Shown piece after piece: positions 1-64,000 of a DNA stretch of 64,000 nucleotides. Both the position numbers and the translations under genes were made by a program. The notes under the pieces are model-generated. The model had not been told where the DNA came from and did not search any database. It was given only the letters and a program-made list of their open reading frames with translations. Source of the DNA: an uncultured Pelagibacteraceae bacterium (GTDB lineage Bacteria; Pseudomonadota; Alphaproteobacteria; Pelagibacterales; Pelagibacteraceae). Within the stretch, counting starts at the first letter, position 1; the number at the start of each line of letters is the position of its first letter. Location: contig CACNJC010000002.1 in assembly GCA_902620585.1 (NCBI GenBank), positions 45,927-109,926 of the forward strand. The letters run 5' to 3'.

Positions 1-1
1 A

Positions 2-1003
2 CCGATTAAAAACTTATATGCCAGATTAGGAAATAAACAACCAAATTTATGTTACGCCGGTCACACAGATGTTGTTCCGCCTGGGAATATTAAAGATTGG
101 ACTGTAAATCCTTTTAAACCAACAATTAGAAATAATCATCTCATTGGTAGAGGTGCTAACGATATGAAAAGTTCAATTGCTTGTTTTGTATCTGCAGTTA
201 ACAAATTTTTAAATGATAAACCAAAATTTAATGGGTCTATAAGTTTTTTAATAACAGGAGACGAAGAAGGATACGCAATTAATGGAACAGAGAAAGTAGT
301 TAATTATTTAAAAAAAAAGAAAGAGAAGATCAATTTTTGTATTGTTGGTGAGCCTACAAATCCCAATAAGTTAGGAGAAATGATTAAAATTGGAAGACGA
401 GGAAGTCTTACTGGTAAAATTGAAATAGCAGGTGTTCAAGGACATGTTGCGTATCCTCATCTCGTAAATAATCCAATTAATACATTGATTAATGTATGTA
501 AAAAATTAAAAGACAAAAAATTAGATAGAGGTAATAAAAATTTTCAACCTTCAAATTTAGAATTTACAAGAGTATTTGTAGATAATAAGGCCCATAACGT
601 TATTCCAGGCAGAGCCAAAGCTCAATTTAATATTAGATATAATAATTATCACACTTCTAATTCTTTAAAAAAAAAAATTAATAAAATTGTTAGTGACTTA
701 TGTAAAAAAAATAAGTGTAAGTATAATATTGAATACTTGGCCAATGGAGACTCGTTTCTTACAAAGCCGGGGAAAACTATTAACATGTCACGAAAGATAA
801 TCAAAAGAATCACAAAAATAAATCCAAAATTTTCAACTACTGGAGGCACATCAGACGCAAGGTTTATTAGAAAAATTTCACCATGTTTGGAATTTGGTCT
901 TGTTAATAAAACAATGCATAAAATCGACGAATGTGTCTCAGTTTCTGATTTGAAAAAACTTACAAATATTTACAAAAATATCCTCATTGAGTATTTTAAG
1001 TGA
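2..1003 (+). CDS. dapE: Succinyl-diaminopimelate desuccinylase, 5'-truncated by window edge
   Basis: Hydrolyses N-succinyl-LL-diaminopimelate to LL-diaminopimelate and succinate in the lysine/peptidoglycan-precursor pathway; a cytoplasmic dinuclear zinc enzyme of the M20 family. The frame is open from base 2, so the start lies outside the window. The first visible residues include the M20 metal motif GHTDVVPPG and then RGANDMK. Further on are the acidic pair in TGDEEG, the VGEPT metal-site motif and the C-terminal GGTSDARF segment. The internal ATG at 164 is not the true start because conserved active-site sequence lies upstream of it. The stop TGA overlaps the GTG start of the next gene. Confident. 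Confidence 0.93.
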   Translation, partial: PIKNLYARLGNKQPNLCYAGHTDVVPPGNIKDWTVNPFKPTIRNNHLIGRGANDMKSSIACFVSAVNKFLNDKPKFNGSISFLITGDEEGYAINGTEKVVNYLKKKKEKINFCIVGEPTNPNKLGEMIKIGRRGSLTGKIEIAGVQGHVAYPHLVNNPINTLINVCKKLKDKKLDRGNKNFQPSNLEFTRVFVDNKAHNVIPGRAKAQFNIRYNNYHTSNSLKKKINKIVSDLCKKNKCKYNIEYLANGDSFLTKPGKTINMSRKIIKRITKINPKFSTTGGTSDARFIRKISPCLEFGLVNKTMHKIDECVSVSDLKKLTNIYKNILIEYFK

Positions 1004-1446
1004 AATTATATAAAGTCAAAAAATCAAGTATAGATAATAGGGGTTTGTACGCAGCTCGAGATATTAAAAATCGAGCTAAAATTATTGAATATAAAGGCAA
1101 AGTGCTTACAAAAAAACAAGTGGAGGATAATCCAAAGTTTGATAACGAAAAAGCAATTTATCTTTTTAATATAAATAAAAAGTATGATCTAGATGGAGAC
1201 TTTGCTTATAATACAGCTAGGTTAATTAATCATTCGTGTAATCCTAATTGTGAGGTATATGGAACTGGATTAAAGGTGTGGGTTTTTGCAATCAAGAACA
1301 TAAAAAAGGGTGAAGAGCTAACTTATGATTATGGGTTTGGATACGATAAAGATTATAAAGATTTCCCTTGCAGGTGTGGTGCTAAAAATTGCGTTGGGTA
1401 TATAGTGCGAGAAGAATCTAGATGGAGAATAAAAAAAAAGAAATAG
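1000..1446 (+). CDS. SET-domain protein-lysine methyltransferase-like protein
   Basis: A 148-residue protein that is almost only a SET domain, the S-adenosylmethionine-dependent lysine methyltransferase fold best known from eukaryotic histone methyltransferases. Visible signatures are RGLYAARDI near residue 14, NHSCNPN at 77-83 (SAM pocket), ELTYDYG at 106-112 (catalytic Tyr) and a post-SET zinc motif CRCGAKNC with Cys124, Cys126 and Cys131. The start is GTG, overlapping the dapE stop, and the 3' end overlaps the next gene by 25 bases, so the three genes are probably co-transcribed. The substrate is unknown; bacterial SET proteins may modify ribosomal or nucleoid proteins. Family assignment is secure, function is not. 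Confidence 0.85.
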   Translation: MKLYKVKKSSIDNRGLYAARDIKNRAKIIEYKGKVLTKKQVEDNPKFDNEKAIYLFNINKKYDLDGDFAYNTARLINHSCNPNCEVYGTGLKVWVFAIKNIKKGEELTYDYGFGYDKDYKDFPCRCGAKNCVGYIVREESRWRIKKKK

Positions 1447-2171
1447 ATATTATTTTACCAAACTATAACAGTGTAAGTTTTATTGAACAAACACTTAAAA
1501 GTATAATTAAACAAAGTTTTAAAAATTGGAGATTAATAATTGTTGATGATTTTTCTAACGTTGAGACCAGGAGAAAAATAAGAAAATATGAAAAATCAAA
1601 TAAAATTAAAATTTATTGGTTAAAAAAAAATAGAGGAGCAGCTTACTGTAGAAATTTTGCGATAAAAAAATCGAATTCTGACTATTTAGCTTTTATAGAC
1701 TCTGATGATATTTGGGAAAAAAACAAACTTAAATCTCAAATTCTTTACATGAAAAAGAATAAGTACAATTTTACATATACATATTACAAAACCTTTGGAT
1801 TAAAAAACAAGAAGATTACTACTCCATCTCAATTTAATTTCGATCAATTCATAAAAGATACATCTATAGGAACTAGCACAATGATGATAAAAAGAAAAAT
1901 TATTAAAAATATAAACTTTACTAATACACCTATTTGTGAAGACTATTTTTTTAAATGTAAGATTTTAAAGAAAATCAATTATGCATATTGTTTAAGAAAG
2001 TATTTGACGAAATATAGAGTCAGAAGTAATTCCCTTCAAAGCAACAAATTTAAAAATTTTTTTTGGATTTGGAAAATTAACCACAAATATAATAAACTTA
2101 ATTTCTTTGAAAATTTAAAATCACTATTTTTAATATCCTTTAATTCTATCAAAAAGTACGGATTAAAATAA
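1422..2171 (+). CDS. Family 2 glycosyltransferase
   Basis: Transfers a sugar from a nucleotide-sugar donor to an unknown acceptor, probably in envelope polysaccharide synthesis. The N-terminus has the GT-A pattern: IILPNYNS near residue 10, LIIVDDFS near 40, the GAAYCRNFAI helix and the DxD-type metal motif in FIDSDDIW near 93. The C-terminal third is short and basic. No membrane anchor is evident. It overlaps the SET gene by 25 bases and ends one base before the convergent truA gene. At 249 residues it is typical for a small single-domain GT2. Donor and acceptor cannot be read from sequence. Confidence 0.85.
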   Translation: MENKKKEIDIILPNYNSVSFIEQTLKSIIKQSFKNWRLIIVDDFSNVETRRKIRKYEKSNKIKIYWLKKNRGAAYCRNFAIKKSNSDYLAFIDSDDIWEKNKLKSQILYMKKNKYNFTYTYYKTFGLKNKKITTPSQFNFDQFIKDTSIGTSTMMIKRKIIKNINFTNTPICEDYFFKCKILKKINYAYCLRKYLTKYRVRSNSLQSNKFKNFFWIWKINHKYNKLNFFENLKSLFLISFNSIKKYGLK

Positions 2172-2912
2172 TCAATATTTTATTTTAGCTAAATACAATC
2201 CATGAGCTGGAGCTGGAGGGGCGCATCTTTTTCTATCTTTTGATAAAAATGCTTTTTTAAAATCTTTTAAATTCCATTTTCCCTCCCCTAAATATTTTAA
2301 TGAACCTACCATTGATCTAACTTGATGTTGCAAAAAGGATTTAGATTGAAAAGTTAAAATAATCTTGTTTTTTTCTTTATTTATTTTAGCTTTTTTTAAT
2401 GTTTTTATCGGGGATTTAGCTTGGCAAGAAGAAGATCTAAAGGTAGAAAAATTATGAGTGCCTTTTAAAATATCTAGCCCTTTTTTCATAACTTTTAAAT
2501 CAAGTTTTTTTTTTATATGCCAGGCTTTATTCCTATCTAATACAAGAGATGAGGGTCTATTTATAATAGAATATTTGTATGTTCTTTCAATAGCGCTATG
2601 TCTTGCATGAAAACTATCAGATCTTTTATTTATTTTAAGAATTGATATAGGGTATTTATTTAAAAAAAAATTAATAGAACTTATAAAAATATTTTTTTTA
2701 ATTATCTTTGATTTTGTTATAAAATGTGCAGACTGCTCTGTTGCATGAACACCAGCGTCAGTGCGTCCCGACCCTATTACTTTAATTTTTTCTTTGAGAA
2801 ATTTCGATAAAACTTTTTCTAGAACTTCTTGTATTGATAATCCATTTTTTTGAGATTGCCATCCAACAAAATTAGTTCCCAGATACTCAATACAAATTTG
2901 ATATCTAAACAT
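2172..2912 (-). CDS. truA: tRNA pseudouridine(38-40) synthase
   Basis: Isomerises uridines 38-40 in the anticodon arm of many tRNAs. The catalytic aspartate is Asp52 in GRTDAGVHA; other family marks are YLGTNFVGWQSQ at the N-terminus, HARHSAIERTYKY mid-protein and QHQVRSMVGSL near the C-terminus. The length of 246 residues is normal. The ATG overlaps the stop of fmt by one base, giving a truA-fmt-def translation-maintenance operon on the minus strand (transcription order def, fmt, truA). Confidence 0.96.
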   Translation of the reverse strand: MFRYQICIEYLGTNFVGWQSQKNGLSIQEVLEKVLSKFLKEKIKVIGSGRTDAGVHATEQSAHFITKSKIIKKNIFISSINFFLNKYPISILKINKRSDSFHARHSAIERTYKYSIINRPSSLVLDRNKAWHIKKKLDLKVMKKGLDILKGTHNFSTFRSSSCQAKSPIKTLKKAKINKEKNKIILTFQSKSFLQHQVRSMVGSLKYLGEGKWNLKDFKKAFLSKDRKRCAPPAPAHGLYLAKIKY

Positions 2913-3829
2913 TAACTAACAAACTCACCTTGTTCCATTTTATTGCCAAGCAAAAAGTCTTGAACGAATTGTTTGTTTTTTCCTTCCTTTTGAATTTCTA
3001 GAATTTTAACAGCCTTCGAATTGCAGGCAATTGTTAGATCATTATTTATTATCTTTCCAGGTTCACTATCAATATTCACTACATCTGCTTGCCATACTTT
3101 GTATCTTTCATTATTAAATATGAACCATGCTCCAGGTTTTGGGTTTAAACCATTAATTTTGGCTATAACTTTTTCAGCGTTTTCTTTCCAGTCGATTTTC
3201 CCCTCTAATTTTGAAATTTTTTTTGCGTAAGTTGCCTGGTCATGTTTTTGATCTTCAAATTTAGCGTTACCATTTTCAATTTTATTAATTACATCAACTA
3301 TCGATTTTGAGGCTAATTTAGACAGTGTCTTTGATAAGGATAATGTATTTACATTCTTGTCAATTTTAATCCTCTCTTGTTGCATAATTGGACCGGCATC
3401 AAGTTCTTCTACTATTTTCATAATACTTATTCCTGTTTCATTTTCCATATTCATAATTGTTCTCTGAATAGGGGCAGCCCCTCTCCATTTTGGTAGTAAT
3501 GAGGCATGGATATTTATAAAACCGTTTTTTGGTAAGTCTAAAAATTTTTTTGGTATAATTTTCCCATAAGCTATTACAATTACAAGATCTGGATTTAATT
3601 TTCTTAAAAAATCAAATTCTATATCATTTAAGTTTTTTGGAGTTCTAAGATTTAAAGAATTCTCTTTTGCAAAAATCTCAACACTAGATGGCATGATCTT
3701 TTGCCCTCGATTTGCTTTACTTGCAGGCTGAGAGTATACAGCTAAAATTTTATGATCAGAATTAATCAATGATGTTAGAGTTGGAACTGAAAAATCAGGT
3801 GTTCCCATAAAAACAATTTTTTGTGACAT
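2912..3829 (-). CDS. fmt: Methionyl-tRNA formyltransferase
   Basis: Formylates the initiator Met-tRNA using 10-formyltetrahydrofolate. The N-terminal formyltransferase domain begins MSQKIVFMGTPDFSVPTL and carries the folate/catalytic signature HASLLPKWRGAAPIQ near residue 108, followed by the GISIMKIVEELDAGPI segment. A C-terminal Fmt_C domain contains the NGLNPKPGAW motif. The 305-residue length fits the family. It lies directly after def, which removes the formyl group the enzyme adds, a classic pairing. Confidence 0.97.
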   Translation of the reverse strand: MSQKIVFMGTPDFSVPTLTSLINSDHKILAVYSQPASKANRGQKIMPSSVEIFAKENSLNLRTPKNLNDIEFDFLRKLNPDLVIVIAYGKIIPKKFLDLPKNGFINIHASLLPKWRGAAPIQRTIMNMENETGISIMKIVEELDAGPIMQQERIKIDKNVNTLSLSKTLSKLASKSIVDVINKIENGNAKFEDQKHDQATYAKKISKLEGKIDWKENAEKVIAKINGLNPKPGAWFIFNNERYKVWQADVVNIDSEPGKIINNDLTIACNSKAVKILEIQKEGKNKQFVQDFLLGNKMEQGEFVS

Positions 3830-3833
3830 TAAT

Positions 3834-4355
3834 TTAAACTATTACTCTCTCAGTCTCTTTTTTTTTTTTTACAAGTTTTTTAATAATCATATCTTTTTTC
3901 AATTTTGATAGATAATCAATAAATAATATCCCATTTAAATGATCAACTTCATGTTGAATACAAGTAGCTAGAAGTCCATCAGCCTTTAGCTGTTTTTCTT
4001 TTCCGTTATAATCCAAATATTTAAGAGTGCATTCAGCTGGTCTTTCAATCTCAGCAAATTGTTCAGGAAGAGATAAACAACCTTCCTCATAAACTGAAGT
4101 TTTTTTTGATCGGTGCATTATCTCGGGATTAACTAAGAAGAGAGGATTTTTTTTCTCCTCACCTTTTGCAATATCAATTACAACTATTCTTTTGAGAATT
4201 CCAATTTGTACAGCAGCCAAACCGATTCCTGGAGCGGAGTACATTGTTTCGAGCATATCGTCCATAAGTTTTTTTGTTGTTGTATCAACGTTCTCTAATG
4301 GATCACATTTTTTTCTTAAAATAGGGTCGGGTTCTATGAGAATTTTTCTCAGCAT
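3834..4355 (-). CDS. def: Peptide deformylase
   Basis: Metalloenzyme that removes the N-formyl group from nascent proteins. All three family motifs are present: GIGLAAVQIG, EGCLSLP with the metal-binding Cys, and QHEVDHLNG with the two metal-binding His and catalytic Glu. The 173-residue length is typical. First gene of the def-fmt-truA set, with a 4-base gap to fmt; 19 bases separate it from the end of the secreted-protein gene upstream. Confidence 0.97.
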   Translation of the reverse strand: MLRKILIEPDPILRKKCDPLENVDTTTKKLMDDMLETMYSAPGIGLAAVQIGILKRIVVIDIAKGEEKKNPLFLVNPEIMHRSKKTSVYEEGCLSLPEQFAEIERPAECTLKYLDYNGKEKQLKADGLLATCIQHEVDHLNGILFIDYLSKLKKDMIIKKLVKKKKETERVIV

Positions 4356-4374
4356 AGTAAACTTTATATTGTAA

Positions 4375-6105
4375 TTAACTTCTTTGTGGAAGAGCTGAAA
4401 TTAAAATTTCGTTTCTGATTTTTTTTAAATTATTTTGATTTAATAGATGTGTTATAAAATATATTGTTTCCGGGTCTAAGTTATAAGCTTCATCTTCTCC
4501 AATAATTTCAACCAATTTTAAAGTCAAAAATGCTGATTCTTTACTTTCTGCAAGTTTTAATAAGTTTGGAGGAACAGAGTATTGCTTTGAAATTTCTTGG
4601 TAATTAAATTCTTTCGGAATCTCAATACCATCTTTGGCTAGTGACTCAATCAAGGCTATATCTTTTGCTGAAAAAAAGTATTTTCTATTTTTCTTGATCT
4701 TCTTATATATCTTGGCAAAGTCTTTTTGTGCTTTTTTAGGGTTAATTTCATCTTGAAAATACCTCAATAATCTAGATTTGTGTAAAATTTTATCATCAAA
4801 TTTAATTTTACCAAGTCTGATCTCTTCTTCATTTATTATATTTTTTTCAACAACCTCTTGGTATGAGGCCGAAACATTATTTAAATCAATTTCTAGAAGT
4901 CTATCGCTTAAAAATTTAGTAAAAACATTTGATAAATTATCTTTCTGAAATAAATCTTTAAGTAAAAATAATAATTCAATTTTCTTTTCTTCGTTATCAG
5001 ATAGTAAATATTTTTGATAAATTAACGCTCTTGCATCAATATTATCCAATGTTTGATAAATATCTTGTGCCTTAATTAAGCTATTTAAGTCAAATGTTAA
5101 ATTAGAATAAATATCAAATATTTTTTGTTTATCAAATTGATCCTTGTTTGCTGCAACTTCTAAACTTTTTATCTTTTCTTTATTTTGCGCATCATCCAAT
5201 TTAATCAAATTAGCTGCATTAAGATATTCCCATATAATTTTAGATGTATTTTTATTAGGTTCATATTTAAAATTTGCTGTTGTTATGCTTGAAAGATAAA
5301 AATTTAATAAATTATCCTCACGAATTTTTTGTGAGCTTTTGGGATTAACACCTAGAAGGAAGTTAATCTTATTATCAAAAAATTTATCTGATTTATTTTC
5401 TTCTCTCAAAATATCTAATTGAAGTTGAGCCTCATTTTTCTTTTTATTAAACACTAAGCAATAAATCTTAAACTTTTCTAAATACTGGTCTTTAATATCT
5501 TTGTCTAAAAAATTTATTTGCTTACACCCTTCTTTGATATCAGCTTTTGCAATGTTGCTATCTACTAAATATTGTATGAGTTTTTTTTTGTTTGGGAAAG
5601 TATTATTTTGTTTTAAAAATTTCTCTATAAGTTCAATTTTTTTATTTTCTATCATCCAATTAATCTTTAAATCAACAAACTCTTTTTCTTCCATTCCTTC
5701 AGGAGGGTAAGAAAAAGATAAAATTGTATTCTCAAATAATTTTTCTGCAGTATTAGAAAGATTTATTTTATTTATTCTTTTTATACTTGATCTTACATCT
5801 TCTGCTTTGGTGGTAGTCCACATGTTTAAATCAAAATCATTCTCAGCAGGGTCATAAATACCAAATACATTAGCTTCTTTAGAAGTATTTAGTATTTCAT
5901 TTTCTATTTCTATATTATTGTTCTGCTGATTTGTAAAAATAGATTGAGAGCTTATGTTTTTTTCAGGATTATCATTTTCTATCGTTTCAGGAATTTGTTT
6001 TTTTTCCTTATTCCAAATATCTATTTCTTCTTCCGCAAATAAGGGTTGAAATAAAATAACTAAAATTAAAAAGCCTAGATATTTATTTAAGCTTGTTAAT
6101 TTCAT
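4375..6105 (-). CDS. Secreted protein of unknown function, predicted alpha-helical
   Basis: I do not recognise this protein. From the ATG at 6105 it starts MKLTSLNKYLGFLILVILF and then PLFAEEE, a good Sec signal peptide with cleavage probably after PLFA, so the mature protein is likely periplasmic. The following 80 residues are Asn/Glu/Ile-rich and probably disordered. The rest (about residues 100-575) is Leu/Lys/Glu-rich and helix-forming with few Gly or Pro, reminiscent of a helical-repeat (TPR-like or solenoid) protein. An in-frame TTG at 6117 is a possible alternative start. It overlaps the small membrane-protein gene upstream, so the two are probably co-translated. It precedes def. Confidence 0.75.
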   Translation of the reverse strand: MKLTSLNKYLGFLILVILFQPLFAEEEIDIWNKEKKQIPETIENDNPEKNISSQSIFTNQQNNNIEIENEILNTSKEANVFGIYDPAENDFDLNMWTTTKAEDVRSSIKRINKINLSNTAEKLFENTILSFSYPPEGMEEKEFVDLKINWMIENKKIELIEKFLKQNNTFPNKKKLIQYLVDSNIAKADIKEGCKQINFLDKDIKDQYLEKFKIYCLVFNKKKNEAQLQLDILREENKSDKFFDNKINFLLGVNPKSSQKIREDNLLNFYLSSITTANFKYEPNKNTSKIIWEYLNAANLIKLDDAQNKEKIKSLEVAANKDQFDKQKIFDIYSNLTFDLNSLIKAQDIYQTLDNIDARALIYQKYLLSDNEEKKIELLFLLKDLFQKDNLSNVFTKFLSDRLLEIDLNNVSASYQEVVEKNIINEEEIRLGKIKFDDKILHKSRLLRYFQDEINPKKAQKDFAKIYKKIKKNRKYFFSAKDIALIESLAKDGIEIPKEFNYQEISKQYSVPPNLLKLAESKESAFLTLKLVEIIGEDEAYNLDPETIYFITHLLNQNNLKKIRNEILISALPQRS

Positions 6106-6265
6106 CAGTGATATCAATTTTGTAATTCTTTTCCGGACTAGGAAAGTCTATTTTTTCAATAAGAAAAATTCCAACTATCCCTAACAATAAAATCAAAAAT
6201 AATTTGATTAAAATTCTTGTTATTGAACTTCCAAGACTTGTTTGTCGATTGTATTTAAGTTGCAT
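6083..6265 (-). CDS. Small single-pass membrane protein of unknown function
   Basis: A 60-residue protein with a basic N-terminus (MQLKYNRQTSLGSSITR), one hydrophobic segment (about residues 17-39, rich in Leu/Ile with a central Gly) and a short polar, probably periplasmic tail. Its 3' end overlaps the start of the unknown secreted protein in another frame by about 23 bases, which suggests translational coupling and a shared task at the inner membrane. No known family is recognised. Divergent from aroK. Confidence 0.6.
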   Translation of the reverse strand: MQLKYNRQTSLGSSITRILIKLFLILLLGIVGIFLIEKIDFPSPEKNYKIDITDEINKLK

Positions 6266-6338
6266 ACTAAAAAAATATATTTAAACTCAAAAAATAAGAC
6301 ATATTTATGATAAATCAAATTTAAAATTGGTAGTATAA

Positions 6339-6848
6339 TTGAAAAAAAACCTTGTATTAACTGGAATGATGGGTGTTGGCAAATCAACAATCGGCAAAAG
6401 ACTCGCAAGAAAGCTAAAACTGAAATTTATTGATGTTGATAAAATTATTGAAAAAAAAGAAAAAAAAACAATAAGTGAGATTTTTGAAATCAGGGGTGAA
6501 GAATATTTTAGAAAAATTGAACAAAAAATTACTCTTGGTGTTTTTAAAAAGAACAACTCAGTTATTGCATTAGGCGGAGGTGCATTTATTAACCCAACTA
6601 TTCGTAAAGAATCTGAGAATTCATCAGTAAGTTTTTGGTTGGACTTAAAATTAGACTCACTATTCTTTAGATTAAAGAATTTGAAGAAGAGACCACTATT
6701 GAAACAAGAGAACTTGAAAGAAACTATTAATAAAATTTACTCTGAAAGAAAGAAAATCTATAATAAGTCAGATTTTAGAATAAGGTGTAGTTCGATGAGT
6801 GTAAATCAAATCGTAAGTAAAATTATTAAATTATATGAACATAAATAA
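6339..6848 (+). CDS. aroK: Shikimate kinase
   Basis: Phosphorylates shikimate at the 3-position with ATP in chorismate synthesis. The Walker A motif GMMGVGKST is at residues 9-17, followed by the shikimate-binding DVDKIIE, RGEEYFRKIE and ALGGGAF motifs and the LID-region arginine in KKRPLL. The start is TTG; no upstream ATG in frame would keep the correct N-terminal strand. The gene overlaps aroB by 14 bases, a common aroK-aroB pair. Confidence 0.95.
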   Translation: MKKNLVLTGMMGVGKSTIGKRLARKLKLKFIDVDKIIEKKEKKTISEIFEIRGEEYFRKIEQKITLGVFKKNNSVIALGGGAFINPTIRKESENSSVSFWLDLKLDSLFFRLKNLKKRPLLKQENLKETINKIYSERKKIYNKSDFRIRCSSMSVNQIVSKIIKLYEHK

Positions 6849-7947
6849 AATAAATTATAAAGACTCCAATAAAGATTATTCAATTTTAATAGGAAATAAT
6901 ATTTATAGTATTTTGTCTTCAAAAATTAGAGGTCTTTGCCCGCGTACGAGAAAAATTGCCTTAATTTTTGATAAGGGTCTTCCTTACTCCTATAAGAGTA
7001 AAATTATAAAAAACTTAAAAAATTTTGATGTATACGTTTATAATTTTAATGCTAACGAAAAAACTAAGTCTATCAAATCAGTAATATTATTTTTAGAAAA
7101 ATTGCTTTATAAAAACTTTAATAGATCTGACTTAATTATTGGTATTGGCGGAGGTATCACACTAGATTTCAGCGGGTTTGTCGCAAGTATTTTTAAAAGA
7201 GGTATTAACTTTATTAGTATGCCAACAACACTATTATCACAGGTAGACGCAGCTGTAGGAGGAAAAACTGGAGTTAATTCTAAATTTGGTAAAAACTTAA
7301 TTGGTTCTTTTTTTCAACCAAAATTAGTGATTAGCGATACATCATTCTTAAAAAGTTTAAAAAAAAAAGAAATGATATGTGGTTATGCAGAGATATTAAA
7401 ACATGCTGTGATTAAAGATAGAATTTTTTTTAATTGGTTAAAATTAAATACAAAACATATTTTTTCACATAATTCAAAAAAGTTGATTTATGCTATAAAG
7501 AAAAGTTGCAATATAAAATTACATTTTGTGAATAAAGATGTTAATGAAAAAAATATTAGAATGATATTAAATTTTGGACATACTTTTGCTCATGCGATTG
7601 AAGTTAAAAACAATTATTCAAAAAGCACTACTCACGGTGAAGCTGTTTTGTCTGGTATGATACTTGCTACAAAATTATCAGTCATAAAAAAAGTTTGTAA
7701 CAAAAAAACTTTAAATGAGCTAATTGAAATTTATAAAAATAATAATCTAATTTATCTATTAAAAAAATATAGAAGTGCAAAAGATATTAAGAAATTAATT
7801 CCATATTTAAAAAATGATAAAAAAAATGATGACGAAAAAATAAATTTTATTTTGTTAAATAAAATTGGAAAAACTACGCAACCAAATAAACATAAAATTT
7901 CAGTGAAAGAACTAAAAAATAAAATAAAATTTTTCAATCAATACTAA
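6835..7947 (+). CDS. aroB: 3-dehydroquinate synthase
   Basis: Second step of the shikimate pathway: converts DAHP to 3-dehydroquinate using NAD and a divalent metal. The NAD-binding stretch IGIGGGITLDFSGFVAS is near residue 100, followed by PTTLLSQVDAAVGGKTGVN, the metal ligands in CGYAEILKHA and FGHTFAHAIE, and THGEAV. The 370-residue length is standard. It starts inside the end of aroK and its own 3' end overlaps the convergent bolA-like gene by 14 bases. Confidence 0.96.
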   Translation: MNINKINYKDSNKDYSILIGNNIYSILSSKIRGLCPRTRKIALIFDKGLPYSYKSKIIKNLKNFDVYVYNFNANEKTKSIKSVILFLEKLLYKNFNRSDLIIGIGGGITLDFSGFVASIFKRGINFISMPTTLLSQVDAAVGGKTGVNSKFGKNLIGSFFQPKLVISDTSFLKSLKKKEMICGYAEILKHAVIKDRIFFNWLKLNTKHIFSHNSKKLIYAIKKSCNIKLHFVNKDVNEKNIRMILNFGHTFAHAIEVKNNYSKSTTHGEAVLSGMILATKLSVIKKVCNKKTLNELIEIYKNNNLIYLLKKYRSAKDIKKLIPYLKNDKKNDDEKINFILLNKIGKTTQPNKHKISVKELKNKIKFFNQY

Positions 7948-8188
7948 TTTGAAGTGCATGTATTTTATGTTTTAAGTCATCTTTTAATATGTTCATAATC
8001 ATTTTTTGAGCATTAAGTCTTGAGATAGATTTAAGGTATGTTGATTTAATTTTAATATGAAGATGATATCTTTCCTTAGAAAAAAATTTATGACCTTTAT
8101 GTTTTTCGGAATTATCGATAATTTCTAATTTTTCAAAATTAATTTTTCCTTTTAATTTTTTTTCAATTGAATTAAAATAATCTTCCAT
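7934..8188 (-). CDS. BolA family protein
   Basis: An 84-residue BolA-fold protein, with the family marks of a short N-terminal helix (IEKKLK), HLHIKIKS and the C-terminal IHALQI strand. BolA proteins partner with monothiol glutaredoxins in Fe-S cluster handling and iron sensing. The family's conserved metal-ligand loop is present as NSEKHKGHKFF. The gene is divergent from the J-domain/cobS/cobT genes with only 29 bases between starts, so the two promoters must overlap. The bolA / J-protein / cobST arrangement is, from memory, recurrent in Alphaproteobacteria. Confidence 0.85.
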   Translation of the reverse strand: MEDYFNSIEKKLKGKINFEKLEIIDNSEKHKGHKFFSKERYHLHIKIKSTYLKSISRLNAQKMIMNILKDDLKHKIHALQISID

Positions 8189-8217
8189 CTTCTAAAGATA
8201 ATATATAGAAATAGAAT

Positions 8218-8733
8218 ATGAAAGTAATCTGTGACTGGAAAAATTGTAATAAAACTGGAGCATATAAGGCGCCTATAGAAAGAGATAATAGTAAAAAATT
8301 TAGATTACTGTGCCTTGAGCATATTAAGATATTTAACAAAAATTGGAATTATTTTGAAAACATGAATGATCAAGAAATTGAATTTTTTATAAAATCAGAT
8401 TTGACTTGGCATAAATCAACCAAAAATTTCGGTTCTTCAGAAAATTTCTTTAATATTTTATGGAACAATGCTTTAGATGACAAGCTTAATATATTTAAAA
8501 CCTCAAATTTCAAGGAATTCAAAAAGACCAAAACATCACAGACAGATAGAGACGCTTTAGAGGTATTAGAGTTAAATGATGAGACAAAATGGGAGGAAAT
8601 ACACGCAAAATTTAAAATCCTTGTCAAAAAATATCATCCTGATAAAAACCAAGGAAATAAAAAATTTGAAGACAAGCTTAAAAAAATTACATTAGCTTAT
8701 AGTCAATTAAAAAAAACGTTAGGAAAAAAATGA
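8218..8733 (+). CDS. J-domain (DnaJ-like) protein with N-terminal Cys/His cluster
   Basis: A 171-residue protein with a C-terminal J domain (about residues 110-168) carrying HPD at 140-142 in VKKYHPDKNQGN, the motif that stimulates DnaK ATPase. No G/F or zinc-finger DnaJ regions follow, so it is a class C-type J protein with a specialised role. The N-terminal 100 residues contain Cys5, Cys10, Cys32 and His35, which might bind a metal. Its stop overlaps the cobS start by 4 bases, tying it to the cobS-cobT ATPase/VWA pair; it may assist their assembly (inference). Confidence 0.88.
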   Translation: MKVICDWKNCNKTGAYKAPIERDNSKKFRLLCLEHIKIFNKNWNYFENMNDQEIEFFIKSDLTWHKSTKNFGSSENFFNILWNNALDDKLNIFKTSNFKEFKKTKTSQTDRDALEVLELNDETKWEEIHAKFKILVKKYHPDKNQGNKKFEDKLKKITLAYSQLKKTLGKK

Positions 8734-9707
8734 GTACTGAACAATTTATTTCAAAACCAGATATGAAAATTTCTGTAAAACAGACTTTTGGTTTCAATAG
8801 TGAAATGCAGGTAGATGCTTTTTCCAAAAAAAATGAATATGTGCCAAAAATAGATTCAGATTATAAATTTGATAAAGATACCACTCTAGCGATACTTGCT
8901 GGTTTTTCTTTTAATAAAAGAGTTTTAATCCAAGGTTATCATGGAACAGGTAAATCTACGCACATTGAACAGGTTGCAGCAAGATTAAATTGGCCTTGCA
9001 TTAGAGTAAACTTAGATAGCCATGTGAGTAGAATAGATTTGATAGGTAAAGACGCTATTGTTTTAAAAGATGGAAAACAGATAACAGAATTTAAAGAAGG
9101 TATTTTGCCTTGGTCCATTCAAAATCCAGTAGCATTAGTTTTTGATGAGTATGATGCTGGAAGACCTGATGTAATGTTTGTAATTCAAAGAGTATTAGAA
9201 AGTGATGGTAAATTTACTTTGTTAGATAAAAATAAAGTTTTGGAACAGCATGATTTTTCAAGAATTTTTGCAACTACTAACACTGTAGGACTTGGAGACA
9301 CTTCTGGGTTGTATCACGGAACACAACAAATTAACCAAGGTCAGATGGATAGATGGAATATCGTGTCTACTTTAAATTACTTACCTTTTGAAAAAGAATT
9401 AGAAATAATCTTAGCCAAAAACAAAAAACTAAATAATAAAGAAGGTAAAGAAATATTATCTAACATGATAAAAGTTGCAGAACTTACAAGAAAAGGATTT
9501 GTTAATGGTGACATTTCAACTGTTATGAGTCCACGTACTGTGTTGCATTGGGCAGAAAATATGTCAATTTTTAAGGATCAAGGTTATGCCTTCAGAGTAA
9601 CATTTCTTAATAAGTGTGATGAATTAGAAAAAAAAATAATCTCTGAGTACTACCAAAGATGTTTTGGTGAGGATCTTCCAGAGTCCTCTATTAATGTAAG
9701 TTTATAA
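8730..9707 (+). CDS. cobS: CobS-like AAA+ ATPase (cobaltochelatase subunit family)
   Basis: MoxR-type AAA+ ATPase that, in aerobic cobalamin synthesis, forms a ring with CobT and drives cobalt insertion by CobN. Walker A is GYHGTGKST at residues 69-77, Walker B VFDEYD around 138-142, and the sensor-like FATTNTVG follows. The 325-residue length matches CobS. The start overlaps the J-domain gene and cobT follows after 2 bases. No cobN or other cobalamin gene is in the window; SAR11 bacteria are generally described as not making B12 de novo, so the pair may act on another target. Confidence 0.9.
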
Positions 9708-9709
9708 AA

Positions 9710-11503
9710 GTGGAAAAAAAGACTGAAATTTTGGAAAGTTTTAAAACTGCTATCGGTTCTACAGTTAAATCTTTATCCAACTCCGAAAATGTTGAAGTTT
9801 CATTTGGTAATCAAAATTCTCAATCAAAAGATAATTTGATTAAATTACCAGATATCCAAAATTTAAATGATAAAATTAATTATAATCAAATTAGAGCATT
9901 AGCTGACTCAAAATCACTTAGATTAAGATTTAGCAATGAAAAAACATACAAAACCTATGAGCCTAATGGGAATATCTCAAAAAAATTGTATAAAATAGCG
10001 GAAAAAATAAGGTGTGAAAAACTTGGCTCTGATCAGTTTAAAGGGGTGAAGCAAAATATAGAACAATACTACCAAGATAGAGTAAACACACTAGATCTTA
10101 AAAATAGTGAAGAAAAAATTACAGAGTCTTTTGAAAATTATTTAAGAACTAAGTTTTTTAAATTAAAAAATAGTAAAGAATTAGAAAAAAAGTTTAAGAC
10201 ATTTCAGAAAGATCTTAATGAAAAATTTAAACAAAAAATTAAAGAATTAGATAGTTTAACTCACGATCAAGAACAATTTAATTCTATGATTTCAAATTTA
10301 ATTGCAAATATGAATCTTGATGAAGTTGTTGAGGACAAAGAAAAAAGCCAAGAAAATAAAGAGGAAAAACAGAGCGATCAAAAAAACCAGGAACAGAATA
10401 CAGCTGAAAAAGAGCAAGAACATCAAGAAATGTCTATTGAATCTGGTACTCCAGATTTAGAGAACGAAGCAAAAGAGTCTGATAAAGATGGAGAAGAAAT
10501 TGAAATAGAAGATAAATCTAAAACAGATATTAGAAAAAAAATTAAAAGTAAGCTTGGAGATCTGAAATATAAAGCTTATACCGAGGAATTTGATGAAATA
10601 ATTAAGGCTAAGGATTTAGAAAGTGAAGAAGAGCTTAGTAGATTAAGAAAAAACTTAGACCAACAATTATTACAACTTAAAAATTTTGTTTCAAAACTTG
10701 CAAACAAACTGCAAAGAAAACTTTTAGCAAAACAAAATAGATCTTGGAATTTTGACCTAGAAGAAGGCTTATTAGATAATGCAAAATTACCAAGAATAAT
10801 TATGGATCCATATAATTCACTTTCATTTAAAAAAGAAAAAGATATTGAATTTAAAGATACATTGGTCACAATTTTAATCGATAATTCTGGTTCAATGCGA
10901 GGCAAACCAATTTCCGTTGCTGCTATTTGTGCTGATATACTTGCGAGAACTTTGGAGCGATGTTCCGTGAAAGTTGAAATATTAGGTTTTACCACTAAAC
11001 ATTGGAAAGGTGGCTCATCAAGAGAAAAATGGATGAAAAATGACAAGCCTACTTTTCCTGGAAGATTAAATGATTTAAGACACATAATTTATAAATCTGC
11101 TGATATGCCTTGGAGACAAGAAAAAAATAGTATGGGTTTAATGTTAAAAGAGGGTTTGCTAAAAGAAAATATTGATGGGGAAGCATTAAAATGGGCATAC
11201 AATAAAATGTCTAAAAGAAAAGAAGAGAGAAAAATATTGATGGTAATATCAGATGGAGCGCCAGTTGATGACTCTACGTTGTCTACAAATTCAAGTGATT
11301 ATTTAGAGACAAATTTAAAGAATGTTGTCAAATGGATTGAAGCTAAAACAAATATAGAATTATTAGCTATCGGGATTGGACATGATGTAACAAGATACTA
11401 CAATCAAGCTATCAAAATTACTGATGTACAAGATTTAGGTGATGTAATGATTAATCAGCTTACTGATTTATTTGTTGAAAAAAGAAAAAAAACTATACAC
11501 TAA
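9710..11503 (+). CDS. cobT: CobT-like VWA-domain protein (cobaltochelatase subunit family)
   Basis: Partner of CobS. The 597 residues comprise an N-terminal helical domain (1-200), a highly acidic Glu/Lys/Gln-rich linker (about 205-270), a helical segment, and a C-terminal von Willebrand A domain from about 380 with the MIDAS motif DNSGSMRG (Asp391, Ser393, Ser395). This is the classic CobT layout. The start is GTG at 9710, two bases after cobS. The 3' end overlaps the convergent VUT transporter by 4 bases. As for cobS, the absence of other cobalamin genes nearby leaves the true substrate open. Confidence 0.9.
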
Positions 11504-12072
11504 TTTACGTTCTTACTTTTCATTTCGGAGAAATCTCTTATTCTCGACAATAATAATCTAAAAGGTATTAACATTGAAAAGGCAATTAATAATTTTACAG
11601 CTAAATCACCAAAAGCTAATGTTATCCAAGGTATGCCAGTCGCATAAAATGCAATTGAAAAAAATAAAAAAGTATCAACTATAGATCCAATAATTGATGA
11701 AGTAAGTGGAGCAACATACCAAGTTTTTTTACGCAATTTATCAAAAATGCTTACATCTAAATTTTGCGCTACAAAAAATGCAATGCCTGAACCAATTGCT
11801 ATTCTTATGGAAATTAAATCTGAAAAATTTGTGGAAATTAATAAAGTTAAGAGAACACCAATAAAAAAACCTATATAAACTATCTTTCTTGCTACAATCT
11901 TTCCATATGCCCGATTTGCTAAATCAGTAATAAAAAAAGTTATTGGGTAACTAAAAGCTCCATATGTTAAAATTTCAGACAAGCCTAAATATTTAATTGG
12001 AAATTGAACTAAGTAGTTAGAAGCCACTACTACAAATCCCATTAATGAGGATAACTTATAGAAAAGAGACAT
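11500..12072 (-). CDS. VUT family membrane protein, probable queuosine-precursor transporter
   Basis: A 190-residue integral membrane protein with about five to six hydrophobic segments. Family marks of the VUT/YhhQ group are the N-terminal [16 protein letters not shown] (conserved Asp-Leu near a Tyr-Gly) and the Asp-containing C-terminal helices. In E. coli YhhQ imports queuosine precursors. No tgt or que gene is nearby, so the substrate is inferred by family only. It starts one base after the rpmB stop and is probably transcribed with it. Confidence 0.8.
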
Positions 12073-12351
12073 TTAGACCTTTAAAGAAATAAATGCTTTA
12101 ATTTTCTTAACTCTGCTTGACAATTTTGAGCTTTTAACTGATAGGAGATATTTATCTAAACCACCTTTGAAATCAACTGTTCTTAATGCTGCGTTTGTTA
12201 CATTTAACTTAATATTCTTTTTCAAAATATCACTTTTAAAAATCACTTTTTTTAAGTTAGGTAAAAATCTTCTCTTAGTCTTGTTTTTAGCATGACTTAC
12301 ATTATTGCCTTTTAAAGGTGATATCCCTGTTAGTTCGCATCTTTTAGACAT
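12073..12351 (-). CDS. rpmB: 50S ribosomal protein L28
   Basis: Large-subunit ribosomal protein, 92 residues, beginning MSKRCELTGISPLKGNNVSHA with the typical HAKNKTKRRFLPNL core. The start is preceded by the Shine-Dalgarno-like AGGAAA. A good promoter sits at the end of pyrD (see separate entry), giving a very short leader. Followed directly by the VUT transporter gene. Confidence 0.97.
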   Translation of the reverse strand: MSKRCELTGISPLKGNNVSHAKNKTKRRFLPNLKKVIFKSDILKKNIKLNVTNAALRTVDFKGGLDKYLLSVKSSKLSSRVKKIKAFISLKV

Positions 12352-12366
12352 AAATTTTCCTAGAGC

Positions 12367-12395
12367 TATATAATTCTAGTTAGATATTTGGTCAA
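12367..12395 (-). promoter_or_regulatory. Sigma70-type promoter for rpmB
   Basis: On the minus strand TTGACC (12395-12390), a 17-base spacer and TATATA (12372-12367). It overlaps the pyrD stop codon and would start transcription about 8-10 bases before the rpmB ATG, consistent with independent expression of this ribosomal gene. Confidence 0.65.
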
Positions 12396-13438
12396 GCATT
12401 AATTCCAACTGCGTCTCTTATGTTTTTTAAATTTTCTTTTTTTAAAATTGCTATTAGTTCCTTTTTTATATCTTTCACTACTCCTGGGCCTTTATAAACC
12501 ATGCCAGTGTATAGTTGAACTGCGTCTGCACCTGCAGTTATTTTTTCAAAAGCACTTTTGCCCGAGTCCACACCCCCAACACCAATAATTTTTATCTTTC
12601 CCTTAGTAAATTTATAAAATTTTTTAATCAAGTCTGTAGAAATATCTTTGAGAGGTTGACCTGATAACCCTCCTTTTTCATCTTTTTTGATGTCAGATAA
12701 ATTTTTCCTATTGCTGTCAGTCGTATTAGAAATAATAATACCTTGAATATTATATTTTTCCATTAACCCAACTATTCTACTTATATCTTCATTACGGATA
12801 TCAGGTGAAAGTTTAACTAAAATTGTTTGATCAATTTTTTTATCTTTTTTAATTCTGTTTAAACCTGTTAATAATTTTTCCATTTCATTTTGATCATGAA
12901 AATCTCTTAATCCCTCAGTATTTGGTGAAGAAATATTAATTGTTATATAGCTCGCATGAGCAGATAATCTCGTCAGACATGTATAATAATCCTCTTCCTT
13001 ATTTTTAGTTTCCTTGTTAGGCCCGATATTTATTCCTAAAATTCCATTTGGTTGATTATTTAAAATCCTTTTAGATACAACTTCAGATCCATGATTATTA
13101 AACCCCAACCTGTTGATTAAAGCTTGATCCTTTTCTAACCTAAAAATTCTTGGCCTAGGATTTCCTAATTGTCTTTTCGGAGTAACAGTTCCAACTTCAA
13201 TGAAACCAAAACCAAATTTAAAAAGAGAATTATACACTTCTGCACTTTTGTCAAAACCTGCAGCTAGCCCTATTGGGTTAGGAAGATTTTTACCAAATAA
13301 ATTTGTCTCTAGTATTTCTTCGTTCTCTATATCAAATAAACTTTTTGGTAAAATATTAGCTTTTAAGGATTTAATCGCTAAATCATGTGCTACCTCGGGA
13401 TCTAAAGAAAATATATAAGGTCTTAAAAGAGAAAACAT
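12392..13438 (-). CDS. pyrD: Dihydroorotate dehydrogenase (quinone), class 2
   Basis: Oxidises dihydroorotate to orotate with electrons passed to quinone; fourth step of pyrimidine synthesis, membrane-associated. The N-terminal helical extension typical of class 2 enzymes is present (MFSLLRPYIFSLDPEVAHDL). Core motifs are NPIGLAAGFDKS, GFIEVGTVTP, NRLGFNNHG, INISSPNTEGLRDF with the catalytic-loop Ser, and the FMN phosphate-site motif IIGVGGVDSG. The length is 348 residues. Its start overlaps the lysS stop by one base. Confidence 0.96.
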   Translation of the reverse strand: MFSLLRPYIFSLDPEVAHDLAIKSLKANILPKSLFDIENEEILETNLFGKNLPNPIGLAAGFDKSAEVYNSLFKFGFGFIEVGTVTPKRQLGNPRPRIFRLEKDQALINRLGFNNHGSEVVSKRILNNQPNGILGINIGPNKETKNKEEDYYTCLTRLSAHASYITINISSPNTEGLRDFHDQNEMEKLLTGLNRIKKDKKIDQTILVKLSPDIRNEDISRIVGLMEKYNIQGIIISNTTDSNRKNLSDIKKDEKGGLSGQPLKDISTDLIKKFYKFTKGKIKIIGVGGVDSGKSAFEKITAGADAVQLYTGMVYKGPGVVKDIKKELIAILKKENLKNIRDAVGINA

Positions 13439-15006
13439 TAATTATTTTTAATTCTATTATTTATTAATTCAATTGTCTCGTTAAGTCCAAAAAAACTTAT
13501 AAAAAAACCCATTCTTGGTCCATTTTCTACTCCAAAAACGACTTCGTAAATAAGTTTAAACCAATCTCTAAGATTTTTTTCATAACCGTTTTCTTTCCCA
13601 ACTGTATATACATATGTTTGAATTTCTTCTGGTTTCAAAGATTTATCAATTTTTTTTAATTTTATGATTAAATTTTCCAGCGCTTTTTTTTCACTTAAAT
13701 TTGGCTTTTTAAATCTTTTATTAGTTTCTATCTTATCTTTAAAATAATTTATTGCGTATTGGGTTAGATCATCAAGAATAGGGTGATCTTTAGGTTTTAT
13801 TTCTTTATGAAATCTATTAATAAACTTCCAAAGGATTTCTTTACTATTGGCATTACTTGATCCAGCAAGATTAAGTAACATTGAGAAAGACATGATTATC
13901 TTTTCACTTGGAGGCTCGCCGTTATGTACATGCCACACAGGATTTAAAATTTTATCTTTTTCTTTTTGAGTAGGAAATTTTTCAATATTTGATAAATATT
14001 CATCTACAGTTTTTGGTACTACTTCAGAATAAAGTTTTTTTGCTCTTTTAGGATTCGGATACATATATAATGATAAGCTTTCAGGTGAAGCGTATCTTAA
14101 CCATTGCTCAATAGATATACCGTTACCTTTAGACTTTGAAATTTTTTCACCTTTTTCATCTAAAAACAGCTCATAAGCAAAACCGTTAGGAGGAGTTTTG
14201 CCTAATGATTTACAAATTTTGTTTGACAATATTGCACTTTCCGTCAAATCTTTACCATACATTTCAAAATCAACATCGAACGTAAACCATCTCATTGCCC
14301 AATCAACTTTCCATTGGAGCTTACAATTTCCATCTAAAACATTTGTTTCGACTTTTTCATTATTATTTTCAAAAACAACTTTTCCCGTTTTCTTATTCAT
14401 TTCTAAAAGTGGCACCTCAAGAACTACTCCAGTTTTTGGGCAAATTGGTAAAAATGGACAATATGTTTTTCTTCTTTCCTCTCTCAATGTTGGTAATATT
14501 ATATCCATTATATCTTCATACTTTTCTAAAACACGCATTAAAGAATTATTGAAAACACCTTTTTTGTAATTTTCCGTAGAACTTTTGAAAATAAATTTAA
14601 AATTAAATCTATTTAAAAACTCTTTCAACATTTCGTTATTATGTTCACCAAAGCTTTTGTATTTTTTAAATGGATCTGGAATATTAGTCAAAGGTTTACC
14701 CAAATTTTCTCTGAGAACTTTATCATTTGGAATATTTTCTGGAATTTTTCTTAATCCATCCATGTCGTCAGAAAAAGTGATTAACTCATGGTCAATTTTT
14801 AAAATATGGTTTAAAGCATTAATCATCATTGTAGTTCTTGCAACTTCTCCAAAAGTACCAATATGTGGTAGTCCACTTGGGCCATATCCAGTTTGAAAAG
14901 TAATCTTGTTTTTCTTATTAATTATTTCTTTTCTGTCTTTTAAAACTTTTCTGATTTCTACAAAAGGCCAGGAAGAAGTTGATTGAATTAAGTTGTTATC
15001 AAGCAT
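13438..15006 (-). CDS. lysS: Lysyl-tRNA synthetase, class I
   Basis: Charges tRNA-Lys. This is the archaeal-type class I LysRS found in most Alphaproteobacteria rather than the class II enzyme. The HIGH-type motif is in GPSGLPHIGTFGE near residue 43 and the KMSKS-type motif in EKISKSKGNGIS near 285. The C-terminal all-helical anticodon-binding region completes the 522 residues. It is transcribed toward pyrD with a one-base overlap and is divergent from trkH. Confidence 0.95.
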   Translation of the reverse strand: MLDNNLIQSTSSWPFVEIRKVLKDRKEIINKKNKITFQTGYGPSGLPHIGTFGEVARTTMMINALNHILKIDHELITFSDDMDGLRKIPENIPNDKVLRENLGKPLTNIPDPFKKYKSFGEHNNEMLKEFLNRFNFKFIFKSSTENYKKGVFNNSLMRVLEKYEDIMDIILPTLREERRKTYCPFLPICPKTGVVLEVPLLEMNKKTGKVVFENNNEKVETNVLDGNCKLQWKVDWAMRWFTFDVDFEMYGKDLTESAILSNKICKSLGKTPPNGFAYELFLDEKGEKISKSKGNGISIEQWLRYASPESLSLYMYPNPKRAKKLYSEVVPKTVDEYLSNIEKFPTQKEKDKILNPVWHVHNGEPPSEKIIMSFSMLLNLAGSSNANSKEILWKFINRFHKEIKPKDHPILDDLTQYAINYFKDKIETNKRFKKPNLSEKKALENLIIKLKKIDKSLKPEEIQTYVYTVGKENGYEKNLRDWFKLIYEVVFGVENGPRMGFFISFFGLNETIELINNRIKNN

Positions 15007-15099
15007 AAGTATGGTTTATTAAATTTTATGTATAAAATACAGATATAATTATAAGATATTAAGTTGAATTTTATATCTATTTAAATAATCTCAAACACT

Positions 15100-16548
15100 A
15101 TGGCTACAAACAAAACTGTTTTTTTCATGATAGGTGTACTTCTTATTGTGCTAGGAATATCCATGATGGCTCCTTATATAATGCAGCTTATATATAACGA
15201 GGGAAGTCATAGTTTTATTGCTTCAGCATTTGTAACAATTTTTATTGGCATACTCTTTGTATTAGCTAACTTAGAAAAAGAATATAAGCTTAATTTAAGA
15301 CAGACTTTTCTTTTTTCAACACTTGCTTGGTCGATGGTCGCAACTTTTGGAAGCCTGCCATTTATTTTATCTCCAAAAGAATTTTCTTTTAGTGAAGCGT
15401 TCTTCGAAAGTATGTCCGGGATTACCACAACAGGAGCAACAATAATTACTAACTTAGATGATAGTCCAAAAAGTATTTTATTATGGAGAGCAATCATGCA
15501 ATGGCTAGGTGGTATAGGAATAATTGTAATGGCAATAACGATTTTACCTTTGTTAAAAGTTGGGGGAATGCAATTATTCAAAATGGAAGGGCCAGATACA
15601 ACCGAGAAGATTTTACCAAGAACTATTGAAGTTGCTGCTATAATTATCTCAACTTATTTTTCTTTAACTATATTATGTGGTTTTTTTTACTGGCTTTTCG
15701 GAATGTCAATATTCGACAGTGTTTCTCATGCAATGACAACAATAGCTACCGGAGGATTTTCAACTCATAATGACTCTATTGGTTTTTTTAAAAACTCAAA
15801 TATTGAAATAATAGCAAGTGTTTTTATAGTTATGGGCAGCATACCATTCATTTCTTACTTAAAATTTGTAAAAGGTAACAAAAAAATTTTTTTTCAAGAT
15901 GTTCAAATTAAAGGTTTTATCTATCTGATATTAATTTCAGTATTAGTGATGATCGTATATTTATTATCAATAAATTATGATAGCAGTATTTTAGATAAAG
16001 TTAGAATAGCTTCTTTTAATGTTATCTCTATTTTATCAGGCACAGGATATGTAACTGATGACTTTGGTCTCTGGGGAAAATTTTCTTTAATCTTTTTTTT
16101 ATTTCTAATGTTCATTGGTGGATGTGCAGGATCGACAGCATGTGGTATTAAAATTTTTAGATTACAAATGCTTTTAATTTTTTTAAAAAATCAAATTAAA
16201 AAGTTATTATATCCAAACAGTATAATAATTAATAAATATAATGATCAAAAGATCTCAGACCCATTTATTAATTCAGTATTAATATTTATTTTTTCTTTTT
16301 TGTTTTTATTTTTCATCATAGCTATGTTGCTGTCTATCTCGGGTCTAGATTTTCTTTCAGCTATATCTGGAGCTGCTAGCGCTATTTCAAACGTTGGACC
16401 AGGCCTAGGAGATATGATAGGTCCAAATGGAAACTATAAAGCAATACCAGATCCATCAAAGTGGATTTTATCGATTGGTATGTTGCTTGGAAGATTAGAA
16501 TTATTTGCGGTATTAGTTTTATTTTTTCCAACATTCTGGAGAAACTAA
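15100..16548 (+). CDS. trkH: Trk/Ktr-type potassium uptake membrane subunit
   Basis: Potassium (or sodium-coupled potassium) translocating subunit with about 10-12 membrane segments in 482 residues. The four pore-loop regions of the TrkH/KtrB fold are visible: SMSGITTTGAT, ATGGFSTH, SGTGYVTDD and SNVGPGLG. The conserved GGCAGSTACGIK segment lies between the third and fourth repeats. The cytoplasmic NAD-binding partner TrkA is not in the window. First gene of a plus-strand run with the AmpG-like and NlpC/P60 genes. Confidence 0.93.
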   Translation: MATNKTVFFMIGVLLIVLGISMMAPYIMQLIYNEGSHSFIASAFVTIFIGILFVLANLEKEYKLNLRQTFLFSTLAWSMVATFGSLPFILSPKEFSFSEAFFESMSGITTTGATIITNLDDSPKSILLWRAIMQWLGGIGIIVMAITILPLLKVGGMQLFKMEGPDTTEKILPRTIEVAAIIISTYFSLTILCGFFYWLFGMSIFDSVSHAMTTIATGGFSTHNDSIGFFKNSNIEIIASVFIVMGSIPFISYLKFVKGNKKIFFQDVQIKGFIYLILISVLVMIVYLLSINYDSSILDKVRIASFNVISILSGTGYVTDDFGLWGKFSLIFFLFLMFIGGCAGSTACGIKIFRLQMLLIFLKNQIKKLLYPNSIIINKYNDQKISDPFINSVLIFIFSFLFLFFIIAMLLSISGLDFLSAISGAASAISNVGPGLGDMIGPNGNYKAIPDPSKWILSIGMLLGRLELFAVLVLFFPTFWRN

Positions 16549-16557
16549 TTAATAATT

Positions 16558-17931
16558 ATGAATATTTATAAGAAACAATCATTATCAGAAACTTTTTCTA
16601 TGTATTTTGATATGAGAATGTTAAAAATTTTATTACTAGGAGCTATAAGTGGTTTTCCTTGGGTAATCATAGGAAGCAGTTTAAGTTTATGGTTAAAAGA
16701 GGATGGTCTAAGTAGAAGTACAATCGGTTGGGCTGGGCTCATTTTTGCAGTTTATGCATTTAATTATCTATGGGCTCCAATAATTGATAGAGTAAGAATA
16801 CCTTGGTTAACTAATAAAGTTGGTCATAGACGAAGTTGGATTGTTATCATGCAAACTATAATTTTGTTAAGTTTAGTTTGTTGGAGTTTTATGAATCCAG
16901 TTGCGAACCTAACATTAGTAATTAGTGTTGGCTTAATAATCGCAATAGCATCTGCTACACAAGACATAACTGTTGATGCTTTAAGAATAGAACAGATTGG
17001 AGAGAATGAAGGTAGTGCTATGCAAGCAGGTGCTGCTATGGCTGTTGTGGGATGGTGGACAGGTTACAAATTAGGTGGAGTAATTGCTCTGAATACAGCA
17101 GAGTTTTTTCAAATATCTGGCATAGAGAATTATTGGCAATTTACTTTTTTAATTTTGGGAATAGTAGTCATAGCCTGCAATATTGGTTTAATGTTTGTAA
17201 GAGAACCACAACCTTTGGATAGAGAAAAAAAACAAACAGAAACAGATAAGATGATTGAAAATAAGTTAGGCTTTTCAAATATAATTACTAAAATTATCGC
17301 ATGGCTCACTGGGACAGTAATTGGCCCAGTACTTAGTTTTTTTAAAAAAAATGGTTTTAGTATTGCATTAGCAATATTGGGATTTGTTTTTCTATTTAAA
17401 ATCGGTGAAGCATTCTTAGGTAGAATGTCAGTTATTTTCTATAAAGAAATAGGTTTCACAAAGGCTGATATTGCGCTTTACTCAAAAGGATTAGGTTGGC
17501 TCACGACTGTGATTTTTACGTTACTTGGAGGGTTATTTGCTATTCGATCTGGAGTAATCAAAGCAATGTTTTTATCGGGGATATTAATGGCTTCAACAAA
17601 TTTACTATTTTCTTTACTAGCATGGTCAGGAAAATCTGAACTACTTTTTGCTATCGCAGTTATTTTTGATGATATGGCTGCAGCTTTCGCAACAGTAGCA
17701 TTTGTCGCTTTTATTTCGCTGCTTGTGGACCGAACTTACACAGCTACTCAATACGCACTTCTTGCTTCAATTGGAACAGCCGGTAGAACTACATTGGCAG
17801 CTTCTTCAGGTGCGTTAGTAGATTGGTTGAATGGTGACTGGGGGATATTTTTTATAATTACGGCAATTATGGTAATACCATCTCTTGTATTTCTTTACAT
17901 GATTAAAGATAGGTTGAAGTTGAATGACTAA
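16558..17931 (+). CDS. AmpG-like major facilitator superfamily permease
   Basis: A 457-residue 12-14-segment transporter related to AmpG, the inner-membrane permease that imports GlcNAc-anhydroMurNAc-peptides for cell-wall recycling. Visible marks are the N-terminal LGAISGFPWVIIGSSLSLW, WAPIIDR and GHRRSWIV (loop 2-3 of MFS proteins), and SATQDITVDALRIE. It overlaps the start of the NlpC/P60 peptidase gene by 8 bases, which supports a muropeptide role; other substrates (PAT family also contains acetyl-CoA transporters) cannot be excluded. Confidence 0.82.
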   Translation: MNIYKKQSLSETFSMYFDMRMLKILLLGAISGFPWVIIGSSLSLWLKEDGLSRSTIGWAGLIFAVYAFNYLWAPIIDRVRIPWLTNKVGHRRSWIVIMQTIILLSLVCWSFMNPVANLTLVISVGLIIAIASATQDITVDALRIEQIGENEGSAMQAGAAMAVVGWWTGYKLGGVIALNTAEFFQISGIENYWQFTFLILGIVVIACNIGLMFVREPQPLDREKKQTETDKMIENKLGFSNIITKIIAWLTGTVIGPVLSFFKKNGFSIALAILGFVFLFKIGEAFLGRMSVIFYKEIGFTKADIALYSKGLGWLTTVIFTLLGGLFAIRSGVIKAMFLSGILMASTNLLFSLLAWSGKSELLFAIAVIFDDMAAAFATVAFVAFISLLVDRTYTATQYALLASIGTAGRTTLAASSGALVDWLNGDWGIFFIITAIMVIPSLVFLYMIKDRLKLND

Positions 17932-18664
17932 ATATTTTACAAATAATTTTTCTATTATCAATCTTTATAAAAAACCATCTACAAAATCTGAAATAGTAAC
18001 ACAAATGATTTTTGGGGATAGGTTTTCAATACTGAAGAAAGCTAAAAAATGGCTTAAAATTAAGATTAAGGAAGATAATTATAAGGGTTATATTCAAAAT
18101 AAAAATTTTTCAAATAATTTAAAACCTACTCATAAGATAAATGTTCTTAAAGCAAAAATTTTCAAGTTTCCAAACAAACAAAAAAAAATAAATGAAATAC
18201 CTTTTGGTTCTAAAATAAAAATTATAGAGGAAAAAGGCCAATTCTTTAAATTTTCAAAAGGATGGATACATAATAAAGATATTAAACATATTTCGTATAA
18301 ACAAAAAAATCCTTTTATAAATATAGGTTTATTTAAAAATATAAAATATAAATGGGGAGGAAAATCTTTTAAAGGAATTGACTGTTCTGCACTTATACAA
18401 GTATTTCTTAATTTTAATAATAGATTTTGTCCAAGAGATGCAATAGATCAAGTTAAGTATTTCAAAAAAAACGTAAAATTAAAAAATATTAAAAGAAATG
18501 ATATTATTTATTGGAAAGGCCATGTTGCTTTGGCTCTTTCTAATAAAAAACTTATTCATGCTTATGGTCCCATGAAAAAAACTGTTATTATGGACATTCA
18601 TCAAACAATAGAAAGAATTGAAAAGACTGCTAAATTAAAAGTTATAGGAATTAAAAGGTTATAA
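17924..18664 (+). CDS. NlpC/P60 family peptidase with SH3-like domains
   Basis: A 246-residue cysteine peptidase. Residues 1-60 and 68-125 look like two bacterial SH3 domains; the NlpC/P60 catalytic domain follows with Cys154 in GIDCSALIQ, His200 in KGHVALAL and His212 in IHAYGP as the likely triad. There is no signal peptide, so it probably acts in the cytoplasm on imported or recycled muropeptides, cutting the gamma-D-Glu/diaminopimelate bond as other SH3-SH3-NlpC/P60 enzymes do. It starts inside the AmpG-like gene (8-base overlap), supporting a shared recycling unit. Confidence 0.88.
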
Positions 18665-18668
18665 ATGG

Positions 18669-18702
18669 CAAAGGCAGCTTCAGTCTCCCTCCACTGCCCT
18701 TG
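18669..18702 (-). other. GC-rich hairpin, possible structured RNA element
   Basis: On the minus strand a 9-base stem CAAGGGCAG / CTGCCTTTG (one G-U pair) encloses a 16-base purine-rich loop. The surrounding roughly 40 bases are clearly richer in G+C than the flanking intergenic sequence. It sits about 65 bases downstream of tRNA-Ser in the tRNA's orientation. There is no T-tract after it, so it is not a simple terminator; it does not match the SRP, tmRNA or 6S signatures I know. Function unknown. Confidence 0.35.
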
Positions 18703-18766
18703 AGTTCAATTTAAATGATTCGTTGAGCAAACTTAAGACTCTTATTAGTTGTGTGTGGATAATGAT

Positions 18767-18856
18767 TGGCGGAGAGAGAGGGATTCGAACCCTCGAAACG
18801 GTTTCCCGTTTACACGCTTTCCAAGCGTGCGCCTTCAACCACTCGGCCACCTCTCC
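18767..18856 (-). tRNA. tRNA-Ser(GGA)
   Basis: A 90-base class II tRNA. Acceptor GGAGAGG pairs with TCTCTCC; the D arm has GCCGAGTGGTTGAAGGC; the anticodon loop CTTGGAAAG gives GGA; the long variable arm is present; the T arm is GAGGG TTCGAAT CCCTC; discriminator G and an encoded CCA follow. It borders an accessory glycan cassette on its other side. Confidence 0.96.
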
Positions 18857-18985
18857 TTAATTAAGCCAAAAAGAGTAATTAATTTTAATGACTTTTAATT
18901 TAGTTTTCTAAGAATGTAATATATCAATTTAATAGGGAAAAAGAATAGGTTAATAATTGTAATTAAAAATTTTGTTGAAAAATAA

Positions 18986-19996
18986 ATGGATAGAGAGAAT
19001 TTAGTAATATTAAATAATGAAAAAGTTTTTGTGGATGATGATGGTTTTCATTGTGATAATTTAGATTTAAAAGTAGTTCCTGAGGAATTAAATAAACATT
19101 TTAACGTTAAATACATTGTAAGGAAATCAATAAAAAAAGGTGGTCAGAAGATTAATTTATCAAACATTAAGATTGCTTCAAATATTTTTAGTTTTATAGG
19201 ATTTATTTGTCAAACTTTTAAAAAAAAATCTAAATACTTGATAATTTCAATAACTCCTTACACTTTCTTGGCTTGTATTTTTCTCTTTATTTTTAGAAAA
19301 AAAGTTTTTTTATATTTGTGGAGTGATGGACATGAGGAATGGCAGCACATTCTTGGAAAGTGGTCTGTTTGGATATTTCATCTAATGTACTTAATTTGTA
19401 TTTCGAGATCTGAAATAATAGTCTGCAATAAAAGATTGACGAAAAAGAAAGCTCATTTAATTTCAATTTCACGATTAGAAGATTTGTGGTTTCAAAATCA
19501 ACAAAAGCCTTCTTTAGATAAAATTAAGTTTTTATATGTAGGCAGGATGAGTCCTGAAAAAGGAATTTTTGATTTTATAAAATTCTTCCATAATTTAGTA
19601 ATAGATTGCTCTCTATCTATTGCTGGAGATCGTAAAGATTATTCTCCACCAAATGATAAGATTAAACTTTTAGGCTACATATCGAATCCAAAAAAATTAA
19701 TAGAGGCTTATGATAATCATAATATTACTATATTGCCTTCTTATACAGAGGGTTACCCGTATGTAATTGATGAGTCTCTATCAAGAAGAAGGCCAGTTAT
19801 AATTTTTGAAGAAATCTCTTATGTTTTAAATAACAAAAAAGGTATTTTTATCTCTAAAAGAGACCAGAAATCCTTCGAAGAAACAGTGAATTTTATAGTT
19901 AAGAATTATGAGAAAATACAATTAGATATAACAGAAAACAAATTACCTACGAAAGATAGTATGATAAGACAAATTTCAAACATTATTAGTAATTAA
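18986..19996 (+). CDS. Family 4 glycosyltransferase
   Basis: A 336-residue GT-B fold enzyme. The C-terminal half carries the GT4 signatures KFLYVGRMSPEKGIFDFI (donor phosphate site) and the EGYPYVIDESLSRR version of the E-x7-E motif, with NITILPSYTEG before it. The N-terminal half has a hydrophobic stretch (about residues 84-105) that may associate with the membrane. It heads a four-gene cassette with an epimerase, a flavoprotein and a DegT aminotransferase, pointing to synthesis of a modified surface sugar. Donor and acceptor unknown. Confidence 0.82.
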   Translation: MDRENLVILNNEKVFVDDDGFHCDNLDLKVVPEELNKHFNVKYIVRKSIKKGGQKINLSNIKIASNIFSFIGFICQTFKKKSKYLIISITPYTFLACIFLFIFRKKVFLYLWSDGHEEWQHILGKWSVWIFHLMYLICISRSEIIVCNKRLTKKKAHLISISRLEDLWFQNQQKPSLDKIKFLYVGRMSPEKGIFDFIKFFHNLVIDCSLSIAGDRKDYSPPNDKIKLLGYISNPKKLIEAYDNHNITILPSYTEGYPYVIDESLSRRRPVIIFEEISYVLNNKKGIFISKRDQKSFEETVNFIVKNYEKIQLDITENKLPTKDSMIRQISNIISN

Positions 19997-20007
19997 AAAT
20001 CTATCAA

Positions 20008-20925
20008 ATGAAAAAAGGTAAATATTTAATAACTGGCTGTGCTGGCTTTATTGGATCTCACTTAACTAAAACAATATTTAAAGATCATAATTTAATTTTA
20101 GTTGATGATCTTTCTGAAGGAAAACTTAAAAATTTACCGTTTAATTTGAGAAAAAAAATAATAAAAAAAAAGATACAAAATTTAAAAAATATAAAAAATC
20201 TGAATTTGAAAGGAATTTTTCATTTGGCTGCGCAATCCTCAGTACCGTTATCAATAACAGATTTTTATAATAGTTCCTCTAATAATATAACAAGTTCAAT
20301 TAAAGTATTTGAGTTAGCAAAAAAATTTAATGTTCCCGTAATTTATGCTTCGTCATCTGCAATTTATGGAGATTTACCTATGGGTAACGATAACAAAAAA
20401 AAATTTTCTATCACATCTCCTTATGCTCAAGATAAATTAGTTTTAGAGGATTATGCAAAAATGTCTTACGACGTCTTTGGTGTATCTTCTGTAGGTTTGC
20501 GGTTGTTTAATGTGTATGGACCAGGTCAGAATCCAAATAGTCCTTATTCTGCAGTAATTCCAATTTTTTTAAATAGAATGAAGAAAAATCAACCGGTTAC
20601 TATAAATGGAGGCTATCAGACCCGAGATTTTATATATGTAGAAGATGTAGTAAAAATAATGATACTCTCAATGAACAAAATACAGAAAAAAAAGAAATTT
20701 AACATTTTTAATGTAGGCACCGGTAAATCGATAACAATTAATTATCTTTATAAATTAATTAAGAAAAAACTCAGATCTAAAAGTAAATTCAAAAGAAGAA
20801 AGCTAGATAAATTTGATCCGAAAAAGTCATCTGGAACAATGAAAAGGATTAATAAATTTTTAAACTTAAGAAAAAATTTTTTTACTAATTTGGAAAATGG
20901 GATTGAAAAGTCTTTAAGGTATTAA
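20008..20925 (+). CDS. NAD-dependent epimerase/dehydratase (nucleotide-sugar SDR)
   Basis: An extended short-chain dehydrogenase of 305 residues. The NAD-binding motif GCAGFIGSHL is at residues 10-19, the acidic residue for NAD ribose is in LVDDLSEG, and the catalytic Ser/Tyr/Lys are in ASSSAIYG (114-121) and Tyr139-Lys143. The RLFNVYGPGQNPNSPYSAVI motif is typical of UDP-glucose/GlcNAc 4-epimerases. It lies 11 bases after the glycosyltransferase and 1 base before the flavoprotein. It most likely makes or interconverts the sugar used by the cassette. Confidence 0.88.
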   Translation: MKKGKYLITGCAGFIGSHLTKTIFKDHNLILVDDLSEGKLKNLPFNLRKKIIKKKIQNLKNIKNLNLKGIFHLAAQSSVPLSITDFYNSSSNNITSSIKVFELAKKFNVPVIYASSSAIYGDLPMGNDNKKKFSITSPYAQDKLVLEDYAKMSYDVFGVSSVGLRLFNVYGPGQNPNSPYSAVIPIFLNRMKKNQPVTINGGYQTRDFIYVEDVVKIMILSMNKIQKKKKFNIFNVGTGKSITINYLYKLIKKKLRSKSKFKRRKLDKFDPKKSSGTMKRINKFLNLRKNFFTNLENGIEKSLRY

Positions 20926-20926
20926 G

Positions 20927-22186
20927 ATGAAAGAATTTGATTGGATTGTTGTTGGAGGAGGGATAGCTGGTATTTCTATTTCTGAAATATTAACTAGAGA
21001 AGGATACTCTGTAGCACTCGTCGAAAAAAATAAAAAACTTGCTTCTGTAGCAACAAAAGAGTTTCATGAATGGGTTCATACTGGTTCTTTGTATACTTTG
21101 ATGAAAGATGAAATGAAAACTTTAAAATATATTCTAGGATCTTTAGATGATATTTTAGAATTTTATTCAAGTTTTCCAAATATGAATTTACAACCAACTG
21201 AAAATGGATTGAAAATTATAAAAGGAGAAAAAAACTGGTTTAACCAAAATTATATTAATTTCAAATATCGTTTAAAAAATAGAAAATTTATAATCAGTTG
21301 GATTTATTCCATCTCGAGATCTATTGCTTTAATAGAAGGAATAAGACAACACGATTGGTTAAGAAGAAGGGCTGGAATACTTGAAAGCGTTACAGCAAAG
21401 TACTACTTGCCTATTTTAAGAAATTTTTTGAAAATTCTTATCTCAAACGAAAAATTCATTCAAATTGAAAGCACTGATTTTACAACAAATTCAAGATTAC
21501 TCTTAGAAGATTTAATCGCTAACTCAATTGCTAATGGCTTAAAAATATTTACCGAAAATGAACTACAAGAAGTCACTAGTGAAAGCACAGGAGTTGTTGC
21601 ACGTTGTGACAAAGAAATTATTAAAGGAAAAAAAATGGCAATATGTACCGGTGGGGGTTTGGAAAAATTTACCAACATCAAGCTTAAAAGATCTTATGCA
21701 CCTATCGCAGTTGTTAAAAATGTTCCACCTGCGACAAAGTCTTTTGTTGAATTAGACTATTTTAAAAAAAAATGTATTAATATAGTCACTAAAGGTTCAT
21801 CTTATGGAATGATTGGTGGTATAAGCCTATCTAAAAAAGAAGATGTGGAAAAATATTTTGATTATATGATTAAAGAGCACAAAAAATTGAATTCAAATAT
21901 TGAAGTTTTACAAAAATATGTGGGTATTAAAAACGAAATATTAAATAAAAGTGAAGGTGAAGATAGAAACTACCTATTTCATATTAATGAGTCAGATAAA
22001 TTTAAAAACGTTTGGTCGATAATACCGGGAAAATTTACTCTAGCTTTTAGTTTAGCTCCAGAGTTTTTTAGAAAGATTTATAAAAGAAATCCAAAAAAAC
22101 ATTTTAAAGCTTCTTCAACTAATGAAAGTCTATCAAATATAATTGAAAATACTGTTTGGGGAGAGGTTCAAAGTAGAAAGAATTAG
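20927..22186 (+). CDS. FAD-dependent oxidoreductase, DAO-like
   Basis: A 419-residue flavoprotein. The N-terminal dinucleotide-binding motif is VVGGGIAGISISEIL (residues 7-21) with the ribose-binding Glu in VALVEKN, and a second FAD-contact motif is in AICTGGGLEKF. The pattern resembles D-amino-acid oxidase/glycerol-3-phosphate dehydrogenase-like enzymes, but the middle is divergent and the substrate is not recognisable. It lies between a sugar epimerase and a DegT aminotransferase (1- and 2-base gaps), so oxidation of a sugar intermediate before amination is a reasonable guess, not a demonstrated role. Confidence 0.75.
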   Translation: MKEFDWIVVGGGIAGISISEILTREGYSVALVEKNKKLASVATKEFHEWVHTGSLYTLMKDEMKTLKYILGSLDDILEFYSSFPNMNLQPTENGLKIIKGEKNWFNQNYINFKYRLKNRKFIISWIYSISRSIALIEGIRQHDWLRRRAGILESVTAKYYLPILRNFLKILISNEKFIQIESTDFTTNSRLLLEDLIANSIANGLKIFTENELQEVTSESTGVVARCDKEIIKGKKMAICTGGGLEKFTNIKLKRSYAPIAVVKNVPPATKSFVELDYFKKKCINIVTKGSSYGMIGGISLSKKEDVEKYFDYMIKEHKKLNSNIEVLQKYVGIKNEILNKSEGEDRNYLFHINESDKFKNVWSIIPGKFTLAFSLAPEFFRKIYKRNPKKHFKASSTNESLSNIIENTVWGEVQSRKN

Positions 22187-22188
22187 AT

Positions 22189-23232
22189 ATGGGAATAATT
22201 AAGATACCACAAAGCTCAGTTGATTTTTTCAAAAAACATCAAGATGAAATTTTCAGGTCTGGAAATTTATCAGAAGGGCCTTGGAATGAAAAACTGGCAG
22301 ATAAGGTAAAAACAATTTCTGGAACTAAAACAGCTGTTTGTGTCAATTCAAATGGAAGTGGGTTAGTAGCTTTGCTTCTAATATTTAAAGAATATTATGG
22401 TCGTAAAGATATAATGATACAATCGAATACAATGTATGGTGTTAAAACTATTGTAGGTACAGCAGGGTATAATCTAGTGAAATTTATAGATTGTCGATTA
22501 GAAACGCTAATGCCTAGTTTTGAAAGTTTTAAAGAGGCTATAGGAAGTTATCAAGGTAATCTTAATGAATTGGTAATAATGTTGAGCGATATGGGTGGTA
22601 TTATTAATCCTGATATTGAAAAAATTTCAAAGTTTTGCAAAGATAAAAATATTTTATTACTAGAAGACGCGGCTCATAGTTTTGGTTCTACATTAAACAA
22701 CAAGTTTGCAGGGACTTTTGGCGATGCTGGTGTTTACTCTTATTACTCAACAAAAGCCGTTTTTGCTGGAGAGGGTGGAGTTGCTGTTACTAATAATGAA
22801 AAGATAGGCAACTTACTAAAAGATTTTATTGCTTACGACAGATTTAAACAAAAAATGCCAATCGGTTGTAATATTAGGCTGTCAGAAATTCAAGCTTTAT
22901 TAGTTTTTTCTGTAGTGAGTAATCTTGATGAGATTATGGGAAATAAATTAAAAATTGCTGAAAAATATATGGAGGCTTGTACTAAATCTAAAATAGAGTT
23001 TATTGATCAAACAAAAAACTCTAATATTGGTAACCATTATAAGTTCACAATAATTTCACCAAAGAAAAATATTGTTGAGGCGTTTCCCAAAATAAAAACA
23101 ACTACATCAAAAATATACGATTATGCTTTAGGTCAAAGTAAAGAAATACCCTTAAAACATTTATGTTTACCTATCTGGTACGGACTTGATGAGAAAATAA
23201 CTGATAAAGTATTAAGTGAATTAAAAAATTAG
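22189..23232 (+). CDS. DegT/DnrJ/EryC1/StrS family aminotransferase
   Basis: PLP-dependent sugar aminotransferase family protein of 347 residues. The PLP lysine is Lys189 in [14 protein letters not shown], with Asp160 in [11 protein letters not shown] contacting the ring nitrogen; [10 protein letters not shown] provides the phosphate-binding cup. These enzymes add an amino group to keto-sugars for surface glycans. Last gene of the glycan cassette; its 3' end overlaps convergent lepA by 4 bases. The SRRR-like C-terminal region is short compared with some members, so the exact reaction is uncertain. Confidence 0.85.
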
Positions 23233-25037
23233 GTTTCCTTATTTATTTTAAGAACACCAATAAATGCTTCCTGTGGTATTTCCACTTTTCCAAATTGTTT
23301 TGATCTTGCTTTTCCTTTTTTTTGTTTTTCAAGTAATTTACGTTTTCTGTCAGTTGCTCCTCCTCCATGAATTTTAGTTAAAACATCTTTTTTAAAACCT
23401 TTGATAGACTCTCTTGCTATAATTTTTCCACCAATTGCTGCTTGAACAGGTATCATAAAATTATGCCTCGGAATTAAGTCTTTTAATTTTTCACAAACCT
23501 GTCTGCCTGTTTTCTGCGCAAAGTCTTTGTGTATTATCATGGCTAAAGCGTCTACTGGTTCAGAATTAACTAAAATGCCCAGTTTAACTAAATTGCCTTC
23601 TCTGTAACCAGAAATTTCATAATCAAAACTTGCATAACCACTGGACACAGATTTTAATCTATCATTAAAATCAAATACAATTTCATTAAGAGGTAAATCA
23701 TACGAAAGCACTGCTCTATTTCCGGAATAAGATAAGTTTGACTGTATTCCTCGTTTGTCCTGACAGATTTTAATTATTGAGCCTAGATATTCATCTGGAG
23801 TTATAATTGTAGATTTAATCCAAGGTTCTTCGATCTTGGTTATTTGAGAGGGGTCAGGCATATTTGAGGGATTTTGTAGGTCGAGCATTTCACCTTTAAT
23901 ATTATGAATTTTATAAATAACTCCTGGTGTTGTTGTAATTAAATTAACATCAAATTCCCTTTCAAGTCTTTCAGTGATAATTTCAAGATGCAGTAAACCT
24001 AAAAAACCACATCTAAATCCTAATCCAAGTGCACTTGATGACTCAGGTTCATATGAAAAACTTGCATCATTTAATCTTAGTTTAGCCAGACCATCTTTTA
24101 ATTTTTGATATTCCGAGCTATCAACAGGAAACAAACCACAAAATACTACAGGTTTACTTGGTTTATATCCTGGCAGGGGATCTTTAATAGGATTTTCTGC
24201 ATCACAAATAGTGTCACCAACTTTAGTTTCAGAAAGAGATTTTATTCCAGTTATGATAAAACCAATTTCTCCAGAATTAAGCTGATCAATATCATTAGCT
24301 TTAGGTGTAAAAACGCCAACTTTTTCAATAACGTACTCTTGATTATTCGACATTAATTTGATTTTCATATTTTTTTTCAATTTTCCATTAATTACACGAA
24401 CTAGAATGACTACTCCTAGGTAGCTGTCATACCAACTATCTACGAGCAAACATTTTAATTTTTCATTTAACTCTCCTTTAGGTGCTGGTAATTTATTTAT
24501 TATTGCCTCTAAAATATCGTCTATTCCCTCACCGGTTTTACCAGAACAAGGAATTGCGTTGGATGTTTCTATACCAACTACATCTTCAATTTCTTTTTTA
24601 GTTTTTTCTATATCTGACGCTGGTAGATCAATCTTATTTAAAATAGGTATTACTTCGTGATTAATTTCTAAGGCTTGATAAACATTAGCTAATGTTTGTG
24701 CCTCAACACCTTGAGTACTATCAACAATCAAGAGTGATCCTTCGCATGCTGATAAAGAACGACTTACCTCATAGCCAAAATCTACATGCCCAGGAGTATC
24801 AATAATATTTAATATATAATTTTGCCCGTCTTTCGCTTTGTAATTTAATTTTACTGTTTGTGCTTTAATTGTTATTCCACGTTCTCTTTCTATATCCATA
24901 GAGTCAAGAACTTGTTGTTTCATCTCGCGGTCAGTTAAACCTCCGCATTTATGAATAATTCTATCTGCAATGGTTGATTTACCGTGATCAATATGCGCAA
25001 TTATAGAAAAATTACGTATTCTTTTTATATCTGACAT
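23229..25037 (-). CDS. lepA: Translation elongation factor 4 (LepA GTPase)
   Basis: Ribosomal back-translocase-type GTPase. G-domain motifs are AHIDHGKST (P-loop, residues 14-22), the RGITIKAQ switch [12 protein letters not shown] and NKIDLP. LepA-specific C-terminal sequence is seen in [14 protein letters not shown] and the final [19 protein letters not shown] stretch. The 602-residue length is standard. It is downstream of pheT with no gap, part of the minus-strand translation block. Confidence 0.97.
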
Positions 25038-27441
25038 TTAAGACCTAATTATAGCGCCGGTTTTATTTTGAACCACTTCAATTATTTTTTTACTAATCTG
25101 ATCTAAATCTTTTTCACTTAATGTTCTATCAGCTGCTTGAAGGGTTACATTTATAGCAACTGATTTTTTATCTCTTGGAATGCTTTCTCCTTCAAAAATG
25201 TCAAATGTAACAACTTTTTGTATTATATTTTCATCTACCTCTTTGATTAGTTTTTCAAGCAGACCTACTTTGAATGATTTATCTATTATAAATGCAAAGT
25301 CTCTTTCAGATTTTTGATAATCAGATGCTTGAAAGCTTTTTTTGGTCTGTCTAATTTTTTTATTGGGTTCAGGTATATTATTTATAAAAATCTCTAATCC
25401 ATAAACATTTGGTTCTTTTAAATCCAATTTCTTAATTATCGCTGGGTGTATTTCACCAAAATAAGCAAGAAGTGGTCCTTTTTCTGATTTAAAAGTTATA
25501 GAACCTGATCTACCAGGGTGGTAGCATTGTTTTGAATTTTCACTTACGTAAAGATTTTGCTCTTGAATTCCAAACTCTATTAAAGTTTTCATTGCATCAC
25601 TTTTAATATCAAATATATCAATATTTCTCTCTTTATCGATCCAACTTTTTCTACCTACTTTTCCTGATTTTAAAGCGCCAATAACAATTTGTTGCTCACC
25701 AGGATTTTTTCCAAAAAATACCGGTCCAATTTCAAATAGTGAAAGGTCTTCATAACCTCTGTCTTGATTTTTTTTCAAGTAAATTGCAAGATTTGATAAA
25801 ATAGATCTTCTTAACACATCGAGATCCGAAGAAATAGGATTTAAAATCGCTATATCTTTTTCTCCCTTAGAAAATTGTTTATCTATTTTTGAATCAGTAA
25901 ATGACCATGTAACTGTTTCTAGGTATCCTTTTGATGCTAACAGTCTTTGAGATAAATGAAATAACTTTTGTCTAAAGTTTAAAGTTTCATTTTTTCTTTT
26001 TCTTTCAGGCTCTATAAGTTTAATATTTTTGAAGCCCTTTATTCTAATTAATTCCTCAATTAAATCGACGACTTCATTAATATCCGGTCTCCAAGAAGGA
26101 ACTTCGACCTTCAAATTTTTTTTTCCTTTTTTACATTTAAAACCCAGGGATGTAAGTATCTTTTGTGCTTCGTTAACAGAAATTGCTATTCCTATTAAAT
26201 TTTCGAAATTCTTAATTTCAAAATTAATAGTCTTACCCTTTTGGGAATTTTTTCCTGCAACAATAAATTTACTAGCTTGACCTCCACATATTCTTAAGAT
26301 TAACTCAGTGGCAATCTCTAATCCTTCAATGACTGAATTGGGATCAATTCCTCTTTCAAATCTATACTTTGCATCAGTATTCAAAGTCAGTTCTCGAGCA
26401 GTCTTTCTAATTGACCTTGGAAGGAAATATGCTGACTCAAGAAGAACATTTTTGGTTGTTATTTCAGTAGATGTTTTTGTACCTCCTACTATTCCTCCAA
26501 GCCCTAAAACACTAGACTTATCAGCGATTACACACATTCCTTTTTTGAGTTTGTATTTTTTATTATCTAAAGCCTCAAATTCTTCACCTTCTTTTGAGTT
26601 CCTAACAATAATTTCCTTATCAATTTTGTCCGCATCATACGCGTGCAAAGGACGATTTAAATCAAACATTACATAATTTGTTATATCAACTACTGCTGAA
26701 ATTGGTTTTAGCCCAAGTGCCAAAAGTTTATTTTTCAACCAGTCTGGACTCTCTTTATTAGTTATATTCTTAATATAACAACTTCCAAATGCCAAACATC
26801 CTTGGTTAGTTTCTTTTGATATTGAAATCTTAATAAGATGTTTAATTGATTGATTAATTTTCTTCTTTTTAAGCGGTATTAATTTACCTATACCTGTAGA
26901 AGATAAATCTCTCGCTATCCCTCTGATACCTAAACAATCAGCCCTATTAGGAGTAATTGCAATATCAATAGCTTTTTCAGATTTACTCTTGAAATAACTT
27001 TTTCCGATTTCTTTTTCTTTATTTTCTAATTCAATAATGCCTTCACTTTCATCTGAAAGGTTTAATTCACTTTCAGAACAAAGCATTCCTCTGGACTCTA
27101 CACCTCTTATTTTAGCGACTTTTAATTGAAATTTAGTTTTTGGAATAGTCGCACCTGGAGGGGCATAAATTGTCACAAGGCCATCTCTAGCATTGGGCGC
27201 CCCCACACACAACTTTGAGAATTTCTTTTCCGCCTATGTTAACATCGCAAACCTTTAGTTTATCTGCATTTGGATGTTTTTCTGCTTTAATAATTTTTGC
27301 TATTTTAAATTGACCTAATTCACCTGAATTTTCTTTAAATCCCTCAACTTCTAATCCAATATTGGTAAGTTTGTCCAATATTTCATTCTCATTAGCTTTG
27401 GTTTTTAAATGTTCTTTTAACCAAGGAAGAGTAATTATCAT
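25038..27441 (-). CDS. pheT: Phenylalanyl-tRNA synthetase beta subunit, interrupted by a +1 frameshift
   Basis: Beta subunit of the alpha2-beta2 enzyme that charges tRNA-Phe. The N-terminal tRNA-binding domain (27441 to about 27205) and the remaining B3/B4, B5 and ferredoxin-fold anticodon domains lie in different frames. On the coding strand the join reads AAA GTT GTG TGT followed by five G (complement of the C run at 27200-27204); removing one G restores KVVCGAPNAR, the family's conserved motif. The whole span is 2404 bases, one more than 801 codons, and a repaired protein of 800 residues has the usual length. The gene is essential, so a sequencing or assembly error is the likeliest cause; slippage is an alternative. 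The internal TTG at 27212 is not a true start. Confidence 0.93.
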
Positions 27442-28505
27442 TTGCTAAGGCCCCTGTAATTTGTTGGAACATCAGAAGGATCAAATCCAAAGTGACTTAA
27501 CCAACGATAATCTGACTCAAAAAAAGCTCGTAAGTCATTTATTCCATACTTAAGCATAGCCAAACGGTCAATACCCATGCCAAAAGCAAAACCTTGAAAT
27601 TTTTTTGGGTCAACTTTTGCGTTTTTTAAAACATTGGGATGAACCATTCCACAACCTAAAACCTCAAGCCACTTATCCCCTTCTCCTATAACAATTTTTT
27701 CATTTTCAATACTGTAACCAATATCAACTTCTGCAGAAGGTTCAGTAAAAGGAAAATGACTTGGTCTAAATCTCATTTTTATGTTTTTAACTTCGAAAAA
27801 TTCTTTTATAAAATAATCTAAACAACCTTTTAAATGACCCATTGTTATATTTTTATCTATGTGTAAACCTTCTAATTGATGAAACATTGGTGCGTGTGTT
27901 TGATCACTGTCACAACGATATGTTCTACCAGGTACAATTATCTTAAAAGGTGGTTTTCCATTCAACATTGCTCTTATTTGTACTGGAGAAGTATGCGTTC
28001 TTAATAATAATTTTTTATTTTTCTCTAAATAGAAAGTATCATGCATATCTCTAGCAGGATGATCTTCAGGTGTATTAAGAGCAGTAAAATTATTATATTC
28101 TGTTTCAACGTCTGGGCCTTCAGCTACAGAGAAACCAATTTCAGAAAAAATTGAAGAAATTTCATCTATGACTTGCGAGACTGGATGAACTTTTCCTTGC
28201 CGGTATGGACGGATTGGTAAAGTGACATCAACTTTCTCATTTTTAAGCTTCTCGTTAATCTCAATATTTTCCAATTCAAAACTTTTTTGTTCTATTTGAG
28301 ACGTTAAATCATCTTTAATATTATTTAATTTAGATGCAAATTCTTTTCTATTATCAGGATTTAAAGAACCTAATGTTTTGAATTGCAAGGTTATTTGTCC
28401 GTTTTTTCCAAAAAACTCTGTTTTAATATTTTGCAAATCCTCTTTAGTCTTAACAGAGTCAATTTTAGCATTAAAAATAGAATTTATTTTTTCTAAATCA
28501 CTCAT
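27438..28505 (-). CDS. pheS: Phenylalanyl-tRNA synthetase alpha subunit
   Basis: Catalytic class II subunit of the tRNA-Phe charging enzyme, 355 residues. The N-terminal coiled-coil region is followed by motif 2 ([23 protein letters not shown]) and motif 3 ([17 protein letters not shown]), with the ADVDIGYS-like metal/amino-acid site in SAEVDIGYS. It overlaps the start of pheT by 4 bases. Order rpmI-rplT-pheS-pheT downstream of thrS-infC is the classic bacterial arrangement. Confidence 0.97.
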
Positions 28506-28555
28506 TGGGTATTATGATTTTTTATATTAAGTTGAGGTGAAATCAAAGACTCTTA

Positions 28556-28912
28556 TTAATTAAGAGATGATTGAACCTTTTTTACTATAGATTTAAAGAC
28601 TTCTGGATTGTTATAGGCCAATTCTGCTAACACTTTTCTGTCTAACTTAATCTTCGATTTAGCCAAACCATTAATAAATTTTGAGTAAGTGATACCTTCT
28701 GTTCTCACCCCAGCATTAATTCTTTGTATCCACAAAGATCTAAATTCTCTCTTTTTCGCTTTTCTGTCTCGGTAAGCATATTGCATTGCTTTTTCCATTG
28801 CTTGACGAGCTATACGAATAGTATTTTTTCTTCTGCCAAACTGTCCTTTAACAGTTTTTAAAACCTTTTTATGTTTTGCTCTACTTACAACACCACGTTT
28901 AGTTCTAGCCAT
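28556..28912 (-). CDS. rplT: 50S ribosomal protein L20
   Basis: Binds 23S rRNA early in large-subunit assembly; 118 residues starting [19 protein letters not shown] with the [22 protein letters not shown] core. One base separates it from rpmI. In many bacteria L20 represses this operon by binding the rpmI leader; no clear pseudoknot is recognisable here by eye. Confidence 0.98.
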
Positions 28913-28913
28913 A

Positions 28914-29120
28914 TTATCCTCTTAAACTATATGGCATGTACGACTTAACAATTTTTGAATCTTGTTTTGACATAATCGTAGTGCCCCTTTGTTTTCTAAT
29001 TTGTGAATTTGTTCTTTTAATCATACCATGTCTTTTTCCTGCTTGAGGCATTTTAATTTTACCAGAAGCGGTGAATTTGAATCTTTTCTTCGCAGAGCTT
29101 TTTGTTTTTAGTTTTGGCAT
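28914..29120 (-). CDS. rpmI: 50S ribosomal protein L35
   Basis: Small basic ribosomal protein of 68 residues, [20 protein letters not shown] followed by the KRHGMIKR segment, as expected for L35. Located between infC and rplT; the 58-base gap to infC is AT-rich. Confidence 0.97.
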
Positions 29121-29178
29121 AAATATGCGGGCTTTATATATCTAATGATTAATCTTTACAAGATGATATTTCTTTAAT

Positions 29179-29724
29179 TTAGATAGGTTGAATGATCATT
29201 ACCATTTGCCTTCCCTCAAACTTAGGCTGGCTTTCGACTTTAGCAATATCTTTTGTCTCTTCTATAATTCTATTCATCAAATTTTTTCCAAGTTCAGTGT
29301 GTTGCATTTCTCTACCCTTAAATTTGACTGTAAATTTTACTTTATCACCTTTGATGATGAATTTTTTGGCATTTTTGATTTTAAAATTATAATCGTGTGT
29401 TTCAGTACCGGGTCTCAATTTAATTTCTTTGAGTGAAACAATTTTTTGTTTTTTTTTGGCTTGATTAGCTTTTTTCTGCAAATCGTATTTGTATTTACCC
29501 ATATCCATAATTTTACAAACAGGGGGATTTGCATTCGGAGAAATTTCTATTAAATCTAGTCCCTCTTGTTTTGCAAGTTCTATTGCTTTGTTTATAGGCA
29601 TCGATCCAAGGTTATTTCCATCACTTCCAATTACCTGTACATCTAAAGCTCTTATTCTTTCATTGGCCTTAGGACCTTGAGGCTTGCTTCGTCTCTGAAA
29701 ATAGTTTGGTTTAAAATTTGACAC
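29179..29724 (-). CDS. infC: Translation initiation factor IF-3
   Basis: Binds the 30S subunit and enforces start-codon and initiator-tRNA selection. The N-terminal domain has VIGSDGNNLGSMPINKAIELA and PVCKIMDMGKYKYDLQKK; the C-terminal domain has KLRPGTETHDYNFKIKNA and the KVKFTVKFKGREMQH segment. The 181-residue length is usual. The start is GTG at 29724, directly after the thrS stop. IF-3 genes often use rare starts for autoregulation, but GTG is common in this window. Confidence 0.97.
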   Translation of the reverse strand: MSNFKPNYFQRRSKPQGPKANERIRALDVQVIGSDGNNLGSMPINKAIELAKQEGLDLIEISPNANPPVCKIMDMGKYKYDLQKKANQAKKKQKIVSLKEIKLRPGTETHDYNFKIKNAKKFIIKGDKVKFTVKFKGREMQHTELGKNLMNRIIEETKDIAKVESQPKFEGRQMVMIIQPI

Positions 29725-31644
29725 TTAATTTAACGGCAGCTTGTTCGCATTAATCATATTTTTGATTAGTTCTTCTCTTTTCATGATTTCTTGTTTATCT
29801 GAACCAAGTCTTCTAATTGTAACAGTTTTATTTTCAACTTCTTTTTTTCCACAAACTATGATCATTGGTATCTTTGCTAAAGAGTGTTCTCTTACCTTGT
29901 AATTTATTTTCTCATTTCTTAAATCCACTTCGCATTTTATACCCTCTTTAAATAAATCTTCAAATAACTTTTTAACGTAATCGTTATTTTCTTCTGCTAT
30001 AGGACATACTACTGCTTGTGCCGGAGATAACCAAAAAGGCAATTTTCCCGCATAATTTTCAATTAGAATTCCTATAAATCTCTCTAATGAACCAAATAGA
30101 GCTCTATGTAGCATTACTGGAACTTTTTTAGTTCCGTCTTTGTCAACAAATGTTGCACCTAATCTATTCGGTAAGTTTAAGTCAACTTGCAGTGTTCCAC
30201 ATTGCCAATCACGTCCAATTGCATCTCTTAAAACAAATTCTATTTTGGGTCCATAGAAAGCACCTTCGCCTTTGTTTATTGTGTATTCAAGTTTTGTTTT
30301 TTTTATTGCAGACAATAGAGCAGCCTCTGACTTATCCCAAACACTATCATCGCCTACCCTTTTTTCAGGTCTATCTGAATATTTTAATATAACATTTTTA
30401 AAACCAAGAGCTTTATAAATTTCTAAAATCAAGTTTGTTACTGTCAAAGACTCTTGAGTAATTTGATCTTCAGTGCAGAAAATGTGAGCGTCATCTTGTG
30501 TAAATGCTCTTACTCTTAATAGTCCATGCAAAGCTCCAGAAGGTTCATATCTATGTACTTTTCCAAATTCTGATAACTTCAATGGTAAGTCTCTATAACT
30601 TTTTAAACCTTGATTGAAAACTTGAACACATCCTGGGCAGTTCATAGGCTTTATTGCAAAAGTTTTTTCATCAGGTGTTTCAGAAGTAAACATGTGTTCA
30701 CCAAATTTTTCCCAATGACCAGATTTTTCCCATAAAGTTTTATCCAATAGTTCAGGTGTATTAATTTCTTTATAACCGGCTAAACGTTGCTTCATTCTCA
30801 TATATTCGACTAGTCTTTGAAATAATAACCATCCTTTCTCATGCCAAAATACTGACCCAGGACTTTCCTCTCTAAAATGAAATAAGTCCATCTCTTTTCC
30901 AAGTTTTCTATGATCTCTTTTTTCTGCCTCTTCTAATCTATGTATATAGTCATCCAATTCTTTTTTTGAACTCCAACATGTTCCATAAATTCTTTGTAAC
31001 ATCTCATTATTCGAATCACCTCTCCAATATGCACCTGAAACTTTTGTAAGCTTAAAAGCTTTGCCTATTTTTCCTGAAGATATCAAGTGTGGTCCTCTAC
31101 ACAAATCGTGCCAAGTATCACCGTGGTGGTAAATTGAGAGATCTTCATTTTTTGGAATGCTCTCTATAATTTCAGCTTTATATTTTTCACCAATTTTTTT
31201 AAAATGTTTTATAGCTTTATCTCGCTCCCAAACTTCTCTTCTTGTCTTAACATCTCTATCAATAATTTCTGACATTTTTTTTTCTATCATTTTTAAATCA
31301 TCACTTGTAAAAGGTTCTTTCCTAGCAAAGTCATAATAAAAACCATTATCAATTACCGGTCCAATTGTTACTTGAGTTCCTTTAAATAGTTCTTGCACTG
31401 CCATTGCCATTATGTGCGCTGCATCGTGCCGAATAACCTCTAAACCTTCTTTATCTTTTGATGTGATAATTCTTACTTTAGCATCCGCAGTAATTTCGTG
31501 AGTTAAGTCTTTTAATTGACCGTCAACTTCCATAATTAGTGCAGCTTTTTCTAAAGACTTACTAATTTTTTTTGTAAGATCCAAACCGCTTATTGATTTT
31601 GAAAATGAGATTTTTTTTCCGTCTAATAATTGAATTTGAGGCAT
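29725..31644 (-). CDS. thrS: Threonyl-tRNA synthetase
   Basis: Class II synthetase, 639 residues. The N-terminal TGS domain (1-60), the editing domain with HDAAHIMAMAVQELF and the second-half zinc/editing motif CRGPHL, the catalytic core with MNCPGCVQVF (zinc Cys), RVRAFTQDDAHIFC (motif 2), YGPKIEFVLRDAIGR and the LHRALFGSLERFIGI motif 3, and a C-terminal anticodon domain are all present. It heads the thrS-infC-rpmI-rplT-pheST run. Confidence 0.98.
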   Translation of the reverse strand: MPQIQLLDGKKISFSKSISGLDLTKKISKSLEKAALIMEVDGQLKDLTHEITADAKVRIITSKDKEGLEVIRHDAAHIMAMAVQELFKGTQVTIGPVIDNGFYYDFARKEPFTSDDLKMIEKKMSEIIDRDVKTRREVWERDKAIKHFKKIGEKYKAEIIESIPKNEDLSIYHHGDTWHDLCRGPHLISSGKIGKAFKLTKVSGAYWRGDSNNEMLQRIYGTCWSSKKELDDYIHRLEEAEKRDHRKLGKEMDLFHFREESPGSVFWHEKGWLLFQRLVEYMRMKQRLAGYKEINTPELLDKTLWEKSGHWEKFGEHMFTSETPDEKTFAIKPMNCPGCVQVFNQGLKSYRDLPLKLSEFGKVHRYEPSGALHGLLRVRAFTQDDAHIFCTEDQITQESLTVTNLILEIYKALGFKNVILKYSDRPEKRVGDDSVWDKSEAALLSAIKKTKLEYTINKGEGAFYGPKIEFVLRDAIGRDWQCGTLQVDLNLPNRLGATFVDKDGTKKVPVMLHRALFGSLERFIGILIENYAGKLPFWLSPAQAVVCPIAEENNDYVKKLFEDLFKEGIKCEVDLRNEKINYKVREHSLAKIPMIIVCGKKEVENKTVTIRRLGSDKQEIMKREELIKNMINANKLPLN

Positions 31645-32806
31645 TTATTTTATATCTAACAATTTTTTATACTCTCTTAAAGTCGAATCGCACATAGCTT
31701 CAACATCAAATTTTTTTGTTATATTTTTTCTGCCCTCGTTTCCTATAGAATTTAACATTTCCTGATCTAATTCAATAACAGTGTTTAAAGCTTTTGCAAG
31801 TTGTCGAGGATCATCATGTTTATAAAGAAAACCTGATTTTCCCTTTATAATTGTTTCTTTTGATCCACCAAGATCACTTGCAATTATAGGTTTTTTCCAT
31901 AGCTTGAGCCTCAACAGATACACGACCGAAAGCCTCTGGTTCAATTGATGCAGATACAACTACATCCGCTAACGAATAAGCCAAAGGCATTTCTTTACAA
32001 TGATTAACAAATTTTACTTTTTGACTTAATCTGTACCTTTGAACTAAATCGATAAGTTTCTTTTTATAAACCTTTCTACCTTGATCAGAGCCAAGTACAA
32101 CTGCTTGAAAGTTAGAGTTATTGTAATCTTCAATCAAAATGTTCAATGCCTCAATCAATTTTTCTTGACCTTTCCAAGCCGTAAGTCTTCCAGGCATAAG
32201 AATAGTAAATTTATTTTGAGAAATTCCCCACTCCTTTTTAATTTTTTCAAGTTTTAAAATTGAAATATTTTTTTTATTATAATACTCTACATTAATTCCT
32301 CTAAAGATTACTCTTAATTTTTTTTTTCGATTTAAATACTCGCTGTATTTTTCATTTATATGATTAAAAATAAAATTTGATCCAGCAATTGTTAATTTTG
32401 CTCTTAACATAATACTATTGTAAAATTTTTTTAAATTATTTTCGAAGTTATAAGTACCGTGAAAAGTTGTAACAAAATTTCTTCTTGTTATTAAACAAGC
32501 AAAATAACATGCCCACGCTGGAGCACGGCTTCTGGCATGAACAATATTTATGTTATTAATCAAAATCAATATAGACAATAAAATTACATTAAGAATTATT
32601 AGAATAGGATTTTTTGAATGAACAGGTAAACGAAACAATTTTACTTTTTTTTTTCTAATAAATTTCAAAAGTTCTCCGCCAGATGTCGCAATAAATGAAC
32701 CATGATTTTTTTCAGCTAAGTAATGAGCGATATCATAACAACCTGTCTCTGCACCCCCATAACCCAGTTTTGGTATAACCTGAAGAACTTTTATTTTTGA
32801 AGCCAT
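31645..32806 (-). CDS. Family 4 glycosyltransferase, interrupted by a frameshift
   Basis: A GT-B enzyme whose N-terminal 300 residues (32806 downward) contain KVLQVIPKLGYGGAETGC and ILMPGRLTAWKGQEKLIEAL, ending in EPEAFGRVSVEAQAME; the rest, from KPIIASDLGGSKETI onward, is in another frame ending at 31645. On the coding strand the break is a run of six A (T run at 31891-31896); removing one A gives EAQAMEKPIIASDLGG, the expected continuation. The span of 1162 bases is one more than 387 codons. Either a recent inactivation or an assembly error, like pheT 4.7 kb away. Likely envelope polysaccharide synthesis; precedes thrS with no gap. Confidence 0.85.
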
Positions 32807-32847
32807 ATTTAATGTTATATATTAACAAATTAAACTTATAACTTTAT

Positions 32848-33603
32848 ATGATAAAATTTAAGTACCAAAAAATTACGAAGATTAAAAAACTAAGATATAT
32901 TGACAATTATCGTAAAAAAAAACTTTATATCGTTTTTCTTCCTGGCTTTATGTCAGATATAGATGGAAAAAAACCTCAGTCATTTAGACGATTCGCAATA
33001 AAAAATGATCTTGGTTTTCTGGCATTAGAATATTTAGGTCATGGAAAATCTTCAGGCGAATTTACTAAAGGAAATATCAGTATTTGGACCAACAATGTAA
33101 AATATTTGATTAAGAAAAAAATCAGAAAAAATAATTTTATATTAATTGGATCAAGTATGGGATCCTGGATAGCTATTAATCAGTTTAAATATTTTAAAAA
33201 ACAAATTAAAGGGTTTATTGGAATAGGATCTGCGCCAGAATTTTTAACAAGGTTGATGTGGAATAAATTTCCAAAAAATATTAGAGATGAAATTATAAAA
33301 AAAGGTATTGCCACTATTAAAAATGGGGGATATGTTTATCCAATTACATATCAACTAATTAAAGACGGAAGAAAAAATAAAGTATTATCAAAAAGAATCT
33401 TGCTTAAAATTCAGGTTACAATGTTTCATGGAAAAAAAGATGAAGTTGTACCTGTAGTATTTTCTAAAAAAGTTTTAAAAATTTTCAAGAATGCTAAAAA
33501 AAAATTATTTGTGATAACAAAAGGTGACCACAGTTTATCTGATAAAAAATCATTAAAAAAAATAAATAGTCATTTATCTGAAATTATAAAAAATATTTCT
33601 TAA
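32848..33603 (+). CDS. Alpha/beta hydrolase
   Basis: A 251-residue alpha/beta-hydrolase-fold protein. The nucleophile elbow is GSSMGSW with Ser103; an oxyanion strand LPGFMSDIDGKK is near residue 31, EYLGHGKSSGEF follows, and the likely acid and His are in HGKKDEVVP and KGDHSLSDKK. No signal peptide. The sequence resembles small carboxylesterase/palmitoyl-thioesterase-type (ABHD10-like) hydrolases, but the substrate is unknown. It is divergent from the glycosyltransferase and its 3' end overlaps the convergent SDR gene by 30 bases. Confidence 0.82.
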   Translation: MIKFKYQKITKIKKLRYIDNYRKKKLYIVFLPGFMSDIDGKKPQSFRRFAIKNDLGFLALEYLGHGKSSGEFTKGNISIWTNNVKYLIKKKIRKNNFILIGSSMGSWIAINQFKYFKKQIKGFIGIGSAPEFLTRLMWNKFPKNIRDEIIKKGIATIKNGGYVYPITYQLIKDGRKNKVLSKRILLKIQVTMFHGKKDEVVPVVFSKKVLKIFKNAKKKLFVITKGDHSLSDKKSLKKINSHLSEIIKNIS

Positions 33604-34443
33604 ACCATGTTTATATGTTGGGTATTTTAATTTAATCTTAAGTTTCTTTTTCATATTATCGTTACTTACCTTTTTGGAGTCTTTATAAAATTCTTTTATC
33701 ATTTTGTTTTTGAATTTAGAGATAGGTACAGCATGCAAAGACTTCAGTTTTAGCAATTTCGCTGCGAATTTGGCTACCTCAATATTTGTTGACGGTTGAT
33801 CATCAGATGCATTTAATGTCATAGAGCTTTTAGAAGAAAAAAACACTTTTTTTATAATTATTGCTAGATCTTCAATTCTTATTCTTGAAAAAAATTTCTT
33901 TTCTTTAACATAAATATTCTTATTTAATATTTTTTTAAGAACGTTACTTTCCTTTGAGTAAATTCCAGATACTCGTAAAATATTTATATCAAAACTTGAT
34001 TGTTTTCTAAAATTTAACCAAGCTTTTTCAGCTGCTATTCGTCTTGTTCCAAATAATGTTTTTCCTTTTAATCTTGAATTTTCACTTACCCATCGACCAT
34101 TATGATCTCCATAAACACTTGTGGCAGATAAATATATTAATTTCTTAAAATATGAGTTTTTTAAACTTCTTTTAAATTTTTTTAATACTGGGTCTTTTTT
34201 TCCTTTTGGAGGAATCGAAACCAAAATATAATCTGCTATTTGTAATCTTTTTAGTAACTTTTTGTCAAAAATATTATCTTTGAATTTATACGAATTAAAT
34301 TTTTTTTTTTCAAAAATACTTGATTTTGTTTTTTTAGTATTTGTAGCACAAAAATTAAAGTTTACTTTGGATTTTGCTAATTCTCTTACAAGATACTTCG
34401 CAGTTTGACCAAAGCCAAAGAAAAAAAAGTTTATTTTTTTCAT
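33574..34443 (-). CDS. SDR-family NAD(P)-binding protein (YeeZ-like)
   Basis: A 289-residue protein with an atypical N-terminal Rossmann motif FFGFGQTAKYLVREL, followed by DYILVSIPPKGKKDP, LIYLSATSVYGDHNG and RIAAEKAWL, the pattern of extended SDR proteins of the YeeZ/YbjT type, which lack the classical Tyr-x3-Lys or use a variant. The function of the family is poorly known. It lies one base from gltB, downstream in the same direction, and may be co-transcribed with glutamate synthase. Confidence 0.75.
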   Translation of the reverse strand: MKKINFFFFGFGQTAKYLVRELAKSKVNFNFCATNTKKTKSSIFEKKKFNSYKFKDNIFDKKLLKRLQIADYILVSIPPKGKKDPVLKKFKRSLKNSYFKKLIYLSATSVYGDHNGRWVSENSRLKGKTLFGTRRIAAEKAWLNFRKQSSFDINILRVSGIYSKESNVLKKILNKNIYVKEKKFFSRIRIEDLAIIIKKVFFSSKSSMTLNASDDQPSTNIEVAKFAAKLLKLKSLHAVPISKFKNKMIKEFYKDSKKVSNDNMKKKLKIKLKYPTYKHGLRNIFYNFR

Positions 34444-37400
34444 TAAGCTGATTTGAATTTCAGTTTATTAAGTGAGATAGGATTGTCTAACTTATCAAGC
34501 ATTTCTATTGGACACACCTGAACAAAATTTTCTAATTCTCCATCGTAGTTAGCAAGGATTTTTTCTGCTACTTTAGAATTTGTTTCTTTTAGAAAATCCT
34601 GTAAATTCTTTTTAAGAGACGCTTTCCAATAATCAGTTTCAATTGGCTGCCATATTATTGAGCTTGGATTTGCATAATTCTCAAATTTATTTTCTTTATC
34701 ATATATAAAAGCCATCCCCCCGGTCATTCCTGCTCCAAAATTATCTCCCACTTGACCTAAAATAATCGCAGTACCACCAGTCATATATTCACATCCGTGA
34801 GCTCCACATCCTTCAACTATTGCCAAACTACCAGAATTTCTAACTGCAAACCTTTCCCCTGCTTGGCCAGATGCATACAATTTACCAGAAGTTGCGCCGT
34901 ATAAAACTGTGTTACCAATAATAGTATTCTCATTAGACTTTAATTTACTTTGTGAAGATGGGCGCACAATTATGTGTCCTCCAGATAATCCTTTGCCAAC
35001 GTAATCATTAGTATCGCCCTCAACTAATAATTTTATACCTTGTGTTAAAAAAGCTCCAAGCGATTGACCTGCTGAGCCATTAAGTTTTATAGAAATAGTA
35101 TCTTTTTCAAGTTTTTTATTTTCAAATTTTTTATAAACGTAGTGAGATAATCTTGTACCTACTGATCTATAAGTATTTTTTACGTCATAGCTAAATTCAT
35201 TAATCTTATTAATATCAATTTTGTTTTCAATTTCTGACCAAATTTTCTCATCTAAGGTGTCTGGAACTTTGTTAATAATTTTCTCTTGGCAATATCTTGG
35301 GTTGGTTCCAGGGTCAGCTTGGACTAATAGTGGATTTAAATCTAAATCATCCAAGTTAGGAGCTCCTTTGTTTATTTGAGATAATAGATCGGTTCTTCCT
35401 ATAATTTCATTAATGGATTTATAGCCAAGCGATGCCAAAATTTCTCTTACCTCTCTCGCTACAAAAGTAAAAAGATTTACTACTTTTTCTGGGGTTCCCG
35501 TAAATTTTTCTCTCAAAGCTTTGTCCTGACTGCAAACTCCAACTGGACAAGTATTGGAATGGCATTGACGCACCATTATACATCCCATGGCTACTAATGA
35601 AGAAGTGCCCATACCATACTCTTCCGCTCCCATCATTGCTGCCATTACAACATCACGTCCAGTTTTTAAGCCTCCATCAGTTTTTAATGTAACTTTGTGT
35701 CTTAAATTATTTAATGTTAAAATTTGATTTGCCTCAGTAAGACCCATCTCCCAAGGTATACCAGCATATTTAATACTTGTTTGGGGGCTTGCTCCAGTTC
35801 CTCCTGAGTGACCAGAGATTAAAATAATATCTGCTTTAGCTTTTGCTACGCCGGCAGCTATAGTCCCAATTCCTGTAGATGCAACAAGTTTAACACTTAC
35901 TCTTGCCTTTGGATTTATTTGTTTTAAATCGTAAATTAGTTGAGCTAAATCTTCTATTGAGTAAATGTCATGGTGTGGTGGTGGAGATATCAAAGTTACT
36001 CCAGGAGTAGAATGTCTTAATCTAGCGATTTCATCTGTTACTTTGAATCCAGGTAATTGCCCTCCCTCTCCTGGTTTAGCTCCTTGAGCCATCTTGATTT
36101 CAATTTCATTTGCATTATTCAAGTAATCAACTGTTACACCGAATCTAGCAGAAGCAATTTGTTTTACCCTAGAATTAGCTGAGTCGCCATTTGACAAAAC
36201 TTTAAATCTTTTGGAGTCTTCTCCACCCTCGCCACTACAAGAAGCGCCCTTGATTCTATTCATACCAGTAGCTAAAACTTCATGTGCTTCTGCGGATAAA
36301 GCTCCATGAGACATGCTCCCGCTACCAAATCTTTTTAAAATTTGATCTATAGGTTCTACCTCATTAATATCAATTGGATCTTTTTTGCTTTTAAATTGAA
36401 GCAAATCTCTCAAATTTATTGTTGGTAAACTATGTATTCCTTTAGAATATTTTTTATAAAGTTCGTAAGAGCCTATGCCAACAGCATTTTGCAACAAATG
36501 AATTAATCTACCTTGGTGTTGGTGGTTTTCCCCACTTTTTCTATATCGATATAATCCTCCTATTGGTAGGATATAAACATTTTGTTTCGAAATTTTTTTA
36601 TATAGTTCCTTAATTTTTTTCTCGATACCAATGATGCCAATGCCTGATATTCTTGAGGACATTCCAGGAAAATAGTCTGACACAATACCTCTACTCAAGC
36701 CTACAGCTTCGAAATTACACCCTCCTCTGTAAGAACTTAAAACTGAGATTCCCATTTTAGACATGATTTTTAAAAGTCCGGAGTCTATGGCTTTTTTAAA
36801 CTTTTTCACACATTCTTCAAAATCAGATTTGCCAAACAGTTTTTTTTCAAATCTTTGCTGAATACTATCAATTGCTAAATAAGGATTTATTGTCGTCGCA
36901 CCTGCTCCAATCAAAACTGCAAATGAGTGTGTATCTAAAGCATCGGAACACTCTACATTTAAAGAGCAATATCCTCTTAGTCCAATTTTAATTAAATGAG
37001 AATGAACCGCTCCAACTATAAGTGCACTTGGTATACTGGCTTTTTGATTTGAAATATTTTTATCTGATAATATTAAAGTTGTACTTCCTTCTCTCACAGC
37101 GGTTTCACATTCAGTTCTTATTGCCTCTATCCTGTTCTTAAGAGAAGAATTAATATCAAAAGTACAATCTATTTCTTTTATTTTTTTGGAAAAAATTTTC
37201 TTAAAAACTTTTAACTGAGAATTCGTAAGAATAGGACTATCTAAGACAAAAATGTTATCTTCAGTTAAGTTATCAAAATCCAATATATTTCCTAAATTTC
37301 CAAATCTTGTCTTTAAACTCATGACCTTATTTTCTCTTAAAGAGTCAATTGGAGGGTTTGTTACCTGGCTAAAGTTTTGTCTAAAATAATGTGATACTGG

Positions 37401-38939
37401 TCTAAAATGACTAGACAAAACTGCTACTGGAGTATCGTCTCCCATAGATCCAGACGCTTCTTTGCCTTCTTCCGCCATTGGATGTAAAATCAACTCAAGG
37501 TCTTCGACACTAATTCCAGATAGATATTGTCTTTTTTTTAGTTCTTCTCCAGTAAAATTGGCTTTTTCATTCTCTGTTGATATTTTTTTATCGAGATCAA
37601 TTATTTGTTTGTTATATTTTTTATAATCTTTTGCTAATAAATCTTTTATCTCTTTATCTTTAAAAAGTTTTCCTTTTTTTAAATCTATCGCAATTATTTG
37701 GCCTGGTCCTAATTTTCCTTTCTCAATAATTTTCTCTTCAGGAATTTTTATCATTCCAGTTTCAGAGCCTGCAAAAAATAGGTCATCCGAAGTTAAAGTG
37801 TACCTAAGTGGTCTAAGACCATTTCTATCTGTCGATGCTAAAACCCATTTCGCGTCAGTTGCGCAAACTGCTGCTGGTCCATCCCATGGTTCGATTGTGC
37901 TATTTAAAAAATTAAACAAATCTTGATGGTTCTTAGAAACAGTTTTACTTCTTTTTGACCATGCATCAGGAATCATCATTAGTTTTATCAATGGCGCTAA
38001 TTTTCCTGAATGGGTTAATAGTTCGAATACATTATCAAGAGCTCCAGAGTCTGAGCTGCTTCTAATTACCGGCTGTAAATTTCTTACATCTTTAAATAGT
38101 GAACTAGACATATCTTGTTCGTGAATTTTCATCCAGTTTATATTGCCTTTTAAAGTGTTTATTTCTCCATTGTGAGCTAGTGTTCTAAAGGGTTGCGCTA
38201 AATCCCAACTAGGGAAGGTATTAGTTGAGTACCTCTGGTGAAAAATTGCAAATCTCGAAGTTAATTTTTTGTCATTTAAATCTGGATAAAATTCAGCCAA
38301 CATTTCAGCAAGAAACATTCCTTTATAAACAATTGACCGCGAACTAAATGAACATATGTAAAAGCTTTTAAGTTGATTCTCTCGGGCGAGTTTTTCTATT
38401 TTTTTTCTAGTTTCAAATAAATCTCTTTCTAAATCGTTAGTTGCTAGATCTTTATTTTTTTTAAACATAACCTGAGCAATCTCAGGTCTGCTCCGTTCAG
38501 CAGTTTCACCTAATACGCTTGAGTTAAAAGGTACCTGACGCCAGCCATAAATGTGATAGTTTTCTTCAAGAAGAATTGTTTCGATAATTTCCCTACATTT
38601 TTCCTGCTCTGAATAATCTGTTCTTGGTAAAAAAACCATTCCAACGCAAATTCTTTTTGTATCATCGGGTGTTTGCCCTGTTGAAATAATTTTTTCTTTG
38701 AAAAAATCTGGAGCTATTTCAATTTGAATTCCTGCCCCATCTCCTGATTTACCGTCAGCATCTACGGCGCCCCTATGCCAGATAGCTTTTAAAGCTTCAA
38801 TACCATATTCAACTATTTTTCTAGATTTTTTTCCATCAGTTGTAGCAATCATCCCAACACCACAAGCATCATGCTCCATGTTTTGATCATAGATGTGATT
38901 TTCTGAAAGAAGCTTTTTATTTTTATCGTATAAACTCAT
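34443..38939 (-). CDS. gltB: Glutamate synthase large (alpha) subunit
   Basis: Converts glutamine and 2-oxoglutarate to two glutamates. The 1498 residues contain an N-terminal class II glutamine amidotransferase domain whose nucleophile is Cys26 in HDACGVGM (a short propeptide precedes it), the central domain, the FMN domain with the GGTGASPQTSIKYAG substrate/FMN loop, the 3Fe-4S cysteines in MVRQCHSNTCPVGVC, and the C-terminal beta-helix (GGHIIVRP, GATSGKLYASGQAGERF). Six bases separate it from gltD. Central to ammonium assimilation in this organism. Confidence 0.98.
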   Translation of the reverse strand: MSLYDKNKKLLSENHIYDQNMEHDACGVGMIATTDGKKSRKIVEYGIEALKAIWHRGAVDADGKSGDGAGIQIEIAPDFFKEKIISTGQTPDDTKRICVGMVFLPRTDYSEQEKCREIIETILLEENYHIYGWRQVPFNSSVLGETAERSRPEIAQVMFKKNKDLATNDLERDLFETRKKIEKLARENQLKSFYICSFSSRSIVYKGMFLAEMLAEFYPDLNDKKLTSRFAIFHQRYSTNTFPSWDLAQPFRTLAHNGEINTLKGNINWMKIHEQDMSSSLFKDVRNLQPVIRSSSDSGALDNVFELLTHSGKLAPLIKLMMIPDAWSKRSKTVSKNHQDLFNFLNSTIEPWDGPAAVCATDAKWVLASTDRNGLRPLRYTLTSDDLFFAGSETGMIKIPEEKIIEKGKLGPGQIIAIDLKKGKLFKDKEIKDLLAKDYKKYNKQIIDLDKKISTENEKANFTGEELKKRQYLSGISVEDLELILHPMAEEGKEASGSMGDDTPVAVLSSHFRPVSHYFRQNFSQVTNPPIDSLRENKVMSLKTRFGNLGNILDFDNLTEDNIFVLDSPILTNSQLKVFKKIFSKKIKEIDCTFDINSSLKNRIEAIRTECETAVREGSTTLILSDKNISNQKASIPSALIVGAVHSHLIKIGLRGYCSLNVECSDALDTHSFAVLIGAGATTINPYLAIDSIQQRFEKKLFGKSDFEECVKKFKKAIDSGLLKIMSKMGISVLSSYRGGCNFEAVGLSRGIVSDYFPGMSSRISGIGIIGIEKKIKELYKKISKQNVYILPIGGLYRYRKSGENHQHQGRLIHLLQNAVGIGSYELYKKYSKGIHSLPTINLRDLLQFKSKKDPIDINEVEPIDQILKRFGSGSMSHGALSAEAHEVLATGMNRIKGASCSGEGGEDSKRFKVLSNGDSANSRVKQIASARFGVTVDYLNNANEIEIKMAQGAKPGEGGQLPGFKVTDEIARLRHSTPGVTLISPPPHHDIYSIEDLAQLIYDLKQINPKARVSVKLVASTGIGTIAAGVAKAKADIILISGHSGGTGASPQTSIKYAGIPWEMGLTEANQILTLNNLRHKVTLKTDGGLKTGRDVVMAAMMGAEEYGMGTSSLVAMGCIMVRQCHSNTCPVGVCSQDKALREKFTGTPEKVVNLFTFVAREVREILASLGYKSINEIIGRTDLLSQINKGAPNLDDLDLNPLLVQADPGTNPRYCQEKIINKVPDTLDEKIWSEIENKIDINKINEFSYDVKNTYRSVGTRLSHYVYKKFENKKLEKDTISIKLNGSAGQSLGAFLTQGIKLLVEGDTNDYVGKGLSGGHIIVRPSSQSKLKSNENTIIGNTVLYGATSGKLYASGQAGERFAVRNSGSLAIVEGCGAHGCEYMTGGTAIILGQVGDNFGAGMTGGMAFIYDKENKFENYANPSSIIWQPIETDYWKASLKKNLQDFLKETNSKVAEKILANYDGELENFVQVCPIEMLDKLDNPISLNKLKFKSA

Positions 38940-38945
38940 AAATAA

Positions 38946-40385
38946 TTATGCTGCTTTAGTAGTTTTTCTTCCTTTTTCTTGTAAATATTTTTTAATTTGA
39001 ACCGCTGCATCTCTTCCATCTTTTATAGCCCAAACCACTAAGGATGCACCTCTAACTATATCTCCTGCAGCAAACACACCGTTCAAACTTGTTTGCATAG
39101 AGTTTAAGTCTATTTTTATTGTTCCCCACTCAGAGACGGATAATTCTTTTGAGTTAAATAGTTTAGGTAAATTTTCTGGGTCAAAGCCTAAAGATCTAAT
39201 AACAAAATTTGTTGAAAGTTTAAATTCAGAACCAGGTTGAACAACTGGTTTTTTTCTTCCAGAAGAGTCAGGTTCGCCTAAAATAATCTTATCTACTTCG
39301 ACAGATTCAACTTTATTTTTCCCTAAAAATTTTTTAGGCGAGCTTAACCAAATAAATTCTATTCCTTCCTCTATAGCGTTTTTTACTTCTCTAGCAGAGC
39401 CAGGCATATTTTCTCTGTCTCTTCTGTAAAGACATTTTACTGACTTCGCTTTTTGTCTTACAGCAGTCCTTACACAATCCATCGCAGTATCACCTCCACC
39501 GATTACAACTACATCTTTGCCTTCTGCGTTTAGTGTTCCGTCATCAAAAAGTTTGACTTTATCTCCTAGACCTTTTTTGTTTGACGCTGTTAAAAATTCC
39601 ATTGCAGGAAAAATATTTTTTAAATCTTGCCCTGGAATTTCAATTTCTTTAGCTTTATAAACACCTGTTGCAATTAAAATTGCATCATGCTCTTCTCTTA
39701 ATTGATCCAACGTTTTATTTTTTCCCACTTCAAAATTTTGAACAAATTTAATTCCACTATCTTTTAAAAGTTGAGTACGTCTTTCCACTACATGCTTTTC
39801 AAGTTTGAAATTAGGTATACCATAAATTAAAAGTCCACCAGGTCTGTCGTATCTATCATAAACAACAACTTGATAGCCAGATTTTCTTAGTTCTTCAGCA
39901 CATGCTAACCCCGCTGGTCCCGCACCGATAATTCCAATTGTTTCTTTTAATTCTTTTTTTACACTGATAGGTTTAACCCAACCTTTTTCCCAAGCAGTGT
40001 CTGTTATATATTTTTCTACTGAACCTATTGTTACAGTCCCGTGACCTGATTGTTCAATAACACAGTTTCCCTCGCATAGTCTATCTTGGGGGCAAATCCT
40101 ACCACATACCTCAGGCATATTATTTGTGCTTTGAGAAATTTCGTAAGCTTCTTTTAATCTTCCTTCGGCAGTAAGCTTAAGCCAGTCAGGTATGTTGTTG
40201 CTTAGTGGGCAGTGTATTTGACAAAATGGGACTCCGCATTGTGAACACCTACTAGATTGCTCTTTTGCTTTTGCGCTAATAAATTCGTCGTAGATTTCAT
40301 CGAAATCTTGACGTCTTTTTTTAGTGTCCCTTTTAGGTGGATTTTCTTTTTTTAAATCCACAAACTTTAACATTTTGTTTTTCAT
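38946..40385 (-). CDS. gltD: Glutamate synthase small (beta) subunit
   Basis: NADPH-dependent electron-input subunit of glutamate synthase. Residues 35-120 contain the Fe-S cysteine motifs (CSQCGVPFCQIHCPL and CGRICPQDRLCEGNC); the FAD motif IGAGPAGLACAEEL is near residue 152 and the NADPH motif VVIGGGDTAMDCVRTA near 290. Its 479 residues fit. A start at the ATG encoding Met5 (MLKFVDLKKENP) is also possible. It is the first gene of gltD-gltB, preceded by strong inverted repeats. Confidence 0.97.
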   Translation of the reverse strand: MKNKMLKFVDLKKENPPKRDTKKRRQDFDEIYDEFISAKAKEQSSRCSQCGVPFCQIHCPLSNNIPDWLKLTAEGRLKEAYEISQSTNNMPEVCGRICPQDRLCEGNCVIEQSGHGTVTIGSVEKYITDTAWEKGWVKPISVKKELKETIGIIGAGPAGLACAEELRKSGYQVVVYDRYDRPGGLLIYGIPNFKLEKHVVERRTQLLKDSGIKFVQNFEVGKNKTLDQLREEHDAILIATGVYKAKEIEIPGQDLKNIFPAMEFLTASNKKGLGDKVKLFDDGTLNAEGKDVVVIGGGDTAMDCVRTAVRQKAKSVKCLYRRDRENMPGSAREVKNAIEEGIEFIWLSSPKKFLGKNKVESVEVDKIILGEPDSSGRKKPVVQPGSEFKLSTNFVIRSLGFDPENLPKLFNSKELSVSEWGTIKIDLNSMQTSLNGVFAAGDIVRGASLVVWAIKDGRDAAVQIKKYLQEKGRKTTKAA

Positions 40386-40398
40386 AATTTTTTAGAAA

Positions 40399-40428
40399 TT
40401 AATACAAAAACAATGAATTTTGTATTAA
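40399..40428 (-). promoter_or_regulatory. Inverted repeat in the gltD leader/promoter
   Basis: Perfect 11-base arms (TTAATACAAAA and TTTTGTATTAA) around an 8-base loop, 14 bases upstream of the gltD ATG. It can be a regulator-binding operator or a leader hairpin near the ribosome-binding site. No sequence match to a named motif is claimed. Confidence 0.5.
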
Positions 40429-40431
40429 ATT

Positions 40432-40452
40432 TAGGTAAATATATATTACCTA
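40432..40452 (-). promoter_or_regulatory. Second inverted repeat upstream of gltD
   Basis: Perfect 7-base arms TAGGTAA / TTACCTA separated by 7 AT bases, immediately upstream of the 11-base repeat. The 21-base symmetric layout is operator-like (dimeric helix-turn-helix regulator). It lies between divergent gltD and uppP and could act on either. Confidence 0.45.
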
Positions 40453-40551
40453 TTGTATGAAAATTCCTTATTTTAAAGTACTAATTTATGCATAGCTGGT
40501 ATGCAACTAAAAAAAACATCAAATAAACACTCTTAAAATGTAATATTTATA

Positions 40552-41310
40552 ATGTTTGAAATAATTATTTTATCTCTAATTCAAGGCATTACTGAATTTT
40601 TACCAATTAGCTCTTCCGCACACTTAATTTTATTATCAAATATATTAGAATTCAGAAATCAAAGTCTTAACGTGGATGTTAGTTTGCACATAGGTTCATT
40701 CATGGCAATAATTATTTATTTCTACAAAGACTTGGTTAATTTTGTAAAAAATAAAGACTTATTTCTTAAGATTATAATCTCATCTATTCCGATAATGGTT
40801 ATAGGTTATTTGTTAGTTAAATTTGATGTGATAGACAATTTAAGAAATTTAAAAATAATCGGTTGGACAACAATAATTTTTGGAGTGCTTCTTTATATTA
40901 GTGATCAATTCAAAATTGACAAAAAATTAGATAAGAGTTTCACTCTGAAGTCTGCACTCTTTGTCGGTTTTTTTCAAATATTAGCTTTAATACCAGGTGT
41001 AAGTAGATCTGGAATAACAATTACGGCGGCCAGAATGCTTAATTTTGACAGGTTTGACTCTGCTAAAATTTCATTCCTATTATCGATACCAACTTTAGCT
41101 GCAGTAAGTTTTTTTGGAATTAGAAATTTAATAATAAACGACAATCTAAATTTTTCATCAATTAATATTTTATCAATTGTCTTATCATTTATATTTTCAT
41201 ATATAACTATAAAATTTTTTTTACGATATATTCAAAAGTTCAATTTAAATGTTTTCGTTTATTATAGAGTCGTTTTAGGCTTGCTATTACTTGCTTATGC
41301 TTATCTATAG
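40552..41310 (+). CDS. uppP: Undecaprenyl-diphosphatase
   Basis: Integral-membrane BacA/UppP enzyme that recycles undecaprenyl diphosphate to the monophosphate for peptidoglycan and O-antigen synthesis. The two catalytic motifs are QGITEFLPISSSAHL at the N-terminus and PGVSRSGITITAAR in the second half. About eight membrane segments in 252 residues. Divergent from gltD. A perfect 6-base inverted repeat (TGCATA/TATGCA) lies upstream at 40489-40505. Confidence 0.96.
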   Translation: MFEIIILSLIQGITEFLPISSSAHLILLSNILEFRNQSLNVDVSLHIGSFMAIIIYFYKDLVNFVKNKDLFLKIIISSIPIMVIGYLLVKFDVIDNLRNLKIIGWTTIIFGVLLYISDQFKIDKKLDKSFTLKSALFVGFFQILALIPGVSRSGITITAARMLNFDRFDSAKISFLLSIPTLAAVSFFGIRNLIINDNLNFSSINILSIVLSFIFSYITIKFFLRYIQKFNLNVFVYYRVVLGLLLLAYAYL

Positions 41311-41388
41311 AAAATAAGTTAGAGCTAATAATGCTATTATCACGATTACAAAGAAGATAAAAACTGAGTTTTTAAGAGATAATTTCAT
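41305..41388 (-). CDS. Possible 27-residue membrane peptide
   Basis: Minus-strand ATG at 41388 opens a 27-codon frame: MKLSLKNSVF, then a hydrophobic run (IFFVIVIIALLALTYFL) to the C-terminus. The basic N-terminus plus a 17-20-residue hydrophobic segment is what a single-pass microprotein looks like. It converges on uppP, overlapping its last 6 bases, and is separate from tRNA-Arg. Only a weak purine-rich stretch precedes the start, so it could be chance in AT-rich sequence. Confidence 0.35.
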   Translation of the reverse strand: MKLSLKNSVFIFFVIVIIALLALTYFL

Positions 41389-41434
41389 ATATTTTCTTTT
41401 TTATAACTCATATTAATAAATTTCAATAAAAACA

Positions 41435-41511
41435 TGGTGCGCCTGCTAGGATTTGAACCCAGAACCTCCTGGTCCGTAGCCAAGCGCTCTATCCAGTTGA
41501 GCTACAGGCGC
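41435..41511 (-). tRNA. tRNA-Arg(ACG)
   Basis: A 77-base tRNA: acceptor GCGCCTG pairs with CAGGCGC, D arm GCTC...GAGC, anticodon arm CTTGG-CTACGGA-CCAGG with anticodon ACG, T arm CTGGG TTCAAAT CCTAG, discriminator A and encoded CCA. A34 implies modification to inosine by TadA to read CGU/CGC/CGA. Confidence 0.97.
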
Positions 41512-41596
41512 GATTGCACTTTTTAAAAGATTTATAAAATACGTAAAAATATATTTATATTGAAGTAACAAAAAATAATAACTAATATTATAAATA

Positions 41597-42967
41597 ATGT
41601 TTTTTTTTTTTAAAAAAGCCAATTCTAAAACTTTTTATATAAATCTTTTATTTTCGCTTATACCAATAAGTTTCATTGCAGGCAATCTTATATTGAACCT
41701 CAATATTTTGATCTTTGTACTTTTCACGATATTTTTTTATGGTATGGAAGCCTTTAAAATTAGATTAAATAACACTGATAAATTGATAATAACTTTTTTC
41801 AGCTATGTTTTATTTGCAGGTTTTTTAAATAATTTTTTTTTAAAAGACGTAGATATTTTTCCTACTAATATTATTATTGTTAAAACTATTTTTTACTTAA
41901 GATTTTTACTTCTTTATTTTGTAATAAGAATTTTGATTGAAAAAAGTATAATAAATTTTAACCTTTTTTTAACTGTTTGTACAATTTGCACATATTTTAT
42001 ATGCTTAGATTTAATTTATCAGTTTAATTTTGGGAGAGATATTTTTGGTTATACCTCTAATGACCCTAGAAGAATAGCTGGCCCATTTGGTGACGAACTT
42101 ATAGCTGGGTCCTACTTGCAAAGATTTGCTATATTCACATTTTTTTTAATTTTGACTCTTTTGAATAATAAAAACAAAATTTTTTTATCAATTTGTCTTT
42201 TTTCAACTTTTGTTTTAATTTTTATCAGTTTAGTCATAGCTGGAAATAGAATACCTTTAATTCTATTTTTAATGTTAATTCTTTGCGTATTTTCTTTTAA
42301 CAAAATTATGAGAAAATATCTTTTAGGTTTAATTGTATCAGCAATAGTAATCCTTGGAATTTCATCAAGTTTAAATCCAAATATTAAGCATCATTTTTCT
42401 CATTTTAATCTAAAGGTTGCTGAATTTGTAGACTTTTTTTCTGCAGTAATAATTAAAGATAAAAAAAATAAAGTATCTAGTCCTGAACATCACATACAAG
42501 GTCAGTATGAAATCGAAATTAATGGTAAGCTAGTTCAATTTCCAAATGTTTATGTAAAAGAATTTTACTCGGGATATCAAACTTGGAAAAAAAATAAATT
42601 TATTGGTGGAGGCATTAAGTCTTTTAGAAAGAATTGTCAAAATAGTGGTAAAAGTTTTAATATTCTTAATTGTAGCACACATCCTCATAACTATTATTTA
42701 GAAATTTTATCTGAGTTAGGCATAGTAGGTTTTATTTTATTGGTCATTATTTTTTCTAAGGTTTTTTTCGATAGTCTCAAAAAAACCATCTCAAATTTTA
42801 ATTTAAAAGCGAATAGTATAATCATTCCATTTATGTTTTTATTTTTTCTTGAAGTATTTCCAATAAGAACAACAGGAAGCTTTTTTACAACGGGTAATGC
42901 CACCTACATATTTTTGGTAATGACCATAACGATTGCATTATCTCAATCAAAAGGTAAAAAAATTTGA
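41597..42967 (+). CDS. O-antigen ligase/polymerase-like membrane protein
   Basis: A 456-residue polytopic membrane protein with about 10-12 hydrophobic segments and one large external loop (about residues 270-375) holding charged residues and the FYSGYQTWKKNKFIGGG and CSTHPHNYYLEILSELGIVG motifs. That HPHNYYLE(I/L) motif with the preceding loop is the hallmark of the Wzy_C/O-antigen ligase (WaaL) superfamily, which joins or polymerises surface polysaccharide on lipid carriers. Ligase versus polymerase cannot be decided. The nearby uppP handles the same undecaprenyl carrier. Confidence 0.82.
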   Translation: MFFFFKKANSKTFYINLLFSLIPISFIAGNLILNLNILIFVLFTIFFYGMEAFKIRLNNTDKLIITFFSYVLFAGFLNNFFLKDVDIFPTNIIIVKTIFYLRFLLLYFVIRILIEKSIINFNLFLTVCTICTYFICLDLIYQFNFGRDIFGYTSNDPRRIAGPFGDELIAGSYLQRFAIFTFFLILTLLNNKNKIFLSICLFSTFVLIFISLVIAGNRIPLILFLMLILCVFSFNKIMRKYLLGLIVSAIVILGISSSLNPNIKHHFSHFNLKVAEFVDFFSAVIIKDKKNKVSSPEHHIQGQYEIEINGKLVQFPNVYVKEFYSGYQTWKKNKFIGGGIKSFRKNCQNSGKSFNILNCSTHPHNYYLEILSELGIVGFILLVIIFSKVFFDSLKKTISNFNLKANSIIIPFMFLFFLEVFPIRTTGSFFTTGNATYIFLVMTITIALSQSKGKKI

Positions 42968-43005
42968 ATTGAAAATGATTGTAATAAATGTAAGTTTTAA
43001 GATTA

Positions 43006-44178
43006 ATGAAAAAAGAAATAGTAATTACATCGGCTACTAGAACTGCAGTAGGATCATTAGGGAAGTCACTAAAAAATGTTTCGGGGGATGAACTTGGATC
43101 AGCTGTAATTACAGAGTGTATAAAAAATTCAAAAATTAAAAGTGATGAAGTTGATGAAGTTGTAATGGGTCAAGTGTTAACTGCAGATACAGGTCAAAAT
43201 CCTGCAAGGCAAGCTGCGATAAAATCTGGTGTTCCAAAAGAAAAACCTGCATACATTGTTAATCAAGTGTGTGGATCAGGAATAAGATCAGTTGCTTCTG
43301 GCTTTCAAAGCATTAAGGCTGGGGATTCAAAAATAGTAATTGCAGGTGGTCAAGAAAGTATGTCTTTAGCTCCACACGCGATCCATTTAAGAAGTGGAAA
43401 AAAATTAGGAAACACTGAGTTAACAGATACGATGATTAAAGATGGCTTATGGGATGCTTTCCATGGTTACCACATGGGTGTCACGGCGGAAAATGTAGCA
43501 ACGAAATTTCAAGTTACTAGAGATGATCAAGATAAATTTGCACTTAAGTCACAAGAAAAGGCTTTAAAAGCTCAGAATGAAAATAAATTTAAAGATGAAA
43601 TTATTAATTTTAAAATTAAATCAAAAAAAGATGAAATAAATTTTAATAAAGATGAACATCCACGAGAAATAAATTTAGAAGGATTATCGAGGCTAAAACC
43701 TGTTTTTAAAAAAGATGGTACGGTTACGGCAGGTAATGCCTCTGGAATAAATGATGGTGCTGCTGCTGTGACTTTAATGTTGAAAGATGAAGCTAATAAA
43801 AGAGAACTTAAAAAATTAGTTTCAATTAAGTCTTGGGCAAGTTGTGGAGTTGACCCAGCATTAATGGGAACCGGGCCTATACCAGCATCAAAAAAAGCCT
43901 TAGATTTAGCTGGATGGTCAGTAAAAGATGTTGATTTATTTGAAATCAACGAAGCTTTTGCCGCTCAAAGCATAGCTGTATTAAGAACACTTTCTATTCC
44001 GGAAGAAAAAATTAATGTAAACGGAGGTGCGATTGCTTTAGGTCATCCAATTGGCGCATCGGGCACAAGAATATTAGTAACTCTTATCCATGAAATGATG
44101 AAAAGAAATGTTCAAAGAGGTTTAGCTTCACTTTGCATAGGTGGGGGCATGGGTATTGCAATGTGTATTGAAAGATAA
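43006..44178 (+). CDS. Acetyl-CoA acetyltransferase (thiolase)
   Basis: Condenses two acetyl-CoA to acetoacetyl-CoA or the reverse. Nucleophile Cys89 is in NQVCGSGIRSV, the catalytic His is in GGAIALGHPIGASG and the second Cys in CIGGGMGIAM. The 390-residue length and the NEAFAAQ motif fit the biosynthetic (AtoB/PhaA) type. The stop codon TAA overlaps the ATG of a 44-residue membrane protein. It is not next to a reductase, polymer synthase or beta-oxidation gene, so the pathway is not shown by context. Confidence 0.94.
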   Translation: MKKEIVITSATRTAVGSLGKSLKNVSGDELGSAVITECIKNSKIKSDEVDEVVMGQVLTADTGQNPARQAAIKSGVPKEKPAYIVNQVCGSGIRSVASGFQSIKAGDSKIVIAGGQESMSLAPHAIHLRSGKKLGNTELTDTMIKDGLWDAFHGYHMGVTAENVATKFQVTRDDQDKFALKSQEKALKAQNENKFKDEIINFKIKSKKDEINFNKDEHPREINLEGLSRLKPVFKKDGTVTAGNASGINDGAAAVTLMLKDEANKRELKKLVSIKSWASCGVDPALMGTGPIPASKKALDLAGWSVKDVDLFEINEAFAAQSIAVLRTLSIPEEKINVNGGAIALGHPIGASGTRILVTLIHEMMKRNVQRGLASLCIGGGMGIAMCIER

Positions 44179-44312
44179 TGGAAATTTCTAAACCATATAA
44201 AGGAAAAGGCAAAAGAAAATTAAAGAAAATGCCCTTTACAGTAAAAGGTTATATTTATTATTATCTTTTTTTCTGGATTATCATAATTTCAATTTACCTA
44301 TCTTATAATTAA
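44178..44312 (+). CDS. Small (44-residue) membrane protein coupled to thiolase
   Basis: The ATG shares its A with the thiolase TAA stop (TAATG), a typical coupling junction. The protein has a very basic N-terminal half (KPYKGKGKRKLKKMP, residues 5-19) and one hydrophobic segment (about residues 25-42, Tyr/Phe/Ile-rich with a Trp). No known family recognised. Overlap and charge layout make it more credible than a random frame, although conservation cannot be checked here. Confidence 0.55.
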   Translation: MEISKPYKGKGKRKLKKMPFTVKGYIYYYLFFWIIIISIYLSYN

Positions 44313-44332
44313 ATCTTATTAATAACTTTTTT

Positions 44333-44347
44333 TGATAATGATTATCA
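44333..44347 (+). promoter_or_regulatory. Fur-type operator, perfect 7-1-7 inverted repeat
   Basis: TGATAAT-G-ATTATCA is a perfect 7-1-7 inverted repeat and matches the classical Fur box core. It lies 92 bases before the start of the 59-residue Cys-rich protein. Fur, Zur and Mur sites share this architecture, so the metal is not certain. Confidence 0.7.
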
Positions 44348-44373
44348 TTAAAATAAAAAATGGTAATTTTTAT

Positions 44374-44388
44374 TGATAATGATTTTCA
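44374..44388 (+). promoter_or_regulatory. Second Fur-type operator
   Basis: TGATAAT-G-ATTTTCA, one mismatch from the perfect box at 44333 and 41 bases from it (close to four helical turns, so on the same DNA face). It lies 51 bases before the start of the Cys-rich protein, where a promoter would be expected. Confidence 0.62.
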
Positions 44389-44438
44389 TTTCTAATCATA
44401 TTTCTTGTAATAAATCTTATTAAGTCTAACTTAAAATT

Positions 44439-44618
44439 ATGAAAACTTATAATTGCAGAAAATGTGGACTAACCATTCCTGCTACATGCTCAAAATGTGA
44501 CAGAGTTGTTGATGTAAAAATCAACAGTGAGGGTTGTCTAGTAAAAGAAAATAAATGTTTGGACTGTTCAAGCGTGCCAATTATAAAGGACGTTTGTTTA
44601 GAACAAAAGACAGCGTAA
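44439..44618 (+). CDS. Small Cys-rich zinc-ribbon-like protein behind Fur-type boxes
   Basis: A 59-residue protein from the ATG at 44439: MKTYNCRKCG opens with a CxxC, followed by CSKC (Cys17, Cys20), Cys33, then CLDC (Cys40, Cys43) and Cys53. Eight cysteines in 59 residues, in three knuckle-like pairs plus two singles, indicate binding of one or two metals (Zn or Fe). No known family recognised. Two Fur-type operators are upstream and the deacetylase-family gene is 74 bases downstream. A metal-responsive role is inferred from the operators. Confidence 0.7.
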   Translation: MKTYNCRKCGLTIPATCSKCDRVVDVKINSEGCLVKENKCLDCSSVPIIKDVCLEQKTA

Positions 44619-44692
44619 ATACTTAAATAAGTTATTCTATTATCTTATTTTTGTATCAAATAATCCTTTTGCTAAGATAAGGATAGTATCGT

Positions 44693-45631
44693 TTGTCACG
44701 TATTAATAATTTAAAATTACAGTATAGATTGGGTGGTATGAGTTTTCCTGTAATAAATCACCCAGATTATGTGGCAAAAATAAACGATGACAATAAATTT
44801 CCTATCGAGAAATTTGGCGCACTAGCTGAATACTTATTGAAAAATGGAATAGTTAAAAAGTTTCATGTCCCTAAGGAGTGTTCTGTAAATACATTAAAGT
44901 CTTCTCATTCTTTAGAATATATAAATCATATAAAAAATAAAACTTTGGATATAAAACTTCAAAAAAAAATTGGATTCCCGATAAATGACAGTGTTGTAAG
45001 AAGATCTTTCGTTGCAACAGGGGGAACTGTGTTGGCAAGTAAATTAGCCTTGGACTCAAAGCTTGCTTGTAACACAGCCGGAGGCAGTCATCATGCTGCA
45101 TATGATTATGGGGCTGGGTATTGTGTTTTTAATGATGTTGCTGTGGCAGCTAATTATTTGAAAAATAAAAATTATAAAAAAAAAATATTGATACTTGATT
45201 TAGATGTTCACCAAGGTAATGGAAATTCAGAAATTTTTAAGAATGACCATGATGTAATTACATTTAGTATGCATTGTGGATCTAATTATCCTGCAAAAAA
45301 ATCTAAAAGTGATATCGATATTGAATTAAATGATAATATGGAAGATCTTGAATACTTAAATATTCTTCATAATAATTTAAAAAAATTAAATAAATTTAAT
45401 TTTGATTTTGTTTTTTACATTGCTGGTGTTGACGTACATTTTAATGATAGACTTGGCAAACTTAAGCTTACAGATGAAGGTATTGATAAACGAGATAATA
45501 TTGTAATTGAAAATTATTTTAATAAAAAGATTCCTTTATGTGGAGTTTTGGGTGGTGGCTACAACAAAAATTTTGATAAACTAGTTGAACTACACGCCAA
45601 ACTTCATAAAAACTGTGCAAATTATTTCTAG
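44693..45631 (+). CDS. Histone deacetylase-superfamily amidohydrolase
   Basis: A 312-residue zinc-dependent deacetylase/amidohydrolase of the HDAC/acetoin-utilisation (AcuC, acetylpolyamine amidohydrolase) superfamily. Catalytic motifs: NTAGGSHHAAYDYGAGYC with the two His, FNDVAVAA, LDLDVHQGNG with the zinc Asp/His, and GVLGGGYNK with the C-terminal Gly-Gly-Gly-Tyr. The start is TTG at 44693. Substrate may be acetylated protein lysines or polyamine/small amides. It follows the Fur-linked Cys-rich gene and may be in the same unit. Confidence 0.88.
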   Translation: MSRINNLKLQYRLGGMSFPVINHPDYVAKINDDNKFPIEKFGALAEYLLKNGIVKKFHVPKECSVNTLKSSHSLEYINHIKNKTLDIKLQKKIGFPINDSVVRRSFVATGGTVLASKLALDSKLACNTAGGSHHAAYDYGAGYCVFNDVAVAANYLKNKNYKKKILILDLDVHQGNGNSEIFKNDHDVITFSMHCGSNYPAKKSKSDIDIELNDNMEDLEYLNILHNNLKKLNKFNFDFVFYIAGVDVHFNDRLGKLKLTDEGIDKRDNIVIENYFNKKIPLCGVLGGGYNKNFDKLVELHAKLHKNCANYF

Positions 45632-45732
45632 TTTTTAATTAAATATTTTTTTAATAGAATTTTTTGAACAATCAGTTTTCTATCAGATATTATTTCTTTT
45701 TTTTTAAATATTATATCAATTAACCACTTCAT
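45628..45732 (-). CDS. Possible 34-residue basic peptide
   Basis: A minus-strand frame from ATG at 45732 encodes MKWLIDIIFKKKEIISDRKL and a Lys-rich tail, ending over the last bases of the convergent deacetylase gene. The amphipathic, Lys/Ile-rich make-up is what AT-rich sequence produces by chance, and no Shine-Dalgarno is seen. Listed as a weak candidate. Confidence 0.22.
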   Translation of the reverse strand: MKWLIDIIFKKKEIISDRKLIVQKILLKKYLIKN

Positions 45733-45803
45733 AACTAATTAAACTAAATATTAGTGACTAAAAATAGCGTAAAATGTGTCTAAAAATGAACTATTCACGC
45801 AAT

Positions 45804-45833
45804 TTGACCTACTATTTATTAATTGTTTATTAT
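45804..45833 (+). promoter_or_regulatory. Promoter for aceE-aceF
   Basis: TTGACC (45804-45809), 18-base spacer, TATTAT (45828-45833), about 45 bases upstream of the aceE ATG. The rest of the 250-base gap upstream is AT-rich with no other clear gene than the weak minus-strand peptide. Confidence 0.5.
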
Positions 45834-45878
45834 TAGTCCTATTTTAAATATCTTCTTACCGGTTTATAATAAACATTT

Positions 45879-48800
45879 ATGGCTCAAAATATTTCTGTTC
45901 CCGATATCGGTGATTTTAAAGATGTAGAAGTGATCGAGGTGCTAGTAAAACCTGGAGATAAAGTAAATAAAAATGATCCAATTGTTACTATTGAAAGTGA
46001 CAAATCTAGTCTAGAAATTCCTTCTCCATCAGCAGGAGAAATCAAAGACCTAAAAGTAAAAATTGGTGATAAAGTTTCGGAAGGTAGTTTGCTTGCTACT
46101 ATAGAAAATGGCCAAACTGCTAAATCTTCTTCAAAAATTAAAGAGACCAAAATAGAAGAGGTTAAAGAAAAAACTAAATCTAACGGAAATTTTAATCCAG
46201 TAAAACGAGTCAAAAAAGTATTTGCAGAACCAGCTTCTAAAGACGATATTGATCCGATTGAAACAAATGAATGGATAGAGTCGTTAAATTCAGTAATTGA
46301 AAATGATGGAGCTTCAAGAGCAAGTTACCTTTTAAATAAAGTTATAGACCAAGCATATAAGTCTGGATTAGTTCTCCCAGATACCAGAACAACTCCTTAC
46401 ATAAACACTATTCCTCCTGAGATTGAAGTAAAATCTCCAGGTGATCAAAATATAGAAAAAAAAATCAGAGCTTATGTTAGATGGAATGCAGCAGCTATGG
46501 TTGTAAAAGCTAATAAAAAAAGTTCTGAGCTAGGAGGTCATATTGGAACATTCGCATCTGCTGCAACTTTATACGATGTTGGAATGAATCATTTTTGGAG
46601 AGCTAAAAATAATAAATTTGGTGGTGATCTTATCTATTTTCAAGGTCACTCTGCTCCAGGTATGTATGCTAGAGCATTTTTAGAGGGAAGAATGACAACT
46701 AAACAACTTGATGGTTTTAGACAAGAAGTTGCTAAAGGAGGTTTATCTTCTTATCCCCATCCTTGGTTAATGCCAAATTTTTGGCAGTTCCCTACAGTCT
46801 CCATGGGCTTAGGGCCAATTATGGCCATCTATCAAGCACGTTTTTTAAAATATTTAATTAATAGAGGTTTAATTAAAGATGAAGGAAGAAAAATTTGGGT
46901 TTTTCTTGGAGACGGCGAAATGGATGAGCCAGAATCTTTAGGTGCAATAGGTTTGGCTGCAAGAGAAAAATTAGATAATTTAATTTTCGTTATCAATTGT
47001 AATCTTCAAAGATTAGACGGGCCTGTTCGAGGTAACGGTAAAATTATTCAAGAATTAGAAGGAAGCTTCAGGGGAACAGGTTGGAATGTAATTAAAGTTA
47101 TATGGGGATCTTATTGGGATCAATTATTAGCAAAAGATAAAACAGGTTTGCTTGTAAAAAGAATGAACGAGTGTGTCGATGGTGAATATCAAGCTTTTAA
47201 GGCTAAAGGTGGTGAATATGTAAGAAATAATTTTTTTGGAAAATATCCAGAGCTTAAAGAACTAGTTTCTTCAATGACAGATAAAGATATTTGGAGACTT
47301 AATAGAGGGGGACATGATCCACATAAAGTTTATGCAGCTTACCATGCCGCGATGCAGCATACTGGAACTCCCACTGTGATACTTGCTAAAACTATTAAAG
47401 GATATGGAATGGGTAAATCAGGAGAAAGTATTAACACTACTCATCAGCAAAAAAAATTAGATGAGGAAGATTTGCTTTATTATAGAGATAGGTTTGGAGT
47501 TCCTCTTACAGATAAACAAGTTAAAAATATCGAATATTATAAACCTAGCGAAAATTCAGAAGAAATTAAGTATTTAAAAGAACAGAGAATAAAACTTGGT
47601 GGATTTATTCCAGAAAGATCTTCTTTTGCAAAATCAATTAAAGCTCCACCAAAAGACATTTTTGATAATTTTATGAAATCTACAGGGGATAAAGAAATGT
47701 CAACTACAATGGCGCTCGTAAGAATGTTAACTGCTTTGCTGCGAGACAAAAATTTATCACCTAGACTTGTGCCGATAATTCCAGATGAAGCGAGAACTTT
47801 TGGAATGGAGGGTTTCTTTCAGAAAATTGGAATTTATGCTCACGAAGGTCAGAAGTATGAGCCTGTCGACTCAGAACAGTTAAGTTCATATCGAGAAGAT
47901 AAAAGTGGTCAAGTATTAGAAGAAGGTATTAACGAGTCTGGCGCGATGTCTTCTTGGATAGCTGCTGGAACTTCTTACACAAATCACGATTTAGAAATGA
48001 TACCAATTTATATTTTTTACTCTATGTTTGGTTTTCAAAGAGTTGGGGATCTTGCATGGGCCGCAGGGGACTCCCAAGCTAGGGGTTTTTTAATTGGAGC
48101 AACCGCAGGAAGAACAACTTTAGCTGGTGAAGGACTTCAACACCAGGACGGTCATAGCCATTTGTTAGCATCCAATATCCCAAACTGTGTAAGCTATGAT
48201 CCAACTTTTGCATATGAGATGGCTGTAATACTTAGAGAGGGATTAAAACGTATGCACGAAAAAAAGGAAAACGTTTTTTACTATATTACAGCAATGAATG
48301 AAAATTATTCTCATCCTGAAAAACCAAAAGGTAGCGATGATGGAATTTTAAAAGGAATGTATTTATTTAAAGAAAATAATAATAAAGGAAAAACAAAAGT
48401 ACAACTCCTCGGCTCTGGGACAATTTTAAGAGAGATAATTGCCGCCTCAGAGATATTATCAAAAGAATACGGTATCGATTCTGATGTGTGGAGTGTGACA
48501 AGTTTTAATGAATTAAGAAAAGATGGAATGGAGACAGAAAGATGGAATTTATTAAATTCAAATAAAAAAAAGAAATCACACGTAGAAAAATGTTTAGAAA
48601 AAAGAGAGGGTCCAATTGTTGCTGCATCTGATTATACCAGAGCATTTTCAGATCAAATAAGACCATATACTGGAAAATCATTTTATTCTCTTGGAACAGA
48701 TGGTTATGGAAGAAGTGATACTAGAAAAAACTTAAGGAAGTTTTTTGAGGTTGATAAAGAACATATTGTTGCATACACATTGAGTGCCCTAGCTAAAGAG

Positions 48801-48884
48801 CAATTAATAGGTTCTGACCAAGCTGAAAAGGCAATTAAGAAATATAAAATCGATAAAGAGAAAGAATTTCCAACTAACTTATAA
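45879..48884 (+). CDS. aceE: Pyruvate dehydrogenase E1 (homodimeric type) with N-terminal lipoyl domain
   Basis: Decarboxylates pyruvate with thiamine diphosphate and passes the acetyl group to lipoamide. The 1001 residues are about 110 longer than E. coli AceE (887): residues 1-75 are a full lipoyl domain (VPDIGDFKDVEVIEV, lipoylation site Lys42 in ESDKSS), a flexible linker follows to about 120, then the AceE body with ThDP motif GDGEMDEPESLGAIGLA and the NCNLQRLDGPVRGNGKII segment. The lipoyl domain is a near copy of that of the adjacent AceF. aceF follows after 2 bases. Fusion of lipoyl domain to this E1 type is unusual. Confidence 0.95.
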   Translation: MAQNISVPDIGDFKDVEVIEVLVKPGDKVNKNDPIVTIESDKSSLEIPSPSAGEIKDLKVKIGDKVSEGSLLATIENGQTAKSSSKIKETKIEEVKEKTKSNGNFNPVKRVKKVFAEPASKDDIDPIETNEWIESLNSVIENDGASRASYLLNKVIDQAYKSGLVLPDTRTTPYINTIPPEIEVKSPGDQNIEKKIRAYVRWNAAAMVVKANKKSSELGGHIGTFASAATLYDVGMNHFWRAKNNKFGGDLIYFQGHSAPGMYARAFLEGRMTTKQLDGFRQEVAKGGLSSYPHPWLMPNFWQFPTVSMGLGPIMAIYQARFLKYLINRGLIKDEGRKIWVFLGDGEMDEPESLGAIGLAAREKLDNLIFVINCNLQRLDGPVRGNGKIIQELEGSFRGTGWNVIKVIWGSYWDQLLAKDKTGLLVKRMNECVDGEYQAFKAKGGEYVRNNFFGKYPELKELVSSMTDKDIWRLNRGGHDPHKVYAAYHAAMQHTGTPTVILAKTIKGYGMGKSGESINTTHQQKKLDEEDLLYYRDRFGVPLTDKQVKNIEYYKPSENSEEIKYLKEQRIKLGGFIPERSSFAKSIKAPPKDIFDNFMKSTGDKEMSTTMALVRMLTALLRDKNLSPRLVPIIPDEARTFGMEGFFQKIGIYAHEGQKYEPVDSEQLSSYREDKSGQVLEEGINESGAMSSWIAAGTSYTNHDLEMIPIYIFYSMFGFQRVGDLAWAAGDSQARGFLIGATAGRTTLAGEGLQHQDGHSHLLASNIPNCVSYDPTFAYEMAVILREGLKRMHEKKENVFYYITAMNENYSHPEKPKGSDDGILKGMYLFKENNNKGKTKVQLLGSGTILREIIAASEILSKEYGIDSDVWSVTSFNELRKDGMETERWNLLNSNKKKKSHVEKCLEKREGPIVAASDYTRAFSDQIRPYTGKSFYSLGTDGYGRSDTRKNLRKFFEVDKEHIVAYTLSALAKEQLIGSDQAEKAIKKYKIDKEKEFPTNL

Positions 48885-48886
48885 TT

Positions 48887-50146
48887 ATGTCTGATCTTAA
48901 AATTATAGTTCCTGATATGGGTGATTTTAAGGATGTAGAAATTATTGAAGTGCTAGTAAAAGAGGGTCAAACAATTAATAAAAATGAATCTTTAATTACT
49001 CTTGAAAGCGACAAATCTAGTGTTGAAGTTCCATCTACTCAATCAGGTACTATTAATAAAATAAATGTAAAAGTCGGTGATAAAGTCAATCAAGGTGACC
49101 TCATTTTGACTTTGAAATCATCTAAAAATGTTGAACAAGTAAATGAACCTGTTGCAAAGACGCCAGCAAAAAAAATAGATGCAGAAAAAGATCGACCTAA
49201 GAAGATAAAAACTCCTCCACCTGCAACTGTTGAGACAACTAAAACAGGGACAAAGTTAGCCAGTCCTAAAGTAAGAAAATTCGCAAGAGAATTAGGGGCA
49301 AACGTATTAGAAATTCCTGGTTCTCAAAGGTCGGGTAGAGTCTCAGAAGAAGATGTAAAAGAATTTGTTCGATCGCAAGTAACTGTAAATAAAGGAGCAG
49401 TTGAGAAAAAAGAATATAAAGAAGAGTTTACTCACGAGGAATTTGGTCAGATTGAAATAAAAGAAATACCTAGAGTAAAAAGATTGTCTGGACCACACTT
49501 AGTAAGGTCTTGGACTGAGATCCCACACGTTACCCAACATGATGAAGTAGATATTACTGAGATGGAACAATTTAGATCGTCGTTGTATGACTACTACTCT
49601 GGTGAAATTATTAAAGTAACTCCACTAGCATTTGTAGCTAAGGCACTAGTTAGTGCTTTAAAAAAGTTTCCCAATTTTAATGCTTCTATTGATCCAAATC
49701 AAAATAAAATTGTATATAAAAAATATTTTCACATAGGTTTTGCGGTTGATACTCCTCACGGATTAATGGTACCTAAAATCAGAGATGTTGATCAAATGAG
49801 TATTAAAGAAATTGGAGAAGCGTTAAAAAAAACTAGTAAGCTTTGTAGAGAATTAAAGATTGATAAAAAAGAGTTTTTTGGTGGCTCAATGACAATTTCA
49901 AGTTTAGGAGGAATAGGTGGAACCTTCTTTACTCCAATAATTAATCCACCAGAAGTAGCTATTCTTGGGGTAGGAAAAACTTTTGATAGACTAGTGAAAA
50001 TAAATGGAAGAATAGTTTCAAGAAAAATACTTCCTTTATCTTTATCTTACGATCATAGATTGATTGATGGAGCAGAAGGTGCAAGATTTTGCGTTTATTT
50101 AAGCGAGTGTTTAGGTAAAGACTTCGCATTCAAGCTTGCTGTTTAA
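48887..50146 (+). CDS. aceF: Dihydrolipoamide acetyltransferase, E2 of pyruvate dehydrogenase
   Basis: E2 core that transfers the acetyl group to CoA. Its 419 residues hold one N-terminal lipoyl domain (Lys43 in ESDKSSVE), a Lys/Pro/Thr-rich linker, a peripheral subunit-binding domain (about 122-158, SPKVRKFARELGANV) and the catalytic domain ending in LPLSLSYDHRLIDGAEGARF with the HxxxDG motif. E. coli E2 has three lipoyl domains; here one is on E2 and one on E1. E3 (lpd) is not in the window. Confidence 0.95.
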   Translation: MSDLKIIVPDMGDFKDVEIIEVLVKEGQTINKNESLITLESDKSSVEVPSTQSGTINKINVKVGDKVNQGDLILTLKSSKNVEQVNEPVAKTPAKKIDAEKDRPKKIKTPPPATVETTKTGTKLASPKVRKFARELGANVLEIPGSQRSGRVSEEDVKEFVRSQVTVNKGAVEKKEYKEEFTHEEFGQIEIKEIPRVKRLSGPHLVRSWTEIPHVTQHDEVDITEMEQFRSSLYDYYSGEIIKVTPLAFVAKALVSALKKFPNFNASIDPNQNKIVYKKYFHIGFAVDTPHGLMVPKIRDVDQMSIKEIGEALKKTSKLCRELKIDKKEFFGGSMTISSLGGIGGTFFTPIINPPEVAILGVGKTFDRLVKINGRIVSRKILPLSLSYDHRLIDGAEGARFCVYLSECLGKDFAFKLAV

Positions 50147-50169
50147 TATAAATTACAATAATAAACATC

Positions 50170-51072
50170 ATGAATAAAAAATTGATCTCTCTGATCTGTG
50201 CTATCTCATGTTCATTTTTATGGGGTACGGCATTTATTGCTCAAGACATGGGAATGGATTATATCGGACCCTTTTCTTTTTCTGCCGGAAGAATGTTTCT
50301 GGGTTTTATTACATTAATTCCTTTTTTTTTCATTTTTGAATTTAAAAAGATTAAAGAAAAGAAATTTTCTTATAATACTATTCTAATTTATCTAACTCTT
50401 TTGGGATTCTTTCTTAGTGGAGGATTTGCATTACAACAGTACTCATTACTTTATACTGATGTTGCAAATGCAGCAATGTTTACAATATTTTATGTACTAA
50501 TTGTTCCTTCTATTTCGTATTTTTTATTTTCTAAAAAAATTCACTGGTCTGTTTGGCCATCGGTCCTTGTTTGTATAATTGGAGGTTTTTTACTTACTGA
50601 AATAAATAATGTGACAGTAAGATTAGGAGATGCATTGGTCTTATTAGGAGCTTTTTTTTGGGCTTTTCATATTGTTTACTTATCAAAATTTTTAAAGTTA
50701 TTTAACTATCCTATTACTATAACAATGGGAGCTTGTTTATTTGGGACTATAATTACTTTTATACCATCTTTAGTATTTGAAAACATCACTCTAGGAAATT
50801 TATTATTGGAAAAAAACGAACTTCTTTATGCTGGTGTTTTATCTAGTGGAATAGCTTTTTTATTACAAGCCTTTAGTCAACAAAATCTATCTCCAGCTCC
50901 TGTAGCAATCATTTTTTCTTTGGAGGGTGTTTTTGCTGCAATATTTGGATGGGTGTTACTAAGCCAATTCTTATCAGATCTAAAAATATTCGGAATAGTA
51001 TTAGTGCTAGCTGCTGTAATTTTCTCTCAACTAGCTCCAATATATGATAAAAAATACTATGGACGAAACTAA
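50170..51072 (+). CDS. DMT-superfamily (EamA) transporter
   Basis: A 300-residue membrane protein with ten predicted helices arranged as two EamA repeats. The first begins CAISCSFLWGTAFIAQDMG and the second ALVLLGAFFWAFHIVYLSKF. Family members export amino acids or import small metabolites; the substrate is not evident. Its 3' end overlaps the thioesterase start region. Confidence 0.85.
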   Translation: MNKKLISLICAISCSFLWGTAFIAQDMGMDYIGPFSFSAGRMFLGFITLIPFFFIFEFKKIKEKKFSYNTILIYLTLLGFFLSGGFALQQYSLLYTDVANAAMFTIFYVLIVPSISYFLFSKKIHWSVWPSVLVCIIGGFLLTEINNVTVRLGDALVLLGAFFWAFHIVYLSKFLKLFNYPITITMGACLFGTIITFIPSLVFENITLGNLLLEKNELLYAGVLSSGIAFLLQAFSQQNLSPAPVAIIFSLEGVFAAIFGWVLLSQFLSDLKIFGIVLVLAAVIFSQLAPIYDKKYYGRN

Positions 51073-51433
51073 AAAAGGTTTTATGCAAAATATTGGTGAT
51101 TTGTCTTTTAAAAAGATAAATGACTCAAATTTTGAATTTAGTATTAAAGTTGTAGAAAGTTTTTTAAACACTGGTGGGATAGCTCACGGTGGATTCATAG
51201 CTACAATTGCTGATACTGGTATGGGGAATGCAGCACACATCGCAGCAGGAAATAAAAGATGTGTTACAATAAATTTAGATATAAAGTTTATTTCTGCAGG
51301 AAAATTAAATGAAACATTAGTAGGAAAAGTTAAAATTTTAAAGCGAACAAAAACATTAGTCTTTATAAATAGCGAAATATTCGGTGCAGAAAAAATAGTA
51401 GCTTCTGCATCTGGCACTTGGAAGATTCTTTAA
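51044..51433 (+). CDS. PaaI-family hotdog-fold thioesterase
   Basis: A 129-residue single-hotdog acyl-CoA thioesterase. The motif NTGGIAHGGFIATIADTGMG contains the conserved HGG and the catalytic acidic residue near the end of the helix, and CVTINLDIKFISAG is the usual second strand. The ATG at 51044 is within the transporter gene; the alternative ATG at 51059 (MDETKKGF) keeps a shorter overlap and may be the true start. Substrate unknown. Confidence 0.85.
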   Translation: MIKNTMDETKKGFMQNIGDLSFKKINDSNFEFSIKVVESFLNTGGIAHGGFIATIADTGMGNAAHIAAGNKRCVTINLDIKFISAGKLNETLVGKVKILKRTKTLVFINSEIFGAEKIVASASGTWKIL

Positions 51434-51579
51434 ATCTTCTTTCTAATCTTTTTAATTCCACAATCTTTGCATTTTATCGTTTCAGTTGAACCACCTGGTC
51501 CAAAACTATAATTAATATCTATCTTTTCAAATCTGTGAATACCAACTTTACAAAATAATAAATACAACCACTTAATCAT
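51430..51579 (-). CDS. Small (49-residue) zinc-ribbon-like protein
   Basis: Minus-strand ATG at 51579: MIKWLYLLFCKVGIHRFEKI followed by a Gly-rich turn and KCKDCG (Cys37, Cys40) and a Lys/Arg-rich tail. The layout, Cys/His near the N-terminus and a CxxCG at the C-terminus, resembles small DUF1660-type zinc-ribbon proteins. Its stop overlaps the convergent thioesterase stop by four bases, a pattern that is the rule for gene ends in this genome. Confidence 0.5.
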   Translation of the reverse strand: MIKWLYLLFCKVGIHRFEKIDINYSFGPGGSTETIKCKDCGIKKIRKKI

Positions 51580-51612
51580 AATTTAAACATAAAAATTGTT
51601 AATTATCTTTTT

Positions 51613-51617
51613 GGAGG
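51613..51617 (+). promoter_or_regulatory. Strong Shine-Dalgarno for the 18-residue peptide
   Basis: GGAGG seven bases before the ATG at 51625. Such a strong ribosome-binding site is uncommon in this window, where most genes have weak or no Shine-Dalgarno, and it makes translation of the tiny frame likely. Confidence 0.6.
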
Positions 51618-51624
51618 TAATTAA

Positions 51625-51681
51625 ATGTCAGGTTGGGAAATTTTAATAGTTTTAGCTATAGTTTATGCAATAGTTAATTAA
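51625..51681 (+). CDS. 18-residue hydrophobic microprotein
   Basis: ATG at 51625, stop TAA at 51679-51681, encoding MSGWEILIVLAIVYAIVN. It is a near-pure membrane-spanning segment with a short polar start. It stands alone between the small zinc-ribbon gene and the TRAP permease gene (both on the other strand). Similar tiny hydrophobic peptides serve as accessory subunits of membrane complexes (for example in respiratory oxidases), but no partner can be assigned here. Confidence 0.6.
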   Translation: MSGWEILIVLAIVYAIVN

Positions 51682-51714
51682 ATTAAATTATAAATCAAGA
51701 AAATTTAAAAGATT

Positions 51715-54051
51715 TTAGTTTGGACTCACTTTTCCAGATTTTAAGTTCGTATATCCAAAAATTAACAAAAAAATTAATGCAAAAGGAAATACTACAGCTT
51801 TATTTGGTCTTTCCGGATTTTCAATTTTAAAATTACTTATGATATCACCCATCTGCATACCAGATTTTTTAGCCTCACCTTTCCAATTTAATTTATCAAC
51901 GGTTAGTTGGTCATTCTGGTCTATTAATGTTACCCCATATTCCTCTAGGTTATAATTATTTTCGAATTTTCCTTTATCAATAACAAAAAGTTTGTATCTT
52001 TCTCCATATTCAGTAACTCGGGTAATTTTTATATGAACTTCTTTTGAAGGATCAAAAGATAGATTTTGAATATTTTCCGCTGAAAGTTTTTGTTCATTAA
52101 ATTTTGGATAAATTTTACTTAAAACATAATCTGGTGCCAAAAAAGATAAAGATATAATCAAGAAAGCTATGATCTCATACCATCTTAACCTATTTATAAA
52201 CCATTGTTGTGTGGCTGCTGTAAAAACTAAAATTCCAATTAATGAAGTCACGATCACTAATAAAGCTTGCCAGATGCTATCTACACCGATTAATAAAAGT
52301 TCATGATTGAATAAGAAAACAATAGGTAAAATACCTGTTCTTAAACTATACCAAATAGCTTGAAGACCTGTTCTTAAAGGGTCTCCACCAGAAATTGCAG
52401 CTGCTGCATATGAAGCTAGTCCAACAGGAGGTGTTACATCAGCCATTAATCCAAAGTAAAAAACAAATAAGTGAACAGCAATTAATGGAAAAATAAAGCC
52501 CGAAGCATTTCCAACATCAACTAAAACTGTAGCCATTAAAGATGCTACCACTACATAGTTTGCAGTTGTAGGAAGGCCCATCCCAAGTAACAAGCAAAGT
52601 ATAATGGTTAATAAAATTAATATAATCACGTTATCTCTAGCTATCGTCTCAATAACTATAATTAAATTAGTGCTTAACCCTGTAGAGCCAACTGCTCCAA
52701 CAATAATACCTGCAGTAGCAATTGCTATTCCAACTCCAACCATGTTAATTGCACCTTTTTGTAGACCTACAATGGTTTGATTCCACCAATCAATTAAGCC
52801 AGTTTTATAATCTGTATGTTTGATAATACGACTAATCAAATTCACCAAGATTAAGGAAATAGTCGCATAGAAAATTGAGAAACCAGCGGTGTATCTCATA
52901 TAAACAAGAAGAAAAATCAAAACAAAAATCGGAATTAAAAAATGTAAGCCAGATAGAAAAGTTCTTTTAAGATGTGGCACGTCAGCATCATCCATGCCTT
53001 TGAGTCCTAATTTAAGGGCCTCTAAATGGGATATATAAAATAAAGCAATGTATGAAATAATTGCAGGTAAAAAAGCATGTTTAACAACTTCAAAATAGGT
53101 AACCCCAATGAAGCTTGCCATAACGAATGCAGCAGCTCCCATGACTGGTGGCATTATTTGACCGTTAACTGAAGATGATACTTCAATTGCTCCAGCTTTT
53201 TCTTGAGAGAACCCAGTTTTTTTCATTATTGGAATTGTAAAAGTTCCAGTAGTGACTGTATTAGCAATTGAAGAGCCTGAAATCATTCCTGTCATTCCAG
53301 ATCCTAAAATAGCTGCTTTAGCTGGTCCTCCTCGCATTTTACCAACCATAGCAAATGCTAGATCTAAGAAATATTTTCCTCCTCCCGCTGTTTCCAATAA
53401 TGCTCCAAATAAAACAAACAAAAATATAAAATCTACCGAAACTCCTATTGGTATTCCAAAAATGGCTTCTTGATCAAACCATTGAAATCCAACTAATCTT
53501 TTAATGGAAAGGCCTCCATGAGAAATGATATCTGGAGCATATTTTCCAAAATACGAGAACAGTAAAAAACAAATAGCAATTATTACTAAAGGTAATCCAA
53601 TTGCTCTTCTTGTTGCTTCTAAAAGTATTAAAATACCAGTCGCTCCGATAATTAATTCAACGGGAACTCTAATTCCAAATATATCTTTAACTAGAAGAAT
53701 GCCTCCCCTATTTACAAGATCATCATAAAAAAAATAAATATAAAGACAGCAAAAAGCAGCAACTATACTAATGAGAATATCAAAAGCTGAAATTTTTTTT
53801 CCCCTCACAACCGGAAAAATCAAAAAAGTTAAAGTTAAAGCAAAACCTAAATGTATTGCCCTAGCAGGCAAGCCTTTGAACATTCCAAAGTTAAGCCAAA
53901 AAGGAAACGGCGATGCATACCAAAGTTGAAACAAAGTCCAAAGAATTGCAATGCCAAAAACTATTTTTAGATGAATACCTGATAAATTTCTAGTAGGTGA
54001 AATATCTTCTTGAATTTTTTCTTTTATCTTATTTTGAACGCTTTGATTCAT
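51715..54051 (-). CDS. TRAP transporter fused permease (4TM-12TM, TAXI type)
   Basis: A 778-residue inner-membrane transporter in which the small (DctQ-like) and large (DctM-like) permease domains are one protein. The DctM signature GLPTTANYVVVASLMATVL is present, with the repeated GAAFVMASFIGVTYFEV and GSGMTGMISGSSIANTVTTG segments. The last 150 residues form an extra domain with a PDZ-like loop (KKSGMQMGDIISNF), as in members carrying DUF3394. Substrates of TAXI systems are organic acids such as glutamate or other carboxylates. A terminator separates it from the upstream binding-protein gene. Confidence 0.93.
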   Translation of the reverse strand: MNQSVQNKIKEKIQEDISPTRNLSGIHLKIVFGIAILWTLFQLWYASPFPFWLNFGMFKGLPARAIHLGFALTLTFLIFPVVRGKKISAFDILISIVAAFCCLYIYFFYDDLVNRGGILLVKDIFGIRVPVELIIGATGILILLEATRRAIGLPLVIIAICFLLFSYFGKYAPDIISHGGLSIKRLVGFQWFDQEAIFGIPIGVSVDFIFLFVLFGALLETAGGGKYFLDLAFAMVGKMRGGPAKAAILGSGMTGMISGSSIANTVTTGTFTIPIMKKTGFSQEKAGAIEVSSSVNGQIMPPVMGAAAFVMASFIGVTYFEVVKHAFLPAIISYIALFYISHLEALKLGLKGMDDADVPHLKRTFLSGLHFLIPIFVLIFLLVYMRYTAGFSIFYATISLILVNLISRIIKHTDYKTGLIDWWNQTIVGLQKGAINMVGVGIAIATAGIIVGAVGSTGLSTNLIIVIETIARDNVIILILLTIILCLLLGMGLPTTANYVVVASLMATVLVDVGNASGFIFPLIAVHLFVFYFGLMADVTPPVGLASYAAAAISGGDPLRTGLQAIWYSLRTGILPIVFLFNHELLLIGVDSIWQALLVIVTSLIGILVFTAATQQWFINRLRWYEIIAFLIISLSFLAPDYVLSKIYPKFNEQKLSAENIQNLSFDPSKEVHIKITRVTEYGERYKLFVIDKGKFENNYNLEEYGVTLIDQNDQLTVDKLNWKGEAKKSGMQMGDIISNFKIENPERPNKAVVFPFALIFLLIFGYTNLKSGKVSPN

Positions 54052-54076
54052 TTTTATTAAGATACATTATTCTAAA

Positions 54077-54108
54077 AAAAAAGGCCCAAAAAATATTGGG
54101 CCTTTTTT
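54077..54108 (-). terminator. Intrinsic (bidirectional) terminator after the TAXI binding-protein gene
   Basis: The stem AAAAGGCCCA/TGGGCCTTTT is flanked by A- and T-runs on both sides, so it can work in both directions. On the minus strand it is followed by eight T. It lies between the binding protein (54129-55133) and the permease (51715-54051), which probably allows more binding protein than permease to be made through partial read-through. Confidence 0.85.
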
Positions 54109-54128
54109 AATTAAATCAAATAGATAGA

Positions 54129-55133
54129 TTACATTAATCCAGCTTCTTTGTAGTACTTAATTGCGCCTGGATGTAATGGAGCTGATAAACCATCAGCTAT
54201 CATATTTTTCTTTTCCAGAGGTCCAAAAGCAGGATGTTGTGCTCTGAAATCATCAAAGTTTTCCATTACCGCTTTTGTCACTAAGTATACAAGCTCTTCA
54301 GAAACATCTGCGCTTGTAACAACTGTTGCTTTTACACCAAAAGTTGTCGCGTCTTTTTTCTGATTAGAGTAAGTTCCTTTAGGAATAACTGCTTTAGCAT
54401 AATAATCTGCTCCATCAATTAAACCTTGAACTGGTGCTCCAGTTAAATTAATTGGGCTTGCTTTTGCTTTACAAGTAGCTGCTTGCTCCATAGCACCATT
54501 AGGAAATCCTACTGAATATCCGAATGCATCTATTTTGCCGTCGCAAAGAGCTTTTACCTGCTCAGAAGATGTAAGTTCTGTAGTTGCTTTGAACATACTC
54601 ATGTCTGCTCCCATAGCTTTCATTAATTCTTCCATAGTTCCTCTTTGACCAGAACCTGGATTACCGATGTTTACCGTTTTTCCTTTTAAGCCTTTGAAAT
54701 TTTTAATTCCAGATTTTTTACTTGCCCAAATTTGGAAAGGTTCATTATGAACAGAAAATACAGCTCTTAAATTACTAAACTGTTTTCCTTCCCATTTACT
54801 TGAACCATTGTAAGCATGATACTGCCAGTCTGACTGGGCAACACCAAATTGAAACTCACCATCTTTGATTTGCCCAATATTGTAGTTAGAGCCACCCGTT
54901 GATGGTGCAGTACATCTGAAAGCTTTAGCTGTACCTTTTTTTCTACCATGATCAGCACTTATTGCTGATTTATGTAACATTTTGCAAATTGCGTTACCTG
55001 TTTGGAAATATACTCCAGTAGGTCCGCCTGTTCCTATTGTAAAGAACTCTGCTGATTTTGCGATTGAAGTAATAGGGCTTGAAAAAGCAAACATTACTAA
55101 TACCGCTGAAATCATTGATATCATTTTTTTCAT
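54129..55133 (-). CDS. TAXI-family TRAP transporter solute-binding protein
   Basis: Periplasmic substrate-binding subunit of the TRAP system. The signal peptide covers about residues 1-27 (MKKMISMISAVLVMFAFSSP). The mature protein begins with the TAXI hallmark FFTIGTGGPTGVYFQTGNAIC and includes GQIKDGEFQFGVAQSDW, NIGNPGSGQRGTMEELM and DGKIDAFGYSVG. 334 residues. A very strong Shine-Dalgarno (GGGGGA, 55138-55143) precedes the ATG, fitting its expected abundance. Confidence 0.95.
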   Translation of the reverse strand: MKKMISMISAVLVMFAFSSPITSIAKSAEFFTIGTGGPTGVYFQTGNAICKMLHKSAISADHGRKKGTAKAFRCTAPSTGGSNYNIGQIKDGEFQFGVAQSDWQYHAYNGSSKWEGKQFSNLRAVFSVHNEPFQIWASKKSGIKNFKGLKGKTVNIGNPGSGQRGTMEELMKAMGADMSMFKATTELTSSEQVKALCDGKIDAFGYSVGFPNGAMEQAATCKAKASPINLTGAPVQGLIDGADYYAKAVIPKGTYSNQKKDATTFGVKATVVTSADVSEELVYLVTKAVMENFDDFRAQHPAFGPLEKKNMIADGLSAPLHPGAIKYYKEAGLM

Positions 55134-55159
55134 ATGATCCCCCGTTTGTTAATGTAATA

Positions 55160-55188
55160 ATTTAACTATGGATAAAGACGAACGTCAA
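55160..55188 (-). promoter_or_regulatory. Promoter for the TAXI binding-protein gene
   Basis: Minus-strand TTGACG (55188-55183), 17-base spacer, TTAAAT (55165-55160), about 27 bases before the ATG and its GGGGGA Shine-Dalgarno. Confidence 0.55.
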
Positions 55189-55197
55189 AGAGAATCT

Positions 55198-56460
55198 TTA
55201 TAGATTTTTAGCCCAATTTGATAATTTTTCGACACCTTCAACCACATTTGGTGCATACTCTTCTATAATTTTGTCTTCTAGTAATTTCCCATTGATATTA
55301 GAATTAAGAAATCTTTCTCCGTCAAAATCAATGTAACATAATCTGGTTAACATCTTTTTAGGATTAAACCCAAAATCAGATGCTGGTAACATTGCTACTC
55401 CGGTTTGATCTAATATTGTTTCACACAATTCAGTGGAATTTTTAAATTTTTTGTTAGGAAACTCAGGCATTAAGTAAAAAGCTCCTTGAGGTGGATTTAT
55501 CAAAACTTTATTGGATTTCAAATGATTATAAACATAATTACCAACTGATCTTAAAATATTTGTAGTTCTTTTCTTATAATCTGTAAAATCTCCTTCATAA
55601 GCTTCAACAGCAGCGAATTGAGCTGGGCTGTTAACTGTAGAATAAGACTCACTGGCTAAAGTTTTAATATTTTTTAAAAGTTCTGATAGCTTATTTGGTA
55701 CAGCAAAAAAACCTACTCTCCATCCACCTGCTCCACACCATTTACTTAATCCTCCACTTATACACGTTCTCTCTGGATAATATTCTGATATTGACTCATA
55801 CTTATTACAAAAAGTAAGATCTGTGTAAATTTCATCGGACAGAATTATTAAATTATATTTTTTTGCAACCTTAGCAATTTCTCTTAAATTTTTACAAACC
55901 GTTCCTGATGGATTATTTGGTGAATTAAGGATAAATATTAAATTTTTTTTCCTAATTGATTTAATCTTATTTTCAAGTTGTTTTGCTGTTGGAAACCAGT
56001 TGTTTTCTCTTGAAGTTTGAATCCAATGCACTTTGTTTCTTCCAATTATTGCTTGTGGTTCATAAGATACCCAACTTGGAGCTGATAAGATAATTTCTCC
56101 ATTAAATGCAACATGTAATAAAAGCATTGCCTCTTTTGAACCTGGTGTAATAACAATATTTTCTTTTGGATAACTTTTGCCAGTTTTCTTTTTTAAATAT
56201 TTTGAGATAGCATCTCTCAATCTATCAAGTCCTTGGATAGGTAAATATTCTTTTCTATGAGCATTTTTTTTTAATGCATCTACAATTCTATCTGGTACCG
56301 GAAAAGGCGATTGCCCAAATCCAAATTGATAAACTTTTTTTCCATTGCTTATAAGATGTTTGCATTTCTCATTTATTACTAAAGTTGATGACTGTTTAAG
56401 CTTTAAGATACTTTTTTTGGTAAGGTGGTGCATAATAACTTTTTTAATAAAAGCTATCAT
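55198..56460 (-). CDS. PLP-dependent aminotransferase class I/II
   Basis: A 420-residue fold-type I aminotransferase. The PLP lysine is in ISGGLSKWCGAGGWRVGFF, the Asn/Asp/Tyr contacts in ILNSPNNPSGTVCKN and LSDEIYTDL, and the C-terminal Arg in MLTRLCYID replaces the usual R-x-S. The N-terminus is basic (MIAFIKKVIMHHLTKKS) and may include a downstream Met start. Substrate probably an L-amino acid or aromatic/branched compound; not determinable. It is upstream of the TRAP binding-protein gene on the same strand. Confidence 0.88.
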   Translation of the reverse strand: MIAFIKKVIMHHLTKKSILKLKQSSTLVINEKCKHLISNGKKVYQFGFGQSPFPVPDRIVDALKKNAHRKEYLPIQGLDRLRDAISKYLKKKTGKSYPKENIVITPGSKEAMLLLHVAFNGEIILSAPSWVSYEPQAIIGRNKVHWIQTSRENNWFPTAKQLENKIKSIRKKNLIFILNSPNNPSGTVCKNLREIAKVAKKYNLIILSDEIYTDLTFCNKYESISEYYPERTCISGGLSKWCGAGGWRVGFFAVPNKLSELLKNIKTLASESYSTVNSPAQFAAVEAYEGDFTDYKKRTTNILRSVGNYVYNHLKSNKVLINPPQGAFYLMPEFPNKKFKNSTELCETILDQTGVAMLPASDFGFNPKKMLTRLCYIDFDGERFLNSNINGKLLEDKIIEEYAPNVVEGVEKLSNWAKNL

Positions 56461-56516
56461 TGACCTTACGGGGACTTAGGGTTTTAAGTCAATTCAAATC
56501 TTTAAAATCAGAACAT

Positions 56517-56545
56517 TTGACAAATTGATTCGGTCATGTTTTAAT
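56517..56545 (+). promoter_or_regulatory. Promoter for the helicase-fdxA-carD genes
   Basis: Perfect TTGACA (56517-56522), 17-base spacer, TTTAAT (56540-56545), about 60 bases upstream of the helicase ATG in the gap between divergent genes. Confidence 0.55.
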
Positions 56546-56604
56546 CTTATTTTGTTCTCAAAGCTGACCTATATATAGTGTAAAAAAAAATATCTAACAC
56601 AAGA

Positions 56605-59070
56605 ATGCAAAATCAATCTCAAAAAATTATCGCCCTACTAGGACCAACAAACACCGGCAAAACACATGTAGCGATAGAAAAAATGCTTGAGTTTAACTCT
56701 GGTATATTTGGTTTTCCTTTAAGACTTTTAGCAAGAGAAGTTTATGACAAATGTGTAGATAAAGTCGGTCTAGAAAAAATTGCTTTAATTACTGGTGAGG
56801 AAAAAATTATTCCTAGAACAGCTAAATATTTTATTTGTACAGTCGAGTCTATGCCTAAAGATAAAGAAGTAGAGTTTGTGGCTGTAGATGAAATACAAAT
56901 GTGTGCTGATCGAGAAAGAGGTCATATTTTTACAGATAGACTGCTACATACTAGAGGTCAAATGTTAACAATGTTTTTAGGATCACAAGTTATGGAGAGT
57001 ATAATCAGAGATCTTATTAGCAATGTAACTTTTGAGAAAAAAGAGAGATTTTCTAAATTAAGTTATGCAGGCTATAAAAAAATTTCAAGATTGGATAGAA
57101 AAGTTGCTATTATTGCATTTTCAATAGAGGAAGTTTACGCAATTGCTGAATTAGTTAGAAGACAGAAAGGTGGTGCAGCCGTAATAATGGGATCTTTAAG
57201 TCCAAAGACAAGAAATTCACAAGTAGGTCTTTATCAATCAGGCGATGTTGATTATCTAATTGCAACTGATGCTATTGGTATGGGTCTTAATATGGATATT
57301 AACGAAATTTACTTCTCTAATTTAAAAAAATTTGATGGAAAAAAAACAAGACGACTTGACCTGATTGAAATGTCTCAAATAGCTGGCAGAGCGGGAAGGT
57401 ATAAAAATGATGGTGGTTTTGGAACTACTGGTGATTGTGAAAATTTAAATTCAGATGAAATTGAAAATATAGAAAAACATCATTTGCCAGAAAGAAAAAT
57501 GATATATTGGAGAAACTCAAAATTAAATTTTGGTAGCCCAGAAAAACTTATTAAATCATTAGAATTACGACCATTCAAAAATAATTTAATAAGAACTAAC
57601 GATTCATTAGATGAAAGTGTTTTGAGACATTTTATTAAAAAGGGAGCTAATAATATAATTTACCACAAAAATCTTGAATTGCTTTGGGAATGTTGCCAGA
57701 TACCAGATTTTGAAAAAAAAGCTTATGGTCAACATATCAATATTATAGACAAAGTTTTTCAATTCTTATCTTCAAGAAAAAGAAAAATTCCAAGTGCTTT
57801 TATGAAAGAACAATTAAAAGGACTTGAAAAAGATCACGGTAATGTAGATCTACTTTCGCATAGATTGTCCAATGTGAGAACTTGGTCGTATGTTGCTAAC
57901 AAAAGAAATTGGGTTGAAAATTCAGACTACTGGATACAATTAACGAAGAGTATTGAAGATAAATTATCCGACAAATTGCACGAAGAGTTAACTAGAAGTT
58001 TCATTGATAAGAAAATCAGTATTCTCTCAAGAAGTTTGAAACAAGATTTAATTTTAAAAACAGAAATTAATGAGGACAATAAAATACACATTGATGGGCA
58101 ATTAATTGGTGAACTCAAGGGCTTAAGATTTATTATAGAATTAACTTCTAAAACTCTTGATACAGACATTAAGTCAATTAAAAAAGCTGCAAGAAAAGGA
58201 ATAAAAGAAGAATTAGATAAGCGAGTAAATAAGATTATTGAAGAAAAAGAAATATCTATTGATAAAAACAGTAAGGTAATTTGGAAAAGAAACCCAATTG
58301 CAAGGTTGAAGAAAGGTAATGATTATCTGAGTCCAGAAATTGAAATTATTGCTGATGAATCTCTGGAAGCAGAAACAAAAACAAAATTAGATAAATTTTT
58401 AAAAATTTGGTTTAGTAAATATATTGAAGAAATTTTGGGAGATCTAATAAATTTAACAAAGCAAAAAATAGACAATCAATACTTAAGAGCTTTGGTGTTT
58501 CAGCTGTATGAGAATAATGGTGTTATCAAAAGAAAAGAAGTTGATAAAATTGTTAAATTAATTCCCACTCAAGAAAGAAAAAAACTATGGGGTATGGGTA
58601 TTAAGATAGGAAGATATCATATCTATTTACCTAAAATGTTAAAACCAAAGGCTGTAGAGTTTAGAATTGGATTATGGAAAATGTTTCATAACCTCTCTGA
58701 AAAAAATGTAATTCCTAAGTCAGGTTTAAATTTTTTAATAGGCTCAAATTTCAAAAAAGAATTTTTATTACTGTGTGGTTTTGAAAAATTCAAAGAATTT
58801 TTTGTGAGAATAGATATTTTAGAAAAATTATTTCTAAAGATTATAGAAAATACTAAAGAAAAAAAGTTTAAAGTTAATTCAGAGATGATGAACTTATTAG
58901 GATGCTCAAAGGAAAATTTTTATAAACTAATGACATACATGAATTATAAAAAGGATAAAACTATTGATACTTACATTTTTAAAGGGGAAAAAAAGGAAAA
59001 AAAGAAAATAATACGATTTGACAAAAAAGAAAATCCATTTAATAAACTTCTTTCTTTAAATTTAAAATAA
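56605..59070 (+). CDS. SUV3-like superfamily 2 RNA helicase
   Basis: An ATP-dependent helicase of 821 residues. Walker A is LLGPTNTGKTHVA with Lys19-Thr20, the DExH box is Asp94-Glu-Ile-Gln97, motif III FLGSQ, and the helicase C domain contains ATDAIGMGLNMDI and QIAGRAGRYKNDGG. The long C-terminal half matches the alphaproteobacterial SUV3-type helicases, related to the mitochondrial RNA-degradosome helicase. The next gene is one base away; fdxA and carD follow, a neighbourhood recurrent in Alphaproteobacteria. Confidence 0.92.
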   Translation: MQNQSQKIIALLGPTNTGKTHVAIEKMLEFNSGIFGFPLRLLAREVYDKCVDKVGLEKIALITGEEKIIPRTAKYFICTVESMPKDKEVEFVAVDEIQMCADRERGHIFTDRLLHTRGQMLTMFLGSQVMESIIRDLISNVTFEKKERFSKLSYAGYKKISRLDRKVAIIAFSIEEVYAIAELVRRQKGGAAVIMGSLSPKTRNSQVGLYQSGDVDYLIATDAIGMGLNMDINEIYFSNLKKFDGKKTRRLDLIEMSQIAGRAGRYKNDGGFGTTGDCENLNSDEIENIEKHHLPERKMIYWRNSKLNFGSPEKLIKSLELRPFKNNLIRTNDSLDESVLRHFIKKGANNIIYHKNLELLWECCQIPDFEKKAYGQHINIIDKVFQFLSSRKRKIPSAFMKEQLKGLEKDHGNVDLLSHRLSNVRTWSYVANKRNWVENSDYWIQLTKSIEDKLSDKLHEELTRSFIDKKISILSRSLKQDLILKTEINEDNKIHIDGQLIGELKGLRFIIELTSKTLDTDIKSIKKAARKGIKEELDKRVNKIIEEKEISIDKNSKVIWKRNPIARLKKGNDYLSPEIEIIADESLEAETKTKLDKFLKIWFSKYIEEILGDLINLTKQKIDNQYLRALVFQLYENNGVIKRKEVDKIVKLIPTQERKKLWGMGIKIGRYHIYLPKMLKPKAVEFRIGLWKMFHNLSEKNVIPKSGLNFLIGSNFKKEFLLLCGFEKFKEFFVRIDILEKLFLKIIENTKEKKFKVNSEMMNLLGCSKENFYKLMTYMNYKKDKTIDTYIFKGEKKEKKKIIRFDKKENPFNKLLSLNLK

Positions 59071-59460
59071 ATGAATAAATTAGATAAAGAGAGCGTTATC
59101 GGTATATCTGCATTGTTAGTTCATGCTGCTAATATTGATGAAATATATTCTGATCATGAGAGAGATTTAATTAAAAGTTTTATAAAATCTTATCTTAAAG
59201 AAGATAATGAAAATGATATTTTAAAAAAAGCAGAGGATATAGAACATAATTCAAACCAATTGTTAAATTATACAAATATCATAAAACAAAATTCTATGGA
59301 TATTAAAAAAGATATTATTGAACATCTTTGGAAAGTTATTATTTCAGATAATTCTGTAGATCAATACGAAGCTAATTTAATGAGAAGAATTTGTGGATTA
59401 ATCTATTTTCCAGATAAAGAATGTGGTGAAATCAAACTTAAATTATTAAAATCTAAATGA
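59071..59460 (+). CDS. TerB-family (tellurite-resistance TerB-like) protein
   Basis: A 129-residue helical protein with the two-repeat TerB pattern: [21 protein letters not shown] (first Asp/Glu-rich helix) and [26 protein letters not shown] (second). TerB-like proteins bind metals through these acidic helices, but their role is mostly unknown. It starts directly after the helicase stop and overlaps fdxA by 4 bases. In many other Alphaproteobacteria an S4-type RNA-binding protein occupies this position (recalled context, not checked). Confidence 0.82.
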
Positions 59461-59798
59461 CTTATATTGTTAAAGATGAATGTATTAAATGTAAACTTAC
59501 TGACTGTGTCGATGTTTGCCCAGTAGACTGCTTCTACGAAGGAGAAAATATGCTTGTGATCAATCCCGATGAATGTATTGATTGTGGGGTTTGCGAACCA
59601 GAGTGTCCTATAGAAGCAATTAAAGCTGATACAGATGAAAGTGTGGAAGATAAAGAAAAATGGTTGTTGCTAAATAAAAAGTTTTCTGCAATATGGCCTA
59701 ATATTTCTAAGAAAAAAGATCCGATGGAAGAGCACGAAAAATTTAGAAATGTTAAAAATAAGTATAATGATCATTTTTCAGAAAAACCTGGAAAATAA
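59457..59798 (+). CDS. fdxA: Ferredoxin (7Fe, FdxA type)
   Basis: A 113-residue electron carrier with two cluster motifs: [18 protein letters not shown] in the first half (3Fe-4S/4Fe-4S) and [12 protein letters not shown] in the second (4Fe-4S). The C-terminal extension of about 45 residues is typical of the FdxA family. Overlaps the TerB-like gene and is 6 bases from carD. Confidence 0.95.
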
Positions 59799-59804
59799 AT
59801 AAAT

Positions 59805-60479
59805 ATGCCAAAAAAGAAAAAAACAAAAAAAACAAAAATTCTTAAAAAAACAAAAAAAATCAAATCAAAAAGTAAAATTAAATTAGAGCCAAAAGTTATT
59901 GATAAAAAGACCTCTAGCCCGTCAGGAGAAGAAAAACCAGAAATTAAAAAAGTCAAAAAACAACCAACTGAAAAACGTATTTATAATTCTAAAGACTATG
60001 TAGTTTATCCAAAGCATGGTGTTGGAAAAATTACATCTATCGATAAGGCATCAATTGGTGGAATTGAAATTCAATTTTATAAGATTTTTATTGAAAAAGA
60101 AAAATTAACTTTAACTGTCCCTATTAATCAACAGTCGAAGTTAAGACACATATCTTCAATTAATCAAATTAATAAATGTATTTCTATTTTAAAGACCAAG
60201 CCAAAAATCAAAAGAACTATGTGGAGTAGACGGGCACAAGAATATGACCAAAAGATTAACTCTGGTAAAATTTATGAGCTGGCAGAAGTTGTTAAAGATT
60301 TAAATAAAAACACTGATATTATCGCAGATCAATCATACTCTGAAAGACAACTTTTCGAAAAAGCTTATGAAAGACTCAAATCTGAATTTGAGGCAGTTTT
60401 AAAAGTTAGTCCTGAAGACGTGCAAAAAAAAATGGACAAGGCATTGGGAAGAGTGCAAATATCTGAAACTTCAGTATAA
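59805..60479 (+). CDS. CarD-family RNA polymerase-binding transcription regulator
   Basis: A 224-residue regulator. Residues 1-60 are a Lys-rich basic tail; the RNA-polymerase-interacting domain starts at DYVVYPKHGVGKITSID (about residue 65); the C-terminal helical domain contains YELAEVVKDL and YERLKSEF. CarD proteins stabilise open promoter complexes, including at rRNA promoters. The N-terminal Lys-rich extension exceeds that of usual alphaproteobacterial CarD. Last gene of the helicase-TerB-fdxA-carD unit. Confidence 0.93.
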   Translation: MPKKKKTKKTKILKKTKKIKSKSKIKLEPKVIDKKTSSPSGEEKPEIKKVKKQPTEKRIYNSKDYVVYPKHGVGKITSIDKASIGGIEIQFYKIFIEKEKLTLTVPINQQSKLRHISSINQINKCISILKTKPKIKRTMWSRRAQEYDQKINSGKIYELAEVVKDLNKNTDIIADQSYSERQLFEKAYERLKSEFEAVLKVSPEDVQKKMDKALGRVQISETSV

Positions 60480-60480
60480 A

Positions 60481-60523
60481 AAAACGCCCTTTTTAAAAAA
60501 TAATTAATTAAAAAGGGCGTTTG
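60481..60523 (-). terminator. Intrinsic terminator between carD and the Lys/Arg microprotein
   Basis: A long stem (AAACGCCCTTTTT with AAAAAGGGCGTTT) around a 14-base AT loop. On the minus strand it is followed by a run of seven T, so it ends the 23-residue gene; on the plus strand the T-tract is poor, but it sits right after the carD stop and may serve both. Confidence 0.8.
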
Positions 60524-60536
60524 TAAAAAAGCGAAA

Positions 60537-60608
60537 CTATCTTCTTCTTCTTCTTCTTCTTTTTGCTTTTTTAGCTTTTTTAGCTTTTTTTCTTCTACGT
60601 TTAGCCAT
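60537..60608 (-). CDS. 23-residue Lys/Arg-rich microprotein
   Basis: ATG at 60608, stop TAG at 60537. The protein is MAKRRRKKAKKAKKAK followed by seven Arg; 19 of 23 residues are Lys or Arg. It has its own expression signals: a Shine-Dalgarno AAGGGAG five to six bases before the ATG, a TTGACA -35 element upstream, a hairpin in the leader and an intrinsic terminator right after the stop. This composition suggests binding to rRNA or DNA (ribosomal or nucleoid-like). No named family is recognised. Seven consecutive AGA codons are striking. Confidence 0.7.
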   Translation of the reverse strand: MAKRRRKKAKKAKKAKRRRRRRR

Positions 60609-60619
60609 CTTATTCTCCC

Positions 60620-60686
60620 TTGTTTAAACAAATCTTAATGATTCGTTTGTTTAATTAATCATTAGTTAATTTAAGATTCATGTCAA
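60620..60686 (-). promoter_or_regulatory. Promoter and leader inverted repeat of the 23-residue gene
   Basis: Minus-strand TTGACA (60686-60681), 16-base spacer, TAATGA (60664-60659) as a possible -10. In the leader, a 9-base inverted repeat (TTAAACAAA / TTTGTTTAA, 60624-60654) and a perfect 12-base palindrome TTGTTTAAACAA (60620-60631) lie just before the Shine-Dalgarno, where a structure could control translation. The rest of the gap to the acyl-CoA synthetase (60687-60816) is AT-rich with nothing evident. Confidence 0.5.
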
Positions 60687-60816
60687 ATATAAATTATTTT
60701 AGAATTTTGAATTAAAATTTAAAAAATTAATATAATTTTAAAATTTTACAAAAACTTAAAAAAGTTAGCAATATCAATGTTTTTTTAAGCACTTAAATTA
60801 AGTTTTAATTAATCTT

Positions 60817-62493
60817 TTAGTAAAGATTTTCTAGCTGTTGTTTATAATTTTTAATTATTTCTTTTCTTTTTAGCTTTAAAGTTGGTGTAAGCATTCTGTT
60901 TTCAATTGTAAATTCTTCATGAATTATTACAAATTTTTTAATTTTTTCTATTAAAGTTAAACTTTTATTTATATTTTCAATTATTAGTTTAATTTGTTCA
61001 TAATTAATTTCTTTTTCGCATACAATTAATGAAACTAAATAATTCTTTTTATCTCCATAAACAAAAGATTGTTTAATATTTTCATTCAAACATAAAATAT
61101 TTTCTATTTTGCTTGGCGAAATATTATCTCCACCAAGATTAACAATTAAATCTTTTTTTCTATCAGTAATTTTTAAATAATTGTTGTTATCGAGTTCTCC
61201 TATATCTCCAGTATGTAACCACCCACCTTTAATTGCTTTTTCTGTCTCTTCTTTTAAATTCCAATATCCCAACATTACATTTTCACCTTTAATTAAAATT
61301 TCGCCATCCTCAGCTATTTTAACTTTATTTGTTCTAAATGGAGGACCTACCGTTTCTACTTTTACCAAATTTGGTAAATTGCAGCTCACAACTGGAGAGG
61401 CTTCGGTTAAACCATATCCTTGCAAAGTAGGTAATCCCGTAGCATTTAAAAACTCTCCAATATTTCGATCCAGAGCCCCTCCCCCCGAAACAAAGGCTTG
61501 GAGATTCCCGCCAAATTGGCCTCTAATTTTTTTTCTCACTAATTTTTCACACAAAAAATTTAGGATTTTTTCAGTTAGGCTTAGTTTCTCTTTTCTGAGT
61601 AATTTTTTTCCTAAGAATATTGTTTTATAAATCAAATATTTTTTCAATCCACTTTGTTTCTCAAAATTCATATTTATTTTTGTATAAAGGTTTTGATAAA
61701 ATCTTGGAACAGCTGTCATAATTGTTGGTTTTGCTATTACCATATTTGAAATTAATTTTTCCAAACTTTCAGCATAAAAAACTTTTGCTCCAACTATAAT
61801 TTGAATAAATTGAACTGTATGTTCATAGGAATGAGAAAGAGGGAGCCAGGTCAAAAAAATGGGATCTTTTTTTTTTGTTAAAGTTTTAAGTAATTCAACA
61901 GCTCCTTCACAGTTAGATAAAATTCCTCCATGACTTAAAATTACTCCTTTGGGGTTTCCTGAAGTTCCTGAAGTATAAATTATACATGCAGGCATATTCC
62001 TTTTTAAGTTTTTATTAATATTTTTTTCATATATTTTTTCACCTAAAATTTCCTCAATTAATAAACTATCAGAATCAATTTTTTCAAAAGATATAATTTT
62101 TTTTACATCGTTATTTATAAACTTTTTAATCTTATTAAATTGATCTTGATTAGAGACAAAAATTAAAGAGGGCTTACAGTCATTTAAAATATATTCATAA
62201 TCATTTGCAGAATATGTTGTAAAAATAGGCACTGAAATACCTCCTGCATTCATAATAGCAATATCAGTCATTAGCCAATAAGGTCTGTTCTCAGATAGTA
62301 TTAAGCATCTGTCACCTTCATTTATTAAAGGTTTAATTTTAGCTGTAAGTTTGAAAATTCTTTGTGTTATATCTTCCCAATTATAAGTTGGCTTGCCTGG
62401 TTTTAACCATTTTAAGAATGGTCTTTTACCATCAACTTCTTCTGTTTTTTTGAAATAAAGTTCAACTAAGCTGTTTAATTTACTTATATCCAT
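60817..62493 (-). CDS. Long-chain acyl-CoA synthetase (AMP-binding enzyme)
   Basis: Activates fatty acids to acyl-CoA through an acyl-adenylate. The AMP-binding P-loop is IIYTSGTSGNPKGVILSHGG (about residues 170-189); other motifs are LPLSHSYEH, GYGLTEASPVVS, HTGDIGELD and the C-terminal DRKKDLIVNLGGDNISPSKIE. 558 residues, close to the FadD/FAA-type length. Transcribed away from carD and the microprotein; tRNA-Leu lies immediately upstream. Chain-length preference unknown. Confidence 0.93.
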   Translation of the reverse strand: MDISKLNSLVELYFKKTEEVDGKRPFLKWLKPGKPTYNWEDITQRIFKLTAKIKPLINEGDRCLILSENRPYWLMTDIAIMNAGGISVPIFTTYSANDYEYILNDCKPSLIFVSNQDQFNKIKKFINNDVKKIISFEKIDSDSLLIEEILGEKIYEKNINKNLKRNMPACIIYTSGTSGNPKGVILSHGGILSNCEGAVELLKTLTKKKDPIFLTWLPLSHSYEHTVQFIQIIVGAKVFYAESLEKLISNMVIAKPTIMTAVPRFYQNLYTKINMNFEKQSGLKKYLIYKTIFLGKKLLRKEKLSLTEKILNFLCEKLVRKKIRGQFGGNLQAFVSGGGALDRNIGEFLNATGLPTLQGYGLTEASPVVSCNLPNLVKVETVGPPFRTNKVKIAEDGEILIKGENVMLGYWNLKEETEKAIKGGWLHTGDIGELDNNNYLKITDRKKDLIVNLGGDNISPSKIENILCLNENIKQSFVYGDKKNYLVSLIVCEKEINYEQIKLIIENINKSLTLIEKIKKFVIIHEEFTIENRMLTPTLKLKRKEIIKNYKQQLENLY

Positions 62494-62497
62494 AACT

Positions 62498-62584
62498 TGG
62501 TGGGCGAAGAGAGACTCGAACTCTCAAGGTATTGCTACCACCGGATTTTGAGTCCGGCGCGTCTACCAGTTCCACCATTCGCCC
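62498..62584 (-). tRNA. tRNA-Leu(CAA)
   Basis: An 87-base class II tRNA: acceptor GGGCGAA pairs with TTCGCCC, D arm GTGGAACTGGTAGACGC, anticodon loop CTCAAAA giving CAA (reads UUG), variable arm GGTGGTAGCAATACC, T arm GAGAG TTCGAGT CTCTC, discriminator A and encoded CCA. It sits 14 bases from the bile-acid-symporter-family gene. Confidence 0.96.
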
Positions 62585-62598
62585 TTTTTTTAAACAAT

Positions 62599-63444
62599 TT
62601 AATTGATTTTTCTTACTATGAGAACAAAAATAATAGAGGTACAAAGCATAACTAAAGCGTAGGCTGCTGTAGGTACCATAAACACAATATCATCAAATAG
62701 TTGTGTTGTTACAAACACTGCTAAAGTTCCGTTTTGTAAGCCACATTCCAATGAAATACATTTTCTTTGCGCAATACCTGATGTCCAAAATTTTGCAACA
62801 TAATATCCAACAAAAATCATAGTCATATTTAAAATGAAAGCTATTAACCCTGCTCTAGTTATATAAGAAACAATATTATCCCACTCCTCTACATAAATTG
62901 CGATAAATACTACTAAAAATAAAATTACTGACAATCTTTGAATAATTAGAGTTTTGGAAATAATAAAATTAGTCATTAGACTTCTAACAATCATTCCAAA
63001 AATAACCGGAACAGTTACTACAAAGAACATTTTCAATGCTATATTAAGCATTGATATATTTTTTGATGTTTCAATCCCTAAAAATGCAGCTGAATTAAAG
63101 ACTATAAATGGAACAATGAAAATACTTAATAAACTGACAATCGCTGTCAAACTGACTGATAGAGCAACATCTCCATCAGCAAACTTGGTAAGAATATTAG
63201 AGGTTACTCCTCCTGGTGCTGCAGCTATTACCATAACTCCTAAAGCTATTTCTGGTGGAAGTGAAATAATATTAATTAAAATAAAAGCAATTATTGGAAG
63301 CAAAATAACCTGACATAAAAAACCTACTAAGAAGTCTCTTGGATTTTTTGAGACCCTTGTAAAATCCCCAATCGTTAAGCCGAGACCCAAACCGAACATT
63401 ATTATGGCAAGACATACGGGTGCTATTTTAGTTACGATCTCCAT
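62599..63444 (-). CDS. Bile acid:sodium symporter (BASS) family transporter
   Basis: A 281-residue membrane protein with 8-9 hydrophobic helices. Family marks are the N-terminal AIIMFGLGLGLTIGDF, GLVAPGGVTSNILTK-like APGGVTSNILTKFADGDVALS, and CISLECGLQNGTLAVFV, which matches the conserved E-x-G-x-Q-N segment of the BASS crossover. In bacteria these import organic anions with sodium. It follows the DNA-binding protein gene after 17 bases, suggesting co-expression. Confidence 0.9.
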   Translation of the reverse strand: MEIVTKIAPVCLAIIMFGLGLGLTIGDFTRVSKNPRDFLVGFLCQVILLPIIAFILINIISLPPEIALGVMVIAAAPGGVTSNILTKFADGDVALSVSLTAIVSLLSIFIVPFIVFNSAAFLGIETSKNISMLNIALKMFFVVTVPVIFGMIVRSLMTNFIISKTLIIQRLSVILFLVVFIAIYVEEWDNIVSYITRAGLIAFILNMTMIFVGYYVAKFWTSGIAQRKCISLECGLQNGTLAVFVTTQLFDDIVFMVPTAAYALVMLCTSIIFVLIVRKIN

Positions 63445-63461
63445 TTCTTTTTATAAATTGT

Positions 63462-64000
63462 TTATTCGACTTTAAATGAGGAGTTTTTCATTAGGTCAAA
63501 AATTGTAGTTACGAAACTCGCTTTATGTTTCTGATTATGCATATAATTTTGTTCAAAAGACTTAATGTTTTTTGGAGATGGCAAGAGCATATATTCAAGT
63601 TTTTTATTTTTAGTAACTAGTTTTTGCTTTAATAAATATTTTAATTTTCTAATTACTGTGGCTCTAGGAATATTAGAAATTTCAGAAATGGAAGATGCAT
63701 TTATTCCATTTTTTGGTTCATGCCTTAAAAGATGCAGATATAAGTCTGCGTAAGTTCTGGGATCTTCGATTATTTTATTTTTCACATTTTTTGAATAATC
63801 TGTAAATTGAGATATACCAATAGCACCCCAAACATTCCAAGTTTCTAAGTCACCAAAAAAAATTCTGTGTCTTACTAAAAATGGAATTTGTAACCTAAAC
63901 CAATGTTGCCAACATATTGTAAAATATTTATCTATAAATACCTCAATTTCTTCTTTTGAAAATGATCTTCCAAACCAAGTCTCTTGTGCAAGTATATTTC
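63462..64000 (-). CDS. Winged-helix DNA-binding protein, 5'-truncated by window edge
   Basis: The frame is open from the right edge to the stop at 63462, with no stop codon in the last 539 bases, so the gene starts beyond the window; the GTG at 63785 is internal. The visible C-terminal half has a winged helix-turn-helix (ASSISEISNIPRATVIRKLKYLLKQKLVTK, the recognition helix around PRATVIRKLKYL) as in MarR/IclR-like or TrmB-like regulators. The part upstream (WFGRSF, FFGDLETWNVWGAIGISQ) does not match a domain I know. It probably regulates itself and the downstream BASS transporter (inference). Confidence 0.72.
   Translation of the reverse strand, partial: NILAQETWFGRSFSKEEIEVFIDKYFTICWQHWFRLQIPFLVRHRIFFGDLETWNVWGAIGISQFTDYSKNVKNKIIEDPRTYADLYLHLLRHEPKNGINASSISEISNIPRATVIRKLKYLLKQKLVTKNKKLEYMLLPSPKNIKSFEQNYMHNQKHKASFVTTIFDLMKNSSFKVE

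Follow-up and report, generated by a model that had tools for sequence, protein, structure and literature searches.

Can a frame of only 23 codons, dominated by lysine and arginine, be a gene in its own right, and if so, what would its product do? The question is raised by a stretch of 64,000 nucleotides from an uncultured Pelagibacteraceae bacterium (contig CACNJC010000002.1; hereafter the window), where an earlier note had pointed to a complete expression unit on the minus strand. SAR11 are the most abundant bacteria of the ocean, and their genomes are a model case of streamlining taken to the extreme; a tiny gene that is retained in every lineage examined is therefore likely to be important. 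At the same time, the short form of the gene falls below the length usually accepted by gene callers. Here, we report that this frame is a genuine gene found throughout the order Pelagibacterales, usually of 21–38 codons. A sigma70-type promoter of its own, a leader that forms a hairpin, and a strong ribosome-binding site precede the coding region, and a terminator follows it (Table 1).

Table 1. The small gene, its signals, and its convergent neighbor (positions in the window)
Feature	Position	Strand	Basis or comment
-35 box TTGACA	60681..60686	-	sequence reading; TTGAC in 123/123 loci with enough sequence
-10-like hexamer TAATGA, 16-nt spacer	60659..60664	-	sequence inspection; inferred, weak match
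5'-terminal leader hairpin AAACGAATC-ATTAA-GATTTGTTT, 9-bp stem	60626..60648	-	CGAATCA at 60639-60645 invariant
12-base palindrome TTGTTTAAACAA between leader hairpin and Shine-Dalgarno (SD)	60620..60631		sequence reading
SD AAGGGAG, 6 nt 5' of ATG	60615..60621	-	SD in 133/133 homologues
Polycation ORF, 23 aa, MAKRRRKKAKKAKKAKRRRRRRR	60537..60608	-	133 homologues, 61 distinct peptides
Terminator hairpin common to small gene and carD (bidirectional), between the convergent stops	60482..60522		dG -19.0
carD, convergent neighbor and syntenic anchor, outside the unit	59805..60479	+	Pfam CarD_TRCF_RID + CarD_C

An order-wide gene with its own expression signals

Direct reading of the window places the start ATG at 60608-60606 and the stop TAG at 60539-60537 on the minus strand, as the earlier note had it, and the C-terminal end of the peptide is indeed encoded by seven AGA codons. 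Its count of 19 basic residues needs correction: Lys and Arg make up 18 of the 23, the remainder being Met1 and four Ala, i.e., the peptide is not strictly Lys/Arg-only. With a K/R fraction of 0.78 it is nevertheless an extreme outlier, both against the runner-up among the 324 ATG ORFs of 15–60 aa in the window (0.43) and against the maximum reached across 30 order-3 Markov simulations of the window (0.59). Together with the order-wide conservation of the signals, this upholds the view that it is not a random frame. A search of the window's own genome by DNA and by pattern returned no second copy; the copy number is one.

The SD, the TTGACA box, the palindrome, the leader inverted repeat, and the minus-strand terminator that had been claimed are all present in the window. 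The TTGAC box lies 39–42 nt 5' of an invariant CGAATCA in all 123 loci with enough sequence, and the -10-like hexamer reads TAATGT, TAAAAA, or TAATCA in relatives. The SD of the homologues is mostly GGGAG, spaced 5–6 nt from the start. Within the window's genus, some members alone have the 12-base palindrome in perfect form, and the rest show a TTGTT..AACAA inverted repeat; the palindrome is probably of minor importance. The terminator hairpin, flanked by T runs and detected as a 41-nt inverted-repeat self match, begins 14 nt past the ORF, and a hairpin of dG <= -8 is found between the two stops in 129/133 loci. A leader or stalling peptide for a downstream gene is ruled out, because the terminator follows immediately and the next gene, carD, is convergent.

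Homologues were located with carD as the syntenic anchor. In the Pelagibacteraceae set, 74 of 80 carD loci bear the ORF on the opposite strand, about 50–65 nt past the carD stop; in the six loci without it (L020, L032, L041, L061, L075, and L081) the contig edge comes within 88–129 nt. Whole-genome searches contributed further genera and a second family, and among the resulting 139 Pelagibacterales carD loci the convergent small ORF is found in 133 (a few genomes contribute two overlapping loci each, so that independent genomes are slightly fewer), the remaining six stopping at contig edges. Among the 133 homologues there are 84 distinct coding sequences, which encode 61 distinct peptides. The convergent site beside carD is constant even where the other neighbor is a tRNA-binding-domain protein instead of an acyl-CoA ligase. 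Elsewhere in the Alphaproteobacteria, 26 carD loci of other families were inspected, and such a gene adjoins none of them. A strict DNA pattern, MAKRR(R)KKAK, matched 61/297 genomes of the order, which is a lower bound since it misses variants such as MPKKRKKAAKK; its reversed-pattern controls gave 0, and among 385 genomes of the class it had no match outside the family. The claim of a complete expression unit is thus borne out, with start, SD, promoter, leader, and terminator kept order-wide.

In two loci (L085 and L086, clade g2) an in-frame upstream ATG would extend the protein by MLQTLKGGTE ahead of MAKRRKKAK; this ATG, which overlaps the hairpin of the leader, is unlikely to be the true start. 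Our survey of the open-access literature returned no SAR11 description of such a protein; some of the longer members may already figure in genome annotations as hypothetical proteins.

Selection on the protein and its length series

To count substitutions, coding sequences of equal length were connected in a minimum spanning tree. Among 71 single-base codon differences, 42 are synonymous, 26 exchange Lys and Arg, and three are of any other kind, i.e., 68/71 leave the basic pattern as it is. When the same base changes were placed at random sites, the mean number of other-or-stop changes was 35.3 and the minimum in 2000 replicates was 26. Indels among the homologues alter the length by whole codons. 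This bias and the whole-codon indels show that the frame is translated and selected as a K/R/A polycation; judged from the codon changes, it is the K/R/A-only polycation itself that purifying selection preserves.

Across the order the protein, made almost only of Lys, Arg, and Ala, ranges from 21 to 91 aa: 21–25 aa in the window's genus (including HIMB058 and L012), 21–35 aa in the HTCC1062-like sister genus, 31–58 aa in the HIMB114/IMCC9063/LD12-like genera (e.g., MAKKRKKAAKKKVAKKPAKRKVAKKKPAAKKRKPAAKKKAPAKKRKPAKKKTAKKRKR), and 76–91 aa in a sister family (e.g., MEELKVIFAKARKKAKKKAAPKKRKKAAKRKPAKKKKAAP..., with an additional MEELKVIFAKA N terminus). The longer forms contain 50% Lys, 26% Ala, 9% Arg, and 7% Pro and carry KKAAP repeats (e.g., MAKKRKKAAKKKVAKKPAKRKVAKKKPAAKK... 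and MEELKVIFAKARKKAKKKAAPKKRKKAAKRKPAKKK...), whereas the peptides of the window's clade have no Pro and the 23-mer holds Lys, Arg, and Ala besides Met1. In the carD tree the long-form family branches as the sister group of all lineages with short forms, and the window's clade and its relatives have the shortest proteins. Because the gene is absent from every outgroup, erosion of a long ancestor and expansion of a short one are both possible. No Pfam or NCBIfam model, H1-like or ribosomal ones included, matches the short or the long forms (please note that the bias filters of HMMER penalize such low-complexity sequences), and a PDB search with the long form matched no chain, with a tool that likewise penalizes low complexity.

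The CarD protein of SAR11 (59805-60479, plus strand, in the window; also in L117, L121, L131, L136, and L140) has a long Lys-rich N-terminal extension before its RID domain. In L140 this extension carries VVKKKAAPKK repeats, much like the KKKAAPKK of the convergent small protein of the same genome. A membrane-active toxin or antimicrobial peptide is unlikely, as the short forms have no hydrophobic residues.

The leader hairpin

Each of the 127 loci whose leader is complete (127/127) has CGAATCA, and its spacing from the -35 box is constant; transcription from the predicted promoter would thus place the motif among the first few bases of the RNA. The sequence 3' of it always pairs with the motif as a hairpin, kept or re-drawn in every genus. 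The partner is GATTTGT in the window's clade (with a G-U pair) and GATTCGT or GATTCGC in the HTCC1062-like clade (where this pair is G-C and one double change turns A-U into G-C); the sister family has the stem GAATCAC/GTGATTC, and the HIMB114/IMCC9063/LD12-like genera have a re-drawn one, ATCACTTAAA/TTTAAGTGAT or ATCACATAAT/ATTATGTGAT. The leader hairpin is real, and its pairing persists across genera. Compared with shuffled sequences, 18 of the 24 leaders chosen as representatives fold better at p < 0.02; for the window's clade the advantage is only marginal (p 0.05–0.13). The covariation count within the first two clades (g1 and g3 leaders) was not significant (173/500 shuffles), because most positions of the 5' arm never vary. 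A covariance model built from these two clades, too clade-specific for the others, found the leader site as the sole strong match in the window's genome, G011, G013, and G090 (E 1e-5 to 1e-4), the next competitors in those genomes being at chance level. Rfam at the gathering threshold returned three tRNAs only in the window, the leader matching no known RNA family, and the element is absent from the discussion in the text of a SAR11 structured-RNA survey (PMC2704228).

We also considered a palindromic DNA operator, ACGAATCA..TGATTCGT, as the conserved element. It is disfavored: the right half is lost in the clades with a re-drawn stem (g2, g4, and g5) while the hairpin potential is kept, and this loss favors a role at the RNA level. 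The sole other ACGAATCA in the window (18716-18723, minus strand) lies about 40 bases downstream of a tRNA-Ser gene; about one is expected by chance.

The earlier note had suggested autoregulation through the leader hairpin, which seems possible in a lineage-dependent manner according to the folding models. The SD is predicted to be open in the window's clade (0.97 unpaired) and in g4, hidden in g2 and g5 (in g5 via CTCC..GGAG), and intermediate in g3 and the sister family. In the genus of L125, L129, L131, and L133 an anti-SD CTCC stands about 10 nt before GGAG and predicts sequestration, with an SD unpaired probability of 0.01–0.03 in the three folded leaders. The long-form leaders of the sister family (L135–L141) have a second element, CCTCTAACTAAACCC..GGG, beside the SD; L137 and L138 show a compensatory change there, with CGC/GCG in place of CCC/GGG. 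Most likely, the 5' hairpin would act on the RNA, by stabilizing or regulating a short and abundant message. Few regulators are known in this organism, and the invariant hairpin is a candidate RNA element.

A putative nucleic-acid-binding polycation and its rivals

We lean towards reading the product as an order-specific, protamine- or H1-tail-like nucleic-acid-binding polycation, made from an mRNA with a 5'-terminal hairpin. It would be a minimal, disordered protein, the protamine-like counterpart of an H1-like Lys/Ala/Pro tail, neutralizing phosphate charge on the chromosome (less likely on rRNA) and helping nucleoid compaction in very small cells alongside HU-type proteins. The latter were found in all nine genomes tested, with 2–3 matches each, so the polycation would be an additional nucleoid component. 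Composition alone would be compatible with DNA, rRNA, or another polyanion as the target. The ribosome- or nucleoid-associated role proposed in the earlier note is partly supported: such putative binding would agree with the composition and with the longer orthologues of sister clades, which at 34–58 aa and at 76–91 aa still resemble H1 tails.

AlgP and Hc2 are H1-like proteins with a K/A/P-type tail composition that bind DNA (PMC9239181, PMC2848022). The H1-like proteins (AlgP/AlgR3 and PhaF of Pseudomonas, Hc1/Hc2 of Chlamydia, and BpH1 of Bordetella) share strong basicity with the SAR11 product and, with its longer forms, a low-complexity K/A/P(R/T) tail and length variation based on repeats; intrinsic disorder would be common to them too. 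Their tails, however, end or constitute proteins of about 165–350 aa, whereas the SAR11 product consists of nothing but tail, with 21–58 aa in one of the families, and the version in the window's clade has no Pro and finishes with a run of Arg; the likeness is compositional rather than demonstrated homology, and it may be convergence. ScvA of Coxiella burnetii, a gammaproteobacterial DNA-binding protein of about 30 aa tied to the small-cell variant, resembles the SAR11 peptide in size and basic charge and is among the few known bacterial nucleic-acid-binding proteins so small; it is Arg/Gln/Pro-rich, and neither synteny nor alignable sequence with the SAR11 peptide is expected. Protamines, the eukaryotic sperm proteins that condense DNA, are very short, near-pure polycations with Arg runs, like the SAR11 peptide by composition only.

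H1-tail-like nucleic-acid-binding proteins are already known, but we know of no free-standing, order-wide form of 21–25 residues made of K/R/A only. It is conceivable, and we put it forward tentatively, that Pelagibacterales replaced an H1-like protein with, or stripped it to, a naked 21–25-residue K/R/A "bacterial protamine" with a dedicated transcript and an invariant 5' RNA hairpin. If true, no smaller nucleoid protein shared by a whole order would be known. A polycation of this size would offer a minimal test of what bacterial chromosome compaction requires, and the graded lengths from 91 to 21 aa within one order are a natural experiment on H1-tail function.

The main rival is ribosome binding, i.e., a basic microprotein like bTHX, bL36, or Sra that binds rRNA and stabilizes or tunes the ribosome. 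We regard it as rather unlikely, even though the K/R-only composition, the strong RBS, and the small size are typical of the smallest ribosomal proteins and the gene is retained order-wide in streamlined genomes. bTHX, bL36, and bS22/Sra are tiny and very basic as well, but they have a fixed length, and the Cys/His zinc site of bL36 and the Gly/Tyr/Trp of bTHX are absent from the SAR11 protein. A ribosomal protein fills a defined rRNA pocket, whereas here the length varies more than fourfold (21–91 aa) by repeat-like expansion, the longer forms bear H1-tail KKAAP repeats, and the gene stands outside any ribosomal operon.

A partnership with CarD, in which the basic peptide would act with CarD or RNA polymerase in transcription, is weaker and in our judgment improbable. 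The invariant convergent position beside carD, where the other neighbor changes, would fit it, and so would the Lys-rich tails of CarD and the KKKAAPKK repeats common to both proteins in one sister-family genome. Convergent genes, however, are not co-transcribed, synteny is often passive in streamlined genomes, and some other alphaproteobacteria without the small gene also have Lys-rich CarD tails.

Quite doubtful, too, is a regulatory RNA, either an sRNA or a dual-function RNA, with the conserved CGAATCA hairpin as the active part. Such a reading could draw on the invariance of the motif and its fixed distance from the promoter, on the compact hairpin–ORF–terminator transcript, and on the uniqueness of the element per genome in the modeled clades; the strong protein-level selection, the synonymous drift, and the conserved SD and start stand against it, and coding is therefore at least one function of the transcript.

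Lastly, the frame could be open by chance, as an artifact of the A/G-rich antisense strand where the carD terminator lies; the low complexity and a second, likewise open minus-strand frame of 88 aa might suggest so. This reading is refuted to a negligible residue by the substitution test, by the Markov simulations that fall short of the observed composition, and by the frame, start, SD, promoter, and terminator kept across two families.
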